Part shown: positions 1-64,000 of the stretch, in pieces
Layout: every line of letters begins with the position of its first letter
Numbering within the stretch: the first letter of the stretch is position 1
Source: an uncultured Selenomonadales bacterium
GTDB taxonomy: Bacteria; Bacillota; Negativicutes; Selenomonadales; Selenomonadaceae
Reading direction: 5' to 3'
Assembly (NCBI GenBank): GCA_900315155.1
Contig: OMYB01000009.1
Span: 1-64,000, forward strand
DNA: 64,000 nt
The notes under the pieces: model-generated
Told to the model about the DNA's origin: nothing
Seen by the model: only the letters and a program-made list of their open reading frames with translations
Databases searched by the model: none
Translations under genes and position numbers: made by a program

Positions 1-1
1 A

Positions 2-148
2 ATTATACACGCTTGTACACGGCAACACAAGGGAGCAAAAACCACGAGGCTGGCCAAAAGCAGAGAGCAACTCGGAGACATTGGAAGTTAGCGGCTACAG
101 GATAGCCTCCAGAAAATCCTTGCGGTGCGTGGTTTCTTGGGTAGCCAA
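2..148 (-). pseudogene. Possible 5' end of a transposase-like gene with an in-frame amber codon
   Basis: Read on the minus strand, an extended -10 (TGCTATAAT) is followed by a GGGAGG ribosome site and a TTG start at 148. The frame gives MATQETTHRKDFLEAIL, then a TAG at 97-95, then continues open to the window edge (PLTSNVSELLSAFGQPRG...). The peptide on both sides of the stop looks like coding sequence, so I read this as one gene broken by a stop codon, or a suppressed one. The style recalls transposase N-termini, but I cannot name a family and the rest lies outside the window. Confidence 0.3.
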
Positions 149-295
149 AGTCTCTACCTCCCTAAATTATAGCATAATTCGAGCCTGTGATACATTTGAA
201 TTTTAAAATAGTTTGCCTGAGGGAATCGTTTGTATATATTGACTATATCACGGACAAAATTGCGTGTCAAGAGGATTCTTTCCCTTTAGAAAAGG

Positions 296-455
296 GACGA
301 CCCTCTCCGCCTCGCTGGCGCTCGGCACCTCCCCCATGGGGGAGGCTGGGTGGGTGCCAGTCTGAGGCGCCAAGTGCCTGCGCACCACGGCGGGGTGACG
401 ACCCTCTCTGCCTCGCTGGCGCTCGGCACCTCCCCCATGGGGGAGGCTTGGGTGG
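296..455. repeat. Two copies of a dispersed palindromic repeat (core A)
   Basis: Copies at about 296-354 and 391-455 share the core GACGACCCTCTCCGCCTCGC, then a CTCGGCAC segment and a palindrome CCTCCCCCATGGGGGAGG. The same core recurs at about 1628, 2074, 2700, 3707 and, in reverse orientation, 14011. The copies lie inside an open frame that ends in the AraC-like remnant, but the repeat translation (Pro/Arg/Gly-rich) is not protein-like. Confidence 0.75.
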
Positions 456-486
456 TGCCAGTCTGGGGATGTGCCTGCGGATGCCC

Positions 487-618
487 ATGGGAGTCGATGT
501 CTTTTTGAAAGAAATCAGCATCACCGTCGGCCTGAGCAGTGCCAACTACATCGCGAGGACCTTTCGTCAAGTCGAAGGCATGAGCCAGAGAGAATACCAA
601 AAAATGGTGAGGGAATGA
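487..618 (+). pseudogene. Remnant of an AraC-family regulator C-terminus
   Basis: The last ~40 codons read ...ISITVGLSSANYIARTFR and then QVEGMSQREYQKMVRE, which matches the second helix-turn-helix of AraC-family regulators (consensus style: VGFSDPNYFSRVFKK then GMSPSEYR). Upstream the frame runs into the dispersed repeat, so the sensory domain and the first helix-turn-helix are gone. No ribosome site precedes it. I treat it as a dead 3' fragment, with repeats sitting at the breakpoint. Confidence 0.55.
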
Positions 619-679
619 TTACTCGTATTGCATTTTTGTCCTATTGAAATATACTGCAACTTGTGTTATGCTAAAATCA

Positions 680-725
680 TTGACAGGATAACATGATTTT
701 ACTATAATTAACCATAAGGTTAATT
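680..725 (+). promoter_or_regulatory. Promoter and palindromic operator of the higB-higA-like operon
   Basis: TTGACA (680-685), a 17-bp spacer and TATAAT (703-708) form a consensus promoter. An inverted repeat AATTAACC-ATAA-GGTTAATT (706-725) overlaps the -10 and the start site. That is the expected place for an autorepressing antitoxin to bind, here presumably the HigA-like protein encoded downstream. Confidence 0.75.
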
Positions 726-741
726 CAAGGGGCTGTATCGT

Positions 742-1080
742 TTGCAAATCACTTATGCGAATACGAAAGTGGAAAAATATTTCTCGGATTACAACAGGCT
801 CCAACGGAAACTGCCTTTTGCCTGGGTTCGTAGTATCAAGAAGTTCATGAACTACCTGAAAGCTGCGGAATGCTTTGGTGATTTCCTGCAGTTGGGACTG
901 GGTCGCCCGGAGCAGCTGGAGGGGACTCAGCGCATCCGGTATTCTTTACGTATTTCGGCGAATGCAAGACTTATTCTTGAGCCGGATGCCACGGAGGAGA
1001 CCGTGATGATTTGTACGGAAGTGGAAGTAGAGGGAGTGGTGGATTATCATGGCGACAAAGACAATTGGTTTATCCCCTGA
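742..1080 (+). CDS. higB: HigB-like toxin (RelE/ParE superfamily mRNA interferase)
   Basis: The 112-residue protein has the build of the HigB/plasmid-killer branch of RelE toxins: short, basic N-terminal helices (VEKYFSDYNRLQRKLP), a strand region around LEGTQRIRYSLRISANARLI and a C-terminal strand VMICTEVEVEGVVDYH. Family members cut mRNA on the ribosome and are blocked by HigA. The start is a TTG preceded by AAGGGG. The gene overlaps the following antitoxin by 32 bp, toxin first, which is the hig order. Function is inferred from family resemblance and gene order. Confidence 0.75.
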   Translation: MQITYANTKVEKYFSDYNRLQRKLPFAWVRSIKKFMNYLKAAECFGDFLQLGLGRPEQLEGTQRIRYSLRISANARLILEPDATEETVMICTEVEVEGVVDYHGDKDNWFIP

Positions 1081-1489
1081 GCTGATCATTCATCCCGGCG
1101 AGACGATCGCGGATCTGTTGGAGGCTCGCGGCATGACGCAGCAGGAACTTGCCGTGCGGACTGGGACGACACCGGCGTTTATCAGCAGCGTCATTCACGG
1201 GAAAAAGGGTATATCCGGGAAGTTTGCCTATGCCCTGGAGTGTGCTTTTGGTGTGCCCAAAACGTTCTGGCTTAACCTGCAGGCTAACTATGAGGCGGAG
1301 CTGCTCGACGCGCGGGAACATGCTACCATCACATCGGAGGAGAAGAATGTCGTGCACGGCATGCAGAACATGATCCAGGAGCTGCGCGCAAAAGGCACCC
1401 TTGCGCCGGACCAGCAGGATGAAGACGCGATCCCTTTCCTGCGTCGGAGATTCCACGTCAGCAACCTGGCATACCTCAGCATGCTCTAG
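1049..1489 (+). CDS. higA: HigA-like XRE-family antitoxin, probably C-terminally short
   Basis: The 146-residue protein carries an XRE helix-turn-helix at about residues 13-70 (HPGETIADLLEARGMTQQEL, then PAFISSVIHGKKGIS) with the HigA-type ending FWLNLQANYEAEL. Larger relatives of about 360 residues continue beyond a LRRFFGVSNL-like motif. Here that motif is present (LRRRFHVSNLAYLSML), but the protein stops straight after it, so the C-terminal part of the long form has probably been lost. The toxin-neutralising and DNA-binding parts remain. It likely represses the operon through the palindrome at 706-725. Confidence 0.75.
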   Translation: MATKTIGLSPELIIHPGETIADLLEARGMTQQELAVRTGTTPAFISSVIHGKKGISGKFAYALECAFGVPKTFWLNLQANYEAELLDAREHATITSEEKNVVHGMQNMIQELRAKGTLAPDQQDEDAIPFLRRRFHVSNLAYLSML

Positions 1490-1587
1490 TAAGAGGCAGT
1501 CACAATAAAGGTGGCTCGCATGCGTGCAGGCGGGGCAGTGAGGAACATACCAATGTCAGGTGCCCGTGCGAGCGGTACGGAGCGGGG

Positions 1588-1695
1588 AGACCCCCTCAGT
1601 CGCTGACGCGACAGCTCTCCGGCGGGGTGACGACCCTCTCCGCCTCGCTGGCGCTCGGCACCTCCCCCATAGGGGAGGCTGGGTTGGTGGCAGTT
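1588..1695. repeat. Dispersed palindromic repeat, composite B+A copy
   Basis: Part B (CCCCCTCAGTCGCTGACGCG ... AGCTCTCCGG, containing the GTCGC-TGAC-GCGAC palindrome) is followed by core A ending in CCTCCCCCATAGGGGAGG. It is nearly identical to the copy at 2031-2140. The two copies, together with the toxin/small-RNA units that follow them, make a ~450-bp tandem duplication. Confidence 0.8.
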
Positions 1696-1752
1696 TGGGG
1701 ATGTGCCTGCGGACGCCCGTGGGAGCCGATGCCTTTGATGTGTCATTTCTGC

Positions 1753-1866
1753 TTAAAAAAAACCACCTGCCGAAGCAGGTGGCTGCCGTGACGAGGTAGT
1801 GAGGCTGGCAAGGTGACAGGTCAAGCCTGCCGCGACAGACACGAGATACGAAGTGAATAGTGTCAT
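1753..1866 (-). CDS. Small hydrophobic toxin-like peptide, copy 1 (type I-like)
   Basis: The 37-residue frame starts MTLFTSYLVSVAAGLTCHLA and then runs SLTTSSRQPPASAGGFF. The first 20 residues form one short hydrophobic segment, as in type I toxin peptides of the Fst/Ldr kind. The SD is AAAGGAGGTG (complement of 1874-1883). Compared with copy 2 (2248-2316), seven bases (TGCAAGT in mRNA sense) are missing after ...CACCTTGCC. This removes the Cys-Lys-stop ending and lets the frame run on through the transcription terminator. The peptide may therefore be altered or inactive. The toxin role is inferred from size, hydrophobicity, tight leader structure and the matching divergent small RNA. Confidence 0.6.
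   Translation of the reverse strand: MTLFTSYLVSVAAGLTCHLASLTTSSRQPPASAGGFF
1763..1782 (-). terminator. Intrinsic terminator of toxin-like gene copy 1
   Basis: In minus-strand sense CCACCTGC-TTCG-GCAGGTGG is followed by eight T. The perfect 8-bp stem with a TTCG tetraloop closes a transcript of about 150 nt. The toxin reading frame of this copy passes through it and ends in the T run. Confidence 0.85.
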
Positions 1867-1872
1867 ACGTAT

Positions 1873-1892
1873 ACACCTCCTTTCGGCGGTGT
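1873..1892 (-). promoter_or_regulatory. SD-sequestering hairpin with GAAA loop in toxin mRNA 1
   Basis: In mRNA sense, ACACCGCC-GAAA-GGAGGUGU folds into an 8-bp stem with one G.A mismatch and a GNRA tetraloop. The 3' arm is the Shine-Dalgarno sequence itself, so the folded mRNA should be translated poorly. The same 20 bases recur unchanged in copy 2. Confidence 0.7.
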
Positions 1893-1906
1893 ACCGCAAC
1901 GTGTTT

Positions 1907-1950
1907 AGTATAGCAAATTTCTTGACGCAAAGGCAAGTTGGACGTATAAT
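1907..1950. promoter_or_regulatory. Overlapping divergent promoters, unit 1
   Basis: Plus strand: TTGACG (1922-1927), 17-bp spacer, TATAAT (1945-1950) drives the small RNA. Minus strand: TTGCCT (1936-1931), 18-bp spacer, extended -10 TGC-TATACT (TATACT at 1912-1907) drives the toxin mRNA. The two polymerase footprints overlap, so the promoters should compete. Confidence 0.8.
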
Positions 1951-1956
1951 ATAAAT

Positions 1957-2014
1957 GACAAAGAAGTGAATATGTTGTCATGCGAGCCGTGGGAGTAGTG
2001 ACCCCACGGTTTTT
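1957..2014 (+). ncRNA. Small antitoxin-like RNA, copy 1
   Basis: A ~58-nt transcript is predicted from the consensus promoter at 1922-1950 to a terminator CCGTGGG...CCCACGG plus T5 (1987-2014). Its 5' part folds as ATGACAA/TTGTCAT with a 13-nt loop AGAAGTGAATATG. Ten bases of that region (GAAGTGAATA, 1963-1972) are identical to the antisense of toxin codons 3-6 (1850-1859), and TGTCAT (1976-1981) is identical to the antisense of the start codon and next codon (1861-1866). It can therefore pair with the toxin start region in trans. There is no reading frame of note. Confidence 0.7.
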
Positions 2015-2030
2015 GTGTATTTCAACGGGG

Positions 2031-2140
2031 GGACCCCCTCAGTCGCTGACGCGACAGCTCTCCGGTGGGGGTGACGACCCTCTCCGCCTCGCTGGCGCTC
2101 GGCACCTCCCCCATAGGGGAGGCTGGGTGGTGCCAGTCTG
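2031..2140. repeat. Dispersed palindromic repeat, composite B+A copy
   Basis: Second copy of the B+A composite, almost base for base the copy at 1588-1695. It is followed, as there, by a stretch ending in the toxin terminator. It marks the tandem duplication boundary. Confidence 0.8.
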
Positions 2141-2205
2141 AGGATGTGCTTGCGGACGCCCGTGGGAGCCGATGCCTTTGATGTGTCATTTCTGCTTAAA
2201 AAAAA

Positions 2206-2225
2206 CCACCTGCCGAAGCAGGTGG
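2206..2225 (-). terminator. Intrinsic terminator of toxin-like gene copy 2
   Basis: The same perfect stem-loop (CCACCTGC-TTCG-GCAGGTGG, then T8 in minus-strand sense) as in copy 1. Here it lies 22 bp beyond the toxin stop codon, the expected arrangement. Confidence 0.85.
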
Positions 2226-2247
2226 CTGCCGTGACGAGGTAGTGAGG

Positions 2248-2316
2248 CTACTTGCAGGCAAGGTGACAAGTCAGGCCTGCCAGAACAGACACGAAGTAGG
2301 AACCGAGTAAAGTCAT
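2248..2316 (-). CDS. Small hydrophobic toxin-like peptide, copy 2 (type I-like)
   Basis: This 22-residue peptide, MTLLGSYFVSVLAGLTCHLA then CK, is a single hydrophobic segment with a C-terminal lysine. It probably inserts in the membrane and depolarises it, as Fst/Ldr-type toxins do, but this is inference from form. Start ATG at 2316-2314 follows AAAGGAGGTG. The nucleotide differences from copy 1 are concentrated in codons 3-7, exactly where the divergent small RNA would pair, while leader hairpin and terminator are unchanged. I judge this copy the intact one. Confidence 0.65.
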   Translation of the reverse strand: MTLLGSYFVSVLAGLTCHLACK

Positions 2317-2322
2317 ACGAAA

Positions 2323-2342
2323 ACACCTCCTTTCGGCGGTGT
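2323..2342 (-). promoter_or_regulatory. SD-sequestering hairpin with GAAA loop in toxin mRNA 2
   Basis: Identical to the hairpin at 1873-1892: 8-bp stem, one G.A mismatch, GNRA loop, with the Shine-Dalgarno in the 3' arm. Confidence 0.7.
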
Positions 2343-2356
2343 ACCGCAACGACTTT

Positions 2357-2400
2357 AGTATATCAAAATTCTTGACGAAAAAGCAAGGCAGACGTATAAT
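2357..2400. promoter_or_regulatory. Overlapping divergent promoters, unit 2
   Basis: Plus strand: TTGACG (2372-2377), 17-bp spacer, TATAAT (2395-2400). Minus strand: TTGCTT (2386-2381), 18-bp spacer, extended -10 TGA-TATACT (TATACT at 2362-2357). Same geometry as unit 1 although the intervening bases differ, so the arrangement is kept by selection or is recent. Confidence 0.8.
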
Positions 2401-2406
2401 ATACAT

Positions 2407-2466
2407 GACAAGGAAACGAGTATTCAAGTCATGCGAGCCGTGGGGAGTAGTGACCCCACGGTTTTT
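2407..2466 (+). ncRNA. Small antitoxin-like RNA, copy 2
   Basis: A ~60-nt transcript is predicted, ending at the perfect terminator CCGTGGGG-AGTAGTGA-CCCCACGG plus T6. A 5' stem CATGAC/GTCATG presents a loop with GGAAACGAGTA (2412-2422). This matches the antisense of toxin 2 codons 3-6 (2299-2309) at 10 of 11 positions, and AAGTCAT (2426-2432) matches the antisense of its start codon region (2310-2316). It does not match copy 1's toxin, so each RNA suits its own toxin. Confidence 0.7.
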
Positions 2467-2573
2467 TGTTTGCTCCCTCGAACAGGAAGCCAAGGTCTTT
2501 GCCACATTCCCCTCGTGTGGATGGCGTGGAGAGCCGTGGAGAGAGTGGCTCGCGGGGGCGTCCGGAGGCACAT

Positions 2574-2716
2574 CCTCAGTCAGCTGCGCTGACAGCTCCT
2601 TCAGAGAAGGAGCCAGGGGCGAGGCTGACGGCGGGCAGGAGGTGAGCCGCGAACGGGAAGACCCCCTCAGTCGCTGACGCGACAGATCTCCGGTGGGGAG
2701 ACGACCCTCTCCGCTT
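2574..2716. repeat. Variant and degraded copies of the dispersed repeat
   Basis: A variant (2574-2614, CCTCAGTCAGCTGCGCTGAC then AGCTCCTTCAGAGAAGGAGC) and a B+A piece (2660-2716) sit close together. The second piece truncates the flippase remnant that follows on the minus strand. Between 2467 and 2574 I see nothing recognisable. Confidence 0.6.
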
Positions 2717-2926
2717 ATTGTAGAGGCTTTGGATGAGAAAAGGCGGGAGGATGAGGCCGTAGATGCCCCATCCGGCGCGGAGGGCGATCCAGGCGGCGCA
2801 TGTGCCTGCCAGCCCGGAGAGGATGAAGGCGCGCGTATAGGGCAGCTGGTTGGTCGTGGCGATGAGGCAGGCCCAGGGCTCAAGCAGGGCATCAAAGAAG
2901 GCATCAGGAATAGGATCCAGGCGCCC
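2711..2926 (-). pseudogene. C-terminal remnant of a polysaccharide flippase-like membrane protein
   Basis: On the minus strand an open stretch of about 70 codons reads DPIPDAFFDALLEPWACLIA, TTNQLPYTRAFILSGLAGTC, AAWIALRAGWGIYGLILPPF, LIQSLYNKR. Two hydrophobic segments with Gly/Trp pairs are typical of the C-terminal end of Wzx/MATE-like polysaccharide exporters. A stop (2929-2927) precedes it and a dispersed repeat follows, so both ends are cut. It suits the neighbouring rhamnose and galactofuranose genes: this was probably the edge of a surface-glycan locus. The flippase call is from sequence style only. Confidence 0.5.
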
Positions 2927-2974
2927 TCAACGGATAGGTCTGCCGAGATTCTTGCAACATGAGCTTTTTCATGA

Positions 2975-3003
2975 TTGACAAATGGGTACTGTGATGGTAT
3001 ATT
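2975..3003 (+). promoter_or_regulatory. Promoter of the toxI-toxN-like operon
   Basis: TTGACA (2975-2980), 17-bp spacer, TATATT (2998-3003). Transcription would start about 3010, just before the first 35-bp repeat. Confidence 0.85.
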
Positions 3004-3015
3004 AAATATAGATAA

Positions 3016-3120
3016 TGAACGGTGCCTGCGACCGAAACGGCAGACTTTAATGAACGGTGCCTGCGACCGGGATGGCAGACTTTAATGAACGGTGCCTGCG
3101 ACCGTGACGGCAGACCTTAA
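3016..3120 (+). ncRNA. toxI: ToxI-like RNA antitoxin: three 35-nt tandem repeats
   Basis: Three contiguous 35-bp units (3016-3050, 3051-3085, 3086-3120) share TGAACGGTGCCTGCGACCG, two variable bases, then A(C/T)GGCAGAC(T/C)TTAA. In type III toxin-antitoxin systems such an RNA is cut by its toxin into single units that wrap around and inhibit it. Each unit can form an H-type pseudoknot: CGGU pairs with ACCG, and the GCC just after CGGU pairs with the GGC downstream. The unit-to-unit differences fall outside both stems. Position before a hairpin and a ToxN-like gene makes this call strong. Confidence 0.85.
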
Positions 3121-3154
3121 TAATAGGCGGGTGGCTCGTGCCATTCGCCTATTA
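3121..3154 (+). terminator. Hairpin between toxI repeats and toxN
   Basis: TAATAGGCG (3121-3129) pairs with CGCCTATTA (3146-3154), and inside it TGGC pairs with GCCA. In ToxIN loci a leaky terminator at this place sets a high RNA-to-toxin ratio. The T run after it is weak, which suits partial read-through. Confidence 0.75.
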
Positions 3155-3169
3155 TATTGTGGAGGTTGT

Positions 3170-3655
3170 ATGCTGAATTTTTTCTATGTTGACAAGCAGT
3201 ATATCGAGTATTTGAAGCGGTGGGAAAGCAAGATACCCAACATCGATTACGATTCGCATAAGAAGTTTGTCTGTGGTGCGCTGATACAGTTGGCGGGGAT
3301 GGCATATTATGCGCCGGTGTCCCACTACAAAAAGCCGAACGCGTCTACTTTTCTGATATATGATGGGGATAAAGCGATTTCGTCGATCCGGCTGAATTTC
3401 ATGTTCCCCGTGCTCCGCGATACGATTCAAAAGGTGGATTTTCATCGACTGCAGCATGAGGATCCACGGTATGCCTCCCTGGTACGCAAGGAGTTGGCTT
3501 ACTGCCGCGATCATGTGGATGCGCTGCAGCGGCAGGCCCAGAAGGTGTACCGCCGCGGCTCCAATCCACAGGATTTCTTGTTCCAGTTCTGTTGTGATTT
3601 CCAGCTGCTGCAGACCAAGGCAGAGGAGTATCAAAACAAATGGCTGCAAGGGTGA
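3170..3655 (+). CDS. toxN: ToxN/AbiQ-like type III toxin (endoribonuclease)
   Basis: The 161-residue protein resembles ToxN/AbiQ: N-terminal MLNFFYVDKQYIEYLKRWES then KIPN, the core QLAGMAYYAPVSHYKKPN and the strand SSIRLNFMFPV, followed by a helical C-terminus. ToxN cuts cellular RNA and its own repeat RNA, and many members give phage resistance by abortive infection. The start ATG at 3170 is chosen because GGAGG lies 5 bases upstream and the repeats and hairpin end before it; an in-frame upstream ATG lies inside the repeats and is unlikely. Length fits the family (about 165-175 residues). Confidence 0.85.
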   Translation: MLNFFYVDKQYIEYLKRWESKIPNIDYDSHKKFVCGALIQLAGMAYYAPVSHYKKPNASTFLIYDGDKAISSIRLNFMFPVLRDTIQKVDFHRLQHEDPRYASLVRKELAYCRDHVDALQRQAQKVYRRGSNPQDFLFQFCCDFQLLQTKAEEYQNKWLQG

Positions 3656-3706
3656 GGAATAGCCGGGAAATCGTCATCCACCCAATCGCCACCCCCCGGA
3701 CGTGGG

Positions 3707-3766
3707 GTGACGACCCTCTCCGCCTCGCTGCGCTCGGCACCTCCCCCATAGGGGAGGCTGGGGGAA
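3707..3766. repeat. Dispersed palindromic repeat, core A copy
   Basis: GGGGTGACGACCCTCTCCGC then CTCGCTGCGCTCGGCACC and CTCCCCCATAGGGGAGG. It lies between toxN and the rmlA promoter, only a few bases upstream of the -35. Confidence 0.8.
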
Positions 3767-3771
3767 TGCCG

Positions 3772-3800
3772 TTGACACGCGGGTGCCGATTCGCTATGAT
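3772..3800 (+). promoter_or_regulatory. Promoter of rmlA
   Basis: TTGACA (3772-3777), 17-bp spacer, TATGAT (3795-3800), followed by AGGAGGGAGA and the rmlA ATG. Confidence 0.8.
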
Positions 3801-3827
3801 GGTAAGAGATAGATTAGGAGGGAGAAT

Positions 3828-4706
3828 ATGAGTAATATAAGGAAGGGAATCATTCTTGCGGGCGGGTCGGGGACGCGGTTGTATCCGCTGACGCGCGTGG
3901 TTTCGAAGCAGCTCATGCCGGTGTATGATAAGCCGATGATTTATTATCCGCTGAGCACGCTGATGCTCGCTGGCATCAACGATATCCTGGTGATCACGAC
4001 GCCGGCGGACCGGGAGCTTTATCCGGCGCTGCTGGGCGACGGGTCGCAGCTGGGCATCCACATTTCGTACGCGGTCCAGCCGAGCCCGGACGGCCTCGCG
4101 CAGGCGTTCCTCATCGGCGAGGACTTCATCGCGGGCGAGGGGTGCGCGCTCGTGCTCGGGGATAACATTTTCTACGGGTCCGATCTCGCCGTCATGATGC
4201 AGCGGGCGGCGCAGCGGGCGTCGGGCGCAACGGTGTTTGCGTACTACGTGTCCGACCCGGAGCGCTACGGCGTCGTGGAGTTCGACCGGGAGGGCCGGGC
4301 GCTTTCGCTCGAGGAAAAGCCGGCGCAGCCGAAGTCGAACTACGCGGTCACGGGACTGTATTTCTACGACCGGGACATCGTCGATATCGCGAAGAGCATC
4401 AAGCCCTCGGCGCGCGGCGAGCTCGAGATCACGGATGTGAACAAAGTGTACCTCGGGCGCGGCACGCTGAACGTCGAGAAGATGCGCCGCGGGTTTGCGT
4501 GGCTCGATACGGGGACGCATGAAAGCCTGCTGCAGGCCGGGCAGTTCGTCCAGACCATCCAGGCACGGCAGGGGCTGAAAATCGCCTGCCTCGAGGAAAT
4601 CGCGTACCGCATGGGTTACATCGACCGGGCGCAGGTCGAAAAGCTCGCGCAGCCGCTGCTGAAGAATGACTACGGGAAATACCTCATGAGAATGATCGAA
4701 GAATAA
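3828..4706 (+). CDS. rmlA: Glucose-1-phosphate thymidylyltransferase
   Basis: This 292-residue enzyme makes dTDP-glucose from dTTP and glucose-1-phosphate, the first step to dTDP-L-rhamnose. The nucleotide-binding signature [11 protein letters not shown] is at residues 12-22, followed by [23 protein letters not shown] and [13 protein letters not shown] are also typical of RmlA. Length is normal for the short RmlA form. rmlC and glf follow on the same strand; rmlB and rmlD are not in this window, so they must lie elsewhere or be missing. Confidence 0.95.
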
Positions 4707-4720
4707 GTGCGAGGCTGCCG

Positions 4721-4840
4721 GAACAGGACCTCCTCAGTCGCTGGCGCGACAGCTCTCCGGTGTATGGCAGGCACTAAACGCTAAAGCGCCAAGTGCCTGC
4801 GCACCCCAATGGGGGGAGCCATACGCAACATCCGTCTGCG
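4721..4840. repeat. ~120-bp dispersed repeat, inverted partner of 9784-9905
   Basis: Starts GAACAGGACCTCCTCAGTCG, contains a palindromic arm (GCACTAAACGCTAAAGCGCC, AAGTGCC) and CCCCAATGGGGGGAGC, and ends CCGTCTGCG. The reverse complement occurs at 9784-9905 with few changes. The copy fills the rmlA-rmlC gap. Confidence 0.8.
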
Positions 4841-4885
4841 GGAGCGGGAGGCGCGAAGAAAAGGCATTTTGTTGGAGGGATTATT

Positions 4886-5452
4886 TTGCAGGTTACGGAG
4901 ACGAGTTTGAAGGGTGTTTTTGTGGTGGAGCCGCAGGTGTTCGGCGACGCGCGCGGGTGGTTTATGGAAAGCTGGTCGCAGCGAAAGCTGGAGGAGGCGG
5001 GGATCCATGTGGAGTTCGTGCAGGATAACCAGTCGTACTCGGCGCAGAAGGGCACGCTGCGGGGGCTGCATTATCAGCTGAACCCGATGTGCCAGGCGAA
5101 GCTCCTGCGCGCGACGCGGGGGGCCATCTTTGATGTGGCCGTCGATATCCGCCGGGGCTCGCCGCAGTACGGGCAGTGGGTCGGTGTCGAGCTTTCGGCC
5201 GAGAATAAAAAACAGCTGTTCATCCCGCGCGGCTTTGCGCATGGGTTCATCACGCTGACGGATGACGTCGAGGTACAGTACAAGGCGGACAACTACTACG
5301 CGCCGGAGTGCGACGGCAACATCGCCTGGAACGACCCCGACATCGGCGTCGCGTGGCCGCTGCAGCCCGTCATTTTGTCGGAAAAGGACCAGAAGGCTCC
5401 CACGCTGAAAGAGCGCGCCGCAACAAGCCTGAATTTTTCATACGATAAATAA
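4886..5452 (+). CDS. rmlC: dTDP-4-dehydrorhamnose 3,5-epimerase
   Basis: This 188-residue cupin enzyme epimerises dTDP-4-keto-6-deoxyglucose on the way to dTDP-L-rhamnose. The motifs DARGWFMESW, QDNQSYSAQKGTLRGLHYQ (catalytic His in GLHYQ), IFDVAVDIRRGSPQYGQW and FIPRGFAHGF are RmlC hallmarks. I start it at TTG 4886 (QVTETSLKGV...), because GGAGGGA lies just upstream. A longer frame exists upstream, but its N-terminus is only translated repeat sequence. Confidence 0.93.
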   Translation: MQVTETSLKGVFVVEPQVFGDARGWFMESWSQRKLEEAGIHVEFVQDNQSYSAQKGTLRGLHYQLNPMCQAKLLRATRGAIFDVAVDIRRGSPQYGQWVGVELSAENKKQLFIPRGFAHGFITLTDDVEVQYKADNYYAPECDGNIAWNDPDIGVAWPLQPVILSEKDQKAPTLKERAATSLNFSYDK

Positions 5453-5466
5453 AATCGGGAGGAGTT

Positions 5467-6591
5467 ATGATGGTGGATTATCTGGTTGTCGGCAGCGGGT
5501 TGTTTGGGTGCGTGTTTGCGCATGAAATGGCGGCTAAGGGGAAGTCGTGCCTCGTGCTGGAGAAGCGGGCGCATGTGGGCGGCAATGTGTACGGCGAGGA
5601 GAAGGATGGCATCCTCATCCATCGCTACGGGGCGCATATCTTTCACACGTCGTACGAGGATGTGTGGGCGTATGTGAACCAGTTCGTGTCGTTCAACGGG
5701 TACATCAATTCACCGGTCGCGAACTACCGGGGGCATTTGTACAATCTCCCGTTCAACATGAACACGTTCCGCGAACTCTGGGACATCGTGACGCCACGGG
5801 AGGCCCGGGAGATCATCGCCCGGCAGCGCGCGGCCGTGCAGGGTGAGCCGCAGAACCTCGAGGAGCAGGCCATTTCGCTCGTCGGGCAGGATATCTATGA
5901 AAAGCTGATCAAGGGCTACACGGAGAAGCAGTGGGGCCGCAGCTGCACGGAGCTCCCCGCGTTCATCATCCGGCGGCTGCCCGTGCGGTACACGTTCGAC
6001 AACAATTATTTCAACGACAAATACCAGGGCATCCCGGAAAACGGCTACAACAGCCTCATCGAAGCCCTGCTCGACGACAAAGACCTCCCCGGCTCCATCG
6101 AGGTCCGCACGGGCGTCGACTACCTCCCTGTGCGCGAGGCGTATGCTGGTCAGGCGGGCAAAGTGGTGTACACGGGTCCGCTGGATGCGTATTTCGGCTG
6201 CCGGCTCGGACGCCTCGAGTACCGCGGCCTGCGGTTTGAGACGGAGCGGTTTGACGAGGCGAACCACCAGGGCGTTGCCGTCATGAACTACACGGAGCGC
6301 GCCGTGCCCTACACGCGGACCATCGAGCACAAGCATTTCATGCGCGGCAACGCGGCGATCGCCGAGAAGGCCGTCACGTACGTCACGCGCGAGTACCCGG
6401 CCGACTGGAAGCCGGGCGACGAGGCCTACTACCCCGTCAACGACCAGCGCAACCAGGACCTCGTCGCCGCGTACCGCGCACGCGCCGAAAAAGAGGAAAA
6501 CACCATCTTCGGCGGGCGCCTCGCGGAGTACAAATACTACGACATGGACGACGTCATCAAGAGCGCGCTCGAGAGAGCCGCGCAGGAATAA
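5467..6591 (+). CDS. glf: UDP-galactopyranose mutase
   Basis: The 374-residue flavoprotein converts UDP-galactopyranose to UDP-galactofuranose for surface glycans. The FAD-binding motif GSGLFGCVFAHEM is near residue 8, followed by EKRAHVGGNVY. RYGAHIFHTS, LPFNMNTF, EKQWG and NYTERAVPYTRTIEHKHF are characteristic. It lies 14 bp after rmlC with GGGAGGAG upstream, so the three genes form one surface-sugar operon. Confidence 0.95.
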   Translation: MMVDYLVVGSGLFGCVFAHEMAAKGKSCLVLEKRAHVGGNVYGEEKDGILIHRYGAHIFHTSYEDVWAYVNQFVSFNGYINSPVANYRGHLYNLPFNMNTFRELWDIVTPREAREIIARQRAAVQGEPQNLEEQAISLVGQDIYEKLIKGYTEKQWGRSCTELPAFIIRRLPVRYTFDNNYFNDKYQGIPENGYNSLIEALLDDKDLPGSIEVRTGVDYLPVREAYAGQAGKVVYTGPLDAYFGCRLGRLEYRGLRFETERFDEANHQGVAVMNYTERAVPYTRTIEHKHFMRGNAAIAEKAVTYVTREYPADWKPGDEAYYPVNDQRNQDLVAAYRARAEKEENTIFGGRLAEYKYYDMDDVIKSALERAAQE

Positions 6592-6597
6592 AAGCGA

Positions 6598-6639
6598 GGC
6601 AGAGGCCCCCCTCAGTCGCCGCTGGCGGTTGGGGGGGGC
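6598..6639. repeat. Degenerate dispersed repeat, part B
   Basis: GAGGCCCCCCTCAGTCGCCG then CTGGCGG and a G run. It resembles the B part of the family with decayed palindromes. It abuts the mnmA promoter. Confidence 0.5.
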
Positions 6640-6669
6640 TTGTTTTGCGTGCCCGTGCGATGGTATAAT
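6640..6669 (+). promoter_or_regulatory. Promoter of mnmA
   Basis: TTGTTT (6640-6645), 18-bp spacer, TATAAT (6664-6669). The -35 touches the end of the repeat, as at rmlA. Confidence 0.65.
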
Positions 6670-6702
6670 AAGAAGTGATATTCTGACGGGGAGGCTCGAG
6701 CG

Positions 6703-7794
6703 ATGGAGAAGAAGAGAGTGGTCTGCGCGATGTCGGGGGGCGTGGATAGTTCGCTGACGGCGGCGCTGCTGCTGGAGCAGGGGTATGACGTGATCGGCGT
6801 GACGATGCGGCTCTCGGATGAGAACCGCGACGCGGATCCGTGCGACCGCGGGTGCTGCAGTCTGAGCTCCGTGGACGATGCGCGTCGCGTGTGCGAGATT
6901 CTCGGCATCCCGCATTACACGATGAACTTCCGCGACATGTTCCGCGAGAAGGTCATCGACTACTTCCTCGCCGACTACGCGAAGGGCTGGACGCCGAATC
7001 CGTGCATCGCGTGCAACCGCTATGTGAAGTTCGAGGGGCTGCTCGGCAAAGCGCTCGAGCTCGGCGCGACGTACGTGGCCACGGGACATTATGCGCGCAT
7101 CGAGCAGGATGCGGCGGGACGGTTTTTGCTGAAAAAAGGCGTGGATGGCGCGAAAGACCAGTCGTACGCGCTCTACCACCTGAACCAGAGCTCGCTCGCG
7201 CATTTCCTCATGCCGCTTGGAGCGTACACAAAAGTCCGCACGAGAGAGCTTGCGGAGCAGTACCATCTGCCGGTCGCACACAAACCGGACAGCCAGGAAA
7301 TCTGCTTTGTGCCAAATGACGACTATAAGGCGTACCTGCGCGCGAAGGAACCAGAGTGTCTCGTCCCCGGCGACATCGTCGACCGCGCGGGGCATGTGCT
7401 CGGCCACCATGAGGGCGTGCCCCTCTACACGATCGGCCAGCGCAAAGGCCTCGGCATCGCGGCGCCCGAGCCGCTCTACGTCGTCGCGCTCGACATGGAG
7501 AAAAATCAGGTCATCGTCGGCGGCAAGGATGACGTCTACGCGAAGGGCCTCATCGCCGGCGACCTCAACTGGATCGCCATCGACGCGCTCACGGGGCCCA
7601 TCCGCGCGAGCGTCAAGGTCCGCTATGGCAAACGCGAGGGCCTGGCGACGATCGCGCCGGAGGGCGAGGGCCGCGTCGCCGTCACGTTTGACGAGCCGCA
7701 GCGCGCCATCACGCCGGGGCAGTCCGCCGTTTTCTACGACGGCGACACCGTCATCGGCGGGGGCATCATCGAAGGCGTGCGACAGCATGTATAA
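6703..7794 (+). CDS. mnmA: tRNA-specific 2-thiouridylase
   Basis: MnmA adds sulfur to U34 of the Lys, Glu and Gln tRNAs, using ATP and sulfur relayed from a cysteine desulfurase. The PP-loop motif SGGVDSS is at residues 11-17. The two reactive cysteines are visible: Cys104 in NPCIACNRYVKF and Cys201 in DSQEICFVP. GQRKGLGI and the C-terminal PGQSAVFYDGD complete the family pattern. Length (363) is typical. The NYN-domain gene follows 33 bp later. Confidence 0.96.
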   Translation: MEKKRVVCAMSGGVDSSLTAALLLEQGYDVIGVTMRLSDENRDADPCDRGCCSLSSVDDARRVCEILGIPHYTMNFRDMFREKVIDYFLADYAKGWTPNPCIACNRYVKFEGLLGKALELGATYVATGHYARIEQDAAGRFLLKKGVDGAKDQSYALYHLNQSSLAHFLMPLGAYTKVRTRELAEQYHLPVAHKPDSQEICFVPNDDYKAYLRAKEPECLVPGDIVDRAGHVLGHHEGVPLYTIGQRKGLGIAAPEPLYVVALDMEKNQVIVGGKDDVYAKGLIAGDLNWIAIDALTGPIRASVKVRYGKREGLATIAPEGEGRVAVTFDEPQRAITPGQSAVFYDGDTVIGGGIIEGVRQHV

Positions 7795-7827
7795 TATAGG
7801 AAAGAAGGTTTTACCATTAGCATAACA

Positions 7828-8637
7828 TTGGATTCGAGCCGGGAGACGGTCGCGATTTTGTATGACATCGAGAACGCTCCCTTTGAGATGCTGAGCTATA
7901 CGCTCGGCAAGGCGAAGCGGTACCAGCCGTGCCGCACGATCGTGGTGTCGGACTGGGATGAGCGCCCGGAGCAGAAGCGCTGGGACAAGCTCCTGCGCCG
8001 CCCGGGGTTCACGTTCCGCCAGATCAACCGCACGTATCTGGGAAAGAATTCCCTCGACTCGGCGCTGTACGATTCGGCGAAGCTGTTGTATGACGAGGGC
8101 GTACGCCGGTATTTCGTCATCACGACGGACTCCGATTTCGTCCGCATCGCGGAGATGCTGAACGAGCAGGAGAAGTCCTACATCATCGGCGTCGGCACGA
8201 AGCAGGCCAGCGAAACGCTGCGCAACGCCTACGACGAGTTCTTCGTCTACCCGCCGGAGGAAAAGCCGAAAAAGAGCCGCAAGAAGGCGGAGAAGGCCGA
8301 GAAAGCCGAGAAGGTGGAGAAGAACGGAAACAGCGGAAAACCATCGAAGAAGGCCGCAAAAGCCGAGAACGCCCAGCAGGACCAGAAGGGCGCGAAAACG
8401 GAGAACAGCCAGCCCGAGAAGCAGGGAGAGCCAAAGGCAAAGCGCCGCCAGACGAAACCGCTGAAGAAGGCGGAGAAAAAGCCGGCGAAACCCGTGGCGC
8501 CGGCGCCGGGCGAGAATGCGATCACGGTGAAGCTGCCGTTGACGCTGCGCACGGCCCTGGAGCGCCGCTCGGTCGAGGAGGGCGTCGCGCTCGACGAGCT
8601 CGTGACCTACCTCCTGATGCGCGGTCTCATGCCGTGA
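7828..8637 (+). CDS. NYN-domain protein (predicted RNase) with Lys/Ala-rich linker
   Basis: Residues 1-135 form a LabA/DUF88-type NYN domain: AILYDIENAP gives the first acidic site and YFVITTDSDFVRIAEML the second, the acidic pattern of PIN/NYN metal-dependent nucleases. Residues ~145-225 are a charged Lys/Glu/Ala linker. The last ~45 residues (ITVKLPLTLRTALERRSVEE, then GVALDELVTYLLMRGL) look like a ribbon-helix-helix DNA- or RNA-binding tail. TTG at 7828 is the annotated start. The only good SD (AGAAGG, 7803-7808) is better spaced for an in-frame ATT at 7816, so an ATT start is possible. It probably shares the mnmA transcript. Confidence 0.75.
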   Translation: MDSSRETVAILYDIENAPFEMLSYTLGKAKRYQPCRTIVVSDWDERPEQKRWDKLLRRPGFTFRQINRTYLGKNSLDSALYDSAKLLYDEGVRRYFVITTDSDFVRIAEMLNEQEKSYIIGVGTKQASETLRNAYDEFFVYPPEEKPKKSRKKAEKAEKAEKVEKNGNSGKPSKKAAKAENAQQDQKGAKTENSQPEKQGEPKAKRRQTKPLKKAEKKPAKPVAPAPGENAITVKLPLTLRTALERRSVEEGVALDELVTYLLMRGLMP

Positions 8638-8662
8638 GTCTTTTTGAGGAAAGAAAGTAAAA

Positions 8663-9079
8663 ATGAAGCAAAAGAAGGAAGAAGCCCTTTTTTACGGATT
8701 CCATGACGAGGAACGCCTCGCGGCCGCACAGAAATCCCTGCACCGGCTGAACATCCCGAGCCGCGTCGTGCCCGAGGAGAAATGGTACGAGAAAGTCGGC
8801 TATCTCTTTGGCATGGCGGGGTTCCGCGCGTCGAAGCCTGTTAGCCCGGAGGACGACGACGGATTCGTGTTCCCGCACGAGGTCATGGTCCTGCGCGGCG
8901 TCCGCGGCAAGCGCCTCGATCAGGTGCTCGCCCAGCTGAAGGCGGACGGCGTCGAGCACATCGCCTACAAGTCCGTCGTCACGCCGTTCAACACCCTCTG
9001 GACCCTCCGCCGCCTCTGCGAGACCATGCAAAAAGAGCACGCCTACATGGCGGCAAAGGAAGAAAGCAAGCATGAATAA
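8663..9079 (+). CDS. DUF3783-like protein of unknown function
   Basis: A 138-residue soluble protein. The C-terminal half (EVMVLRGVRGKRLDQVLAQL, then YKSVVTPFNTLWTLRRLCE) matches the pattern of DUF3783, where a Val-Val-Thr-Pro-x-Asn motif precedes a Trp-Thr-Leu helix. The N-terminal half (FYGFHDEERLAAAQKSLHRL) may pair with it. No function is known. It overlaps the next gene by 8 bp, so translation is probably coupled. Confidence 0.6.
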   Translation: MKQKKEEALFYGFHDEERLAAAQKSLHRLNIPSRVVPEEKWYEKVGYLFGMAGFRASKPVSPEDDDGFVFPHEVMVLRGVRGKRLDQVLAQLKADGVEHIAYKSVVTPFNTLWTLRRLCETMQKEHAYMAAKEESKHE

Positions 9080-9776
9080 AGAAGATTTAGATGAAACCCG
9101 TGTAATGCCGAAACAGGACATGGGCGACACGATGGAGCTGCCTGCTGTGCATGGCAATGTACGCCGCTTAACGCCGGAGCAGCCGCAGCCGGATAGGCCG
9201 CAGGGGCAGCCGCCGAAACCGGGGTTTTGGACGACGAAGCGCAAGCGGGCAGCGCTGCTCGTGGGCGGCTTTGTCGTTATGCTGTTCCTCGGATTCATGG
9301 CCGCCGGGTACCACCAGGCGAAGAACCTCGAGGCGGAGCAGCAGCGCATCGAGCAGCAGCAGCTCAAGGAAAACCAGGAGAAGATGGCCGGCGAGGTCAA
9401 CGACCTGCAGCGGCAGAAAGCCGACCTCCAGCGCCAGATCCGCGAGCTCGAGGCGCGGCAGGCAGAGCTCGAGAAAGAGCAGAAAAAGAACGCCGTCGAG
9501 CGCTTCTTTGACAAGGTCACGGGCAAGAGCGGCTCCATCGGCGTGACGGGCGCGAAAGGCAGCGACGCCGCCGCGCTTCAGCAGAAAGTCGACGCCGCGA
9601 AGTCCCAGGCCGATGCCATCGACCAGAAGATCGACACGGCCAAAGCGGTCGGCCAGCAGGCAAGCGAAGTCAAGGAAAAGGCCGTCGAGACCTACAAGCA
9701 GAACGAAGGCGTCATCAACGAGGCTCTCGGCTACGCCAAAGCCGGCGCCCAGGCCCTGTTTAACATGCTGAAATAG
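9072..9776 (+). CDS. Single-pass membrane protein with long coiled coil
   Basis: I do not recognise a family. The 234 residues comprise a polar, proline-rich N-terminus (about 1-55), one membrane segment (AALLVGGFVVMLFLGFMAAG, about 59-80), a Gln/Glu/Lys-rich coiled coil (about 85-145) and a second helical region rich in Ala/Lys/Gln. There is no signal peptide, so the N-terminus is probably cytoplasmic and the coiled coil outside the membrane. It overlaps the DUF3783 gene. A repeat follows the stop. Confidence 0.6.
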   Translation: MNKEDLDETRVMPKQDMGDTMELPAVHGNVRRLTPEQPQPDRPQGQPPKPGFWTTKRKRAALLVGGFVVMLFLGFMAAGYHQAKNLEAEQQRIEQQQLKENQEKMAGEVNDLQRQKADLQRQIRELEARQAELEKEQKKNAVERFFDKVTGKSGSIGVTGAKGSDAAALQQKVDAAKSQADAIDQKIDTAKAVGQQASEVKEKAVETYKQNEGVINEALGYAKAGAQALFNMLK

Positions 9777-9783
9777 TTCGAAC

Positions 9784-9905
9784 GCAGACGGATGATGCGT
9801 TAGGCTCCCCCCGTTGGGGTGCGCAGGCACTTGGCGCTTTAGCGGTTAGTGCCTGCCATACACCGGAGAGCTGGCTCGCGAAGCGAGACTGAGAGGGTCC
9901 TGTTC
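9784..9905. repeat. ~120-bp dispersed repeat, inverted partner of 4721-4840
   Basis: The reverse complement of 4721-4840 (ends CGCAGACGG and GTCCTGTTC) with small changes, for example GCGAAGC replacing the middle of the B palindrome. It sits just upstream of the ABC operon and leaves room for little else between 9777 and 9938; I see no clear promoter there. Confidence 0.8.
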
Positions 9906-9938
9906 CGATAGGCTCGTACGAATAAGGAGGTGCCCACT

Positions 9939-10829
9939 ATGCCAGAAATCCACGTGGACCACATCTCCGCGTCTTACCGCACGCCGCATGGCGCCACACC
10001 GGCGCTCGCGGACGTGCATCTCACGGTGCCGCGCGGCACGGTGTGCGCCGTGATCGGCCCGTCGGGCTGTGGCAAATCGACGCTCCTCAAGGCCATCGCC
10101 GGCTTGCTGACGCCCTCCGTCGGGGAGAGCCGCGATGAGGGGCATGCCGCCTCCCTCATGGCTGGCCGCGTGACGATCGGCGGCGCCCCCGTGAACCCGC
10201 GACAGCAGTCCATCGGCTATATGCAGCAGAACTACGGCCTCCTGCCGTGGGATACGGTGGAGCAGAATGTCCGCCTCGCGTGCCGGATCAAGGGGAAACC
10301 CGTGGATGAAGCGGTTTTCCATACGCTCTGCGCGAAGCTCGGCATCGAAAATCTGCTCGACCGGTATCCGCGGGCGCTCAGCGGCGGGCAGCAGCAGCGC
10401 GTGTCTCTCGCACGCGTCTTTTTGCTGCGACCGGATATCCTCCTCATGGATGAGCCGTTCTCGGCGCTCGATGCCATCACGCGCGAGGAGATGCAGGAGG
10501 TTTTCCTCCATCTCTGGCAGGAATCCCAGGTGACGACCGTCCTCGTGACGCATTACGTCGAGGAGGCGCTCTACCTCGGGCAGCACATCGTCCTCATGTC
10601 GCCGCATCCGGGCACGATCGCGCGCGTCATCGAGAACCCGCTCGCAGGAGACGAGGCGGCCCGCGGGAGCCGCGCATTCCAGCAGCGCAGCCAGGAGCTC
10701 CGCGCCGCCATCCGCCAGATGATCCGCAGGGAGAATGGCGCTGACGGGCGTATGACAGGTCCAGCACGGCAGAACAGTCAGGCAGAGCCGGCAGGGCAGG
10801 ATGGTCCGGACGGAAAGGGGGCAGAGTGA
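9939..10829 (+). CDS. ABC transporter ATPase, SsuB/TauB/ThiZ-like
   Basis: The 296-residue ATPase has Walker A GPSGCGKST, Q-loop YMQQNYGLLPW, signature LSGGQQQRVSLARVF, Walker B ILLMDEPFSALD and the switch His in VTHYVEEALYLG. PW after the Q-loop and the EEAL motif are typical of the nitrate/sulfonate/taurine/pyrimidine-precursor importer group. Two oddities: an ~11-residue insertion (SRDEGHAASLMA) between the first helix and the first sheet, and a Gly/Gln-rich tail. ATG 9939 has AAGGAGG eight bases upstream. The permease follows with a 4-bp overlap. No substrate-binding protein is encoded nearby, so the substrate is unknown. Confidence 0.9.
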   Translation: MPEIHVDHISASYRTPHGATPALADVHLTVPRGTVCAVIGPSGCGKSTLLKAIAGLLTPSVGESRDEGHAASLMAGRVTIGGAPVNPRQQSIGYMQQNYGLLPWDTVEQNVRLACRIKGKPVDEAVFHTLCAKLGIENLLDRYPRALSGGQQQRVSLARVFLLRPDILLMDEPFSALDAITREEMQEVFLHLWQESQVTTVLVTHYVEEALYLGQHIVLMSPHPGTIARVIENPLAGDEAARGSRAFQQRSQELRAAIRQMIRRENGADGRMTGPARQNSQAEPAGQDGPDGKGAE

Positions 10830-11584
10830 TGCGGAAACTGGGCCGGGTTTTGGCGTTTTACCTGACGGGCGCGGTCATCCTGCTCGTTTTGTGGGAGCTC
10901 ATCGCGCAGATCCTGCAGCTGCCCATCGTGCCGACGCCGCAGCGCGTCGCGGAGAAGCTCGTGCGGATTTTCTGGGATTTCATCGCCATCCACGGTGGCT
11001 ACAGCCTCTGGCGCATCGCGGCGGGGCTCGTGCTCGCCGTGGGCGTGGGGTATCCACTCGGGCTCGTCATGGGGTATTTCCGCCGGGCGGACCGCGTGCT
11101 CGCGCCGCTCGTCTACCTCACGTATCCCGTGCCGAAAATCGCCCTGCTCCCAATCCTCATGCTGCTCGCGGGCGTCGGGGAGCTGTCGAAAATCCTCATG
11201 ATTTTCCTCATCATCGTGTTCCAGGTCGTCATCGCCGTGCGCGACGCGATCCGGGCGATCCCCGCGGAGCTCTACTATCCGCTCTACTCACTCGGGGCCT
11301 CGCGTGCGCAGATTTTCCGCCACGTGATCTTCCCCGCGACGTGGCCGAAGTTCCTCACGGCCATCCGCGTCGCCATGGCCACGGCCGTGTCCGTGCTGTT
11401 CTTCACCGAGACGTTCGGGACGCAGTACGGCATGGGGTATTTCATCATGGACGCGTGGCTGCGCGTGAACTACCTCGAGATGTACGCCGGCATCGTCGTT
11501 CTCAGCATCATGGGCCTGCTGCTCTTTGGCCTCATCGACGCCATCGAGGCCACCACCTGCCGCTGGCAGAACCGGCAGGGGTGA
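10826..11584 (+). CDS. ABC transporter permease, SsuC/TauC-like
   Basis: 252 residues with about six membrane segments. The coupling loop YPVPKIALLPILMLLAGVGE and the EAA-type stretch YSLGASRAQIFRHVIFPAT mark it as the membrane partner of the ATPase above. It belongs to the nitrate/sulfonate/taurine family (PNPMTKIALLPLFILWFG-type loops). ATG overlaps the ATPase stop. The import substrate cannot be read from the sequence. Confidence 0.9.
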   Translation: MMRKLGRVLAFYLTGAVILLVLWELIAQILQLPIVPTPQRVAEKLVRIFWDFIAIHGGYSLWRIAAGLVLAVGVGYPLGLVMGYFRRADRVLAPLVYLTYPVPKIALLPILMLLAGVGELSKILMIFLIIVFQVVIAVRDAIRAIPAELYYPLYSLGASRAQIFRHVIFPATWPKFLTAIRVAMATAVSVLFFTETFGTQYGMGYFIMDAWLRVNYLEMYAGIVVLSIMGLLLFGLIDAIEATTCRWQNRQG

Positions 11585-11605
11585 GTATGAAAGGAGGCGT
11601 TTACC

Positions 11606-13213
11606 GTGAAGAAGCTGCTGCTGGTGTTTTTGCTCGCGGGACTCGTGGCTTTCGGGTGGACGCTGGGACCGCGGGTGCTGGAGGAGTACGGGGACGAGCC
11701 GGGCATCCATGTGCTGCGTGAGGGCGATGTCCCCGATGCGGTGGAGGCCGATGTGCAAAAGGGCGTCGCGGGCTTTGCAGCCCTCATGGAGGAGCAGGGC
11801 ATCGGTACCGCAGGCGGGCTGTCGCATGGCGTGAAGGTGTTCGCGGCGGCGACGCAGGAGGATTATGTCACGGTGCTGGCGCGGGAGTTCGACCTGTCGG
11901 CGGACGAGGCGGGGGAGGTCGCGCAGATCTCGGGCGGCTGGACGGGCGGCTCGCGCCACATCACGGCCATCAACGGCGGCGCGGATGTCATGTCGTCGCC
12001 CCAGGACCGCTGGAGCACGACGGCGCACGAGCTGTTCCACCAGATGCAGTACGAGCTCTCGGGCGGGCAGGACACGGATGAAAAGGCGCTGTTCTGGCTC
12101 GGCGAAGGCTCGGCGGACTACGTGGGTGCCCTCGTCGCGGAACGCCTCGGTGGGAAGTCCGCGCAGAAAGACAGTAAGGACACGCTGAACGTCCTCCTCT
12201 CGGCGCCGAAGATGGCGCGCATCGAAGACCTGCAGCATGTCACGCAGCAGGGGCGGCACGAGCTCATGGGGGAGGATTTCCACTCGTATCCGCTGTCCGA
12301 CCTCATGACGCTGTATCTCATCGAGCATTATGGCGGCGACCAGCCCCTCGCGCGGATGGCGGACTATTTCCGCGCCCTGCGTACGGAAAAAACGGGCGAG
12401 GCCGCGTTCGAGAAGACGTTCGGCGTGAGTCTCGAGGATTTCCTCCGCGAGTACGGGGCATGGTGGCAGCAGGAGCGGACGCTGGGCGCGCATGTCGCGT
12501 ATACGGTACGCCCGGGGGCATCCGGCGTGGAAGCGGCGCTGAAACAGGCTTTTGCATCTGGACGGCGGCGCGCGGAGGCGAAACTCGGCGTGCGCCTCGT
12601 GGGCGAGTATGACATCGTGCTCTGCGCGAGCCGCGAGGACATGGCACAGGCCGCGCAGGAGTGGTGCGGCATCGATGCGGAGCAGGCGCAGAAGCTCGCC
12701 GCGGGCAGCCTTTGGGTCCAGAGCGGCAGCACGGTCCTCGTCGATGTGAGCGCGATGCAGAAACCGCGGGAGCGGACGTTCACCATGGGCGTCCTCGCCA
12801 CGCGCATGCTCACGGCACAGGAGAGCGGCCCGCACGCTCGGGGCATCACGTGGCTCGACCGCGGCATGGGCTACCTCATGGGCATCGCGTGCCTCCTGGA
12901 GGAGAACGGTAGTACGCTCGGTATGTATCAGCAGGCATGGCAGGAGGACCTCACGGGGAGGCCGCTGCCTGCGCTCACGGTTCTCGCAACGGACGACGGC
13001 TGGGCAAAGGGTGCGCAGATGACGGACAGCGATACCCTGTCGGAGCTCGCCCAGCTTGCCTGCAGCCGCCTCGTGCAGGAGCACGGCTGGGGCGCGTATC
13101 GCCAGTATCTGCGCGAGCTCGCGCGCACGAAGGACGCCGAAAAGGCGTTCCAGAAGGCGTACGGCATGAGCCCGAAGGCGTGGAGCAGCCGGTTTTCCCG
13201 TTTTTTATCTTAA
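11606..13213 (+). CDS. Exported gluzincin-like metallopeptidase with a duplicated, degenerate second domain
   Basis: A 535-residue protein with an N-terminal signal or anchor (KKLLLVFLLAGLVAFGWTLG). Domain 1 (about 40-290) has the zinc motif HELFH at 141-145 and a downstream FWLGEGSADYVG with Glu167 as probable third ligand, the peptidase MA-like layout. Domain 2 (about 300-535) repeats the same order: TFTMGVLATRM (392-401) at the HExxH place and TWLDRGMGYLMG at the EGSADY place, so the catalytic residues are gone. Both domains end in matching segments (FEKTFGVSLEDFLREYG and FQKAYGMSPKAWSSRF). It follows the ABC permease by 21 bp and likely belongs to that operon. Confidence 0.75.
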   Translation: MKKLLLVFLLAGLVAFGWTLGPRVLEEYGDEPGIHVLREGDVPDAVEADVQKGVAGFAALMEEQGIGTAGGLSHGVKVFAAATQEDYVTVLAREFDLSADEAGEVAQISGGWTGGSRHITAINGGADVMSSPQDRWSTTAHELFHQMQYELSGGQDTDEKALFWLGEGSADYVGALVAERLGGKSAQKDSKDTLNVLLSAPKMARIEDLQHVTQQGRHELMGEDFHSYPLSDLMTLYLIEHYGGDQPLARMADYFRALRTEKTGEAAFEKTFGVSLEDFLREYGAWWQQERTLGAHVAYTVRPGASGVEAALKQAFASGRRRAEAKLGVRLVGEYDIVLCASREDMAQAAQEWCGIDAEQAQKLAAGSLWVQSGSTVLVDVSAMQKPRERTFTMGVLATRMLTAQESGPHARGITWLDRGMGYLMGIACLLEENGSTLGMYQQAWQEDLTGRPLPALTVLATDDGWAKGAQMTDSDTLSELAQLACSRLVQEHGWGAYRQYLRELARTKDAEKAFQKAYGMSPKAWSSRFSRFLS

Positions 13214-13236
13214 CTTTTTGCGGTATCTTTCGATAT

Positions 13237-13274
13237 ATAGGTTGCAGGGAGGGATATCCCGGCAGCCTATTTTT
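13237..13274 (+). terminator. Terminator after the peptidase gene
   Basis: ATAGGTTGC pairs with GCAGCCTAT (one G.U), with an inner GGGATATCCC palindrome, followed by T4-5. Confidence 0.65.
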
Positions 13275-13302
13275 GGTACCATGAAACGGGGAGGTGAACA
13301 CC

Positions 13303-13617
13303 ATGAGCATCGATGCAATCAGCGGTGTCGGAGCGACGAGCCGGCAGGCCTATATGAACCAGACGGCGTACGCCCCGATTACGATTCCGGAAAAGGATAA
13401 GGTCACGGATGAGTTCGAGAATGCGCTGGCTGGCACGGATGGCGTCGGCGCTGTGCGGCGCGTAAACGCCACGAGCGCGGCGGGCGGAGAGACCCCGGAG
13501 GGCCGCGCCGAGACCGAGCCCGCCTATGTCGCAGCCGAGGGCGCTGCGTATAGCGCCAAAGGCGCAGAACCCATCCACCCCGCGGGCGTCGGGGCTAGGT
13601 TCTATGCTGAAATCTGA
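13303..13617 (+). CDS. Small hypothetical protein
   Basis: A 104-residue protein beginning MSIDAISGVGATSRQAYMNQ, rich in Ala, Gly, Glu and Thr with no hydrophobic segment, probably largely unstructured. ATG at 13303 follows GGGGAGGTG. The N-terminus slightly recalls the short start of some flagellar or phage-tail accessory proteins, but this is not enough for a call. It is followed by a dispersed repeat. Confidence 0.45.
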   Translation: MSIDAISGVGATSRQAYMNQTAYAPITIPEKDKVTDEFENALAGTDGVGAVRRVNATSAAGGETPEGRAETEPAYVAAEGAAYSAKGAEPIHPAGVGARFYAEI

Positions 13618-13667
13618 CGTCATGTTTCTACGGGAAAAGCCGTTGCCATATGCATGAGAGTACGAGG

Positions 13668-13735
13668 CCCCGAAACAGGACCTCCTCAGTCGCGCAAGCG
13701 CGACAGCTCCCCCAACGGGGGGAGCCTTACTCAGG
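13668..13735. repeat. Dispersed repeat, part B variant with CCCCCAACGGGGGG stem
   Basis: AACAGGACCTCCTCAGTCGC, then GCAAGCGCGACAGC and CTCCCCCAACGGGGGGAGC. Same family as 4721-4840 in the plus orientation, lacking the central arm. Confidence 0.75.
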
Positions 13736-13785
13736 CGGAAGGGTGACGGCTATTTTTATGCTTTCGTGGCTGGTATACGGTGGAG

Positions 13786-15000
13786 TTAGAGGACGCGGTG
13801 AAGTTCGGTGGCGGTGGTGAGGTTGGCGGCGATTTTGGCGCGGGCGTCGGTCTCGAGGGTGGGGAGACCGGCGGCGCATTGGATGTCGCGGATGGCGCTG
13901 GTGGGGGCGCCGTCGAGGATGGCCTGGCGGATGGCGGGCGTCACGGGCAGGATCTCATGCAGCGCGATGCGCCCCGCGTATCCCGTCCCGTGGCATGTCT
14001 CGCAGCCAATGCCTCCCCCCGTTGGGGGAGGTGCCGAGCGATAGCGAGGCGGAGAGGGTCTTGTTCCGGCAGCCTTCTCTCTACACTGTGGGCAGAGGCG
14101 GCGGACGAGCCTTTGGCTGACGATGCCGCGGAGCGTGGCGGCGAGGAGGTAGGGCGGGATGCCCATCTCGCGGAGGCGGGCAATGGCGGTGGCCGTGTCC
14201 TCCGTGTGGAGCGTCGTGAGCACGAGGTGCCCCGTGAGGGCGATGCGCACGGCCATTTCGGCGGTCTTTTCGTCGCGAATCTCGCCGAGGAGGATTTTCT
14301 CCGCGTCCTGGCGCAGGAGAGCGCGCAGGGCGACGGGGTAGGTGAGGCCCACGCGCTCGTTCATCTGGACCTGGCAGATGCCGGGCAGCTGGCGCTCGAC
14401 GGGGTCCTCGAGCGTGACGATGCTCGTGCCGGGGTCGGCGAGCTCGGCGATGGCGGCGTAGAGCGTCGTCGATTTGCCCGAGTTCATCGGCCCTGTGATG
14501 ATGACGAGGCCCGCACTGCCGTGGATGAGCGTGCGGAACAGGGCGAGGTTTTCGGGCGTGAAACCAAGCTCGTCGAGGGAGAGGAGGCGGTCGTCGCGGG
14601 CGAGGAAGCGGAGGACGAGGATTTCGCCGTGCGTGCCGGGGAGCGAGGAGACGCGGACGTCGACGGGCTCGCCACTGCCGAGGTGGGTGATGTGGCCGTC
14701 CTGCGGGAGCTGGTGCCCCGTGATGTCCATGCCAGCCATGACCTTGAGGCGCGCCGTGAGCGATGCGTGCAGGGCGATGGGCAGCGGCGGCAAAGGCTCG
14801 CGGAGCACGCCGTCGACGCGGTAGCGCAGGTGGACGGCCTCTGCCCTGGGCTCGATGTGGAGGTCGCTGGCGCCTAGCGTGGCGGCTGTCCCGAGCAGCT
14901 GGTCCACGAGCCGCACGAGTGCCGTGCCCGCCTGCGTGCGCCCCGCCTCGCGCAGCGCTTCGTCCACGAGAAAGGTAAACGCCTGGTTCTCTATCTTCAT
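13786..15000 (-). CDS. Orphan GspE/PulE/ComGA-like secretion ATPase
   Basis: The 404-residue ATPase has SDLHIEP, DGVLRE, Walker A GPMNSGKST (170-178), the Asp box VTLEDPVE, Walker B ILLGEIRDEKTA and the His box HLVLTTLHTED. It would power assembly of a type IV pilus, competence pseudopilus or type II secretion system. Four cysteines (303, 306, 333, 336) form the zinc site; between the two pairs lies a translated dispersed repeat (RPSPPRYRSAPPPTGGG). No pilC, pilT or pilin genes lie beside it. ATG at 15000 has AGGAGA upstream. The catalytic motifs look intact; whether it still works without neighbours is unknown. Confidence 0.85.
   Translation of the reverse strand: MKIENQAFTFLVDEALREAGRTQAGTALVRLVDQLLGTAATLGASDLHIEPRAEAVHLRYRVDGVLREPLPPLPIALHASLTARLKVMAGMDITGHQLPQDGHITHLGSGEPVDVRVSSLPGTHGEILVLRFLARDDRLLSLDELGFTPENLALFRTLIHGSAGLVIITGPMNSGKSTTLYAAIAELADPGTSIVTLEDPVERQLPGICQVQMNERVGLTYPVALRALLRQDAEKILLGEIRDEKTAEMAVRIALTGHLVLTTLHTEDTATAIARLREMGIPPYLLAATLRGIVSQRLVRRLCPQCREKAAGTRPSPPRYRSAPPPTGGGIGCETCHGTGYAGRIALHEILPVTPAIRQAILDGAPTSAIRDIQCAAGLPTLETDARAKIAANLTTATELHRVL
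14011..14074 (-). repeat. Dispersed repeat core A inserted in frame in the secretion ATPase gene
   Basis: In minus-strand sense GAACAAGACCCTCTCCGCCT, CGCTATCGCTCGGCACCTCC and CCCAACGGGGGGAGG. It adds about 20 codons (residues ~312-331) without breaking the frame, between the CxxC pairs of the zinc motif. Confidence 0.8.
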
Positions 15001-15073
15001 CTGGGAATCTCCTTTCTGTTTTGTCCGGCTTCCACCAAAGGGAAGCCCGCTTTCTGTGCATGTATTTCTTTGT

Positions 15074-15193
15074 GAAAACAAAAATTTCTTTCCAAATGAC
15101 AGATATTCTCCATGAAAACAAAGATTCCTTCCTATGTGACGGATTTTCTCCGTAAAAACAAACCTTTCTTTCCATGCGACAAAATTTCCCCTG
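15074..15193. repeat. Three 40-bp imperfect tandem repeats between divergent genes
   Basis: Units 15074-15113, 15114-15153 and 15154-15193 share (G/A)AAAACAAA, a TTCCTTTCC-like block, TGAC and a TTCTCC block. The period is exactly 40. They lie in the gap between the divergent secretion ATPase gene and dacA, upstream of a TATAAT at 15214-15219. They could be regulator sites or a small repeat RNA. There are no CRISPR-like unique spacers. Confidence 0.7.
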
Positions 15194-15250
15194 TTATTTT
15201 CTTTGCCGTGCGGTATAATAGAAGGGCTGAATTTTTAGGGAGGTCTTATT

Positions 15251-16168
15251 TTGCCGAAACAGGAATCGAAGGGTTTCATGCTGAAGATGAGGAATTGGCG
15301 CCGGGGCGCGGCGGCGCTGGCGTTTTTTGCGCTGCTGGCGGCGCCCGTGATCGCGCCGGGGCCGGGCGGTATGCTGCGCGTGCCGGGGCCGGTGGGCGAC
15401 GAGCTCGTGCCGGTCGCGGAGGCGGCGGATACGCAGGGGCCGGCGATTTCGGCGGATGCGGGCATCGTCGTCGATGCGAAGACGGGCGAGGTCCTCTTTG
15501 CGAAGAACGCGGATAAGCGCGAATATCCGGCGAGCATGACGAAGATGATGACGTGCGTGCTGGCGCTCGAGGAGGCGGGTGCGGATGAGCTCGTCGTGGC
15601 GAGTGCGAATGCGGCGGACGTGGAGTGCACGCGTATCCACGCGGGGGATACCGTGCGCATGAGCGATTTGCTGCGCCAGATGATGACCATTTCCGATAAC
15701 GGCGCGGCGACGGCGGTCGGCGAGGCCGTGGGCGGGGATATCCCGCATTTTGCCGAAAAGATGAACGCCAAGGCCAGGGAGCTCGGCTGCACGGGTACGC
15801 ATTTCGTCAACGCGAACGGCATGCCGGACAGCGATCACTACTCGACGGCGCATGACATGGCGCGCATCATGAGCTACGCGCTCGGCGACACGCGGTTCCG
15901 CGCCATCATCGGCATCGACGCCGTGCGCATCTACTACGTGCGCCCGGCCGGCCGCGTCGAGTTCTGCGAGAATACGAACGAGCTCCTCACGACGTATCCG
16001 GGCTGCATCGGCGGCAAAACGGGCTGGACGAATGCCGCCCGCGGCTGCCTCGCCGTCGCCGCCAAACGGAACGGCCGCACGCTCGTCGCCGTCGTCATGC
16101 ACTCGCAGGACGACGAGAGCCGGTTTACAGAGGCGGCGAGGCTGCTCGACTACGGGTTCGCGCAGTGA
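15251..16168 (+). CDS. dacA: D-alanyl-D-alanine carboxypeptidase (PBP5/DacA family)
   Basis: A 305-residue serine peptidase of family S11 that trims the terminal D-Ala from peptidoglycan stem peptides. All three active-site motifs are present: SMTK (Ser95-Lys98), SDN (148-150) and KTG (256-258). The N-terminus has a positively charged start and a hydrophobic signal segment (AALAFFALLAAPVIA, about 20-35). The C-terminal beta domain and amphipathic anchor of classical PBP5 are absent, so this is the short form. TTG start, with GGGAGG upstream. Confidence 0.92.
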   Translation: MPKQESKGFMLKMRNWRRGAAALAFFALLAAPVIAPGPGGMLRVPGPVGDELVPVAEAADTQGPAISADAGIVVDAKTGEVLFAKNADKREYPASMTKMMTCVLALEEAGADELVVASANAADVECTRIHAGDTVRMSDLLRQMMTISDNGAATAVGEAVGGDIPHFAEKMNAKARELGCTGTHFVNANGMPDSDHYSTAHDMARIMSYALGDTRFRAIIGIDAVRIYYVRPAGRVEFCENTNELLTTYPGCIGGKTGWTNAARGCLAVAAKRNGRTLVAVVMHSQDDESRFTEAARLLDYGFAQ

Positions 16169-16239
16169 AATTTGTTTCTCATCAGCCTTATATATGCTAT
16201 AATTGACGTATGAAACTATAGATAAAGGGGAATAGGGCT

Positions 16240-17172
16240 ATGTTGAAGAAAGTTCGTAAAGCGGTGATCCCGGCGGCGGGGTTTGGGACGCGGTTTTTGC
16301 CGGCGACGAAGGCGACGCCGAAGGAGATGCTGCCGATCGTGGATAAGCCGACGGTGCAGTACATCGTCGAGGAGGCGCTCGCGAGCGGCATCGAGCAGAT
16401 CCTCATTATCTCGGGGCATGGCAAGCGCGCGATCGAGGATCATTTCGACAGTGCGCCGGCGCTCGAGATGGAGCTCGAGAAAAAGGGGAAGCTCGATCAG
16501 CTCCGCGAGGTGCAGCGCACGGCGGCCATCGAGATCCACTATATCCGCCAGCGCGAGATGCGCGGCCTCGGCGATGCGATTCTCTGCGCGAAGCATTTCG
16601 TGGGCGATGAGCCGTTTGCCGTGCTGCTCGGCGATGATGTCGTGTATCATCCGGAGCGCCCGGCCCTGCGGCAGCTCATCGATGTCTACGAGGCGACGCA
16701 TGGCGGCTCCGTGCTCGGCTGCCAGACCGTCCCGGAGGAGCGCGTGTCGTCGTACGGCATCGTGGCGGGGACGCCCGTCGAGCCGGAGAGCCTTGCGTCG
16801 GGCGGCCAGGCGGCCCAGGCGCTCGATACGAGCCGCTGCCTGCGCGTCACGGATATGGTGGAGAAGCCTGCCCTCGAGGAGGCGCCGAGCCGCATGGCCG
16901 TGCTCGGGCGCTACATCATCGCGTCGGAGATTTTCGATATTCTCGAGCAGACGCAGCCGGGCAAGGGCGGGGAGATCCAGCTCACGGATGCGCTGAAGAT
17001 CCTTGCAAAGCAGCAGGCGATGTACGCGTATGATTTTGAGGGCATGCGCTACGACCTCGGCGACAAGCTCGGCTTCCTCAAGGCCACGGTCGAGTTCGCA
17101 CTGCGAAGAGAGGATCTGGGGCCGGCGTTCCGGGAGTATCTGAGCAAGACGGATTTTCGTGCCATCCATTAA
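16240..17172 (+). CDS. galU: UTP-glucose-1-phosphate uridylyltransferase
   Basis: 310 residues; makes UDP-glucose for glycans and, via epimerases, for UDP-galactose that glf can use. The motifs PAAGFGTRFLPATKATPKEM, VDKPTVQYIVEEA, LGDDVVY and the C-terminal YDLGDKLGFLKA are those of GalU. It stands alone with its own upstream TATAAT-like sequence (around 16196). Confidence 0.95.
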   Translation: MLKKVRKAVIPAAGFGTRFLPATKATPKEMLPIVDKPTVQYIVEEALASGIEQILIISGHGKRAIEDHFDSAPALEMELEKKGKLDQLREVQRTAAIEIHYIRQREMRGLGDAILCAKHFVGDEPFAVLLGDDVVYHPERPALRQLIDVYEATHGGSVLGCQTVPEERVSSYGIVAGTPVEPESLASGGQAAQALDTSRCLRVTDMVEKPALEEAPSRMAVLGRYIIASEIFDILEQTQPGKGGEIQLTDALKILAKQQAMYAYDFEGMRYDLGDKLGFLKATVEFALRREDLGPAFREYLSKTDFRAIH

Positions 17173-17192
17173 ACGGAATTTATGAAATAGGA

Positions 17193-17221
17193 TTGACAGG
17201 GATTCTGCGTTATTGTAGAAT
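17193..17221 (+). promoter_or_regulatory. Promoter of guaB
   Basis: TTGACA (17193-17198), 17-bp spacer, TAGAAT (17216-17221). The leader contains CGTCCT...AGGACG, a short hairpin at about 17244-17261. Confidence 0.8.
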
Positions 17222-17310
17222 TGTAACAATATATTTCGGATAACGTCCTGAAAAGAGGACGCGTGTCCTTGAAATATCCCGTTCCTTGTATTTTGAAAGA
17301 GGGGTTTACG

Positions 17311-18813
17311 TTGGCATTCTATTTCAAAGAACCATCTCACACGTTTGGCGAGTATCTGCTCGTTCCGGGGTATTCTTCGGATCAGTGCATCCCGAAGAAC
17401 GTCTCGCTGAAGACGCCGCTGGTGAAGTTCCGCAAGGGTGAGGAGCCGGCCATCTCGATGAACATCCCAATGACCTCGGCCATCATGCAGGCGGTCTCGA
17501 ACGACACCATGGCTATCGCGCTCGCGAAAGAGGGCGGCGTGTCCTTTATCTTTGGTTCGCAGACGCCGGAGCAGGAGGCCGCGATGGTCGCCCGCGTCAA
17601 GCATTACAAATCTGGTTTTGTCAGCAGCGACTCGAACATCCGCCCGGACACGACGCTCGGCGAGATCCTGAAGCTCCTCGCGCAGACGGGCCACTCCACG
17701 ATGGCGGTCACCGAGGACGGCACGCCGAATGGCAAGCTGCTCGGCATCGTGACGAGCCGCGATTACCGCATCTCGCGCATGAGCATGGACACGAAGGCGG
17801 CGGATTTCATGACGCCTTTTGATCAGCTCGTCAAGGCGGATGCCGGCACGACGGATCTCAAGAAAGCTAACGATCTCATCTGGGAGCACAAACTGAACAT
17901 GCTGCCGCTCGTCGATAAAGAGCAGCATCTCAAGTACATGGTGTTCCGCAAGGATTATACGGATAACAAGGAAAACGACCTCGAGCTCACGGATGCGAAC
18001 AAGCGCTACATCGTCGGCGCCGGCATCAACACGCGCGACTACGCGGAGCGCGTGCCGAAGCTCCTCGAGGCGGGTGCCGATGTCCTGTGCATCGACTCGT
18101 CGGAGGGTTTCTCCGAGTGGCAGCGCATCACGCTGAACTGGGTGCATGAGCACTACCCGGAGGCGAAGGTCGGCGCGGGCAACGTCGTCGACGGCGACGG
18201 TTTCCGCTTCCTCGCCGAGGCGGGCGCGGACTTCATCAAAGTCGGTATCGGCGGCGGCTCCATCTGCATCACGCGCGAGACGAAAGGCATCGGCCGCGGC
18301 CAGGCGACGGCGCTCATCGATGTCTGTGCGGCCCGCGATGAGTATTACAAGGAGACGGGCGTCTACATCCCGGTCTGCTCCGACGGCGGTATCGTCCACG
18401 ACTACCACATGACGCTCGCGCTCGCCATGGGCGCCGATTTCCTCATGCTCGGCCGTTACTTCTCCCGTTTCGACGAGAGCCCGACGAACAAAGTCAAGGT
18501 CAACGGCACGTACTACAAAGAGTACTGGGGTGAGGGCTCGAACCGTGCGCGCAACTGGCAGCGCTACGACCTCGGCGGCGACCGCAAGCTGTCGTTCGAG
18601 GAGGGCGTCGACTCGTTCGTGCCGTACGCCGGCCCACTGAAGGACAACGTCCACACGTCGCTCGCGAAGATCCGCTCCACGATGTGCAACTGCGGCGCCC
18701 TCACGCTGCCGGAGTTCCGCGACAAAGCGAAGCTCACGCTCGTGTCCGCGACCTCCATCGTCGAGGGCGGCTCGCACGACGTCATCCTCAAAGATAAGTT
18801 CGGCAGAGACTAA
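17311..18813 (+). CDS. guaB: IMP dehydrogenase
   Basis: A 500-residue enzyme oxidising IMP to XMP, the committed step to GMP. Residues ~95-215 hold a CBS pair ([20 protein letters not shown] ... [16 protein letters not shown]). The active-site loop is [12 protein letters not shown] with the catalytic Cys, and [11 protein letters not shown] and [11 protein letters not shown] follow. The form with [20 protein letters not shown] at the start is the ~500-residue type seen in many anaerobes. I choose TTG at 17311 because GAAAGAGGGG precedes it and homologous proteins begin at this point. Confidence 0.93.
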
Positions 18814-18832
18814 AAATTTCTTCGATTACCCG

Positions 18833-18860
18833 AGAGTCGGCTTTTGCCGGCTCTTTTTTA
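18833..18860 (+). terminator. Terminator of guaB
   Basis: AGAGTCGGC-TTTT-GCCGGCTCT followed by T6. Confidence 0.9.
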
Positions 18861-18877
18861 TTCAGCCGAAATTCAGC
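18861..18877 (+). promoter_or_regulatory. Direct repeat TTCAGC with 11-bp period before the response regulator
   Basis: TTCAGC at 18861-18866 and again at 18872-18877. OmpR/PhoB-type regulators bind such 11-bp-spaced direct repeats, so this may be the site for autoregulation by the downstream regulator. Confidence 0.45.
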
Positions 18878-18925
18878 TGTGGGTAGTTAAATAGAGATAG
18901 TAAAAAATAATGGAGGCACGGATAT

Positions 18926-19600
18926 ATGCGCGTTTTACTGGCCGAGGATGATAAGCGCCTCGGGAAACTGATTCAATATATGCTGGAACAGAATGAGATC
19001 CAGGTGGACTGGGTGACGAATGGCAGCGATATCTATGAGTATGCGACGTATACGGAGTACGATATCCTCATCCTGGACTGGATGATGCCGGGGGAGACGG
19101 GCATCGCCGCGTGCAGCCGGCTCAGAAAGGAGGGCTACAGCCGCGCGATCCTCATGCTGACGGCGCGCGACTCCGTGGAGGACCGCGTGACGGGGCTGGA
19201 TGCGGGCGCGGACGACTATCTCGTGAAGCCGTTTGAGTTCGCGGAGCTGCTCGCCCGCCTGCGCGCCCTCGGCCGCCGCAGCACGCAGAAGATCCAGCAG
19301 GACATCGTGCAGGTCGGCGAGTTTACGCTGAACCGCACGGCGAAGGTCCTGAAGCGCGGCGAGGAGGTCATCCAGCTGTCGCCGCGCGAGTTCCAGATTT
19401 TTGACCTGCTCGCGCAGAACATCGGCATCGTCGTGCCGCGCGACATCATCCTCGACCGCATCTGGGGCCTGGAGTCGGACGTGAGCTCGAACAACATCGA
19501 CTCGTACATGAAGATCCTCCGCAAGAAGCTCGGCACGGGCAGCACGATCATCAAGACCGTGCGCGGCGTCGGCTACCGGCTGGATGCGGGGCAGGCGTAA
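18926..19600 (+). CDS. OmpR/PhoB-family response regulator
   Basis: 224 residues. The receiver domain has acidic EDD at 7-9, phosphoacceptor Asp51 in LILDWMMPGETG, Thr in MLTARD and Lys in YLVKPFEFAELLARL. The C-terminal winged helix (QVGEFTLNRTAKVLKRGEEV ... VRGVGYRLD) binds DNA. It abuts the sensor kinase (stop at 19600, ATG at 19601). The stimulus is unknown. Confidence 0.93.
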   Translation: MRVLLAEDDKRLGKLIQYMLEQNEIQVDWVTNGSDIYEYATYTEYDILILDWMMPGETGIAACSRLRKEGYSRAILMLTARDSVEDRVTGLDAGADDYLVKPFEFAELLARLRALGRRSTQKIQQDIVQVGEFTLNRTAKVLKRGEEVIQLSPREFQIFDLLAQNIGIVVPRDIILDRIWGLESDVSSNNIDSYMKILRKKLGTGSTIIKTVRGVGYRLDAGQA

Positions 19601-20917
19601 ATGGGCGATAAACTGAACATCTTTCTCAAGAGCCGGCGGCGCATGACGCTGCTGTACTCGATCATCATGGTGCTGTTCCTCGCCGTGCTCATGGTCACGG
19701 TCCACAGCACGATGGAGTGGGCCATCACCTCGGAGCAGGCGCGCGAGCTGCAGGATACGGCGACGGATGTCACGGACATCACGCAGTACATGGCGGAGCA
19801 CGCGGGGGACCAGCCCGAGGAGATGCAGGCGTACAAGAGCACGAACGACCGCCTGTTTTTCTACGTATTTGACGGGGACGGGCGGCTGACGAACTTCGCC
19901 AGGGCGTCGTTTCGCATCGAGCCGTTTGTCCTCGACCAGATCACGGCCTGGCACGCGGCGCCGGAGGACGTCGTCGTGTTCTCGCGGGAAAAGGACCGCC
20001 ACAACCGCGCGGCGAAGGTCATGATGACGTCGCGCACGATCTACATCGATGGCAGCACGCAGACCATCTACGTCGGCAAGGACATCACGACGCTGTCGTA
20101 CGGCCTCGAAAAGGCGACGTACGCGCTCGTCGTCACGGCCATCCTCATGCTCATCATCGCGCTTTTCATCGCGCATCTGCTCGCGGGCAAGGCCATGGTG
20201 CCGCTGAAGACGGCCTACGAGAAGCAGCGCCAGTTCGCCGCAGATGCCTCGCATGAGCTGCGCACGCCGCTCGCCGTCGTCATGGCGTCGGCCGACCTCC
20301 TCGAGAACGACCCGTCCATCCAGTCGCCGTTCCTCAAGCAGGTCATCGCCGATGTGCGCGACGAGGTCAAGAAGATGTCGAAGCTCGTCTCCGACCTCCT
20401 CGTCGTCGCGCGCAGCGATAACCAGGCGCTGAAACTCACGACGACGAAGTTCGATTTCGCCGATATCCTCGGCCAGACCACGCGCCTCATGGGCCCGCTC
20501 GCCGAGCAGAAACACATCACAATCGATGCGGAGGAACTCCCGGAGACCATCATCCACGCCGACGAGCAGAAACTCCGCCAGCTCGCGCTCATCTTCATCG
20601 ATAACGCCGTGAAATACACGCCGGACGGCGGCCGCGTGACCGTGCGCCTCGCACCGTACGAGCATGGCACGCTGCGGTTCTCCGTGCAGGACACGGGCAT
20701 CGGCATCGCGCCCGCGGACCAGGAAAAGATTTTCGACCGCTTCTACCGCGTCGACAAGGCGCGCTCGCGCGAGATGGGCGGCAACGGCCTCGGCCTCGCC
20801 ATCGCGCAGGAAATCGTGAAGCTCTATCACGGTCATATCGCGATCGACAGCGAACTGGGAAAGGGCACGACGTTTACGATTTCGCTCAAGGTCAAGGGAA
20901 AAGGCAGGAATAAGTAA
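19601..20917 (+). CDS. Membrane sensor histidine kinase
   Basis: 438 residues. Two membrane segments (about 17-40 and 180-200) enclose an extracytoplasmic domain of ~140 residues. The H-box ASHELRTPLAVVMASADLL has His218, followed by N-box LIFIDNAVKYTPDGG, G1 VQDTGIGI, F-box FDRFYRVDKARS and G2 GGNGLGLAI. It should phosphorylate Asp51 of the upstream regulator. The sensor domain has no motif I can name. Confidence 0.93.
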   Translation: MGDKLNIFLKSRRRMTLLYSIIMVLFLAVLMVTVHSTMEWAITSEQARELQDTATDVTDITQYMAEHAGDQPEEMQAYKSTNDRLFFYVFDGDGRLTNFARASFRIEPFVLDQITAWHAAPEDVVVFSREKDRHNRAAKVMMTSRTIYIDGSTQTIYVGKDITTLSYGLEKATYALVVTAILMLIIALFIAHLLAGKAMVPLKTAYEKQRQFAADASHELRTPLAVVMASADLLENDPSIQSPFLKQVIADVRDEVKKMSKLVSDLLVVARSDNQALKLTTTKFDFADILGQTTRLMGPLAEQKHITIDAEELPETIIHADEQKLRQLALIFIDNAVKYTPDGGRVTVRLAPYEHGTLRFSVQDTGIGIAPADQEKIFDRFYRVDKARSREMGGNGLGLAIAQEIVKLYHGHIAIDSELGKGTTFTISLKVKGKGRNK

Positions 20918-21058
20918 AATTTTTAAATATTTTTCGATTTTTTTACAAAAAGAAGGAGGAGATGCCGCAGAAACGTCGAAGTAGAAAAGTGAGAATCGAA
21001 TGCAAGCAGTTGGCATCGTCAAGCAACTGCGTAAAGATTCTCATAGGAGGCGAGCAGC

Positions 21059-21454
21059 ATGAAACAAAGTCGTTTCGATGAGCGCCTCGATGGTATCCTC
21101 GTACGTGCCGCAATCCGTTTGCAGGAACGCATGGAGCTTGCGTACTCTCGCGGCAGGCTCCCCGAGTTCCTCATGCGCATCGGCCTGGCCGCCGGCCTGG
21201 GAGATATCGCCCGTAAGGGCAGTCTCCTCGAGGTACAGGACCATGCCGCGGTGCTCCTCGCTCAGAAGATCCGTGAGGCTCGCCGGAAGGGCTACCTGAA
21301 GGATTACCTCGCGAGCATCCAGATGGAGGAGCTGCTGTTTACGCCTGTCCCGAAACGGACAGAACGGACACGGACTGTGCTGCAAGGGGACAGCGAGGCA
21401 GAGGATCCGCACCACGATGGTGCAACCGTTATTCAACTCGCCGCATTCCGGTAA
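21059..21454 (+). CDS. Hypothetical helical protein
   Basis: 131 residues, helix-rich and basic (MKQSRFDERLDGILVRAAIR, then MRIGLAAGLGDIARKGSLLE). There is no membrane segment or known motif. ATG follows AGGAGGCGAGCAGC. It stands between the two-component system and the flavodiiron gene. I do not recognise the family. Confidence 0.5.
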   Translation: MKQSRFDERLDGILVRAAIRLQERMELAYSRGRLPEFLMRIGLAAGLGDIARKGSLLEVQDHAAVLLAQKIREARRKGYLKDYLASIQMEELLFTPVPKRTERTRTVLQGDSEAEDPHHDGATVIQLAAFR

Positions 21455-21542
21455 GGGGCCGGAACGAGGTGATAGGAACTGGAAAGCCGCAGAGATACCG
21501 CTTTCCGGGAAATGGGAGAATACCAAGGGGAATTGGTATGAA

Positions 21543-21583
21543 AAAAGACCTGCACAGCAATAGGGGGCTGTGCAGGTCTTTTC
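21543..21583. terminator. Bidirectional terminator
   Basis: AAAAGACCTGCACAGC and GCTGTGCAGGTCTTTT form a long stem with A and T runs on both sides, so it can serve the hypothetical gene on the plus strand and the flavodiiron gene on the minus strand. Confidence 0.9.
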
Positions 21584-21589
21584 ATTCCA

Positions 21590-22750
21590 TCAAAGAAGCG
21601 CAATCTGCTGCGCTATGGCGTCGAGCTGTTCCTGTGTCGGTTTGTCCTGGATGCGGATCTTGCCCAGGCAAATCTCGCAGCCGATGGCGTGGAGATCCGT
21701 CTCGACGAGCTGCACGCTCTGGCCGCCCCAGCCGAACGAGCCGAACGCGAACGCCTTGTGGTTCTTCGGCGCGAGGCCCTTGAGGTAGCAGAGGAACGCG
21801 GCGACGGTCGGCATCATCTGGTTGTTGATCGTCGGCGAGCCCACGGCGAGGTAGCGGCTCGTGAGGACGTCCGTGACGATGTCGGAGAGCTCGTTTTTCT
21901 TGAGGTCGTAGAGCGCGACGGGCATCTTCTGCGCGAAGGCGTCCGCGATGGTCTTCGCGATGGTCTCCGTCGAGCCCCACATGGAGTCGTAGACGATGAC
22001 GGCGCGGTCCTCGACCTCGTGGCTCGCCCATTTCTCGTAGCAGTTCAGGATAAGCGGGATGTTTTTGCGCCAGCTCACGCCGTGGCCCGTGAGGATCATC
22101 TCGATGCGGAACGGCGAGAGGGCCTGCATGGCCTTTTTCGCCTGCATGCCGTAGAGCATGAGGATGTTCGCGTAGTATTTCTTTGCCTCGGCCATGACGG
22201 TCGGGAGATCGTTCTCATCATCGAAACGGCCTGTCGTCGCGAGGTGCTGGCCAAACGCGTCGTTCGAGAACAGGACTTTCTCCTCCGGGCAGTACGTGAC
22301 CATGCTGTCCGGCCAGTGCAGCATCGGGACGGGGAGGAACTGCAGCGTGCGCTTGCCGATCTTCAGCACATCGCCGGCCTTGACGCCCTCGTATTTCAGC
22401 ACGCCGTAACGGTTCAGCAGGCCTTTGCGGCCTTGCGGGGCGCTCGTGTAGATCGTGGCCTTCGGGCAGTGCGCCGCCATGAAAGGCAGCGCGCCCGAGT
22501 GGTCCGGCTCGACGTGGCTCGAGATGATGTAGTCGATGCTCGAGGGGTCGATGACGGAGGAGATGCGCTCGAGGAGCTCCTCCTTGAACGGCTCTTTTAC
22601 CGTGTCGATGAGTGTGATCTTTTCGTCGAGGATGAGGTACGCGTTGTACGACGTGCCGCGCCCCGTCGCGTAGCCGTGGAACGTGCGCATATTCCAGTCG
22701 ATGGCACCTACCCAGTAGATGCTGTCCGTGATTTTCATTGCTTTTAACAT
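21590..22750 (-). CDS. A-type flavoprotein (flavodiiron oxygen/NO reductase)
   Basis: 386 residues. The N-terminal metallo-beta-lactamase-like domain carries the diiron ligands HxExDH in SSHVEPDHSG (His79, Glu81, Asp83, His84), with further ligands in LHWPDSM, SNDAFGQH and LTGHGV. The C-terminal flavodoxin domain starts VIVYDSMWGSTETIAKTIA. These enzymes reduce oxygen to water, or NO to nitrous oxide, and protect strict anaerobes. ATG follows AGGAGG. There is no rubredoxin gene next to it, so the electron donor is encoded elsewhere. Confidence 0.93.
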   Translation of the reverse strand: MLKAMKITDSIYWVGAIDWNMRTFHGYATGRGTSYNAYLILDEKITLIDTVKEPFKEELLERISSVIDPSSIDYIISSHVEPDHSGALPFMAAHCPKATIYTSAPQGRKGLLNRYGVLKYEGVKAGDVLKIGKRTLQFLPVPMLHWPDSMVTYCPEEKVLFSNDAFGQHLATTGRFDDENDLPTVMAEAKKYYANILMLYGMQAKKAMQALSPFRIEMILTGHGVSWRKNIPLILNCYEKWASHEVEDRAVIVYDSMWGSTETIAKTIADAFAQKMPVALYDLKKNELSDIVTDVLTSRYLAVGSPTINNQMMPTVAAFLCYLKGLAPKNHKAFAFGSFGWGGQSVQLVETDLHAIGCEICLGKIRIQDKPTQEQLDAIAQQIALL

Positions 22751-22897
22751 AAAGATAGCCTCCTATCGTCCATTCTTTTCGTTCCCTGTATCTTATTCGA
22801 TGTTAAGTAAAATTTTCCTCCTTGTTTATCGTTTCCTCTGCAAAAAGATGCTATAATGAATGCTATGAATGAATAACAAAAAGGTGGACAAAATACT

Positions 22898-24217
22898 ATG
22901 GTAAGGCATCGCTTTGGAGAATTCTCCCGGCAGCAGAAGGTTTTCGTGATCCTGATCGGCATCGTGCTCGTATGTGTGGGCATGTACGCCTGGTTCGGGT
23001 CGAATAAGGGGACGAAGGTGAAGGTCAAGCACGCGAGGCCGCTCGTGAAGGTGCAGACGCTCGTGCGGCAGGATATGATGCGCCACATCGACCTCTCCGG
23101 CCAGACCGTGGCGGATGCGAATATCCCGCTCGCGCCGAAATATACGGGCCGTATCACGGCCGTGTACGTGGACCTCGGCGACCACGTGACGGCGGGGCAG
23201 GTGCTCCTCGTGCAGGATACGAGCGACGTGGATATCTCCATCCAGCAGAACGCGGCGTCGGCACAGGCGGCGTCGGCCGATGCGCGCGAGGCGTCCGCAA
23301 CGTATAACGCGAACTACGTGAAGGCGCGCAACAACTACGAGCTCGAGGCCGCAAAGTACGAGCGCAACCAGTATCTCTACTCCATCGGCGCCATTTCGCA
23401 GGATACGCTCGACAGCGTGCGCCAGGAGTACGAGACGACGAAAGCGGCGTTCGAGGTGCTGGAGAACCAGGCCGCGGGCGGCACGGCGGCGAGCGTCGCG
23501 TCGAAGCAGTTCACGGCAGAAAAGCAGGCGCATGCGACGGAGGCCCTCGAGCAGCAGCGTGCGGACCTCGTGCTGCGCGCCCCGCGTGACGGCGTCATCG
23601 GCTACCGCGATGCCGAGGTCGGCGCCATCGCCCAGGCGAACAAGCAGCTGCTTTCCCTCGTCGATAACCGTCATCTCAACGTCGACTGCACGATCGCCGA
23701 GAGCGATGCGGCCATCCTCCAGACGGGCATGCAGGTCAAGGTCACGATCGACGCGCTCGGCCGCGATGTGCCGGGCACGATCGTCTATGTGTCGCCGGCC
23801 ATGGACAGCAGCTCGAAGACGTATCAGGTCCGCATCGAGCTCGATACGACGGCCGTGAGCGCGGATGCGGAGGATACGTCCCTCGGCGCGGCGGATCTGG
23901 CGATAAAGGCGGGACTTTATGCCCATACGGCCATCGACATCCTGCAGCGCCGCAACACGCTCTACGTGCCGAAATCGGCCGTGCTCTCGAAGAACGGCAA
24001 GACCGTCGTCTTCGTCGTAGACGAGGAGGGGCGGACGCACGAGCGCGAGGTCCGCATCGGCCTCATGAACAACGAGTCCGAGGAGATCCTCGAGGGCCTC
24101 TCCGAGGGCGATACGGTCGTGCTGAACAACCAGGATAAGCTCGGCGAGGGCACGAAGGTCGAGATCGACACCTCCGCGGATGCGGATGCTGCCAAGGATG
24201 GAGATGGTGAGGCATGA
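22898..24217 (+). CDS. RND efflux periplasmic adaptor (HlyD/AcrA family)
   Basis: 439 residues. An N-terminal membrane anchor (FVILIGIVLVCVGMYAWFG) is followed by a lipoyl/barrel-sandwich split by a long alpha-hairpin (about 110-205) and a beta-barrel with VSPAMDSSSKTYQVRIEL. The tail YVPKSAVLSKNGKTVVFVVD is typical. It links the inner-membrane pump to an outer-membrane channel; no TolC-like gene is present here. The stop overlaps the next ATG (ATGA), so the two genes are coupled. An extended -10 (TGCTATAAT, about 22848-22856) precedes it. Confidence 0.92.
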   Translation: MVRHRFGEFSRQQKVFVILIGIVLVCVGMYAWFGSNKGTKVKVKHARPLVKVQTLVRQDMMRHIDLSGQTVADANIPLAPKYTGRITAVYVDLGDHVTAGQVLLVQDTSDVDISIQQNAASAQAASADAREASATYNANYVKARNNYELEAAKYERNQYLYSIGAISQDTLDSVRQEYETTKAAFEVLENQAAGGTAASVASKQFTAEKQAHATEALEQQRADLVLRAPRDGVIGYRDAEVGAIAQANKQLLSLVDNRHLNVDCTIAESDAAILQTGMQVKVTIDALGRDVPGTIVYVSPAMDSSSKTYQVRIELDTTAVSADAEDTSLGAADLAIKAGLYAHTAIDILQRRNTLYVPKSAVLSKNGKTVVFVVDEEGRTHEREVRIGLMNNESEEILEGLSEGDTVVLNNQDKLGEGTKVEIDTSADADAAKDGDGEA

Positions 24218-27200
24218 ATATCACCAGACTATCCATCAAGCGGCCGGTCGGCATCGTCATGGTCGTGATGTTCTTCGTCGTGCTCGGTCTCTACAGCTTT
24301 TACCGTATCGGCGTCGAGCTGCTGCCGGCACTCAACACGCCGTACGTCACGGTCACGGTCAAGTACCCGGGCGCGAGCGCGGAGTCCGTGGAGCAGGAGG
24401 TCGTCAAGCCCGTCGAGAACGCGCTCGCCGGCATGTCGGATATCGACCAGATGACCTCGACGGCGAGCTACGGCCGCGCACGCGTCACGCTGAAGATGAA
24501 CTTTGACGCGGACGCGGATACGGCGGCCATCGACGCGAGCAAGAAGGTCGAGGCTATCGCGAACAAGCTGCCGGATGAGGCGGATGCCCCGGTCGTCGTC
24601 AAGCGCGACATGAACGCGACGCCGATCGTGGAGCTCGCCGTGCTCAGCCAGCACAGCTCGGCCGAGACCTACATGCAGACGTACAACGTCTTTCAGGATG
24701 AAATCGAGCAGGCGGGCGGCGTCTCGGAGATCGAGCTCCACGGCGGCCGCGACCTCGAGGTGGCCGTCGATGTCGACCGCGACAAGATGGCGGCCTACAA
24801 GCTGACGCTCGCGAAGATCAAGTCGGCCATCCAGAACGAGAACCAGCTGCTGCCGTCGGGTACGGTCTATACGGCGACAACGCAGTCCGACGTGCGCGTC
24901 GTCGCCCAGTATACGAAGGCGGAGGACATCGAGAAGGTCCAGGTGCAGAACACCGAGGGCCAGATGATCCCGCTCACGGCTGTCGCGACGATCCGCGAGC
25001 AGGACGAGCGCACGACGCGGTTCGGCCGCCTGAACGGCGAGGATGCGGTCAACGTCCTCATTTTCAAGAACAGCGACGCGAACCTCGTCGAGACGGCCGA
25101 CAACATCCTCAAGAAGGTCGAGCAGCTGCGCAAGGATCACCCGGACTACCAGTTCGTCGTCGTCTCGAACAACGCGGACTACGTCAAGACGTCCCTGCAC
25201 AACACGCTCGGCACGCTCGTCGAGGGTCTCATCACGACGGGTCTTGTGCTGTTCCTGTTCCTGCGCGGCTGGCGCTCGACGCTCGCCGTCATGATCGCGA
25301 TCCCGACGTCGCTCATCTCGACGTTCTTCGTTATGTACTGCGCGGGATTCACCTTTAACATGATGTCCCTCATGGGCATGACGCTCTGCGTCGGCATCCT
25401 CGTCGATGACTCGATCGTCGTGCTCGAAAATATCGTGCGGCATCTGAAACTCGGTGAGGAGCCGGACCTCGCGGCCGAGCATGGCCGTACGGAAATCGGC
25501 ATGGCCGCCATCGCCATCACGCTCTGCGATGCGGCCGTGTTCATGCCGATCGCGTTCATGACGGGCATGACGGGGCAGTATTTCCGCCAGTTCGGCCTGA
25601 CGATCGTGTTCGCGGGCCTGTTCTCGCTCCTCATCTCGTTCACGCTCACGCCGATGCTCGCATCGAAATTCTTCCGCCACGGCTACCACGTGCCAGATAC
25701 GCGGCTCTGGCGCTTCATGGACCGGCTGGAGGAGGGCGCCGTGCGCGCGTACGAGAAGATCCTGCTCTGGAGTTTCGGTCATAAAAAGAAGCTCCTCGTG
25801 GGCATCCTTGCCGTGTTCATGGCCGTCGTCTCCATGGTGCCGCTCGGCTTCATCGGCTCGGAGTACATGCCGCAGACGGATGAGTCGAGCTTTACGATCA
25901 ACATCCAGGCACCCGTCGGCTCGTCTGCCGAGGTGCCGAACGCCGTCGCGCGGCAGATCGAGGAGAAGCTCGGCGAAATGCCGGAGGTGCTCTACTACAT
26001 GACGTACGCGGGCGGCTCGAACGGCTACGAGGGCCGCATCAAGGTGCAGCTCACGGACCGCCAGGAGCGCGAGCGCTCCGTATGGGATGTCGCGAACGAG
26101 ATGCGTCTCTTTGCGGCGGATATCCGCGCGGCCCAGGTGCGCGTGACGGAGGCGCAGAGCTCGGTCGCCGGCATCTCCGGCGGCGGTGGCGGCAAGGGCG
26201 GCAGCGGTGCCCTGCGCATTGAGCTGCGCGACACGGACGCCGCTGAGCTCGACGAGGCTGCAGCCAAGGCACAGGAACTCCTGAAGCAGGTGCCGGGCAT
26301 CACGGATGTGAACAGCTCGTACACCGAGGGCATGCCGGAACTGCAGCTCACGGTGGACCGCGACAAGATGAAGACGTACGGGGCGTCGCTCGCCGATGTG
26401 GACTCGGCGTTTACCTCGGCCATCTCCGGCCTGTCCGCGGGCTCGCTCAAAAACGATGCCCTGAACGGCGGGCAGGATACGGATATCAAGGTCCGCTTCA
26501 AGGACGCCGACGGCTACAAGGCCTCGGACGTCGCGCGCGTCCCCGTGCAGGCGGGTGGCAAGCTCCTGTACCTCGGCGATGTCGCGACGATCCGCGATGG
26601 CCGCGGCCCCGTGTCCATCCGCCGCGTCGACAAGGCGCGTTCGATCTCCATCGGTGCGAATATCTCAGGACGCCCGCTCGGCGACGTCATCAAGGATGCA
26701 CGCCAGGTGCTCAAAGACGGCAACCTCGGCAAAAACGTGACGTTTTCCTTCAAGGGGCAGGCCACGAACATGAACGATACGTTCACGCAGCTCCTGAACG
26801 CGCTGCTGCTCGCGATGCTCCTCATCTACATGCTGCTCGGCATCCTCTACGAATCGACGATCACGCCGTTCATCCGCATGTTCTCGCTGCCGCTCGGCAT
26901 CATCGGTGCGCTGTTCATCCTGTTCCTCACGCATAACACGCTGAACCTGTACTCGCTCATCGGCATCCTCGTCATGGATGGTATCGTCGCGAAGAACGGC
27001 ACGCTGCTCATCGACTACACGCTGACGCTCATGGAGCGGGGGCGCACGGCCTATGAGGCCGTCGTCGAGGCCGGCAAGGTGCGCCTGAAGCCGATTTTCA
27101 TGACGACCATCACGATGATCGTTGGCATGATGCCGATGGCGCTCTCGCTCACGGCGGGCTCGGAGACGCGCTCGTCCATGGCCTGGGTCATCATCGGCGG

Positions 27201-27345
27201 CCTCGTGACTTCGACGGTGTTCACGCTCATCGTCATCCCGATCATCTTCCTCTACTTCGATGCGCATCCGCCGGTTTCGTGGATTCCGTCGCTGAAAAAA
27301 CTTTTTTTAAAAAAGACTTGCCAAGAGGAGAAGACCGTAGTATAA
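24214..27345 (+). CDS. RND-family efflux transporter (AcrB/HAE1-like)
   Basis: 1043 residues with 12 expected membrane segments and two large periplasmic loops. The start NITRLSIKRPVGIVMVVMFF, PALNTPYVTVTVKYPGASAE, the proton-relay LVDDSIVVLENI (paired Asp) and the late GIVAKNGTLLIDY are RND signatures. A Gly-rich stretch (SGGGGGKGGSG) lies in the second periplasmic loop. Substrate is likely drugs or toxic organic compounds rather than metals, but this is inferred. The last codons contain the promoter of the following tRNA gene. Confidence 0.93.
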   Translation: MNITRLSIKRPVGIVMVVMFFVVLGLYSFYRIGVELLPALNTPYVTVTVKYPGASAESVEQEVVKPVENALAGMSDIDQMTSTASYGRARVTLKMNFDADADTAAIDASKKVEAIANKLPDEADAPVVVKRDMNATPIVELAVLSQHSSAETYMQTYNVFQDEIEQAGGVSEIELHGGRDLEVAVDVDRDKMAAYKLTLAKIKSAIQNENQLLPSGTVYTATTQSDVRVVAQYTKAEDIEKVQVQNTEGQMIPLTAVATIREQDERTTRFGRLNGEDAVNVLIFKNSDANLVETADNILKKVEQLRKDHPDYQFVVVSNNADYVKTSLHNTLGTLVEGLITTGLVLFLFLRGWRSTLAVMIAIPTSLISTFFVMYCAGFTFNMMSLMGMTLCVGILVDDSIVVLENIVRHLKLGEEPDLAAEHGRTEIGMAAIAITLCDAAVFMPIAFMTGMTGQYFRQFGLTIVFAGLFSLLISFTLTPMLASKFFRHGYHVPDTRLWRFMDRLEEGAVRAYEKILLWSFGHKKKLLVGILAVFMAVVSMVPLGFIGSEYMPQTDESSFTINIQAPVGSSAEVPNAVARQIEEKLGEMPEVLYYMTYAGGSNGYEGRIKVQLTDRQERERSVWDVANEMRLFAADIRAAQVRVTEAQSSVAGISGGGGGKGGSGALRIELRDTDAAELDEAAAKAQELLKQVPGITDVNSSYTEGMPELQLTVDRDKMKTYGASLADVDSAFTSAISGLSAGSLKNDALNGGQDTDIKVRFKDADGYKASDVARVPVQAGGKLLYLGDVATIRDGRGPVSIRRVDKARSISIGANISGRPLGDVIKDARQVLKDGNLGKNVTFSFKGQATNMNDTFTQLLNALLLAMLLIYMLLGILYESTITPFIRMFSLPLGIIGALFILFLTHNTLNLYSLIGILVMDGIVAKNGTLLIDYTLTLMERGRTAYEAVVEAGKVRLKPIFMTTITMIVGMMPMALSLTAGSETRSSMAWVIIGGLVTSTVFTLIVIPIIFLYFDAHPPVSWIPSLKKLFLKKTCQEEKTVV

Positions 27346-27346
27346 T
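27318..27346 (+). promoter_or_regulatory. Promoter of the tRNA-Pro gene inside the RND gene end
   Basis: TTGCCA (27318-27323), 17-bp spacer, TATAAT (27341-27346). The RND stop codon TAA (27343-27345) lies within the -10 hexamer. Confidence 0.8.
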
Positions 27347-27358
27347 AGTTTCTGTTGT

Positions 27359-27435
27359 CGGGATGTGGCACAGTTTGGTAGCGCGCCTCGTTCGGGACGA
27401 GGAGGCCGCAGGTTCAAGTCCTGTCATCCCGACCA
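27359..27435 (+). tRNA. tRNA-Pro (anticodon CGG)
   Basis: Acceptor CGGGATG pairs with CATCCCG; anticodon arm CCTCG-TTCGGGA-CGAGG gives CGG (reads CCG); T arm CAGG-TTCAAGT-CCTG. Discriminator A and CCA are encoded. 77 nt in all. Confidence 0.95.
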
Positions 27436-27450
27436 TGTTGTGAATTTGCA

Positions 27451-27478
27451 AGACTGCACGGAATGTGCAGTCTTTTTT
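27451..27478 (+). terminator. Terminator of tRNA-Pro
   Basis: AGACTGCAC-GGAAT-GTGCAGTCT then T5-6. Confidence 0.9.
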
Positions 27479-27578
27479 CATGTTTCTATGCTATTCTTCT
27501 CGTATCAAAGAAGGAATATCCGCTTGCTTAGCGAAATACGTTAGGTGCAAGAAACATTGGAAAGTGAGGAAATACATC

Positions 27579-28454
27579 ATGGCAAATTTTTGTCCGAATT
27601 GTGGTCATCCAGCTGCGGAGACGGATCGGTTCTGCGTGGTCTGCGGGCATAAGCTCGAGGGCGCTCAGGCGGAACACGTGGACATCGAAAAGGCAAAGGC
27701 AGAAACGGAGGCGGCAGCGCGCATTCTCTGCGGAGGAAGCCTGCCGGACTACCTCGCCGCGGCACAGCATATCGCCGAGGCGGAGAAGAGCGGGGCTGGC
27801 GCAGAGCTCATGGGGCTGAAGGAGATGGTCGAGCACTTTAAGAAGCTTGACTCCCTGCGCCGCGTCCAGAGCAAGTTCCTCCCACTCGGCACGCCGCTGC
27901 CGGAGGGGACGAAGGGCATGACGGAGAAAGAGTACATCATGCAGCTCGAGAAGCAGGAGCATGCCGCACAGCATAAGGCTCCCGTGCTGCCGCTCCGCCG
28001 CGACGGCCAGAACGCGCAGGGCCAGCAGGCTCCTCAGCAGAGCAGCGGTCCGTCCTTCCTGAAAACGGCGGCGGCCGGCATGGCGGGTGCCGCAGCCGGC
28101 ACGATGCTCGCCAATGCGCTCACGGGCAGCCACGGCACGGTGGTGACGGGGGCAGAGCAGGCTTCGCAGGACCCGGGCTATGCGGCGGCCCCATCGACGT
28201 CTGACGACACGGCGCAGTCGGATGACTACACGGGCTATGAGGACACCTCTGCCGATACGGACCCTGGGTATGAGGATACGTCTGCCGATACGGACCCCGG
28301 CTATGAGGACACGTCTGCCGATACGGACAGCGGCTCGGATGGCGGCGGCTTCTTCGACAACCTCTTTGGCGGCGGAGATGACGGCGGTTTCTTCGGCGGC
28401 GGCGGTGACGATGGCGGCTTCTTCGGTGGCGGAGACGACGGCGGCTGGTTCTGA
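27579..28454 (+). CDS. Zinc-ribbon protein with acidic and Gly/Asp-rich repeats
   Basis: 291 residues. The N-terminus is a double CxxC zinc ribbon (FCPNCGHPAAETDRFCVVCG). A helical region (about 30-140) follows, then a short hydrophobic Ala/Gly stretch (TAAAGMAGAAAGTMLANALT). Three 11-residue repeats YEDTSADTDPG come next, and the end is FFGGGDDGG-type repeats. Similar architectures occur in uncharacterised Firmicutes proteins. ATG 27579 (GTGAGGAA upstream) is chosen because the zinc ribbon begins there. Confidence 0.65.
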   Translation: MANFCPNCGHPAAETDRFCVVCGHKLEGAQAEHVDIEKAKAETEAAARILCGGSLPDYLAAAQHIAEAEKSGAGAELMGLKEMVEHFKKLDSLRRVQSKFLPLGTPLPEGTKGMTEKEYIMQLEKQEHAAQHKAPVLPLRRDGQNAQGQQAPQQSSGPSFLKTAAAGMAGAAAGTMLANALTGSHGTVVTGAEQASQDPGYAAAPSTSDDTAQSDDYTGYEDTSADTDPGYEDTSADTDPGYEDTSADTDSGSDGGGFFDNLFGGGDDGGFFGGGGDDGGFFGGGDDGGWF

Positions 28455-28554
28455 TCCTCCTCTTTACCGATGAAAATCCAACGATTTACGGCCAAATGTG
28501 GGTAGGTATACAATAAACTTTCAGATTGTCCTTCCCATATGAACGGCATTATGC

Positions 28555-28592
28555 TATAATTAGTGTCATGTGTAAAGCATGGCACTATTTTT
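28555..28592 (+). promoter_or_regulatory. Extended -10 promoter followed at once by a terminator-like hairpin
   Basis: TGC-TATAAT ends at 28560. TAGTGTCATG-TGTAAAG-CATGGCACTA (10-bp stem with one G.U) and T5 start immediately after. The hairpin would form the very 5' end of the permease mRNA, or could terminate the upstream gene. Purpose uncertain. Confidence 0.5.
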
Positions 28593-28643
28593 GTGTCAAA
28601 CATGCCTCATAATATAAATCTTTATCCGTTAGGAGTGAATCGT

Positions 28644-30041
28644 GTGGATATTTTTCGCACCAAGAGCATCAGCGAGTATATGTCTGATGCCTCGAAAACC
28701 CATTTCAACAAAGCCCTCGGACCGCTGGATGTCGTGTTCATGGGCGTCGGCATCATCGTCGGCACGGGCATCTTCGTGCTGCCGGGCGTAGCTGCGGCGA
28801 AATACGCAGGCCCGGCGCTCATGCTCTCGTTCGTGCTCGCGAGCCTGGCGTGTGGATTCGTCAGCCTGCTGTACTCCGAGATGGCCTCGTCCATGCCGGT
28901 CGCGGGCAGCTCGTACGCGTACGCCTACGCCTCGGTCGGTGAGATCCTCGCGTGGCTCGTCGGCTGGAACCTCGTCCTCGAGTACACGGTCGGCGCGTCG
29001 GCCGTCGCGGGCGGCTGGTCGGCCTACGTCACGGGCGTGCTGAAGTCCGCCGGCATCCTACTGCCGGATGCGCTCACGAAGGTCCCGGCGGATGGCGGCA
29101 TCATGAACCTGCCGGCCATCCTCATCACACTGTTCCTCACCGTACTCCTCATCCGCGGCGTGCGCGAGAGCACGATGGTGAACCGCATCCTCGTCGCCGT
29201 CAAGCTGCTCGCCATCTTCCTGTTCCTGTTCCTCGCGGCGCCGCACGTCGATGTCACGAACTTCGAACCGTTCATGCCGTTCGGCTGGGCGGGCGTCTCG
29301 GCGGGCGCAGCCGTCATCATCTTCGGCTACCTCGGTTTCGACGCCATCTCGACGGCCGCCGAGGAGACGAAACATCCGGAGCACGACATGCCGATCGGCA
29401 TCATCGGCTCGCTCCTCATCTGTACGCTCCTGTACGTCGCCGTCACGGCCGTCATGACGGGCAACGTGCCGTACACGGAGCTCGATAACGCAGAGCCGGT
29501 GGCGTTCACGCTGCGCGAGCTCGGCTACCGCTTTGGCTCGGCCGTCGTCGGCACGGGCGCCATCGCCGGTCTCACGACCGTCCTGCTGAACATGATCTAC
29601 GCCCAGACGCGCGCGTTCTTCGCCATGAGCCGCGACGGCCTGTTCCCGAAGGGTATCTGCGCGCTCTCGCCGCGCTTTGCGACGCCGTACCGCATCACGA
29701 TCATCGTCGGCGCCGTCGTCGCGTTCTGCTCCGGCTTTACGCCGATCAACATCCTCGCGGAGATGTGCTCCGTCGGCACGCTGTTCGCCTTCATCGTCGC
29801 GAGCATCGGTGCGGCCGTCATGCGCCGCAAATACCCGACGGCCCACCGCGCGTTCCGCTGCCCGGCCATCGACCTCATCGCCGTCCTGGCCGTCGTCAGC
29901 TGCGGCTACATCATGTACAACCTCTCCTCGATGACCTGGGTCCGCTTCTGGATCTGGAGCGCCATCGGCCTCGTCATCTACTACGCCTACGGCCGCACCC
30001 ACAGCCGCCTCCAGACCGGCGAGGACCTCGAGGTCAAATAA
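28644..30041 (+). CDS. APC-family amino-acid permease (cationic amino-acid transporter-like)
   Basis: 465 residues and about 12 membrane segments. The start DIFRTKSISEYMSD and then GVGIIVGTGIFVLPGVAA, the substrate-binding first helix, are typical of YfnA/CAT-type permeases. FGYLGFDAISTAAEETKHPE is the conserved sixth-helix region. GTG at 28644 is preceded by AGGAG. Substrate not readable beyond amino acids. Confidence 0.88.
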   Translation: MDIFRTKSISEYMSDASKTHFNKALGPLDVVFMGVGIIVGTGIFVLPGVAAAKYAGPALMLSFVLASLACGFVSLLYSEMASSMPVAGSSYAYAYASVGEILAWLVGWNLVLEYTVGASAVAGGWSAYVTGVLKSAGILLPDALTKVPADGGIMNLPAILITLFLTVLLIRGVRESTMVNRILVAVKLLAIFLFLFLAAPHVDVTNFEPFMPFGWAGVSAGAAVIIFGYLGFDAISTAAEETKHPEHDMPIGIIGSLLICTLLYVAVTAVMTGNVPYTELDNAEPVAFTLRELGYRFGSAVVGTGAIAGLTTVLLNMIYAQTRAFFAMSRDGLFPKGICALSPRFATPYRITIIVGAVVAFCSGFTPINILAEMCSVGTLFAFIVASIGAAVMRRKYPTAHRAFRCPAIDLIAVLAVVSCGYIMYNLSSMTWVRFWIWSAIGLVIYYAYGRTHSRLQTGEDLEVK

Positions 30042-30060
30042 GTCCGACAAGCAAGTCCAA

Positions 30061-30109
30061 AAGAAAAAGACACGGGATGCGTTCTTCTATCCTGTGTCTT
30101 TCTTTTTTG
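30061..30109 (+). terminator. Terminator of the permease gene
   Basis: AAAGACACGGGAT pairs with ATCCTGTGTCTTT, then T6. Confidence 0.85.
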
Positions 30110-30190
30110 GTTGTCGTATCCTGAAAAACGTTATACAATAAACTCATGATAAAGTCGTATGATGTATCGAGAAAATATGGAGGAAAGGCG

Positions 30191-30661
30191 ATGTTAGCGA
30201 TATATTTTGGCTACGATGAGGACGCAATCCTGAGCGTGGACACCTTTTTCAATAACACGTATGAAGACGAATGGATGGATGATCCGTTTGTCCAGCGTAT
30301 GATCAAGGCCGTTGATGCATCCGATGTGGAGAGCCAGCACTGTATCATGAGTCCGGTCCTGGGTCAGATCCCGCCGGAAAGGCTGTCCGGTGGGGTAAAG
30401 GCTTTGATTTGCCTGTATATGCTCGATGACTTCTATACGGATTTGATTGTATGCGGCGGGAATTGCGAGCCCTTTGTCCTGGAGATAGCCCGCCAAAAAG
30501 ACATCAAGTGCTCGTTGAGCGGCTATGACATTCTGTTTCAGGGTCTGCAGCAGCCTGTCCGATGCCTGAATGATGGCAGTATCATGGAAACGCAGGAAGA
30601 TTTTGCCAGAAAGAAACTGCAATATGTTGGAGGCGGATATAGCGATGAAGGGAAAATTTGA
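30191..30661 (+). CDS. DUF4869 protein
   Basis: 156 residues matching the DUF4869 pattern: MLAIYFGYDED, NTYEDEWMDDPFVQRMIKAV, SPVLGQIPPERLSGGVKALI, CGGNCEPFVLEIA and LNDGSIMETQEDF near the end. No function is known for the family. ATG 30191 has GGAGG upstream. The 3' end overlaps the next gene by 17 bp. Base use looks less GC-biased than the neighbours, so it may be horizontally acquired. Confidence 0.75.
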   Translation: MLAIYFGYDEDAILSVDTFFNNTYEDEWMDDPFVQRMIKAVDASDVESQHCIMSPVLGQIPPERLSGGVKALICLYMLDDFYTDLIVCGGNCEPFVLEIARQKDIKCSLSGYDILFQGLQQPVRCLNDGSIMETQEDFARKKLQYVGGGYSDEGKI

Positions 30662-31613
30662 CCTCAACATAGTCTCGCGCAAGGCTGTCTATCATCTGGA
30701 AATCGAGAGAAAGATTACCGTCATCAAAGGCAACAGCGGCACAGGAAAAAGCTCTCTGCTCAGGCTCATCGCCGATTATTTGGAACTGGGCAAGGATTCG
30801 GGGATCAAACTATCGCAGGATAAGCCGGTCAGGATGCTCGTACTCAGGAATTCCTCGGATTGGGTGGAGATCCTCAATGACATCCACGATGCCATTGTCT
30901 TTATCGATGAGGATGTGAGATGCCTGTATGATGATGCTTTCCAGCGTGCGATATGGAAAGCGGATTGCTATGCCGTCATCGTTTCCCGCAGCGGCATGTT
31001 TCAGGCTCTGCCCTATGCTATTGCCAGCATCTATGAGCTGAGGACAACGCGCCAGGGCAAAACGACCATCACGTCCATGTATGAACTGTACCAGGCTGGC
31101 AGGGCAGAGAAACATGCGGACTATGTCTTGACTGAGGATAGTCATTCCGGCTGGGAAATGGCGCAGCTGGCCTTTCCCTGTCCGGTGGAGCCTACCAACG
31201 GAAATTCCAATGTTTTGAAGGAATTGAAGCATGCAGCGAGTGAGCACCAGGATATCTGTCTTATCGTAGATGGTGCCGCTTTCGGCGGCTTTATCGAGCC
31301 AGTCTTGCAGTTGGCCGAAATGACGGGCAGGGCCAAAATTCTCGCTCCAGAATCTTTTGAGTATATTTTGCTGCAGTCGGATTCCCTCAGCAAATACCTG
31401 ACCAATGAGCTCGTGGCGACCTATGATTACTGCGACTGCCAGGAATACATTTCGTGGGAAAAATATTATGAGGCCTTGCTGGTGAGACTGGCGGCAGAAC
31501 ATTTGAGAATCTCATACCAGAAAAGTAAATTACCGGAGCTTTTCAAGAATCCGCAGTATGTAGCGGCTTACCTTGATGTGATCTGGAATCATTTGGTGAA
31601 GCGAACCTCGTGA
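30645..31613 (+). CDS. P-loop ATPase-like partner of the DUF4869 protein
   Basis: 322 residues. Walker A is KGNSGTGKSSLL (about residues 28-39), and a Walker B-like acidic stretch is DAIVFIDEDVRCLY. There is no ABC signature, no helicase motif and no membrane segment. It is translationally coupled to the DUF4869 gene, so the two products probably act together. Such pairs are seen in other Firmicutes, but I know no role for them. Its 3' end overlaps the convergent regulator remnant by 25 bp. Confidence 0.6.
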   Translation: MKGKFDLNIVSRKAVYHLEIERKITVIKGNSGTGKSSLLRLIADYLELGKDSGIKLSQDKPVRMLVLRNSSDWVEILNDIHDAIVFIDEDVRCLYDDAFQRAIWKADCYAVIVSRSGMFQALPYAIASIYELRTTRQGKTTITSMYELYQAGRAEKHADYVLTEDSHSGWEMAQLAFPCPVEPTNGNSNVLKELKHAASEHQDICLIVDGAAFGGFIEPVLQLAEMTGRAKILAPESFEYILLQSDSLSKYLTNELVATYDYCDCQEYISWEKYYEALLVRLAAEHLRISYQKSKLPELFKNPQYVAAYLDVIWNHLVKRTS

Positions 31614-32297
31614 GGTGTTTCTACCTGCTGCAGCAGGTAGATGCGCAGGAGGTTGGAGATCTGCTCGTAGAAGTCGGCGGGGCCGAGGAGGGGGGCGAGG
31701 AGTTCCTTGGCTTTGGCGATGCGGTAGCGGATGGTGTTCGGGTGCTGGTAGAGCTGCTGGGCGGTGGGGGAGATTTCGCCGTGGTTCGAGACGTAGGCGA
31801 GCAGGGTATCGAGGAGGCTGGAGGAGTAGCGGCTGTCGTAGGCGAGCAGGGTCTCGGTGACGGCTTCGAGCTGCTGCTGGAACGCGGCCTCGCGGCTGAG
31901 CGGCAGGAGCTGGCGGTAGATGCCCAGGTCGGCGTAGAGGAGGATGTCGGTCTGCTGGTACTGCGCGAGGAGGTTGGCGTCCATGCTTTCCCGGATGATC
32001 TGGTGGAGGCTGCTGTGCGTCGGCTGGCACGTGCTGACCCCGATCGTGAAGTCTGCCGCGCTCCAATCGTAGCTGCGCAGGAGTTTCGCGATGGCCGTGG
32101 CGGGCTGCGTTAGCTCGGTCTCCGCTAGGGAGTAGAGCACGAGCAGGCCGTTTTTCTCGCAGAATGCGATCACCTCGTCCGGCAATGTGTCGTAGAATAC
32201 GGTCTTGACGGCGAGCGCACAGATCCCGCGCGCATGGAGCTGCTGCACGCTCGGCAGGATGCGTGCCGGGTCGTCTTTTGCAAAGAAGAGCGACGTG
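31589..32297 (-). pseudogene. PucR/CdaR-type regulator lacking its 5' part
   Basis: On the minus strand the frame reads SLFFAKDDPARILPSVQQLH, ARGICALAVKTVFYDTLP ... and ends with the PucR helix-turn-helix QLYQHPNTIRYRIAKAKELL. Full regulators of this family are roughly 370-550 residues; here the frame loses homology at about 32297, where the aminotransferase remnant begins on the other strand. No start codon or ribosome site fits, though an internal GTG (32248) could start a 219-residue piece. I judge it inactive. Confidence 0.7.
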
Positions 32298-32298
32298 T

Positions 32299-32925
32299 GA
32301 GCAGGCGCGCATCGCGTTCCCGGACGTGACGTATGGCTTCTATGAGACGATGGCGAAAAGCTTTGGCATCGACTACGCCAAGCTGCCGCTCCGGGCCGAC
32401 TTTACCGTGGATGTAAAAGGCTATGTGGAGACGGACCGCCACATCGTGCTCGCGAACCCGAATGCCCCGACGGGCTACGTCCTGCCCGTGAGCGAGATCG
32501 AGCGCATCGTCGCGGCGAATCCGCAGCGGCTCGTCGTCATCGATGAGGCGTACGTCGACTACGGCAACGAGAGCTGCGTGCCGCTCATCCATAAATACGA
32601 CAACCTGATCGTCGTCCAGACCATGTCGAAATCCCGCAACCTCGCTGGTGCGCACATCGGCTACTGCTTTGCGAGCGCCGCGCTCATCCAGGACCTCGAG
32701 GGGCTGAAAGCGGCGTTCAATCCGTTCAACCTCAGCGATGTCAGCATGGCCATCGGCACGGCGGCTATCGAGGATGAGGCCTATCTGCAGCACTGCGTCC
32801 AGGCGACGATCACGGCGCGCGAGTACACGAAGGCGGAGCTGCGCAAGCTGGATTTCTACGTCATGGATTCGCATACGAATTTTGTTTTCGTCACGCATCC
32901 CTGGCTCACGGCGGCCGGAGAATGA
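32299..32925 (+). pseudogene. HisC-like aminotransferase lacking both ends
   Basis: The frame contains PDVTYGFYETMAKSFGIDYA, HIVLANPNAPTGYVLP, VIDEAYVDYGNES and the PLP-lysine motif VQTMSKSRNLAGAHIGYCF. These are the central part of a class I/II aminotransferase of the histidinol-phosphate type. About 100 N-terminal residues are missing (junction at 32298 with the divergent regulator). The protein stops after HPWLTAAGE, losing ~70 C-terminal residues with the carboxylate-binding Arg. Not expected to fold as an enzyme. Confidence 0.8.
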
Positions 32926-33278
32926 AAATTTTGATCTGTGATTATCCGAGCGAGATGCAGCGGGATCTTTCCTATGAAAAACAGTTGCTCGCGCAGGGGC
33001 TGCCGGGGGCTGCCGTTGAAACGGCTGTGTATGAGACGCCGGAGCAGTTCGTGCGCGCGCTCGACGCCAGGCAGATCTCTGCCGCCGGTCTCGACGTCCT
33101 CGCCTCCGAGGAGCCGGACCTCTCCGCCTGCGGCCTGCTGGGGCGGGACAACGTGATCCTCACGCCGCACGCCGCGTTTTATTCGGATACGTCCCTCCGC
33201 GAGCTCGCGCGCCAGTCCTGCGCCCACATCATCGAGGCGTTCGCTCCGTCCCGGCGCCGCATGGCTGCGGGCGAATGA
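32922..33278 (+). pseudogene. D-2-hydroxyacid dehydrogenase with its middle deleted
   Basis: 118 codons. The first ~40 (MKILICDYPSEMQRDLSYEK, QLLAQGLPGAAVE) are the normal N-terminus. The frame then passes straight to the C-terminal catalytic segment (FVRALDARQISAAGLDVLAS, then LLGRDNVILTPHAAFYSDTS with the catalytic His). The NAD-binding domain, about 190 residues with GxGxxG, is missing, yet the frame is kept. It overlaps the aminotransferase remnant by 4 bp. Confidence 0.8.
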
Positions 33279-33363
33279 GGAACGGCTGGAATGATGGAAC
33301 GATGAAAAGATGAAAAGATGGCTCCATCCGGCTGGTGGAGACGGGATAGAAAAGGAGTACGTT

Positions 33364-35460
33364 ATGAAATATCCGGATATCGCTGTGCGCGCCGAGGCGA
33401 TCACGCGTGATTTCGTTGCCGTGCGCAGCGTGAATGGGGAGCCGGGCGCCGAAAAGGACGCGGCGGATTTCCTCGAGAAGACCCTGCGGGCGATCCCGTA
33501 TTTTGCCGCGCATCCCGCGTGCGTCATCCGGCAGGAGCTCCCGGGCGATGCGCTGCAGCGGGCCAACATCTTTGCCTATCTCACGGGCACGAAGCGCGAA
33601 AGCTCCCGCGCGATCATCTGGCACGGTCATATGGATACGGTCGGGACAGCGGACTATGGGGCGCTCGAGCCTTTGGCGACGAAACCGGACCTGCTGCGGC
33701 GCGCCATGCTCGCGATGGATCTGCCGGCGGACATGCGCGAGGAGCTCGAGAGCGGCGACTGGATGCCGGGGCGCGGCGCCTGCGATATGAAAAGCGGTGG
33801 GGCGGTCTTTATCGCCCTGCTTGAGTACCTGAGCACACGTCGTGAGACGTTCGCGGGGACGATCCTGCTCTCGCTGAACCCCGTCGAGGAGAACGAGCAT
33901 CTCGGCATGCTCGAGGGGCTCAAGGTCCTTCAGCAGCTGCAGAGGGAAAAGGGATTCGAGTATGCCTTTGCCATCAACAACGACTACACCTGCCCGTTCT
34001 ACGCCGGCGACCCGCACCGCTACATCTATACGGGTGCCGTCGGCAAGCTCCTGCCCTGCATCTACATCCAGGGCTGTGAGACGCATGTCGGCCAGTGCTT
34101 CGAGGGATTCGATGCCTCAGTGGCCGCGGCGGAGATCGTGCGCGCCGTGAACTACAACCCGGATTTCTGCGATGGCTACCGCGGCGAGTACACGCTGCCG
34201 CCGTCCGTGCTGAAGCTGCAGGATCTCAAGGAGGGCTATAACGTCCAGACGGCGAAAGAGGCCTTCCTGTATTTCAACGATCTCATCCACGCGAAGTCCG
34301 CCGGGGAGGTCCTCGAGGAGTTCCGTCAGACCGCTGCTTTGTGTATGAAAGAGGTTGCCAAACGCATTGCAGAGGCCTCGAGGATCTACGATGGACTCGC
34401 GGGCCAGGAGGGGAGTCCCATTCCGTTCCGCCCGCAGGTCATGACCTATGCGCAGCTCGTCGAGGCCGTGCGCGATCAGGCTGGCATGCACGCGGTCCAT
34501 GAGGCTGAGTCGCTTGCCGCAGCCCTGCTCGCCGAGGAACGTGACAGGAGGGAATGCGCGCTCGCCGTCGTGCGGCAGCTCGTTAGGGACCTGGGCGTGC
34601 AGGAGCCGCTCGCCGTCGTGTTCTTTGCCGCGCCGTACTGCCCGTGCAACACGCTGCGCCAGGAGAACGCCGAGGAGGCGCAGCTCTACGACCAGCTGGA
34701 GGCTCTCATCGCGGATTTTGCCGAGGAGAGCGGGGAGGACTACGTCATCCGGCAGTTTTTCCCGAGCCTCTCGGACAGCAGCGATCTGAAAATCGATGAT
34801 GCCACGGCGTTCCTCGATGCCGATCCCGAGCGGCCGAATTCCGTCTTTTCCCGCGATTTCGGCGGGTGCGTGCGCGAGGGCTATATCCTCGGGCGGTTCC
34901 GCGAGCACCTGCGCGACAAGGAGCACGTGGACTACGCGCGGCGCATGGAGGAGCTCGGCGTGCCGTGCATCGTCGAGGTGAAAGAGGGTCTGTTCGAGGG
35001 CGGCGATTTCATGTTCCTCAACGAGAAGACCATCGCGCTCGGCATGTTCGCGCGCACGGATCCAAAGGGCTTCGAGGAGGTGCGCGCAGGACTCGCTCCC
35101 TACGGCTATGAGGTGATCCCCGTGCCGGGCAAGGAGGCGTATCTGCACCTCGACATGTGCTTTAACCTCGTCGACGACCATCTGGCCGTGGCGTATCAAG
35201 ACGGTATGCCCGCGGAGTTCCTCGCGCGCCTCAAAAAACTCGATATCGAGATCATCCCCGTCGAGGAGGAGGCCATCTTCCTGCATGGCTGCAACCTGCA
35301 GGCCCTCGGCGACCACCGCGTGCTCTCCCTCGCCCGCAATACGCGCGTCAACGCGGAGCTCTGCAAGCGCGGCATGGAGGTCATCGAGCTGCCCATCACG
35401 GAGATCCTCAAGGCGGGCGGCGGCCCGCACTGCATGACGTTCCCCCTGGAGCGGGTGTAA
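33364..35460 (+). CDS. Fusion of a RocB-like M20 peptidase with an N-terminally truncated amidinotransferase
   Basis: 698 residues. Residues 1 to ~485 are a RocB-type M20 metallopeptidase: WHGHMDTVG (His87, His89, Asp91), GRGACDMKSGGA and NPVEENEHLG. The family normally ends shortly after a FFPxxSDxS motif, seen here as FFPSLSDSSDL. From ~490 the sequence is the later part of an arginine-deiminase/DDAH-like amidinotransferase: NSVFSRDFGG, FEGGDFMFL, LHLDMCFNLVDD and the catalytic Cys690 in GGGPHCMTFPLER. Its first ~60-70 residues are absent. Start ATG follows AAAAGGAG. The join looks like a deletion between two adjacent genes rather than a designed fusion. Activity of either half is uncertain. 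Confidence 0.7.
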   Translation: MKYPDIAVRAEAITRDFVAVRSVNGEPGAEKDAADFLEKTLRAIPYFAAHPACVIRQELPGDALQRANIFAYLTGTKRESSRAIIWHGHMDTVGTADYGALEPLATKPDLLRRAMLAMDLPADMREELESGDWMPGRGACDMKSGGAVFIALLEYLSTRRETFAGTILLSLNPVEENEHLGMLEGLKVLQQLQREKGFEYAFAINNDYTCPFYAGDPHRYIYTGAVGKLLPCIYIQGCETHVGQCFEGFDASVAAAEIVRAVNYNPDFCDGYRGEYTLPPSVLKLQDLKEGYNVQTAKEAFLYFNDLIHAKSAGEVLEEFRQTAALCMKEVAKRIAEASRIYDGLAGQEGSPIPFRPQVMTYAQLVEAVRDQAGMHAVHEAESLAAALLAEERDRRECALAVVRQLVRDLGVQEPLAVVFFAAPYCPCNTLRQENAEEAQLYDQLEALIADFAEESGEDYVIRQFFPSLSDSSDLKIDDATAFLDADPERPNSVFSRDFGGCVREGYILGRFREHLRDKEHVDYARRMEELGVPCIVEVKEGLFEGGDFMFLNEKTIALGMFARTDPKGFEEVRAGLAPYGYEVIPVPGKEAYLHLDMCFNLVDDHLAVAYQDGMPAEFLARLKKLDIEIIPVEEEAIFLHGCNLQALGDHRVLSLARNTRVNAELCKRGMEVIELPITEILKAGGGPHCMTFPLERV

Positions 35461-35485
35461 CAAGCGGGGAAAGGAGGAGAGGCGT

Positions 35486-36400
35486 ATGGAACTGGGGGCG
35501 GTCTACGGGACGCTCATGCAGCTGGGCCTGCTCGTCGCGCTCGGCTATGTCCTGCGGCGGTATGCGGTCATCAGCCACGATGGCATGCGTGAGCTCTCGT
35601 CCCTCGCGGTCAACATCACCTGTCCGCTGCTCGTCGTCGCCTCGGTCTGCCGCATGCAGACGGCGGACATGCCGACGGTCTTGTGGTTCTTTGGCATCGG
35701 GGCGGCCATCTACGCCCTGCTGCCATTCCTGGCGCAGGGCTTTACGGCGCTGCTGCATCCGCCCGCGGAGGAGCGCGGGGCGTACGCGTTCATGTTCATC
35801 TTTGCGAATACGGAGCTTTTGGGTTTTCCCATCGTGCAGACGCTGTTCGGGGATGATGCGATCTTTTACACGGCCATCATCCACATGCCGTTCGACCTGC
35901 TCGTCTACTCCTACGGCATGCGGCTCATGCGCGGGACGGAGGCGCCGCTGGACTGGAAATGCCTGTGGAACCCGGGCTTCCTTCTGACGGTGTTCGCGCT
36001 CGTGCTCTATTTCAGCGGGCTCCGCCTGCCCGCGCCCGTCTCGGACGCCTGCTACCTCGTCGGCAATATCACGACACCCGTCTCCATGCTCGTGCTCGGG
36101 GCGAACCTCGCGGAGATCGCGCTGCGGGATATCTTTACGGAAAAACGGCTCTATGCCATGGCCGCCGTGCGCCTCGTCGTCATCCCAGCCACCCTCTGGG
36201 CCCTGCTCACGGCCACGGGGCTGTTCCCACCCGTGCTCACGGGCATCGCCACCGTCACGTTCGGCATGCCCGTCGGCTCCATGCTCGTCATGTTCGCAAA
36301 CGAATACGGCCGCTGCACGACGCTCTCCACCCAGGCCGTCTCCCTCACGACCATCGGCAGCCTCCTCACGATCCCCATCATGGCGTGGTTGTTTGGTTGA
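35486..36400 (+). CDS. AEC-family transporter (auxin efflux carrier-like)
   Basis: 304 residues, about ten membrane segments in two halves. NITCPLLVVASVCR and NTELLGFPIVQTLFG, then FGMPVGSMLVMFANEYG in the second half, are typical of AEC permeases for malate, malonate or amino-acid-like substrates. It lies 25 bp after the fusion gene with AAAGGAGGAG upstream, so it belongs to the same, largely decayed, operon. Confidence 0.88.
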   Translation: MELGAVYGTLMQLGLLVALGYVLRRYAVISHDGMRELSSLAVNITCPLLVVASVCRMQTADMPTVLWFFGIGAAIYALLPFLAQGFTALLHPPAEERGAYAFMFIFANTELLGFPIVQTLFGDDAIFYTAIIHMPFDLLVYSYGMRLMRGTEAPLDWKCLWNPGFLLTVFALVLYFSGLRLPAPVSDACYLVGNITTPVSMLVLGANLAEIALRDIFTEKRLYAMAAVRLVVIPATLWALLTATGLFPPVLTGIATVTFGMPVGSMLVMFANEYGRCTTLSTQAVSLTTIGSLLTIPIMAWLFG

Positions 36401-36456
36401 AAATTACGGATGCCACCGCCTACGGACGCGCCAAGTGTTGTGGGCATACGTAAAAT

Positions 36457-36506
36457 GCAAAATAAGCAAATAAATTATGGATTTTATTTGCTTATTTTGC
36501 TATAAT
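36457..36506 (+). promoter_or_regulatory. Perfect 18-bp inverted repeat with adjoining -10 box
   Basis: GCAAAATAAGCAAATAAA (36457-36474) and its exact complement (36483-36500) flank an 8-bp spacer. TATAAT (36501-36506) follows directly. The arms cover the -35 region, which lacks a consensus hexamer, so the site probably serves as an operator for the downstream regulator-like gene. Confidence 0.75.
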
Positions 36507-36533
36507 TTAGCTAAATGGAGGGAGTGAAGCAAA

Positions 36534-38051
36534 ATGCTGAGTAATGAACTAACAGAATTAGTAGAAAGAGTTCGTTATTTACAAACAGAAACGCAAACCA
36601 TCGAACTCAAGGCGGCCCATGAAGGCTGCCCCAAGCGTCTGTATGATAGCTTGTCGAGTTTTGCTAATCAGGATGCGGGCGGGATTTTGCTTTTTGGCCT
36701 TGACGAGCAACAGGGCTTTGCGCCGGTGGGCGTCTACGACCTGCATGACTTGCAGAAAAAGGTGACAGAGCAGTGCAACCAGATGGTGCCACCGATTCGC
36801 GCGGTGTTTACGGTGACGGAGATTGAGGGCAAGACCGTTTGCTCGGCTGAGATTCCCGCAACGGACCCCAGCGACCGCCCTTGTTACTATGCAGGCGCGG
36901 GGCGGATCAGGGGCTCTTATATTCGTGTCGGTGATGCAGATATGCCCATGACGGACTATGAGATTTACAGCTACGAAGCCTATCGCCGACGTGTGCATGA
37001 TGATGAGCGTACGGATGCACGGGCAACCTTGGATATGCTCGATGCGAACAAACTGCAGCGTTATATCGGCCGTATGCAGGAGGAACGGCCAGGCTTTGCC
37101 CGTCTGACGCAGGAGCAGACCTACGCAATGCTGGCTATCACGCAGGCGGGCGTGCCGACACTCGCCGCCATTTTGAATTTTGGCCTGTACCCGCAGGGCT
37201 ATTTCCCGCAGCTCTGCATTACGGCCGTAGTGGTGCCGGGCCAGCACATCGGTGATGTATCAGCGGCTGGCGTGCGCTTTGAGGACAACAAGCGCATGGA
37301 GGGGACGCTCCCCGACATGCTGACCGAGGCGCTGGCATTCTGCAAGCGCAATATGAAGGTACAGACCATTATCGATGCGCAGACAGGAGAACGCGTTGAC
37401 CGCACCGAATACCCCATAGAGGCGATTCGTGAAATCGTGCTCAATGCGCTCATTCACCGCGACTACAGCCATTTTACCGAGGGGACACCGATACAGATTG
37501 ATTTCTTCGCGGACCGGCTGGAGGTGCACAGCCCTGGCGGACTTTATGGCCGCATGACAGTAGAAGACCTCGGCAAAGCGCGTCCTGACCTGCGCAATCC
37601 GGCTTTGGCCACGATGTCGGAATTCCTGCTCAAAACAGAGAACCGTTATTCTGGTATTCCGACTATCCGCCGCGAAATGCAGGCTGCGGGGCTCCCCGCA
37701 CCGGTATTTGAGAACCGACGCAACGAGTTTGTGGTGATCCTGTACAACGGCCGTCAGGACGATAGTCGCGGTGCAAAGGATGTGAAAATAGCGGAACATG
37801 CGGCAGACTACACAGCCGCGCAGCCCGCTGTGCAACAGGCAGGACGCAGCCAAGAACGCTCCCTGGCGTCGCTTTTAGCCTACTGCCAGACCCCCAGGTC
37901 GCGTCAGGAAATCGCCGAATTTCTCGGCGTGCGCACTATTTTTTACGTGACGAAACATTACCTGCGCCCCCTCATCGCAAGCGGTGCACTACGGATGACC
38001 TTGCCGGATAAACCAGCCAGCAAAAAACAAAAATATGTGACTGTAGCATGA
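36534..38051 (+). CDS. Schlafen/AlbA_2-type putative transcriptional regulator
   Basis: 505 residues. The N-terminal AlbA_2 domain reads TQTIELKAAHEGCPKRLYDS then SFANQDAGGILLFGLDE. The middle carries a GHKL-like ATPase segment with the N-box-like EIVLNALIHRDYSHF and SPGGLYG. The C-terminus (LLAYCQTPRSRQEIAEFLGV) is a winged helix. Such proteins are often annotated as ATP-dependent helicase-related regulators and some act in phage defence; a role here is not shown. It has lower GC than neighbours and its own palindromic operator, consistent with acquisition. ATG follows GGAGGGAGTG. Confidence 0.8.
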   Translation: MLSNELTELVERVRYLQTETQTIELKAAHEGCPKRLYDSLSSFANQDAGGILLFGLDEQQGFAPVGVYDLHDLQKKVTEQCNQMVPPIRAVFTVTEIEGKTVCSAEIPATDPSDRPCYYAGAGRIRGSYIRVGDADMPMTDYEIYSYEAYRRRVHDDERTDARATLDMLDANKLQRYIGRMQEERPGFARLTQEQTYAMLAITQAGVPTLAAILNFGLYPQGYFPQLCITAVVVPGQHIGDVSAAGVRFEDNKRMEGTLPDMLTEALAFCKRNMKVQTIIDAQTGERVDRTEYPIEAIREIVLNALIHRDYSHFTEGTPIQIDFFADRLEVHSPGGLYGRMTVEDLGKARPDLRNPALATMSEFLLKTENRYSGIPTIRREMQAAGLPAPVFENRRNEFVVILYNGRQDDSRGAKDVKIAEHAADYTAAQPAVQQAGRSQERSLASLLAYCQTPRSRQEIAEFLGVRTIFYVTKHYLRPLIASGALRMTLPDKPASKKQKYVTVA

Positions 38052-38234
38052 GTATCGAAACGGAGATTGTACGGCGAGCGTCTGACTCTGGCTGGACAGG
38101 CGGCGCTGTACTCTGTGGCCGAGCTACATCTATAATCGTATCGGCACAAAATCAGTTGCAAAATCAGCCGTAAAAAAATACGGTTGTTTTTGCGGCATAT
38201 TTTCAACTGAAATCATCTCGAAAGGTCGATTTAC

Positions 38235-38630
38235 ATGCCACAGATTTTTCTTGTATTTGTTGGTGGTGGGGTGGGTGCTGTCTGCCGGTATCTGGTCACG
38301 ACACAGGTTGGAGCGCGGTTTGGGACCGTGTTTCCGTTTGGCACGTTGACGGTCAATACCGTGGGTAGTTTTCTTATGGGCTTGATTATGGGCGTGCTGC
38401 TATTGCTCACTGAGCAATCACATTTTGTGGCGGGACCGTGGAAATTGTTGCTGACGGTCGGCTTTCTTGGCGGTTTTACTACCTTTTCATCGTTTTCCAT
38501 GGAGACGCTGACGCTCCTACGTGGTGGCAGTTATCTCTATGCAGCTATGAATGTATTGGCGAATATCACCTGTGGTTTTGCGGCCGTATGTGGAGGCTTT
38601 GCTTTGGTACATTTGCTCGTACGTGGGTGA
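38235..38630 (+). CDS. crcB: Fluoride channel CrcB/Fluc, copy 1
   Basis: 131 residues with four membrane helices. GTLTVNTVGSFLMGLIMG and GFLGGFTTFSSFSMET are the conserved Fluc helix-2 and helix-3 break motifs. Fluc proteins work as antiparallel dimers that let fluoride out. ATG at 38235. The upstream ~75 bp resemble those before copy 2. I see no fluoride riboswitch consensus in the leader. Confidence 0.93.
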   Translation: MPQIFLVFVGGGVGAVCRYLVTTQVGARFGTVFPFGTLTVNTVGSFLMGLIMGVLLLLTEQSHFVAGPWKLLLTVGFLGGFTTFSSFSMETLTLLRGGSYLYAAMNVLANITCGFAAVCGGFALVHLLVRG

Positions 38631-38668
38631 AATTGAAGGGATAGGAACGGAATAGTGGGTGATGAGTG

Positions 38669-39454
38669 ATGAATGAAATCGTTTTGCAGGGACTGTTGAT
38701 TCCGTTTCTTGGCACGGTTCTGGGGGCGGCCTGTGTTTTTTTGCTGCGCGGGGAGATGCCGCAGCTTGTGTCGAAAATGCTCACGGGTTTCGCGGCGGGC
38801 GTGATGGTGGCGGCCTCGATCTGGAGCCTGTTGCTGCCGGCGCTCGCGGAGAGTGAGGCGATGGGAGGGCTTTCGTGGCTGCCGGCCGTCGTCGGTTTTT
38901 GGCTGGGCATGGGCTTTTTGCTGCTGCTCGACCATGTGATCCCGCATCTGCACATGTACGCGCAGCAGACAGAGGGGCCGCACAGCCAGCTGTCGCGCTC
39001 GACGATGCTCGTGCTGGCCGTGACGCTGCACAACATCCCCGAGGGCATGGCCGTGGGCGTCGTGCTCGCGGGCTTTATGCTGGGCGATGCGGATATCACG
39101 CTCGGCGGCGCCATCGCCATGTCCGTGGGCATCGCTATCCAGAATTTCCCCGAGGGCGCGATTATCTCCATGCCGCTGCGCGCGGCGGGGATGAGCCGGA
39201 TGCGCGCGTTCCTCGGCGGGGCGCTCTCTGGCATCGTGGAGCCGATCGGCGGCGCGCTGACCGTGCTGCTCGCCGAGCATATCCTGCCGTTTATGCCCTA
39301 CGGCCTGGCCTTTGCAGCGGGCGCCATGCTCTATGTCGTCGTGGAGGAGCTCATCCCGGAGATCCACGCCGGTGACGCGCACTCGGACTGGGGCGTCCTC
39401 ACGTTCGGCCTCGGCTTCACGCTTATGATGGTGCTGGACGTGGCGTTGGGCTGA
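38669..39454 (+). CDS. ZIP-family metal transporter
   Basis: 261 residues and about eight membrane helices. The metal-site helices are plain: VTLHNIPEGMAVGVV and AIQNFPEGAIISMPL, with DHVIPHLHM in the His-rich loop. ZIP proteins move zinc or related divalent metals into the cytoplasm. Start is ATG 38669 (a GTG one codon earlier is possible). It is framed by the two crcB copies. Confidence 0.92.
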   Translation: MNEIVLQGLLIPFLGTVLGAACVFLLRGEMPQLVSKMLTGFAAGVMVAASIWSLLLPALAESEAMGGLSWLPAVVGFWLGMGFLLLLDHVIPHLHMYAQQTEGPHSQLSRSTMLVLAVTLHNIPEGMAVGVVLAGFMLGDADITLGGAIAMSVGIAIQNFPEGAIISMPLRAAGMSRMRAFLGGALSGIVEPIGGALTVLLAEHILPFMPYGLAFAAGAMLYVVVEELIPEIHAGDAHSDWGVLTFGLGFTLMMVLDVALG

Positions 39455-39563
39455 AGAAAAATGAAATCAGCCGCAAAATCAGCCACCCCCAAATACGGTT
39501 GATTTCGCGGCATGTTTTCAGCTGAAATTATCCAGCTGAAATTATCGCGAAAGGTCGATTGAT

Positions 39564-39959
39564 ATGCCACAGATTTTTCTTGTCTTTGTTGGCGGTGGGC
39601 TGGGTGCTGTCTGCCGGTATCTCGTCACGACACAGGTTGGGGCGCGGTTTGGGACCGTGTTTCCGTTTGGCACATTGACGGTTAATACGGTGGGCAGCTT
39701 TCTCATGGGACTGATCATGGGCGTGCTGCTCCTGCTCACTGAGCAGACGCATACCGTGGCGGGGCCGTGGAAGCTGCTGCTCACGGTCGGTTTTCTCGGC
39801 GGCTTTACCACATTCTCGTCGTTTTCGATGGAGACATTGACACTCCTGCGCGGTGGCAGTTATCTCTATGCGGCGCTGAATGTGTTGACCAATCTCGCTT
39901 GCGGATTTGCGGCCGTTGCGGGTGGTTTTGCGCTCGCACGCATCTACCTGCACTTGTGA
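39564..39959 (+). CDS. crcB: Fluoride channel CrcB/Fluc, copy 2
   Basis: 131 residues, with an N-terminal half practically identical to copy 1 (MPQIFLVFVGGGLGAVCRYL) and differences mainly after residue 60 and at the C-terminus (ALARIYLHL against ALVHLLVRG). The repeat includes the leader (CGAAAGGTCGAT... before the ATG). In species with two Fluc genes the products may form heterodimers; here the high identity suggests a recent duplication instead. Confidence 0.93.
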   Translation: MPQIFLVFVGGGLGAVCRYLVTTQVGARFGTVFPFGTLTVNTVGSFLMGLIMGVLLLLTEQTHTVAGPWKLLLTVGFLGGFTTFSSFSMETLTLLRGGSYLYAALNVLTNLACGFAAVAGGFALARIYLHL

Positions 39960-40010
39960 AAATTTGGTACATGTTCCGGGCTTCGGAGCGTCGACGGCTA
40001 GGGGGAAATC

Positions 40011-40577
40011 ATGGAGAAGATACGGTGTCCTTATGTGCCGGTGGATGATGCGTTGTATGTGGCCTATCACGATACGGAGTGGTGTGTGCCGCAGCATGAT
40101 GATGCAAAGATTTATGAGCTGTTCCTGCTGGAACTGTTCCAGGCGGGGCTGTCGTGGCGTACGCTGCTGCACAAGCGGGAGAATTTCCGCCGGGCGTATG
40201 CGGGTTTTGACGTGGCTCGCGTGGCTGCCTTTACGCCAGAGGACGAGGCGCGGCTCCTACAGGACGCGGGCATCATCCGCCACGCGGGCAAGATCCGCGC
40301 GAGCATCGTCAATGCGCGCGTCTATCAGGCCGTCCAGCAGGAGTGGGGGAGTTTTGATGCCTATATCTGGCACTTTACGGAGGGGAAAACGATCTACGAG
40401 CCTCTGACCACGACGCGCAACGTCCTCTCGGATGCCGTCACGAAAGACCTCAAGCGCCGCGGCACGAAATTCGCCGGCACGACGAGCATCTACTCCTTCC
40501 TCCAAGCCATCGGCATCATCTACTCGCACGCGCCCGAGTGCTTCTGCTATGCGCGCGATGGACTGACGGATAACTGA
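40011..40577 (+). CDS. tag: DNA-3-methyladenine glycosylase I
   Basis: 188 residues. RCPYV at the start, YHDTEWCVP, FQAGLSWRTLLHKRENFRRA and the final HAPECFCY give the zinc-stapled Tag fold (Cys and His at both ends). It removes 3-methyladenine from alkylated DNA in base excision repair. It begins 51 bp after crcB copy 2. Confidence 0.95.
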   Translation: MEKIRCPYVPVDDALYVAYHDTEWCVPQHDDAKIYELFLLELFQAGLSWRTLLHKRENFRRAYAGFDVARVAAFTPEDEARLLQDAGIIRHAGKIRASIVNARVYQAVQQEWGSFDAYIWHFTEGKTIYEPLTTTRNVLSDAVTKDLKRRGTKFAGTTSIYSFLQAIGIIYSHAPECFCYARDGLTDN

Positions 40578-40729
40578 CTGGCTCTTCTTTTTTTATTCTG
40601 CAGGAAAACCGAATGGAATGCGAGAAATATATGGAAAAGGCGAATTCGTGTATAATAGATGAATTCTTGCAAGAATAAAAGGGTATGGCCGTCCAGCAGA
40701 GACGGCCTGCCTGACGGAGGCATAGATTT

Positions 40730-42850
40730 ATGGGAAAGATGGATGTTGTTAAGGGGCAGATTTTGCATCGCAAAGGGGATCGTGTGGAGGCGCTGGAGCT
40801 GATTTTGAAGGGGAGCGTGTCGATCCGGTCGGGGGAGGATTTTGCGCTGCAGGCGGATAACGGCACGATACTCGGCAGCTTTTATCCTGCGGGGGCCGTG
40901 TATGATTATGATTATGTGGCGAGCGAGGACGGCACCTTGTTTTCATATGACTATAACAGCGAGGAGGATCTCGCAGGAGTCATCGCGTCGACGCCGGCGA
41001 TCGCGCCTGTCATGGCCTCGGCGACGATGGCGCTGCTGAACAGCCTCGCGGATACGCTGACGTCCCTGCATCAAAAAGGGTGCAATCTTGTCCTGGACAT
41101 CAAGGCAGATTATACGGACTACCGCAATGTGTGCGCGACCCTGATGACGCCGCCAGAGAAATATGAGGCCGTGGAGGCGCTTGCGGAGCCGGAGAGTCCG
41201 CAGATTCTGTCGAGCTGGCAGATGGATCTGACGCAGGCGTATGATGAGCACGATGAGGAGCTCCGCCAGCACTACTACCCGCTGGATATCCGCCTTTGCG
41301 TGGGTAACATCATGCTGGCCGGACAGATGGCGAGACTCTTGCAGCCGGAGATCGAGCAGCAGCTTGCCTTTATCCGTGAGACGCATGCGGCGACGGATGA
41401 TTTCGTGCGCGAGTACCAGACGCAGAAAGCCAAGCTCGATGAGGCCATGCGCAAGGAGGCCATGGCGTCCGGGAGCGGCGAACTGCCATCCATTCAGAAC
41501 GCCATGTCGACGATCCTGGCCTTTTCGGGTGTCAGCCGCGAGATTGCGGAGACGTTCCGCCGGGACATCCTGACGTTCATGCAGATCGAAAACAAGATGG
41601 AAAAATCCGACACCATGCGGCGCCTGCGCCGGTCGATCACGGAGAATTTCTACGCCATCTACGAGGCGGCGTTTTACCGCAGTCTCGAGGTGGAGGAAAT
41701 CCCCATCGAGGTGCGGATGTTCTTCCTGTTCGGCTTTGTCGACGAAAATCTGGCCGGAGCGGAGAACACGGCGGCGCTCTACAAATACGCGCTGCTTTGG
41801 GAGGATGACCCCGAGCGGCGCATTCTCACGACGTATAGCTGGCTGCGCAAGATTTACGAGGGCGAGGTCCCGCCGTCGAAGAACGATTTCGACCAGGACT
41901 GGACGGACTGCGTCAAGGAAGAACTGCGCACGCATGCGATTACGGAGCAAGAGGCCGATGCGCGCATGGATGACCGCAAGGCCATGGTGCATTTCGAGCT
42001 GACGAATATGATCACGAGCGCGAACAAGATGACGTATGGCATCGTCTTTGCGTTCATCCCGGCGTTCTTTGCGCAGGCCGTGACGCGCCCGCTCGAGAAC
42101 TGCTTCGTTACGCCGGCGAAGGTGCGCGACGCGCTGAACCGTGTCCGCTCCATCGACTACAGCTGCTTCTACCGCCCGACCGTGACCTCGTACACGCAGT
42201 GGAAAATCAACCGTTTCGACTACGATGTGGAGGTCCTGCCGTACATCATCCTCATGCCGAATTTCGGCAGCCGCGGCGTGATGTGGCAGGAAATCGAAGG
42301 GCGCCGCCGCACGACGCCGTCGCACATGATCCTGTCCATTTTCCACGCGTCGGATCTCGAGTACACCGTTTTGCACATGTGCGCGCAGTTCCGCTGGGAG
42401 ATGTGCAAACGCATCCAGGGCGTGCATTACGCGGATGTCTCGGACCCCTCGCTGACCTCGGAGTACACGAACTATCTCCAGTTCTACAAAAAGAACCACG
42501 ATCTCTCGGCCGACATCAAGGAGAAAGTCAAGGACCAGCTGAAACGCCACCGGAACGGCTACCGCGACGTCTTCATCGCGGACTATGAGACCTATATCCA
42601 AAATGAGTCGGGCGGCATGTCCCGCCTCAACAAGGTGGCAAGGCAGATCCTCTTCAAATACTGCACGTTCTCGAAACAATACCGCACGGCGCTCAGCTCA
42701 AACCCGCAGTACATGCAGCTCGTGCAGCGCTGGACGACCACACAGGCCTCCAAAGTCCAGACCGTCGGCTTCCTGCGCCACAAAATCGCAAAACTGACCA
42801 AGGAAATCCCGTTTGAAATCGACGCGCAGATCGAATTCCTCCAAAAGTAA
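40730..42850 (+). CDS. Large protein with N-terminal cyclic-nucleotide-binding-like domain, function unknown
   Basis: 706 residues. The first ~85 resemble a cNMP-binding beta-barrel (GQILHRKGDRVEALELILKG, NGTILGSFYPAGAVYDYDY), though no clear phosphate cassette is visible. The remaining ~600 residues are mostly helical, with charged coiled stretches and no membrane span, nucleotide-binding or DNA-binding motif I can recognise. A weak -10 TATAAT (about 40651) and a GGCCGTC/GACGGCC hairpin (40687-40707) precede it. It stands alone between tag and nifJ. Similar large proteins occur in anaerobic Firmicutes, but I know no function. Confidence 0.55.
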   Translation: MGKMDVVKGQILHRKGDRVEALELILKGSVSIRSGEDFALQADNGTILGSFYPAGAVYDYDYVASEDGTLFSYDYNSEEDLAGVIASTPAIAPVMASATMALLNSLADTLTSLHQKGCNLVLDIKADYTDYRNVCATLMTPPEKYEAVEALAEPESPQILSSWQMDLTQAYDEHDEELRQHYYPLDIRLCVGNIMLAGQMARLLQPEIEQQLAFIRETHAATDDFVREYQTQKAKLDEAMRKEAMASGSGELPSIQNAMSTILAFSGVSREIAETFRRDILTFMQIENKMEKSDTMRRLRRSITENFYAIYEAAFYRSLEVEEIPIEVRMFFLFGFVDENLAGAENTAALYKYALLWEDDPERRILTTYSWLRKIYEGEVPPSKNDFDQDWTDCVKEELRTHAITEQEADARMDDRKAMVHFELTNMITSANKMTYGIVFAFIPAFFAQAVTRPLENCFVTPAKVRDALNRVRSIDYSCFYRPTVTSYTQWKINRFDYDVEVLPYIILMPNFGSRGVMWQEIEGRRRTTPSHMILSIFHASDLEYTVLHMCAQFRWEMCKRIQGVHYADVSDPSLTSEYTNYLQFYKKNHDLSADIKEKVKDQLKRHRNGYRDVFIADYETYIQNESGGMSRLNKVARQILFKYCTFSKQYRTALSSNPQYMQLVQRWTTTQASKVQTVGFLRHKIAKLTKEIPFEIDAQIEFLQK

Positions 42851-42924
42851 CCCTGTTAGATTTTGCTGATGAAGGAGACGCGGCGGCAGGAGTGGGATGG
42901 TATGCTGCCTTGAAAATTTCTTTC

Positions 42925-43091
42925 CATAAAATTTATTTATGTTTTTTCGGACTGCCGGATGGATGAATGATGTAAGCAGTTACATTATTTTTTCTGCAGG
43001 CAGTCTTTTTCGATGAAGATTTTTAGATTTGCATAGAAGATCCTAAGATTGTTGGACCTATGTGCTTATGATAACATAAATGATATTTATG
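42925..43091. promoter_or_regulatory. Paired palindromes CATAAA-N5-TTTATG upstream of nifJ
   Basis: CATAAA-ATTTA-TTTATG (42925-42941) and CATAAA-TGATA-TTTATG (43075-43091; extended to 9-bp arms) share both half-sites and spacing. They lie 150 bp apart in the 415-bp gap before nifJ. Between them is a structured element (see next entry). They look like binding sites of one dimeric regulator. Confidence 0.6.
42950..43010 (+). terminator. Branched hairpin with T run between the two palindromes
   Basis: GACTGCC (about 42950) pairs with GGCAGTC (about 42999) and encloses ATGTAA-GCAG-TTACAT. T5 follows. It probably ends transcription from the gene at 40730-42850, though it could also be a structured RNA. 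Confidence 0.55.
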
Positions 43092-43141
43092 TTTCGGGCA
43101 CATGGGAGGCTGGCGCAGGGGGAGAGGAACTTTTCGAAGTG

Positions 43142-43170
43142 TTTACAAGCGTTTTTGCGCGGTGTATAAT
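43142..43170 (+). promoter_or_regulatory. Promoter of nifJ
   Basis: TTTACA (43142-43147), 17-bp spacer, TATAAT (43165-43170), followed by an ~90-nt leader and AGAGGGGAG. Confidence 0.85.
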
Positions 43171-43265
43171 GAACTTGTATCTGCTAAGGGGCGTGCACCG
43201 ATAAACGGGCGCCCCATCCAAATCATTCTGCAAATCCTATATGTAAGAGGGGAGCAAACAAAAAC

Positions 43266-46200
43266 ATGAGCAAAACGATGAAGACCATGGACGGCAATAC
43301 GGCTGCCGCCTATGTATCCTATGCTTTCACGGACGTTGCTGCCATCTACCCGATCACGCCGTCCTCGCCGATGGCGGAGCATGTAGATGAGTTCGCAGCG
43401 CATGGCAAGAAAAACCTGTTCGGCCAGCAGGTCCGCGTCATCGAGATGGAGTCCGAGGGCGGCGCCGCCGGCGCGGTCCACGGTTCGCTGCAGGCTGGCG
43501 CACTCACGACGACCTACACGGCTTCGCAGGGCTTCCTGCTGATGATCCCGAACCTGTACAAGATCGCGGGCGAGCTCCTGCCGGGCGTGTTCCACGTCTC
43601 CGCACGTGCACTCGCCGCATCCAGCCTGAACATCTTCGGTGACCATCAGGATGTCATGGCCGCGCGTCAGACGGGCTGCGCGATGCTCGCGGAGTCCAGC
43701 GTCCAGGAGGTCATGGACCTCGCCGCGGTCGCCCATCTCGTCGCCATCAAGGGCCGCGTGCCGTTCATCAATTTCTTTGATGGTTTCCGCACGTCGCATG
43801 AGATCCAGAAGATCGAGCTCATCGACTATGAGGATCTCGGCAAGCTGCTTGACTGGGATGCGGTGAAGGCGTTCCGCCGCGGCGCCCTGAACCCGGATCA
43901 TCCGGTCATCCGCGGCACGGCGCAGAACCCGGATATCTATTTCCAGGAGCGCGAGGCGGTCAATAAATACTACGATGCGATCCCGGCGCTCGTCGAGGAG
44001 GCGATGGCTGACCTCGCAAAGGTCACGGGCCGCGAGCATCATCTGTTTGATTACTACGGCGCAGCGGATGCGGACCGCGTCATCATCGCGATGGGATCCG
44101 TGTGCCAGACGGCCCGCGAGGTGGCGGACTACCTGAACGCCAATGGCGAAAAGGTCGGCGTCCTCGACGTCCATCTCTACCGTCCGTTCTCCATCGAGCA
44201 TTTCCTCAAACAGCTCCCGGCATCGGTCCAGAAGATCGCTGTCCTCGACCGTACGAAGGAGCCGGGTGCGCAGGGCGAGCCGCTGTACCTCGATGTGCGC
44301 GCTGCATTCTACGGCACGGACCGTCATCCGGTCGTCGTCGGCGGCCGTTACGGCCTCGGCGGCAAGGACACGACGCCGGATCAGGTCTTTGCCGTGTTTG
44401 ATGAGCTGAAGAAAGATGCTCCGCAGAACGGCTTTACGATCGGCATCGTCGATGACGTGACGAATAAGAGCCTCGCGCCGACGCATACGGATGTCGACCT
44501 CACGGCGGACGGCACGACGGCGTGCAAGTTCTGGGGCATGGGCTCCGATGGTACGGTCGGTGCGAACAAGTCGGCCATCAAGATCATCGGCGATAAGACG
44601 GACATGTACGCACAGGCTTATTTCGCCTATGACTCGAAGAAGTCCGGCGGCATCACGATGAGCCATCTGCGTTTCGGCAAGACGCCGATCACGAGCCCGT
44701 ACCTCATCAACAAGGCGGATTTCATCAGCTGCTCGCAGCAGTCGTACGTGAACAACTACGACCTGCTCGCCGGCCTGAAGAAGGGCGGCACGTTCCTGCT
44801 CAACACGGTCTGGAGCGACGCAGAGCTCGGTGAGAACCTGCCGGCCGCGATGAAACGCTATATCGCGCAGAACGACGTGAAGTTCTACACGGTCAACGCC
44901 GTGAAGATCGCGCAGGACCTCGGCCTCGGCGGCCGCTTCAACATGGTCATGCAGTCCGCGTTCTTCAAGCTCACGGGCATCATCCCCATCGACGATGCGG
45001 TGAAGTACCTGAAGGAAGCCATCGTCACGAGCTACGGCCGCAAGGGTCAGAAGGTCGTCGACATGAACTACGGCGCCGTCGACCAGGGCGTCAACGCGCT
45101 GCATGAGGTCGCTGTGCCGGCGGACTGGGCAAATGCCAAAGACGCACCGGTCGAGGAAGATGCCGCAAAACCGGCCTTCATCAAGAACATCCAGGAGCCG
45201 ATGAACCGCCAGGAAGGCGACAAGCTCACGGTCAAGGCGTTTACGGGCATGGAAGACGGCACGTTCCCGCTCGGCGGCACGGCGCATGAGAAGCGCGGCA
45301 CGGCCATCAAAGTGCCGGTCTGGGATAAGACGAAGTGCATCGGCTGCAGCCAGTGCTCGTTCGTCTGCCCGCACGCTGCCATCCGCCCGGTCCTCACGAA
45401 CGACGCAGAGCTCCAGGCGGCTCCGGAGGGCTTCACGCCTGCGGACAAGACGGAAAAGATGCCGATCTACAGCAAGAAGGGCCTGCATTTCACGATCGCA
45501 ACGTCCATGCTCGACTGCCTCGGCTGCGGCAACTGCGCGCAGGTCTGCCCGGCACAGGCGCTCGAGATGGTTCCGCTGACCGAGGAGGTCAAAAAGCAGC
45601 AGGCGTGGTTCGACTACGGCGTCGATGCGGAGAAGGTCTCCGTCAAGGCCAACCCGATGAAGAAGACGACGGTCATCGGCTCGCAGTTCGAGCAGCCGCT
45701 GTTCGAGTTCTCCGGTGCGTGCGCCGGCTGCGGCGAGACGCCGTATGCGAAACTCATCACGCAGCTGTTCGGCGACCGCATGATGGTCGCGAACGCAACG
45801 GGCTGCTCCTCCATCTGGGGTGCATCCGCTCCGGCGATGCCGTACACGAAGAACGCGCAGGGTCACGGCCCGGCATGGGCAAACTCCCTGTTCGAGGATA
45901 ACGCCGAGTTCGGTCTCGGCATGGTCCTCGGCACGAAGGCACTCCGCAGCCGCCTTGCCGATGCGATGAAGCAGGCTGTCGCCGACGGTAAGGGAAGCGC
46001 CGATCTCCAGGCCGCGATGAACGACTGGGTCGAGCACATGGATGACGGTGAAGGCACGCGCGACCGCGCCGATAAGCTCACGGCTCTCCTCGAGCAGGAG
46101 AAGGACACGGATGAGGCACTCAACGCCATCTACGAGGAGCGCGACTATTTCGTGAAGCGCTCGCAGTGGATCTTCGGCGGCGACGGCTGGGCCTATGATA

Positions 46201-46808
46201 TCGGCTACGGCGGTGTCGACCACGTGCTCGCATCGGGCGAGGATGTCAACATCTTCGTCTTTGATACGGAGGTCTACTCCAATACGGGCGGTCAGGCCTC
46301 GAAGGCTACGCCGGCCGCTGCCATCGCCCAGTTCGCTGCCTCGGGCAAGAAGACGAAGAAGAAGGACCTCGGCCGCATGGCGATGTCCTATGGCTACGTC
46401 TACGTCGCCCAGGTCGACATGGGTGCCGACCACAACCAGGTCCTCAAAGCCATCGCGGAGGCGGAGGCCTACCATGGCCCGTCGCTCATCATCGGCTATT
46501 CCCCGTGCATCAACCACGGCATCCGCAAGGGCATGGGCTGCAGCCAGCTCGAGGGCAAGCTCGCCGTCGAGTGCGGCTACTGGGCGAACTACCGCTACAA
46601 CCCGGAGCTCGAGGGCACGGACAAGAACCCGTTCAGCCTCGACTCCAAGGAGCCGGACTTCTCGAAGTTCCACGACTTCCTCATGGGAGAGACGCGTTAC
46701 ATCTCGCTCTCCCGTTCCTTCCCGGATCAGGCCGAGGCACTCTTCGCCAAGACCCAGAAGGATGCGGAAATCCGTTACAACGTCTACAAAGCCCTCGCCG
46801 GCAAATAA
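43266..46808 (+). CDS. nifJ: Pyruvate:ferredoxin (flavodoxin) oxidoreductase
   Basis: A 1180-residue single-chain PFOR that turns pyruvate and CoA into acetyl-CoA, CO2 and reduced ferredoxin. The N-terminal domain starts KTMDGNTAAAYVSYAFTDVA, with YPITPSSPMAE. Two [4Fe-4S] motifs follow at about 690-760 (CIGCSQCSFVCPHA, CLGCGNCAQVCPAQA). The C-terminal thiamine-diphosphate domain has FSGACAGCGETPYAKL, GDGWAYDIGYGG and DTEVYSNTGGQASKATP. Length is typical. Strong codon bias and a consensus promoter fit a highly expressed central enzyme. Confidence 0.97.
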   Translation: MSKTMKTMDGNTAAAYVSYAFTDVAAIYPITPSSPMAEHVDEFAAHGKKNLFGQQVRVIEMESEGGAAGAVHGSLQAGALTTTYTASQGFLLMIPNLYKIAGELLPGVFHVSARALAASSLNIFGDHQDVMAARQTGCAMLAESSVQEVMDLAAVAHLVAIKGRVPFINFFDGFRTSHEIQKIELIDYEDLGKLLDWDAVKAFRRGALNPDHPVIRGTAQNPDIYFQEREAVNKYYDAIPALVEEAMADLAKVTGREHHLFDYYGAADADRVIIAMGSVCQTAREVADYLNANGEKVGVLDVHLYRPFSIEHFLKQLPASVQKIAVLDRTKEPGAQGEPLYLDVRAAFYGTDRHPVVVGGRYGLGGKDTTPDQVFAVFDELKKDAPQNGFTIGIVDDVTNKSLAPTHTDVDLTADGTTACKFWGMGSDGTVGANKSAIKIIGDKTDMYAQAYFAYDSKKSGGITMSHLRFGKTPITSPYLINKADFISCSQQSYVNNYDLLAGLKKGGTFLLNTVWSDAELGENLPAAMKRYIAQNDVKFYTVNAVKIAQDLGLGGRFNMVMQSAFFKLTGIIPIDDAVKYLKEAIVTSYGRKGQKVVDMNYGAVDQGVNALHEVAVPADWANAKDAPVEEDAAKPAFIKNIQEPMNRQEGDKLTVKAFTGMEDGTFPLGGTAHEKRGTAIKVPVWDKTKCIGCSQCSFVCPHAAIRPVLTNDAELQAAPEGFTPADKTEKMPIYSKKGLHFTIATSMLDCLGCGNCAQVCPAQALEMVPLTEEVKKQQAWFDYGVDAEKVSVKANPMKKTTVIGSQFEQPLFEFSGACAGCGETPYAKLITQLFGDRMMVANATGCSSIWGASAPAMPYTKNAQGHGPAWANSLFEDNAEFGLGMVLGTKALRSRLADAMKQAVADGKGSADLQAAMNDWVEHMDDGEGTRDRADKLTALLEQEKDTDEALNAIYEERDYFVKRSQWIFGGDGWAYDIGYGGVDHVLASGEDVNIFVFDTEVYSNTGGQASKATPAAAIAQFAASGKKTKKKDLGRMAMSYGYVYVAQVDMGADHNQVLKAIAEAEAYHGPSLIIGYSPCINHGIRKGMGCSQLEGKLAVECGYWANYRYNPELEGTDKNPFSLDSKEPDFSKFHDFLMGETRYISLSRSFPDQAEALFAKTQKDAEIRYNVYKALAGK

Positions 46809-46850
46809 GCCGCGATCTTTCGTTGGTTCCAGCATAAAATCTATCTGCGG

Positions 46851-46883
46851 AAAGGCACTGCACCATGGGTGTGGTGCCTTTTT
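46851..46883 (+). terminator. Terminator of nifJ
   Basis: AAAGGCAC pairs with GTGCCTTT, with an inner CACC/GGTG-type extension, then T3-5. Confidence 0.8.
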
Positions 46884-46997
46884 GCATGGAACTTTGCAAG
46901 GAACTTTCTGCTGTTTTGCGAGAAAATTTTCCCAATCTGAAGAAAAGATGATATAATAAGACTAGTTTCTAAAACAAAGTGGGAGAATAGAAACAAT

Positions 46998-47498
46998 TTG
47001 CCAATCACAGAGGAGATGGCTGATGTGCTGAAAGAGATTGAGTATGTTGATGGCAGCAACCAGAGTTTCAAGGTGTTCCATGCGATCGTTTCGCAGGATA
47101 AGTGCCTGACGTTCCTGAAGGGGCAGTTCGGCAGCAAGATCAGCGGGAATGCCGTGCAGATGGTGAAAGACGAGGCACCGCAGGAGGGGCACAGCCGCTG
47201 GGCCGAGGCCTGGGAGAAACTGCATGTGCCGGAGTGGCTCGACAGCTATCATGGCGAGGGCGCCAAGGACGAGGATCAATGGTATGTGACGTACCGCGAG
47301 GAGGGCGGCAAGGCCCGCCAGATCAAGGGCGACAACCAGCATCCGGAGAATTTTGAGGCGTTCCGCCAGTGGGTGCAGGAGATGCTCGCCGAGGTCCAGG
47401 AAAAGGGGCACAAGTACCTCGTGGACGAAGGCCGCTGGGATAAGGTCTGGCATTATTCGCGCAGCAAGATCCTGCGTGCGATGCCGGCAGCGGAGTAA
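46998..47498 (+). CDS. Hypothetical protein
   Basis: 166 residues, soluble, Trp- and Glu-rich (SRWAEAWEKLHVPEWLDSYH, DQWYVTYREEGGKARQIKGD). TTG start with GGGAGAA upstream; a TATAAT lies at about 46951. No known motif recognised. It may be an independent gene between nifJ and efp. Confidence 0.55.
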   Translation: MPITEEMADVLKEIEYVDGSNQSFKVFHAIVSQDKCLTFLKGQFGSKISGNAVQMVKDEAPQEGHSRWAEAWEKLHVPEWLDSYHGEGAKDEDQWYVTYREEGGKARQIKGDNQHPENFEAFRQWVQEMLAEVQEKGHKYLVDEGRWDKVWHYSRSKILRAMPAAE

Positions 47499-47513
47499 AG
47501 CGTGCAGTTCCTG

Positions 47514-47543
47514 TTGACAAGCGGGCTATGGTTTTATTATAAT
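47514..47543 (+). promoter_or_regulatory. Promoter of efp
   Basis: TTGACA (47514-47519), 18-bp spacer, TATAAT (47538-47543). The leader is about 70 nt, with TTGGAGGGCG before the ATG. Confidence 0.8.
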
Positions 47544-47615
47544 GATAATATTGATGAGAAATAGAGGAAGGCGTAAGCCTTCTTCCGATACGATGATATT
47601 GGAGGGCGTAATTTC

Positions 47616-48173
47616 ATGATTAACAGTACTGATTTCCGTACGGGCCTGACCATCGAGATCGATGGCGGCGTTTGGCAGATTGTCGAGTTCCAGCATGTCA
47701 AGCCGGGCAAGGGCGCTGCTTTCGTCCGCACGAAGATCAAGAACGTGGAGACGGGTGCCGTTGTCGAGCGCACGTTCAACCCGAACGAGAAGATGCCGGC
47801 CGCGCATATCGATACGCGCACGATGCAGTATCTGTATGCGGACGGGGATATGTACACGTTCATGGATACGGAGACGTATGAGCAGACGGAGCTCAACAAG
47901 GAGCAGCTCGGCGATGCACTGAACTTCCTCCTCGAGAACATGGAAGTCCAGGTGCAGAGCTTCAACGGCCGCGTCATCGGCATCAGCCTGCCGAACGCCG
48001 TCGTGCTAGAGGTCACGGAGTGCGAGCCGTCCGTCAAGGGCAACACGGCTACGGGCGCTACGAAGATGGCTACGGTCCAGACGGGCTACCAGGTCCGCGT
48101 GCCGCTGTTCGTCAACGAGGGCGACAAGCTCCGCATCGATACGCGCACGGGCAACTACATCGAGCGTGCTTAA
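47616..48173 (+). CDS. efp: Elongation factor P
   Basis: 185 residues in three OB-like domains. EF-P rescues ribosomes stalled on polyproline. The tip loop is [15 protein letters not shown], with Lys at the position modified in many species. [19 protein letters not shown] is the usual C-terminus. Confidence 0.96.
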
Positions 48174-48198
48174 TCGCCGTTTTGGATATGACTTTGGA

Positions 48199-48239
48199 CT
48201 GCCGCTCTATGATGCACGTGTCATAGCGCGGCAGTTTTT
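48199..48239 (+). terminator. Terminator of efp
   Basis: CTGCCGC...GCGCGGCAG with an inner TATGA/TCATA pairing, then T5. Confidence 0.8.
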
Positions 48240-48368
48240 ATGAGACGCAAAAGAAACCTGCATCAGAAACGAAGAAAATTTGCCTCGTGGGCAGGAATCC
48301 CCTAAGTAATGCTAGAAGTAATACGTATACGCATAAATATACAACATGCTTTTTGACTGGGAGGGTTT

Positions 48369-48779
48369 ATGATGGATAAGAAAGACGTAACGAAAGAACT
48401 TGCAAAAGAGACGAATCTCGGCTCGATCCGCATCGCGGATGAGGTCGTCAGCATCATCGCCGGGCTCGCTGCCACCGAGGTAGAGGGCATCGCCGGCATG
48501 AGCGGCGGCATCGTGAGCGGCGTCACGGAGATGCTCGGCCGCAAGAACTTTACGAAGGGCGTCAAGGTCGAGGTCGGCGAGAAAGAGGCCGCGGTCGATC
48601 TGTACATCGTCGTGAAATACGGCGTACGCATCCCGGATGTCGCCCTGGCGGCCCAGGAGAACGTCAAGCAGGCCATCGAGACGATGACGGGCCTCTCCGT
48701 CGTCGAGGTCAATGTCCATGTCCAGGGCGTCGGTTTCCCGAGCGAGGAGCCGAAAGCCGAGGAGGCACGCGTACACTGA
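48369..48779 (+). CDS. Asp23/Gls24 family envelope stress protein
   Basis: 136 residues. GSIRIADEVVSIIAGLAATE, VEGIAGMSGG and VAVDLYIVVKYG-like segments (AAVDLYIVVKYGVRIPDVAL) define the Asp23 fold. These soluble proteins coat the inner face of the membrane by binding AmaP, which is the next gene. ATG follows GGGAGGG. First gene of a long operon-like series up to recN. Confidence 0.92.
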   Translation: MMDKKDVTKELAKETNLGSIRIADEVVSIIAGLAATEVEGIAGMSGGIVSGVTEMLGRKNFTKGVKVEVGEKEAAVDLYIVVKYGVRIPDVALAAQENVKQAIETMTGLSVVEVNVHVQGVGFPSEEPKAEEARVH

Positions 48780-48832
48780 TTGCCTTTTGCCGGTCGGGCA
48801 GGGCAGGTTTTGGATCGAGGTGAAAGTCAGGC

Positions 48833-49432
48833 ATGGTAAGCGGATTCATCAACCGGCTGCTGCTGTTCGTTTTTGCTCTCTGCATGGCTGCGCTGTCTGC
48901 CGCCGTGCTGGGCGCGTCACTGGGGCTGCTGCCGGAGAGCCTGTGGCTCAATGAGGTGCATTATGCCCTGGGACAGAAGGAGAGCGTGCTCGCAGCCGGT
49001 ATCGCGCTGCTTGTCTCGCTCCATCTGCTCGGCATCGCGTGCGAGGGCCGCAGCGAGGAGGACCGGCTCCGTGAGGATGGCGAGGTGATGACGCTTGCCA
49101 CGCCGAACGGTGAGGTGCAGGTCGCGCTCAAGGCGATCCGCAGCCTGCTCAGCGATACCATCCGCCAGGTGCACGGCGTGCGCGACTGCGAGATCCACCT
49201 TCTCGTGCGCCGCGTCAAGGGGAAAGGCAAGGGACAGGCTCCGGCCTCTCTGCTCGGTGTGCGGGTGAATGTCGTACTCGGCACGGAGGCCCCTGTGCGC
49301 ACGGCGAGCGATGCGGTGCGCGAGGCGGCCGAGCGCGTGCTGGACGCGACGTTCGGCATCGCGGATGCCGAGGTGCGCGTGCGCGTTGCGGACGTGACGA
49401 ATACGCCGGTGCGCGGGCGCCGCGTGGTCTGA
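48833..49432 (+). CDS. amaP: AmaP-like membrane anchor for Asp23
   Basis: 199 residues. Two N-terminal membrane hairpin helices (LLLFVFALCMAALSAAVLGA and VLAAGIALLVSLHLLGIAC) are followed by a cytoplasmic domain that itself resembles a divergent Asp23 fold. AmaP tethers Asp23 at the membrane in staphylococci; the same is inferred here from order and shape. Confidence 0.85.
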   Translation: MVSGFINRLLLFVFALCMAALSAAVLGASLGLLPESLWLNEVHYALGQKESVLAAGIALLVSLHLLGIACEGRSEEDRLREDGEVMTLATPNGEVQVALKAIRSLLSDTIRQVHGVRDCEIHLLVRRVKGKGKGQAPASLLGVRVNVVLGTEAPVRTASDAVREAAERVLDATFGIADAEVRVRVADVTNTPVRGRRVV

Positions 49433-49484
49433 CGGATCATCGGGGCAATCGGATCAATCGGATGGATGTTTAGGGAGCGGTCTT

Positions 49485-49754
49485 ATGGACAGTATGGATA
49501 CGTTGAGGGAGAGACTCCAGCAGAGTCTCCTGCACCTGTGGGATTACCACCGCAGCCAGGCTATCGGTCTGGGACTCGGCCTTGGCCTGGGGCTGTGCAT
49601 CCTTTGCTTCGGCTTCTGGCCGATGCTGTTCCTCGCTCTCTGCGGCGGCGTGGGCCTCTACATTGGCACGCGTGTCCAGCGCGGTGAGTCGGTGATCGAC
49701 AGCGCCCTGCGTGCCCTGCGGCGCCGGTTCGGCGACGATATCGGGCGATACTGA
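49485..49754 (+). CDS. DUF2273 small membrane protein
   Basis: 89 residues. A Gln-rich start is followed by two membrane helices (AIGLGLGLGLGLCILCFGFW and MLFLALCGGVGLYIGTRVQR). DUF2273 proteins accompany Asp23 and AmaP in Firmicutes. Function unknown; presumably part of the same membrane complex. Confidence 0.85.
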   Translation: MDSMDTLRERLQQSLLHLWDYHRSQAIGLGLGLGLGLCILCFGFWPMLFLALCGGVGLYIGTRVQRGESVIDSALRALRRRFGDDIGRY

Positions 49755-49781
49755 TGCGGTAGAAAGAAAGGTAAGGAAACT

Positions 49782-50213
49782 ATGAGTCGTAGATCTGCGA
49801 GAGAAAGAGCCCTTCAGGCGCTTTTTCAGCTCGACCTGAACCACGCGGACAGCGCGGATCAGGAATCCATGTATGAGACGCTGGCCATCGACACGGCGCT
49901 CGGCGAGGCAGATAAGCCGCTGGGCGAAAAGAGCCGTGCCTATATGAAGACGATCGTAACGGGTGTCCGCCAGCATCTCGAGGAGATCGATGCGCGCATC
50001 CAGAAAAGCTCGAAGGAGTGGAAGGTGGAGCGCATGGCGGGCGTGGACCGCAACCTCTGCCGCATCGCCGCCTGGGAGATGTATTTCTCCGAGGAAAAGC
50101 TGGATCCGGGCGTCGCCATCAATGAAGCGGTCGAGCTGGCAAAGAAATATGGCACCGATGATTCGGGACGGTATGTGAACGGCATCCTCGGCGCGATGAC
50201 AAAACTTTCCTGA
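49782..50213 (+). CDS. nusB: Transcription antitermination protein NusB
   Basis: 143 residues, all-helical. RRSARERALQALFQLDLN at the start and VDRNLCRIAAWEMYF, VAINEAVELAKKYGTDDSGR, YVNGILG are NusB signatures. It binds boxA RNA with NusE and supports rRNA transcription. Confidence 0.95.
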   Translation: MSRRSARERALQALFQLDLNHADSADQESMYETLAIDTALGEADKPLGEKSRAYMKTIVTGVRQHLEEIDARIQKSSKEWKVERMAGVDRNLCRIAAWEMYFSEEKLDPGVAINEAVELAKKYGTDDSGRYVNGILGAMTKLS

Positions 50214-50225
50214 CATAGCAGGGGA

Positions 50226-50253
50226 AGAGCCGGACGCGGTCTGGCTCTTTTTT
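50226..50253 (+). terminator. Possible terminator after nusB
   Basis: AGAGCC-GGAC...GTCT-GGCTCT then T6. Polymerase may end here or read on into xseA. Confidence 0.75.
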
Positions 50254-50279
50254 CATAAAGGGGAAAAGGGGGCAAATCC

Positions 50280-51491
50280 ATGGCCATCCACAGTGTCAGC
50301 CAGGTGACGGCATACATCAAGGGGATGTTCGACCGCGAGCGGGCGTTTGGGAGCATCCTCATCCGCGGCGAAATCTCGAATTTCAAGCGGTATGCCTCGG
50401 GGCACTGCTATTTTACGCTGAAGGATGAGGCGTCATCGCTGAAATGCGTGATGTTCCGCGCGAGTGCGGCGCATCTGCGGTTCCAGCCCGAAAACGGCAT
50501 GCAGGTCGTGGGATCGGGGCGCATCTCGGTCTACGAGCGCGACGGCGTGTACCAGTTCTACGTGAACAGCATGAAGCCGGAGGGCGCGGGCGACCTCGCC
50601 CTCGCGTTCGAGCAGCTGAAGGCGAAGCTCACGGCGGAGGGGCTGTTTGATGAGGCGCACAAGAAGCCTCTGCCGCGGTTCCCGCACACGATCGGCATCG
50701 TGACGTCGTCGTCTGGCGCTGTGCTGCGCGATATCTATCACGTCTCGAAACGGCGCTGGCCGTCCATCCAGCTCGTGCTGCGGCCCGTGCTCGTGCAGGG
50801 GGAGCAGTCGGCGGAGCAGGTGGCGGCGGCCATCCGGTTCTTCAACGAGTCGTATCCCGTCGATGTATTGATTGTGGGGCGCGGCGGCGGCTCGATGGAG
50901 GATCTCTGGTCTTTTAACGAGGAGCCGGTCGTGCGTGCCATCTACGAGTCAAAGATCCCGGTCATCTCGGCCGTCGGTCATGAGACGGACTTCACGCTGG
51001 CGGATTTCGCCGCCGACCGGCGCGCCGCGACGCCGTCGCAGGCCGCGGAGCTCGCCGTGCCGGACCGCGAGGAGCTCACGCGTTACGTAGAGAGCCTACA
51101 GGACCGCCTGCAAACGGTCTCCAGGCGCGGCATCCAGCAGAAGCGGCTGCGCCTCGGGGCCCTGCTCTCGAGTACGGCCCTGCGCCAGCCCCAGCTGCTG
51201 CTCGCGGCGCGCCGCCAGCGCCTCGACCACGCGATGGCACGCCTGCAGGAGCTCGGCAAATCCCAGATGGAGGCGCGCAAGCACCGCCTGCAGCTCGCCA
51301 TGGACCGCCTCGAGCTCCTGAGCCCGCTGCACGTCCTGCGGCGCGGCTACGGCGTCCTGGAGCGGGAGGGTGCAGCGGTCACGAGCATCCGTCAGGTCCA
51401 GGAGGGCGATGCGATGACGGTCATCCTGAAGGACGGCCGCGTGCCGGTCACAGCAGGAAAGCCCTATACGGGAACAGAAAGGAAGAAGTAA
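50280..51491 (+). CDS. xseA: Exodeoxyribonuclease VII large subunit
   Basis: 403 residues. An N-terminal OB fold (SVSQVTAYIKGMFDRERAFG, ILIRGEISNFKRYASGHCYF) is followed by the nuclease core (VDVLIVGRGGGSMEDLWSFN, AVGHETDFTLADFAADRRAA). Acts with XseB to degrade single-stranded DNA. Confidence 0.96.
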   Translation: MAIHSVSQVTAYIKGMFDRERAFGSILIRGEISNFKRYASGHCYFTLKDEASSLKCVMFRASAAHLRFQPENGMQVVGSGRISVYERDGVYQFYVNSMKPEGAGDLALAFEQLKAKLTAEGLFDEAHKKPLPRFPHTIGIVTSSSGAVLRDIYHVSKRRWPSIQLVLRPVLVQGEQSAEQVAAAIRFFNESYPVDVLIVGRGGGSMEDLWSFNEEPVVRAIYESKIPVISAVGHETDFTLADFAADRRAATPSQAAELAVPDREELTRYVESLQDRLQTVSRRGIQQKRLRLGALLSSTALRQPQLLLAARRQRLDHAMARLQELGKSQMEARKHRLQLAMDRLELLSPLHVLRRGYGVLEREGAAVTSIRQVQEGDAMTVILKDGRVPVTAGKPYTGTERKK

Positions 51492-51492
51492 G

Positions 51493-51732
51493 ATGCCAAG
51501 AAAGAAGCAATTGACCTTTGAGGAGTCGCTCGCCCAGCTCGAGACGATCGTGAAGGACATGGAGAGCGGCGATGCGACGCTGCAGGAGCTCATGACGAAC
51601 TATTCGCAGGGCATCGAGCTTTCGAAGAACTGCCTGCAGCAGCTCACGCGCGCCGAGCAGACGATGGACCTGCTCGTCACGGGCGATGGGGAGACGGTCA
51701 GCACAGAGAAACTGGAAATTGAGGGGAACTGA
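51493..51732 (+). CDS. xseB: Exodeoxyribonuclease VII small subunit
   Basis: 79 residues, a helical hairpin. LTFEESLAQLETIVKDMESG and then QGIELSKNCLQQL match XseB. ATG comes one base after the xseA stop. Confidence 0.94.
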   Translation: MPRKKQLTFEESLAQLETIVKDMESGDATLQELMTNYSQGIELSKNCLQQLTRAEQTMDLLVTGDGETVSTEKLEIEGN

Positions 51733-51735
51733 GGA

Positions 51736-52635
51736 ATGGCTATGGCAATGGATATGGATATAAAGGCAATCTGGGACGAGCGCCGCAAGCTCGTGGAGGA
51801 GCATCTCAAGCAGGAACTGCATCGCGACGCCCCGCTCAATGAGACGCTTTGCGCGTCGATGGACTACAGCCTCATGGCGGGCGGCAAGCGCCTGCGCCCG
51901 ATCCTCGTCATGGCGGCGGCAGATGCGGTCGGCGGACAGGGCACGGATTTCATCACGACGGGCGTGGCGCTCGAGATGATCCACACGTACTCGCTCATCC
52001 ACGACGATCTGCCGGCCATGGATAACGACGACACCCGCCGCGGCAAGCCGACGAACCACAAGGTGTACGGCGCGGGCATGGCGACGCTCGCGGGCGATGC
52101 GCTGCTCACGATGGCCTTTGAGGTCATGCTGCGCCAGGAGGGCGTCGATGCGGCGACGAAGCTCGCGGTCGTGCGCGAGATGAGCATCGCGGCCGGCGCG
52201 AACGGCATGGTCGGCGGCCAGGCCATCGACCTCGAGTCCGAGGGCAAGCATATCCCGATGGAGCTCCTCAAAAAGATGCACATGGGCAAGACCGGCGCCC
52301 TGTTCCGCGCGGCCCTGCGCTCGGGCGCCATCCTCGCAGGCGCGGACGAAAAGCAGCTGCAGGCGCTCACGGACTACGCGGAGGCATTCGGCCTCGCGTT
52401 CCAGATCACGGACGATATCCTCGACGTTACGGGCGATGAGGCCGTGATCGGCAAGCCGGTCGGCAGCGACGAGCGCAACGACAAGTCCACCTACGTGACG
52501 CTGACCTCGCTCGGCGAGGCAAGAAAGCTCGCGGCAGACGCCGTGGAGCAGGGCGAGAAGGCCCTCGCAGGCTTCGGCCCGGAGGCGGACTTCCTGCGCG
52601 GCCTGCTTGACTTTTTGGTAAAGAGGGAGAAGTAA
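51736..52635 (+). CDS. ispA: Farnesyl diphosphate (polyprenyl) synthase
   Basis: 299 residues. The first Asp-rich motif is SLIHDDLPAMDNDDTRRGK and the second FQITDDILD; GGKRLRPIL and GGQAIDLESEGK are also characteristic. It condenses IPP with allylic diphosphates for quinones and undecaprenyl carriers. Its stop overlaps the dxs ATG. Confidence 0.95.
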   Translation: MAMAMDMDIKAIWDERRKLVEEHLKQELHRDAPLNETLCASMDYSLMAGGKRLRPILVMAAADAVGGQGTDFITTGVALEMIHTYSLIHDDLPAMDNDDTRRGKPTNHKVYGAGMATLAGDALLTMAFEVMLRQEGVDAATKLAVVREMSIAAGANGMVGGQAIDLESEGKHIPMELLKKMHMGKTGALFRAALRSGAILAGADEKQLQALTDYAEAFGLAFQITDDILDVTGDEAVIGKPVGSDERNDKSTYVTLTSLGEARKLAADAVEQGEKALAGFGPEADFLRGLLDFLVKREK

Positions 52636-54578
52636 TGACGGAAAACAGAGAAGCGGCGGCCACGTATCCGTTGCTCATGCGGATCCAGGAACCCGACGAT
52701 GTGAAGAAGCTCTCCGTAACCGAGCTCGAGAAGCTCGCGGCCGAAATCCGCCAGTTCATGGTCGATACAGTCTCGCAGACGGGCGGCCATCTCGCGCCGA
52801 GCCTCGGCACGGTCGAGCTCACGCTGGCACTCTACAGCGTCTATCAATTCCCGCAGGATAAGCTCGTCTGGGATGTCGGGCACCAGGCGTATACGCACAA
52901 GATTCTCACGGGGCGCCGCGACCGGTTCTCGACGCTGCGGCAGAAGGGCGGCATCACGGGATTCCCGAACCGCGCGGAGTCCCCGTACGATGCGTTCGGC
53001 GTCGGCCATGCGTCCACGGCGATTTCCGCGGCGCTCGGCATGGCGGTCTCGCGCGACCTGCACGGGCGCAGCAACAAGGTCGTGGCCGTGCTCGGCGATG
53101 GCGCGTTCACGGGCGGCATGGCCTTTGAGGCGCTAAACCACGCGGGGGATCTGCACACGGATCTCACGGTCATCCTCAACGATAACGGCCGCTCCATCGA
53201 CAAGAACGTCGGCGCCATGAGCGAGTACCTCTCGCGCATCCGCGTCGATCCGCAGTACGCGAAGGCCAAGCAGGATGTGCACGAGTTCCTCGACTCGATT
53301 CCGCATTTCGGCAGCCGCGTGCTGCGTACGGCGTCCATCATCAAGGACAGCGTGCGCTCGGCGCTCGTGCCGGGGGATGTCTTCGAGGAGCTGGGATTCC
53401 ACTACATCGGGCCCATCGATGGGCACAACATCGGCCTACTGCAGGAGATCCTCTCGAAGGCCCGCAACATGCAGGGACCGGTGCTCATCCACGTGCGCAC
53501 GAAGAAGGGCAAGGGCTACGCGCCCGCCGAGCAGGCACCGGGCAAGTTCCACGGCATCGGCACGTTTGACCCCGAGACGGGCGAGTGCGGCAAAAAGGCG
53601 GGCGCGCCGTCCTATACCTCGGTGTTCGGCCAGACGATGCTCGACCTCGCGGAGAAAGACCCGCTGCTCCTGGCTATCACGGCGGCCATGCCGGCTGGCA
53701 CGGGGCTCATGCCGTTCAAGGAGCGCTATCCGAAGCGCTATTTCGATGTCGGTATCGCGGAGGAGCACGCCGTCACGCTCGCGGCGGGCATGGCGGCCGA
53801 TGGCTGTCATCCAGTCGTCGCGATCTACTCGACGTTTGCGCAGCGCGCGTTCGACCAGCTCGAGCACGATGTCTGCCTGCAGAACCTCCCCGTGACGCTC
53901 TGCCTCGACCGCGCGGGCCTCGTCGGTGCGGACGGCCCGACACATCACGGTGTTTTTGACCTCTCGTACCTGCGCATGATGCCGAACATGACGATTTTTG
54001 CGCCAAAGGACGAGGAGGAGCTGCGGCACATGGTATGGACGGCCGTTCATACGAATGGCCCGACGGCCGTACGTTATCCGCGCGGGGCGGGCCTCGGCGT
54101 GCCGCTCACGGATACGTATCTCGATATCCCCATCGGCAAGGCGGAGGTGCTGCGCCAGGGCGGCAAAATTGCGCTGCTCGCCGTGGGCTCCATGGTCGAT
54201 AAGGTGCAGAAGGCGGCGGATATCCTCGCCGAAGAGGGTATCACCTGCACGGTCGTCAATATGCGCTTCGTAAAGCCGCTCGACCGCGACCTGCTGCTGG
54301 CACTCGCGGGGGAGATGGAGCTCTTTGTGACGCTCGAGGAGAACGCGCTGGCGGGCGGATTCGGCTCGGCTGTCGCGGAGTTCCTCGCCGATGAGGACCT
54401 CGCTGTGCCACTCGTGCGGTTCGGCATCCCGGATCATTTCATCGAGCAGGGGAGCCCTGACGAGCTGCTCGCGCTCTGCGGCCTCCAGCCGGAGCAGATC
54501 GCCGCGCGCATCCGCCAGCGCGTCGCGGGGATGAAAGACGATAGGCATGCCAAAGATAAGAAGAAAAAGAAAGACTGA
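52635..54578 (+). CDS. dxs: 1-deoxy-D-xylulose-5-phosphate synthase
   Basis: 647 residues. The thiamine-diphosphate motif GDGAFTGGMAFEALNHAG is at about 155-172, DVGHQAYTHKILTGR near 75, and the transketolase middle has RYFDVGIAEEHAVTLAAGMA. It makes DXP from pyruvate and glyceraldehyde-3-phosphate, the entry to the MEP isoprenoid pathway that feeds IspA next door. ATG overlaps the ispA stop (TAATG). Confidence 0.96.
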   Translation: MTENREAAATYPLLMRIQEPDDVKKLSVTELEKLAAEIRQFMVDTVSQTGGHLAPSLGTVELTLALYSVYQFPQDKLVWDVGHQAYTHKILTGRRDRFSTLRQKGGITGFPNRAESPYDAFGVGHASTAISAALGMAVSRDLHGRSNKVVAVLGDGAFTGGMAFEALNHAGDLHTDLTVILNDNGRSIDKNVGAMSEYLSRIRVDPQYAKAKQDVHEFLDSIPHFGSRVLRTASIIKDSVRSALVPGDVFEELGFHYIGPIDGHNIGLLQEILSKARNMQGPVLIHVRTKKGKGYAPAEQAPGKFHGIGTFDPETGECGKKAGAPSYTSVFGQTMLDLAEKDPLLLAITAAMPAGTGLMPFKERYPKRYFDVGIAEEHAVTLAAGMAADGCHPVVAIYSTFAQRAFDQLEHDVCLQNLPVTLCLDRAGLVGADGPTHHGVFDLSYLRMMPNMTIFAPKDEEELRHMVWTAVHTNGPTAVRYPRGAGLGVPLTDTYLDIPIGKAEVLRQGGKIALLAVGSMVDKVQKAADILAEEGITCTVVNMRFVKPLDRDLLLALAGEMELFVTLEENALAGGFGSAVAEFLADEDLAVPLVRFGIPDHFIEQGSPDELLALCGLQPEQIAARIRQRVAGMKDDRHAKDKKKKKD

Positions 54579-54585
54579 GATAGAG

Positions 54586-55395
54586 ATGGCAAAGAAACGA
54601 TTGGATCTGCTGCTGGTCGAGCAGGGGCTCGCCGGCAGCCGCGAGCGCGCGAAGCGCATGATCATGGCGGGCGAGGTGCTCGTCGACAACCAGAAGGTCG
54701 ACAAGGCCGGCACGACGGTCAAGGAGGACGCCGAGATCCGCCTGCTCGGCCACGACATCCCCTATGTGAGCCGCGGCGGGCTGAAGCTCGAAAAGGCCAT
54801 GAAGGAATTCGGCGTGACGCTCGCGGGCAAGGTCGCGGCGGATATCGGCGCGTCGACGGGCGGCTTTACCGACTGCATGCTGCAGAACAGCGCCGTCAAG
54901 GTTTTTGCCATCGACGTCGGCTACGGCCAGCTCGCGTGGAAACTCCGCACGGACGGGCGTGTCGTGAACATGGAGCGCACGAACATCCGCAACGTGACGC
55001 CCGAGGACATCGGCGAGCCGCTGGATTTCGCGTCCATCGACGTCGCGTTCATCTCGCTTACGAAGGTCCTCCCGGTCGCGTACGAGCTGCTGAAGCCTGC
55101 GGGAGAGCTTGTCGCGCTCATCAAGCCGCAGTTTGAGGCGGGACGCGACAAGGTCGGCAAGAAGGGCGTCGTGCGCGATCCGGCTGTCCACGAGGAGGTC
55201 ATCCGCGCCGTCACGGCGTTCGCACGCGAGCAGGGGTTCGTCTGCATGGCACTGACGTTCTCGCCCGTCAAAGGGCCGGAGGGCAATATCGAGTATCTCG
55301 TGCGCCTCACGAAGGATGCGCAGGCGGAGGACACGGTCACGGACGAGCTCGTGACGGAGACCGTGCGCGCGGCTCACGAGGCGCTCGACCATTGA
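54586..55395 (+). CDS. tlyA: TlyA-family 2'-O-ribose methyltransferase
   Basis: 269 residues. An S4 RNA-binding domain (KKRLDLLLVEQGLAGSRERA ... GEVLVDNQ) is followed by an FtsJ-like methyltransferase (VAADIGASTGGFTDCMLQNS, IDVGYGQLAWKLR). TlyA methylates rRNA riboses. I start at ATG 54586, which matches the usual MAKKRLDLLL beginning; an upstream ATG (54547) inside dxs would add 13 basic residues. Confidence 0.92.
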   Translation: MAKKRLDLLLVEQGLAGSRERAKRMIMAGEVLVDNQKVDKAGTTVKEDAEIRLLGHDIPYVSRGGLKLEKAMKEFGVTLAGKVAADIGASTGGFTDCMLQNSAVKVFAIDVGYGQLAWKLRTDGRVVNMERTNIRNVTPEDIGEPLDFASIDVAFISLTKVLPVAYELLKPAGELVALIKPQFEAGRDKVGKKGVVRDPAVHEEVIRAVTAFAREQGFVCMALTFSPVKGPEGNIEYLVRLTKDAQAEDTVTDELVTETVRAAHEALDH

Positions 55396-55451
55396 GCCTG
55401 CCCGTTAGGCGGGGCCTCACATCGAGCATGTTTTGAGAGAGGGACTGGATT

Positions 55452-56366
55452 ATGCTGAAAATCGCTGTTTTCCCGAATGTGGATAAGCCGGCGGCCCGCG
55501 AGACGCTGGACCGCATCCTGGCATTCTTTGCGGATAAAGGGGTGCAGGTCATGCTGCCGATCGATGAGTCGCGGTTCCTCGATCTCGAGGCGTACGGCGT
55601 GCCAGACATTGAGCACGCACCCGCCGACATCGCGCTCTCGCTCGGCGGCGATGGCACGCTCCTCGGCGTCTGCCGGCGCTATGGCGAGATGGCCGTGCCC
55701 GTCTGCGGCGTCAACATCGGCACGCTCGGCTTTATGGCGGATATCGAGGTCGGCGAGCTGGAGCAGAAACTCCAGCAGCTCCTCGATGGCGACTACTATG
55801 TCGAACACCGCCTGCTGCTTTCGGGATTCGTCCGGCATCAGGGGAGAGAGGATCAGCGGTTCCTCGGCCATGCCATCAACGACGTCGTCGTCACGAAGGG
55901 CGGCGTCGCGCGCATGCTGCGCCTCGGGCTCGATATCAATGGTACGCATCTCATCGATTTCAAGGCGGATGGGCTCATCGTCTCCTCGCCGACGGGCTCG
56001 ACGGCCTACTCGCTCTCCGCGGGCGGCCCCATCATGAACCCGAACATCCGCGCACTCCTGCTCACGCCGATCTGCGCGCACACGCTGACGTTCCGCCCGC
56101 TGCTCATCGATGAGGAGGACGTCGTGCACATCCGGATTTCGGCGATGCATCAGGACATCATCGTGACGTTTGACGGACAGGAGAGTTTTCGCCTGCTGCC
56201 GGGCGATGAGGTCATCGTCCGCAAATCGAACGTCCAGGCGGGCATCGTGAAATTCGAGGACCGCGACTATTACTCCGTGCTGCGCGACAAGCTCTGGCGC
56301 ACGGACACGAGGCCGGCCGCCGGCCCATCCGCGCCGGACCCGGTAGAGGAAAGAGGGAAGCTATGA
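55452..56366 (+). CDS. nadK: NAD kinase
   Basis: 304 residues. ALSLGGDGTLLGVCR holds the GGDGT motif, followed by VNIGTLGFMADIE, and SSPTGSTAYSLSAGGPIMNP binds NAD. Makes NADP. The end overlaps argR by four bases (ATGA). Confidence 0.96.
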   Translation: MLKIAVFPNVDKPAARETLDRILAFFADKGVQVMLPIDESRFLDLEAYGVPDIEHAPADIALSLGGDGTLLGVCRRYGEMAVPVCGVNIGTLGFMADIEVGELEQKLQQLLDGDYYVEHRLLLSGFVRHQGREDQRFLGHAINDVVVTKGGVARMLRLGLDINGTHLIDFKADGLIVSSPTGSTAYSLSAGGPIMNPNIRALLLTPICAHTLTFRPLLIDEEDVVHIRISAMHQDIIVTFDGQESFRLLPGDEVIVRKSNVQAGIVKFEDRDYYSVLRDKLWRTDTRPAAGPSAPDPVEERGKL

Positions 56367-56842
56367 AGAACGAACGCCATGCCACGATCAAGGAAATCAT
56401 CGCACGCGAGGTCATCGAGACGCAGGAGGACCTCGCGGACGCCCTGCGTGCCCACGGCATCCAGGTCACGCAGGCCACGGTCTCGCGCGACATCAAGGAA
56501 CTCCTGCTCATCAAGATCCCCATCGGGGACGGGCGCTACCGCTACGCCATGCCGATGAAGGAGAGCGTCATCTTCACGTCGGACCGCGTGAAACGCCTCT
56601 TCGCAGACACGGTGACGGGCGTGGACGCGAGCGAGAACATCGTCGTCATCAAGACGCTGCCGGGCAGTGCGAACACGGTCGCCGCGGCTATCGACCACGG
56701 CTCGTGGGACGAGATCATCGGCACGGTCGCGGGCGATGATGCCATTCTCTGCGTCGTCAAGCCGAAATCGGCTGTCAAAACCGTCATCGCCCGCGTCGAG
56801 AGTCTCATGGGCGATGCACCGTCGCGCGGGGCGAAAGGCTGA
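56363..56842 (+). CDS. argR: Arginine repressor ArgR/AhrC
   Basis: 159 residues. The winged helix (RHATIKEIIAREVIETQEDL, then VTQATVSRDIKEL) binds ARG boxes. The C-terminal hexamer domain has the arginine-binding GSANTVAAAIDHGSWDEIIG then TVAGDDAILCV. A possible regulator of arginine genes; relevant because the RocB-amidinotransferase fusion lies in the same window. Confidence 0.95.
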   Translation: MKNERHATIKEIIAREVIETQEDLADALRAHGIQVTQATVSRDIKELLLIKIPIGDGRYRYAMPMKESVIFTSDRVKRLFADTVTGVDASENIVVIKTLPGSANTVAAAIDHGSWDEIIGTVAGDDAILCVVKPKSAVKTVIARVESLMGDAPSRGAKG

Positions 56843-56877
56843 CTGCGCTGCGGGGGTAAAAAGGAGTATCAGAAACT

Positions 56878-58617
56878 ATGCTGAAAACGCTGACCGTATG
56901 GAATTTTGCCCTGCTGGAGCACGTGCAGGTCGAGTTCGGCCCCGGCCTCAACATCCTCACGGGCGAGACGGGCGCGGGCAAGTCCATCCTCATCGACTCG
57001 CTCGGCGCCATCCTCGGCGCGCGCATGTCGTCGGATTTCATCCGCACCGGGTGTGAATGGCTCCGCGTGGAAGCGGTGTTCACGCTCGATGACGAGTCGC
57101 TGGGCCTGCACGAGCTCCTCATGGGGCAGGCCATCGACGACAGCGAGGGGACGCTCATCATCACGCGGCAGATCACGCGCAACGGGCGCGGCGTCGTGCT
57201 CGTCAACGGCTGCCACGTCACGGCGGCCGTGCTGCGCCAGATCGGCGCCTACCTCGTCGATATCCACGGCCAGCAGGCGAACCTCGCGCTCCTGCGGCAG
57301 GAAAACCAGCTCGCTCTCCTCGACGCCTACGACCCCGACATCCTGGAGGCGCGCGCGGCCTACGAGACGGCATGGCAGGACTGGCGTCAAAAGAAAAAGG
57401 ACTACGCCGAAAAAGAGCAGGCCTCGCGCGAGTACGCGCAGCGCCTCGACATGCTGCGCTGGCAGGATCGGGAGATCGCCGAGGCCAAGCTCCAGCCCGG
57501 CGAGGATGAGACGCTCGAGGCGGAGATCAAGAAGCTCAGCCACGCGGAGAAAATCTCCGACTCCGTGCAGGAGGCCTACGCGCTCCTCGACACGCACACG
57601 AAAGACGGCATCGGCGTCCTCGCCGCGCTCGCGCAGGTGAAAAAGGACATCGACGAGATGGCACGCTACGACGACGGCCTCGGCAACCTCCAGAAGATGG
57701 TGGACGAGGCCACGATCTCCCTGCAGGAGGCCGCCTACGAGCTCCGCGACTACGGCGAGGGGCTGGATTTCTCCCCGGAAAAGCTCGACAAGCTCCAGAG
57801 CCGCATGGATGTCATCTATAAGCTCCGCAAGAAATACGGCGCGACGATCGCCGACGTCCTCGCGCATCAGGAGAAGGTCGAGGCCGAGCTCAGCGACATC
57901 GAAAACTACGACGATGACATGGCTGCGCTCAAAAAGGCCATCGAGGCGGCTTTTGCGAAAATGAAACAGGCGGCCGACGTCCTCACGAACCGCCGCCAGA
58001 AAGCCGCCGCCGAGCTCTCGACTGCCATCGCCTCCCAGCTCCTGGCCCTCGGCATGCCCCAGGCCCGCTTCCACATCGCTGTCGATGAAATAGGGACCCC
58101 CGCCAGTGAGGCGCGCTACACGGCGACGGGACAGGACGACGTCGCGATGTATTTCTCCGCGAACCCCGGCGAGACGGAGAAGCCCCTGCAGAAAGTGGCC
58201 TCCGGCGGCGAGCTCTCCCGCATCGCCCTCGCCATCAAGACCGTCTCCGCCTCGCGTGACGCCTCCGTCCCGAGCATGGTCTTCGACGAAATCGACACCG
58301 GCATCGGCGGCCGCACCGCCCAGATGGTCGCCGAACGCATCGCCCTCGTCGCCGGCTACAAACAGGTCCTCTGCATCACCCACCTCCCGCAGATCGCCTG
58401 CATGGCCGACATCCACCTCTACATCGCGAAAACCAGCGACGGCGACGCCACGGCGACCCACATCCGCCCGCTCGCCGAACGCGAACGCATCAGCGAAATC
58501 GCCCGCATGGCCAGCGGCGCCGACGCCACCACCGCCTCCCTCGACAACGCCCGCGAAATGCTCCAGCACGCCCGGGAAAAGAAAACCCAGTTCCGCGCCG
58601 AAAGGGCGAAAGGCTGA
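56878..58617 (+). CDS. recN: DNA repair protein RecN
   Basis: 579 residues, SMC-like. Walker A GETGAGKSILIDS is near residue 30, a central coiled coil spans about 155-365, and the C-terminal half has the signature VASGGELSRIALAIKT and Walker B MVFDEIDTGIGG, then CITHLPQIACMAD. It acts early in double-strand-break repair. Last gene of the Asp23-to-recN series. Confidence 0.96.
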   Translation: MLKTLTVWNFALLEHVQVEFGPGLNILTGETGAGKSILIDSLGAILGARMSSDFIRTGCEWLRVEAVFTLDDESLGLHELLMGQAIDDSEGTLIITRQITRNGRGVVLVNGCHVTAAVLRQIGAYLVDIHGQQANLALLRQENQLALLDAYDPDILEARAAYETAWQDWRQKKKDYAEKEQASREYAQRLDMLRWQDREIAEAKLQPGEDETLEAEIKKLSHAEKISDSVQEAYALLDTHTKDGIGVLAALAQVKKDIDEMARYDDGLGNLQKMVDEATISLQEAAYELRDYGEGLDFSPEKLDKLQSRMDVIYKLRKKYGATIADVLAHQEKVEAELSDIENYDDDMAALKKAIEAAFAKMKQAADVLTNRRQKAAAELSTAIASQLLALGMPQARFHIAVDEIGTPASEARYTATGQDDVAMYFSANPGETEKPLQKVASGGELSRIALAIKTVSASRDASVPSMVFDEIDTGIGGRTAQMVAERIALVAGYKQVLCITHLPQIACMADIHLYIAKTSDGDATATHIRPLAERERISEIARMASGADATTASLDNAREMLQHAREKKTQFRAERAKG

Positions 58618-58640
58618 GACAAACAACATTTACGATGAAA

Positions 58641-58690
58641 AAAGTAAAGGTTACGGCAAATCTTCACCGTGGCCTTTACTTTTTCTTTTT
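58641..58690 (+). terminator. Terminator of recN
   Basis: AAAGTAAAGG...CCTTTACTTT with an inner ACGG/CCGT pairing, then a T-rich tail. Confidence 0.85.
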
Positions 58691-58698
58691 TTACCCGC

Positions 58699-58737
58699 TT
58701 GACATAACGCTTCAACGATGTTACATTATTTATGTAA
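58699..58737 (+). promoter_or_regulatory. Promoter with TTACAT-N5-ATGTAA palindrome before the macrodomain remnant
   Basis: TTGACA (58699-58704), 17-bp spacer, TACATT (58722-58727). The palindrome TTACAT-TATTT-ATGTAA (58721-58737) overlaps the -10, a typical repressor position. Confidence 0.6.
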
Positions 58738-58781
58738 TATTGATATATACATCAAATAAATCGATGTGAGGAGGCAGCTGT

Positions 58782-59258
58782 ATGGGGAAAGAGACATCTA
58801 TTGCGCGGTTACTCGCGTTTTTGCTGGAGGCTATGCCAGAGTACCGGGAGGAGGCGGCCGGGCTGCGGCTGCGGCAGGCGTGCTATGCGCTCATGCAGGA
58901 GCAGGGGCACGAGGAGCCGACGGACCGGGCGAAGCTCACGCCTGGCTTTGCCCTGCCTGCGCGCTATGTCCTGCATACGGTTGGCCCCATCGTGCGCGGG
59001 CAGGTAACGGCTCGCGACCGGGAGCTTTTGCGCAGCTGCTATCAGTCGTGCCTGGATTTGGCGCGGGAGCACGCCTTGCAGACGGTGGCGTTTTGCTGTA
59101 TTTCCACGGGTGTGTTTCATTTCCCGCAGCGTGAAGCTGCCGAAATCGCCGTCAAAACCGTTCGGACATTCCGGCAGGCACACGCGGACGCGCCGTATGT
59201 CGTTTTCAATGTGTTCAAAGATGAGGATCGTGATATTTATGCGGACATTCTCCAATAA
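58782..59258 (+). pseudogene. Macrodomain protein (ADP-ribosyl hydrolase type) with internal deletion
   Basis: 158 codons. After ~24 residues of a normal N-terminus (ARLLAFLLEAMPEYREE) the frame jumps to the later part of the family: GLRLRQACYALMQEQGHEEP, AKLTPGFALPARYVLHTVGP, FCCISTGVFHFPQREAAEIA. The segment between, with the ADP-ribose-binding NAANS motif (~90-100 residues), is absent but the frame is kept. Ribosome site AGGAGG and promoter are intact, so a product may be made, but it should not bind ADP-ribose normally. Confidence 0.75.
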
Positions 59259-59394
59259 TTTCGCACAGCATTTGTGCACGCTGCTGGACGAGGCGGAGGT
59301 CGTTCTCGTCGGTGCGGGGGCAGGTCTTTCCACCATTTCTGTTACAATAAATTCCATAAGAGACCTGCCTTTTCCTAGTTTCTGCATTGTTTAG
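59239..59394 (+). pseudogene. N-terminal fragment of a SirTM-like sirtuin
   Basis: The frame starts MRTFSNNFAQHLCTLLDEAE and continues VVLVGAGAGLST, the beginning of the Rossmann NAD site (GAGAG) of class M sirtuins. After about 59330 the sequence changes to unrelated codons and stops. SirTM and macrodomain genes form a known operon for reversible ADP-ribosylation of lipoylated carrier proteins, so both partners are damaged here. Confidence 0.65.
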
Positions 59395-59411
59395 GCTACA
59401 GGTCTCTTTTT
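59358..59411 (+). terminator. Terminator after the sirtuin fragment
   Basis: AAGAGACCTG pairs with CAGGTCTCTT across a 31-nt loop; T5 follows. Confidence 0.7.
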
Positions 59412-59570
59412 GATGTTTCAACCCCTTTACCGAGAACTATTTTACACTGTTGAAAGCAGGGGATGGATTTTACTTTTCTCCCGGCTTCTTGTATACTAAT
59501 GGGATGAGGTCGGGGATTCTTTTTTGGGTTGCCGGCCGTTTGTTTTTCGGATAGGGAGGTTTTCACCCGG

Positions 59571-60926
59571 ATGGTTTTCCGCAGAGATATCGATATGCTG
59601 CATGGACCGCTTTTGGGGCCGCTGACGGCGTTTGCGCTGCCGCTGGCGTTTACGGCGGTCTTGCAGCAGCTTTTCAACACGGCAGATGTGTTCATCCTCG
59701 GTCAGTACGTGGGCAGCAATGCCATCGCGGCCGTGGGGAACAATCTGCCGATTATCAGTTTGTTCGTGACGCTGTTCGTGGGCGTCTCGCTCGGCGCGAA
59801 TGTCGTGATCGCGCGGTGTATCGGTGGGCATCGGCTCAAGGAGACCATGGATGCCGTGCATACGGCCTTTTTGCTCGCGCTCCTTTTAGGTGTCGTGCTC
59901 ACGGTCATTGGCGAGCTGTCGGCGCGCTGGATGCTCATGGCACTTGATGTACCGGAGGAGGTCATGGACAGTGCGGAGCTCTACCTGCGGATCTACATGC
60001 TCGGCATGCCCGCCATCGGACTGTATAATTTCGAGTCAGCCATTTTCCGCAGCCGGGGCAATACGCAGACGCCGCTGTACGCGCTCGCCGTTGCCAGCGT
60101 ACTGAATATCGTGCTGAACCTTTTCTCGGTCACGGTCGTGGACTGGGGCATCGCGGGCGTGGCTGCGGCCACGGTCGTTGCGAACTATGTGGCGGCCGCG
60201 CTGCTGTTCCGCGCTCTCTGCGAGGCGCACGGCACGATCCATCTCGAGCCGGGGGCGCTGCGCTGGCACGGCAGCTACGTGCGCGAGATCCTGCGCATCG
60301 GCCTGCCCGCGGGCATTCAGGGCATGGTGTTCTGCCTGTCAAACCTCGTCATCCAGGCGGCGATCAACAGCCTGGGGGCGACGGTCATGGCCGCGTCGTC
60401 CGCCGCGTTCATCGTGGAGATTAACATCTACTGCTTCATGATGTCTTTCGGTCAGGCCGTGACGACGTTTGTCGGGCAGAACTACGGGGCGGCGAACATC
60501 GAGCGCTGCCGTGCCGTGTTCCATGCTGGGCTCAAGCTCATGACGACGTTCACCATCGTCGTGCCCGCGCTCGCGTGCCTGTTTGCGCCGCAGCTCGTGG
60601 CCATTTTCGACCAGCATCCGGACGTCATCGCCATCGCCTGCACGCGCATTTATTACGTCGTTGGTTTCTATATCCTGGATGGCACGATCGAGCTCTTTTC
60701 GGGCGCGCTGCGCGGCTACGGCTGCTCGATGCCGCCCGCGGTCATCACGCTCGTCGCAATCTGCGGCGTGCGTGTGCTTTGGATCTATACGGCGTTCGTC
60801 GCCTGGCCGTCCTTTGCCACCATCATGATGTCGTACCCCGTGAGCTGGGCGCCGACGGTCATCCTCATGGCGCTGCTGTACCGCTTTTACATCCGAAATG
60901 TGAAAGTGACCCGCGTCTTCGCTTGA
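59571..60926 (+). CDS. MATE-family efflux transporter
   Basis: 451 residues and 12 membrane segments in two halves. GPLLGPLTAFALPLAFTAVL, FNTADVFILGQYVGSNAIAA and, in the second half, GLPAGIQGMVFCLSNLVIQA fit the DinF/NorM-like MATE type. It likely exports cationic drugs or metabolites. ATG 59571 is chosen as the first Met with a matching upstream GGGAGG; an extra 14 codons are possible. Confidence 0.9.
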   Translation: MVFRRDIDMLHGPLLGPLTAFALPLAFTAVLQQLFNTADVFILGQYVGSNAIAAVGNNLPIISLFVTLFVGVSLGANVVIARCIGGHRLKETMDAVHTAFLLALLLGVVLTVIGELSARWMLMALDVPEEVMDSAELYLRIYMLGMPAIGLYNFESAIFRSRGNTQTPLYALAVASVLNIVLNLFSVTVVDWGIAGVAAATVVANYVAAALLFRALCEAHGTIHLEPGALRWHGSYVREILRIGLPAGIQGMVFCLSNLVIQAAINSLGATVMAASSAAFIVEINIYCFMMSFGQAVTTFVGQNYGAANIERCRAVFHAGLKLMTTFTIVVPALACLFAPQLVAIFDQHPDVIAIACTRIYYVVGFYILDGTIELFSGALRGYGCSMPPAVITLVAICGVRVLWIYTAFVAWPSFATIMMSYPVSWAPTVILMALLYRFYIRNVKVTRVFA

Positions 60927-61040
60927 AACCCTGCCGAAGCCGCCGCTTTCCGTCAGGAATGCGGTCCTGGATGATTGTTTTCTTTGGCGTTTTGGTATAA
61001 AATAGAATCGATTATCTATACATGATGGAGGTTTTTTACG

Positions 61041-61598
61041 ATGGTACAGGGTAACGATGCCGATCTGATCGAGACGAAGGTTTCCAGCGAGGATGTCTTT
61101 GATGGCGTGCTGCTGCATGTGAAGAAGGATACGGTAAAGCTGCCGAATGGGGATATCACGGGCCGCGAGTGGATCAAGCACCCGGGCGCCTCGGCGGTGA
61201 TCCCGCTGCTGCCGGATGGGCGCATCATCCTCGTGAAGCAGTACCGCTATCCCGTGCAGTGCGTGACGCTCGAGATCCCGGCGGGCAAGCTCGATGCACC
61301 GGATGAGGATCCATTCGTCTGCGCCCGGCGCGAGCTGTCGGAGGAGACGGGCTACGATGCCGCGACCTACGAAAAGCTGACGACCATCGCGACGACGGTC
61401 GGTTTCTCGAACGAGAAAATTCATATCTACGCGGCACAGGACCTCACGCCGGGCCAGCAGCATACGGACCCGGATGAGTTCATCAACGTCGTCAAGGTGC
61501 CGCTGGAGGAGGCCGTCGCGATGGCACAGGACGGCCGCATCGTCGATGCGAAGTCTATTGTCGCGATCCTCATGCTCGCCCGCAGGCTGCAGAAATAA
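61041..61598 (+). CDS. NUDIX hydrolase, ADP-ribose pyrophosphatase-like
   Basis: 185 residues. The Nudix box is GKLDAPDEDPFVCARRELSE then ETGYD. The N-terminal VKLPNGDITGREWIKHPGAS and IILVKQYRYPV are typical of ADP-ribose pyrophosphatases. It hydrolyses ADP-ribose to AMP and ribose-5-phosphate. Confidence 0.9.
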   Translation: MVQGNDADLIETKVSSEDVFDGVLLHVKKDTVKLPNGDITGREWIKHPGASAVIPLLPDGRIILVKQYRYPVQCVTLEIPAGKLDAPDEDPFVCARRELSEETGYDAATYEKLTTIATTVGFSNEKIHIYAAQDLTPGQQHTDPDEFINVVKVPLEEAVAMAQDGRIVDAKSIVAILMLARRLQK

Positions 61599-61634
61599 TC
61601 CGAAGCAACGGAATCACGGAGGAAGATACACGTT

Positions 61635-62261
61635 ATGTTTGGTTTCAGTCTCATGGAAATCGTCGCGGGACTCCCGGGCCTCATCATCGCCATGGTCATC
61701 CACGAGTACGCGCACGCGCGCACGGCTGTGGCGCTGGGGGATTTCACGCCAAAGATGATGGGGCGCCTGACGCTCAACCCGGTCGCGCATATCGACCCGA
61801 TCGGTCTCATCATGCTGCTGCTCGTCCGCTTCGGCTGGGCAAAGCCGGTCATGATCAACCCGAACAATTTCAAGAACCCGCGCCGTGACGATATCCTCGT
61901 CTCGCTCGCGGGACCACTGTCGAACCTCGTCATGGCGTTTCTCGCGCTCGTCGTGCTGCTCATCACGTACCAGATGGGCGCTGTGACGCCGGGCTCGAAG
62001 CTCGTCCTGCAGCTCATCATCGAGTACAACATCGGTTTTGCAATCTTTAACCTTATCCCGCTGCCGCCGCTCGATGGCTCGCATGTGCTCGTCCAGCTGC
62101 TGCCGCGCGACCTCGCGTGGAAATTCCGCAGCCTCGAGCGCTACAGCCTGCTCATCCTCATCGTGCTGCTCATGACGCCGGCGCTCAGCTATATCTTTAT
62201 CCCGTGCCGCACGCTCATCTATCAGGTGTTCTTTGCCATCCTGCGCCCGTTTTTCTTCTGA
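61635..62261 (+). CDS. M50-family (site-2 protease-like) membrane metalloprotease
   Basis: 208 residues, about five membrane segments. The zinc motif is VIHEYAHARTAVALGD (HExxH) and the third ligand lies in NLIPLPPLDGSHVL. It is of the short YwhC/Rip3 type without PDZ. Substrate unknown. The order with scpA/scpB downstream is common in Firmicutes. Confidence 0.92.
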   Translation: MFGFSLMEIVAGLPGLIIAMVIHEYAHARTAVALGDFTPKMMGRLTLNPVAHIDPIGLIMLLLVRFGWAKPVMINPNNFKNPRRDDILVSLAGPLSNLVMAFLALVVLLITYQMGAVTPGSKLVLQLIIEYNIGFAIFNLIPLPPLDGSHVLVQLLPRDLAWKFRSLERYSLLILIVLLMTPALSYIFIPCRTLIYQVFFAILRPFFF

Positions 62262-62306
62262 TGGCACAGGCAGCCGGATGGAGTGGAGCAGGGATTTGAG
62301 GCATTT

Positions 62307-63113
62307 ATGCAGGCATATCAGGTAAGGCTGGAGGGCTTTGAGGGGCCGATGGACCTCCTCATGCATCTCATAGAGAAAAACAAGATCGATATCTACGATA
62401 TCCCCATCGCGGTCCTGACGGAGCAGTATCTCGCGTACCTCGACCGGTTCCGCGAGTTCAACATCGAGATCGCGAGCTCGTTCCTCGTCATGGCGGCGAC
62501 GCTGCTGCAGATCAAATCGCGCATGATGCTGCCGAAAGCCCCGAAAGAGGATGCGGATGCGGAGGAGGAAGACCCGCGCAAGGAGCTCGTCGAGCGCATC
62601 CTCGAGTACCGGAAGTTCAAGCAGGTCAGCGCGGAGCTCAGTACGATGCACGCGACGCAGGAGCAGTTCGTCGGGCGCGAGCCCATGGACCTGCCCGTGC
62701 ATCATCTGCCACCGGGGAATCTCTCCATCCGGCAGCTCGTCGAGGCGTTCCATACCGTACTGAAGGTCAAGGAGGAGCTGCACATCCCGGAGGCTCTCGT
62801 CACACACGAGCACTGGAGCATCCAGGGGCAGATCGAGAAAATCCTTTCGCAGCTGGACCGCTCGGGCGGGCGCATGCGCTTTGCCGATGCATTCGAGACG
62901 GGCACGCGCGACGAGCTCATCATGACGTTCCTCGCGCTGCTCGAGCTGCTGAAGCTGCGGGCCATCCGCGCGGCGCAGCCGCATCCGTTCGCCCCCATCG
63001 AGCTCGTCGTGCGCACGGATGCCGACGCGGCGGATCTCGGGGAGGTCCGCGAGCAGGCCGAGCGGGACAGCCTGGCAGAAAGAGGAGGAGAAAAAACTGG
63101 AAGCGATTGCTGA
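62307..63113 (+). CDS. scpA: Segregation and condensation protein A
   Basis: 268 residues. YQVRLEGFEGPMDLLMHLIE and IDIYDIPIAVLTEQYLAYL are the conserved N-terminal SMC-binding part, LLQIKSRMMLP follows, and the C-terminal winged helix ends with FLALLELLKLRAIRAAQ. ScpA is the kleisin of the SMC complex. I choose ATG 62307; a GTG at 62283 is possible. Confidence 0.93.
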   Translation: MQAYQVRLEGFEGPMDLLMHLIEKNKIDIYDIPIAVLTEQYLAYLDRFREFNIEIASSFLVMAATLLQIKSRMMLPKAPKEDADAEEEDPRKELVERILEYRKFKQVSAELSTMHATQEQFVGREPMDLPVHHLPPGNLSIRQLVEAFHTVLKVKEELHIPEALVTHEHWSIQGQIEKILSQLDRSGGRMRFADAFETGTRDELIMTFLALLELLKLRAIRAAQPHPFAPIELVVRTDADAADLGEVREQAERDSLAERGGEKTGSDC

Positions 63114-63663
63114 TACGGCCCTTTTGGAGGCCGTTCTTTTTGCGGCCGGCAACCCGGTCTCCATCACGGAACTGGCCCGCATCCTGCAGTGGCCCGAGGC
63201 CCATGTCGAGCAGGTCGCGCAGGCCCTCAGGGAAAAGCTGGGGCGCGACGAGAGCGGCCTGACGCTCCGGCAGACGGGCGGCGGCTGGCAGCTCGTGACC
63301 CTGCCGCAGGTGTTCCCCGTCGTCGAGCGCCTCGCGGAGGTCACGGACCGGCACATCTCTGCGCCGACGATGGAGACGCTGTCCATCGTCGCGTTCCGCC
63401 AGCCCATCACGAAGCAGGAAATCGAGCAGATCCGCGGCGTGCGCGTCGAGCGTGCGCTGCAGAAGCTCCTGGACCTCGAGCTCATCGAGGAAAAAGGGCG
63501 CAAGAAGGTCGTCGGACGGCCTATCCTGTACGGCACGACGGATTTGTTTCTGCGCAGTTTCGGTCTGAACAGCCTCGCGGAGCTGCCGCCCCTGCCGACG
63601 GATGCCGATGTCGCCGCAGGCATGGACGAGCAGCAGCTGAGCCTGCTCGACGAAAACGAATAG
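63097..63663 (+). CDS. scpB: Segregation and condensation protein B, probable CTG start
   Basis: 188 residues. Two winged helices: ADTALLEAVLFAAGNPVSIT and SIVAFRQPITKQEIEQIRGV, then GRKKVVGRPILYGTTD. It binds ScpA. The best ribosome site (AGGAGGAG, 63083-63091 region) is six bases before a CTG at 63097, which gives the usual N-terminus; the nearest in-frame ATG (63019) lies deep in scpA and has no such site. The gene overlaps scpA by 17 bp. Confidence 0.88.
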   Translation: MEAIADTALLEAVLFAAGNPVSITELARILQWPEAHVEQVAQALREKLGRDESGLTLRQTGGGWQLVTLPQVFPVVERLAEVTDRHISAPTMETLSIVAFRQPITKQEIEQIRGVRVERALQKLLDLELIEEKGRKKVVGRPILYGTTDLFLRSFGLNSLAELPPLPTDADVAAGMDEQQLSLLDENE

Positions 63664-63688
63664 GGAGTTATGGGAGGAACAAGCGGAC

Positions 63689-64000
63689 ATGGTGGAATTA
63701 CTCGCTCCAGCCGGAACGAAAGAGGCGCTCATCGCGGCGGTGGAGAGCGGCGCAAATGCCGTCTATCTCGCAGGCTCTGCGTTCGGCGCCAGGGCCTATG
63801 CCAGCAATTTCGATGAGGAGGGCCTGCGCTGGGCCGTGCATTTCGCGCATCTGCGCGACGTGCGCATCAACGTCACGGTCAACACGATCGTGAGCGACAG
63901 CGAGCTGCCCGCCCTGCGCGATTACCTGCGCTTTCTCGCGGACATCGGCGTCGATGCCATCCTCGTGCAGGACCTCGGCGTCGCAAAGCTCGCGCACGAT
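63689..64000 (+). CDS. U32-family peptidase, 5' part
   Basis: 104 codons to the window end. VELLAPAGTKEALIAAVESG, ANAVYLAG and then INVTVNTIVSDSELPALRDY, DAILVQDLGV are the start of the U32 fold (YrrN/RlhA/TrhP type). Members hydroxylate tRNA or rRNA or degrade collagen-like peptides; which applies cannot be told from this part. GGGAGGA precedes the ATG. Confidence 0.9.
   Translation, partial: MVELLAPAGTKEALIAAVESGANAVYLAGSAFGARAYASNFDEEGLRWAVHFAHLRDVRINVTVNTIVSDSELPALRDYLRFLADIGVDAILVQDLGVAKLAHD

Follow-up and report, generated by a model that had tools for sequence, protein, structure and literature searches.

The best-known protein-coding palindromic repeats are those of Rickettsia and of some REP-rich genomes. 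The Rickettsia palindromic elements (RPEs; Ogata et al. 2000, 2002, as summarised in PMC10969869) are about 150 bp long, occur in Alphaproteobacteria, and are described as each coding for a conserved peptide. The GTAG/CGTC-tagged REPs are short palindromes that are mostly intergenic, with some copies inside open reading frames (orfs) in many species; the CGTC-tagged REPs are reported to be without a dedicated transposase, and Bacillota is absent from the phyla listed there (PMC3733652). Members of the GspE/PilB family of ATPases carry the motif CX2C-X21-40-CX2C, with a spacer of 21 to 40 residues between two cysteine pairs, and V. cholerae EpsE requires the cysteines but accepts the spacer of a homologue in exchange for its own (PMC5061722).

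The window, a 64,000-nucleotide stretch of contig OMYB01000009.1 from an uncultured Selenomonadales bacterium, contains a gene of this ATPase family in which a repeat copy is translated between the two cysteine pairs (Table 1). The predicted protein contains a T2SSE domain (Pfam, E = 2.3e-104). Of the NCBIfam models, it matches gspE at 4e-130 and pilB at 1e-116, with scores under the full-length cut-offs because the N-terminal part of the models is unmatched. By sequence it matches the solved structures of PilB, PilF and EpsE, and its predicted model matches their folds with E-values down to 2.1e-45 (Foldseek); its closest named relatives are proteins of Selenomonadaceae. The Walker A (GPMNSGKST), Asp (VTLEDPVE), Walker B (LLGEIRDE) and His (TGHLVLTTLHT) boxes are intact, and the T2SSE domain together with these four boxes and their invariant columns places the protein in the GspE/PilB family. 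All four motif cysteines are present, and their spacing, CX2C-X26-CX2C, fits CX2C-X21-40-CX2C. The sequence-only reading was right that the frame and all of the catalytic motifs are kept.

Table 1. Positions in the window of the ATPase gene, its cysteine pairs, and copies of the palindromic repeat.
Feature	Position	Strand	Basis or remark
Repeat copy	299-347	+	Covariance model
Repeat copy	400-448	+	Covariance model
Repeat copy	1632-1680	+	Covariance model
Repeat copy	2076-2124	+	Covariance model
Repeat copy	3712-3759	+	Covariance model
Long variant, repeat split by second palindromic unit (CACTAA..AGTG at 4772-4795)	4727-4819	+	Covariance model
Long variant, repeat split by second palindromic unit (CACTAA..AGTG type) at 9828-9851	9804-9899	-	Covariance model
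Intergenic repeat copy about 60 bp beyond the ATPase stop, opposite orientation	13679-13725	+	E = 2.8e-13
GspE/PilB-type ATPase gene, 404 aa	13786-15000	-	Starts with ATG at 15000, preceded by the ribosome-binding site AGGAGA
CETC, second Cys pair, residues 333-336	13993-14004	-	Sequence reading
Two-hairpin repeat core in the ATPase gene, residues 314-330	14012-14060	-	Covariance model, E = 2.8e-12
Repeat copy footprint, encodes KAAGTRPSPPRYRSAPPPTGGG (residues 309-330)	14012-14076	-	DNA comparison; end approximate
CPQC, first Cys pair, residues 303-306	14083-14094	-	Sequence reading

The repeat is a dispersed, GC-rich, two-hairpin element with a core of about 50 nt, found mainly between genes and often in opposed pairs, and its consensus is GACCCTCTCMGYC-hairpin 1-CTCCCCCAnnGGGGGAGSC. 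The stem of hairpin 1 covaries: 85.6% of cells are paired, 34 are double-change cells, and the covariation score of 0.213 exceeds both the 0.103 of shuffles and the 0.02-0.09 of slid controls. At E <= 0.05 the covariance model has 56 matches in the genome of 2.49 Mb, or about 50 copies. Matches are present in 33 of the 80 other genomes searched, nearly all within Selenomonadaceae, where the distribution is patchy (at least 60-77 matches in some genera, none in others). No Rfam 15 family exceeds its gathering threshold on the repeat—the best, whalefall-1, scores 19.8 bits against a threshold of 37—and no account of it in Selenomonas or Negativicutes was found in the open-licence literature.

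Copies are densely clustered in positions 1-4000 of the window (at 299, 400, 1589, 1632, 2032, 2076, 2569, 2660 and 3712), and similar clusters lie at 35-48 kb and 69-73 kb of contig C10. Nested within some copies is a second palindromic unit, CACTAAnCGCTnAAGCGCnnAGTG, which is found twice in the window (one occurrence on each strand; Table 1) against 0.02 expected by chance. Beyond the window it is present at loci L033, L262, L327, L331 and L335, and it also lies within coding inserts of a phosphomannomutase (genome G002) and of a PdxR regulator (G027).

The 26 residues between CPQC and CETC are REKAAGTRPSPPRYRSAPPPTGGGIG, and the proposal that this loop is translated repeat is well supported. 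The core scores 63.6 bits (E = 2.8e-12) against a covariance model of the genome's repeats that was built with the ATPase copy itself included, and in a plain DNA comparison copies elsewhere are 90-93% identical to it over 44-50 nt (E-values down to 1.7e-12); a chance match is ruled out by the covariance-model E-value and the DNA identity. The sequence-only reading had placed the repeat at 14011-14074, which is accurate within a few bases, and the footprint takes in an upstream GGCTGCCGGAACA that is common to some other copies. The same element does, as was also noted, occupy a nearby gap between genes just downstream of the ATPase gene. The suggestion that this gap copy offers a direct source for comparison is doubtful: it is only 77% identical to the ATPase copy over 57 nt, whereas the copy at C11:82671-82714 is 93% identical over 44 nt, and because the latter resembles the ATPase copy more closely the neighbouring copy is an unlikely direct source.

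In most orthologues of the family the cysteine pairs are separated by about 24-31 residues of unrelated sequence, for example REAYTIPADSAEAQALGKDYQAGMKLWRARG; in the congeners G001 and G002 the spacer is 31 residues long, compared with 26 in the window ATPase, and a few orthologues, such as that of Mitsuokella oral taxon 131 (KGIG), have nearly none. Unrelated loops of equal length in orthologues are what the sequence-only reading had named as speaking against its claim, and a purely additive insert is not supported, as the orthologues hold native segments of similar length. The description of the repeat as inserted in the zinc motif stands insofar as an in-frame copy is there, and fails insofar as a native segment has been replaced and not just added to. 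The native segment of G001 is predicted to be an ordered strand-helix-strand unit (pLDDT about 95, AlphaFold), and residues 313-329 of the window ATPase are predicted to be disordered, with pLDDT of about 41 against a whole-model mean of 88.7, a low value that is partly expected because no other alignment row has the repeat peptide. Judged from these alignments, the repeat peptide, predicted to be disordered, stands in place of the native segment and is a replacement of some 25 native residues, not a simple addition, because the orthologues carry an unrelated and similarly long segment. An ancestor might alternatively have had an already shortened loop, such as that of L099.

We propose that a Selenomonadaceae palindromic repeat landed in this pilus/secretion ATPase gene and was kept because it was in frame at a tolerant site, a reading that we hold to be quite probable. 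The repeat, spread mainly between genes, would have entered a gene for a type IV pilus/type II secretion-type ATPase, with about 25 native codons lost at the same time or afterwards, and would have been retained since the frame reads through and the site is tolerant. The exchangeability of the EpsE spacer would be sufficient reason for that tolerance; by analogy, we infer that the repeat-made spacer is tolerated, and that the protein still works, since the spacer can be exchanged while the four cysteines hold zinc. The repeat would then behave like an RPE, as selfish DNA of which selection leaves mainly frame-preserving copies at tolerant intragenic sites.

How strongly the ATPase itself is constrained bears on this proposal. 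Over its first 303 codons, comparison with G001 and G002 gives dN of 0.24-0.25 and dS of 0.80-1.16 (dN/dS about 0.2-0.3), clearly indicative of purifying selection before the cysteine motif. Over the last 71 codons the corresponding values are dN 0.48-0.55 and dS 0.69-0.88 (dN/dS about 0.6-0.7), compared with dN 0.21, dS 0.92 and dN/dS 0.23 between G001 and G002; purifying selection is weaker after the motif, and the C-terminal constraint may be relaxed. All four motif cysteines are gone in congener G003, and the zinc domain may therefore be dispensable in the genus. The tetracysteine motif is lost and the frame open in the GspE/PilB orthologues L095 (of G003), L128 and L151.

These patterns could mean that constraint on the zinc domain has been relaxed in the genus and the ATPase is decaying, with the repeat a tolerated early lesion of no functional meaning. 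The loss of cysteines in G003, amino-acid change after the motif that is faster than between the congeners, the exchange of an ordered native subdomain for predicted disorder (AlphaFold), and the solitary position of the gene—it stands apart from the PilC-PilT locus on contig 20—are all in keeping with decay. We nonetheless consider it unlikely, as all of the motifs are intact, the orf (13786-15000, minus strand) runs through 404 codons with no stop or frameshift and with GC3 of 0.79, and dN/dS is well below 1 over the first 303 codons. The protein is, moreover, the sole full-length GspE/PilB-type protein among the matches listed in a genome that has PilT and PilC, and the gene is likewise solitary in congeners whose loops are intact. 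The further lesions of a pseudogene, raised earlier as a reservation, were not found on any of these counts (stop, frameshift, motifs or dN/dS), though the C-terminal part evolves fast.

The retention of an in-frame repeat at a tolerant site, as proposed for the ATPase, is paralleled in other genes. In HemW of the window genome NLRSAPPLGELSPTATEGVPPQGRP constitutes about 22-26 extra residues; in 22 of 23 orthologues the site holds just a few residues, and the HemW of G006 has its own longer stretch there, unrelated to the repeat peptide. Alignment makes the HemW repeat clearly a net addition. The phosphomannomutase of the window genome has GATTLSVACGDSSPRGGAK at the linker between domains I and II, also a net addition relative to orthologues; unlike in HemW and phosphomannomutase, a native segment is replaced in the ATPase. 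A partial, weakly scoring element lies in the IIB-IIC linker of a PTS EIIBC protein, and the C-terminus of TadA is made of element-encoded residues, both in the window genome. In G027, which belongs to another genus, elements are present in interdomain linkers of the PdxR regulator and of an RbbA-like tandem ABC protein. The phosphomannomutase linker bears repeats in two species, one in the window genome (G000) and two in congener G002 (L262), where one of the two elements is split by a further palindrome; the shared site suggests either an old common insertion or a hot spot.

The suggested search for the same peptide in other coding genes finds the element there in frame, in HemW, phosphomannomutase and others, and the peptides are unrelated. 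Repeats are translated in several frames and from either strand, giving such different peptides as RPSPPRYRSAPPPTGGG, TTLSVACGDSSPRGGAK and SAPPLGELSPTATEG, and there is therefore no conserved peptide. What the coding copies have in common is preservation of the frame at places that appear tolerant, and not a peptide. The in-frame share is biased, as the search was aimed at elements spanned by open frames and disrupting copies are therefore under-counted; a rough check for out-of-frame copies in genes gave no credible case among 34. The out-of-frame candidate C27:9755 looks spurious, as do many long orfs over other repeat copies, which are antisense or upstream of the true start.

These same sites bear on the idea that the repeat was recruited—that the ATPase gains a new property, such as binding or regulation, from the repeat's basic, Pro/Arg/Gly-rich peptide, and that the repeat is a ready-made source of linkers. 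Elements do recur at linkers and loops in several proteins, and the phosphomannomutase linker holds them in two species, but with unrelated peptides arising from several frames and either strand there is no conserved peptide to select. The hairpin stems, moreover, are still intact and therefore point to recent arrival. Recruitment is in our view distinctly improbable, and the tolerated, frame-preserving insertion remains the preferred reading.

A search for Y1_Tnp (PF01797) gave no matches in the window genome, in congeners G001-G003, or in the repeat-rich genomes G004, G009, G016, G027, G034 and G037, and was positive in five control genomes. Repeat-rich genomes of the family tend to be without Y1 transposases and Y1-rich ones without the repeat; in 49 family genomes the copy number is negatively correlated with the Y1 count (Spearman -0.37, p = 0.009, without correction for relatedness). 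A classical REP/RAYT arrangement, in which the repeat is moved by a genome-encoded Y1 tyrosine transposase related to those of IS200/IS605, would account for a palindromic, GC-rich, mainly intergenic and multi-copy element often found in opposed pairs. With no Y1 match in the window genome, its congeners or these repeat-rich genomes there is therefore no classical REP/RAYT pair in the present hosts, and both this absence, which rules against RAYT mobilisation there, and the negative correlation make the arrangement very improbable indeed. A stronger version of our proposal can be put forward tentatively, although we doubt it: a folded zinc subdomain would have been swapped for a disordered peptide with the cysteines kept and the motor functional, and the repeat would be a family-wide source of linkers spreading without Y1.

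The phenomenon of in-frame palindromic repeats is itself already known; new, as far as the searched open-licence papers show, are the phylum of the host, the fact that an ordered zinc segment is replaced, and a set of comparable coding sites. A repeat of a Bacillota family behaves alike in several unrelated proteins, with repeat-free orthologues for comparison, which allows insertion, replacement, and tandem growth at a single site to be set directly side by side. The window ATPase is a natural test of the claim that the zinc-cysteine spacer is exchangeable.

The EpsE CM domain (the GspE/PilB C-terminal metal-binding domain) and the window ATPase share the CX2C-spacer-CX2C arrangement, and the EpsE-type spacer is naturally variable; in EpsE-type cases it is native, however, whereas in the window ATPase it is translated repeat DNA. 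The parallel to Rickettsia insertion peptides drawn in the sequence-only reading is apt, with in-frame repeats in several unrelated proteins: the RPEs, as described in PMC10969869, and the Selenomonadaceae repeat are both dispersed palindromes with some copies in frame within unrelated protein genes, a likeness drawn from described behaviour and not from sequence. Compared with the RPEs as described there, the Selenomonadaceae repeat has a core of only about 50 nt, two hairpins, a Bacillota host, and peptides read from several frames and both strands. Like the intragenic REPs it is short and mostly between genes, with some copies within orfs, but those have one hairpin and the Selenomonadaceae repeat has two different adjacent ones. 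No constant unpaired GTAG or CGTC tag is present in the aligned core; GTGAC-GACC (CGTC on the other strand) lies upstream of some copies and is absent from others. With intergenic copies and in-frame copies in unrelated genes, the features by which the class is recognized, the repeat is best placed among the protein-coding palindromic repeats in the broad sense, as a new member from the Bacillota, and not classed as an RPE or RAYT-REP proper.
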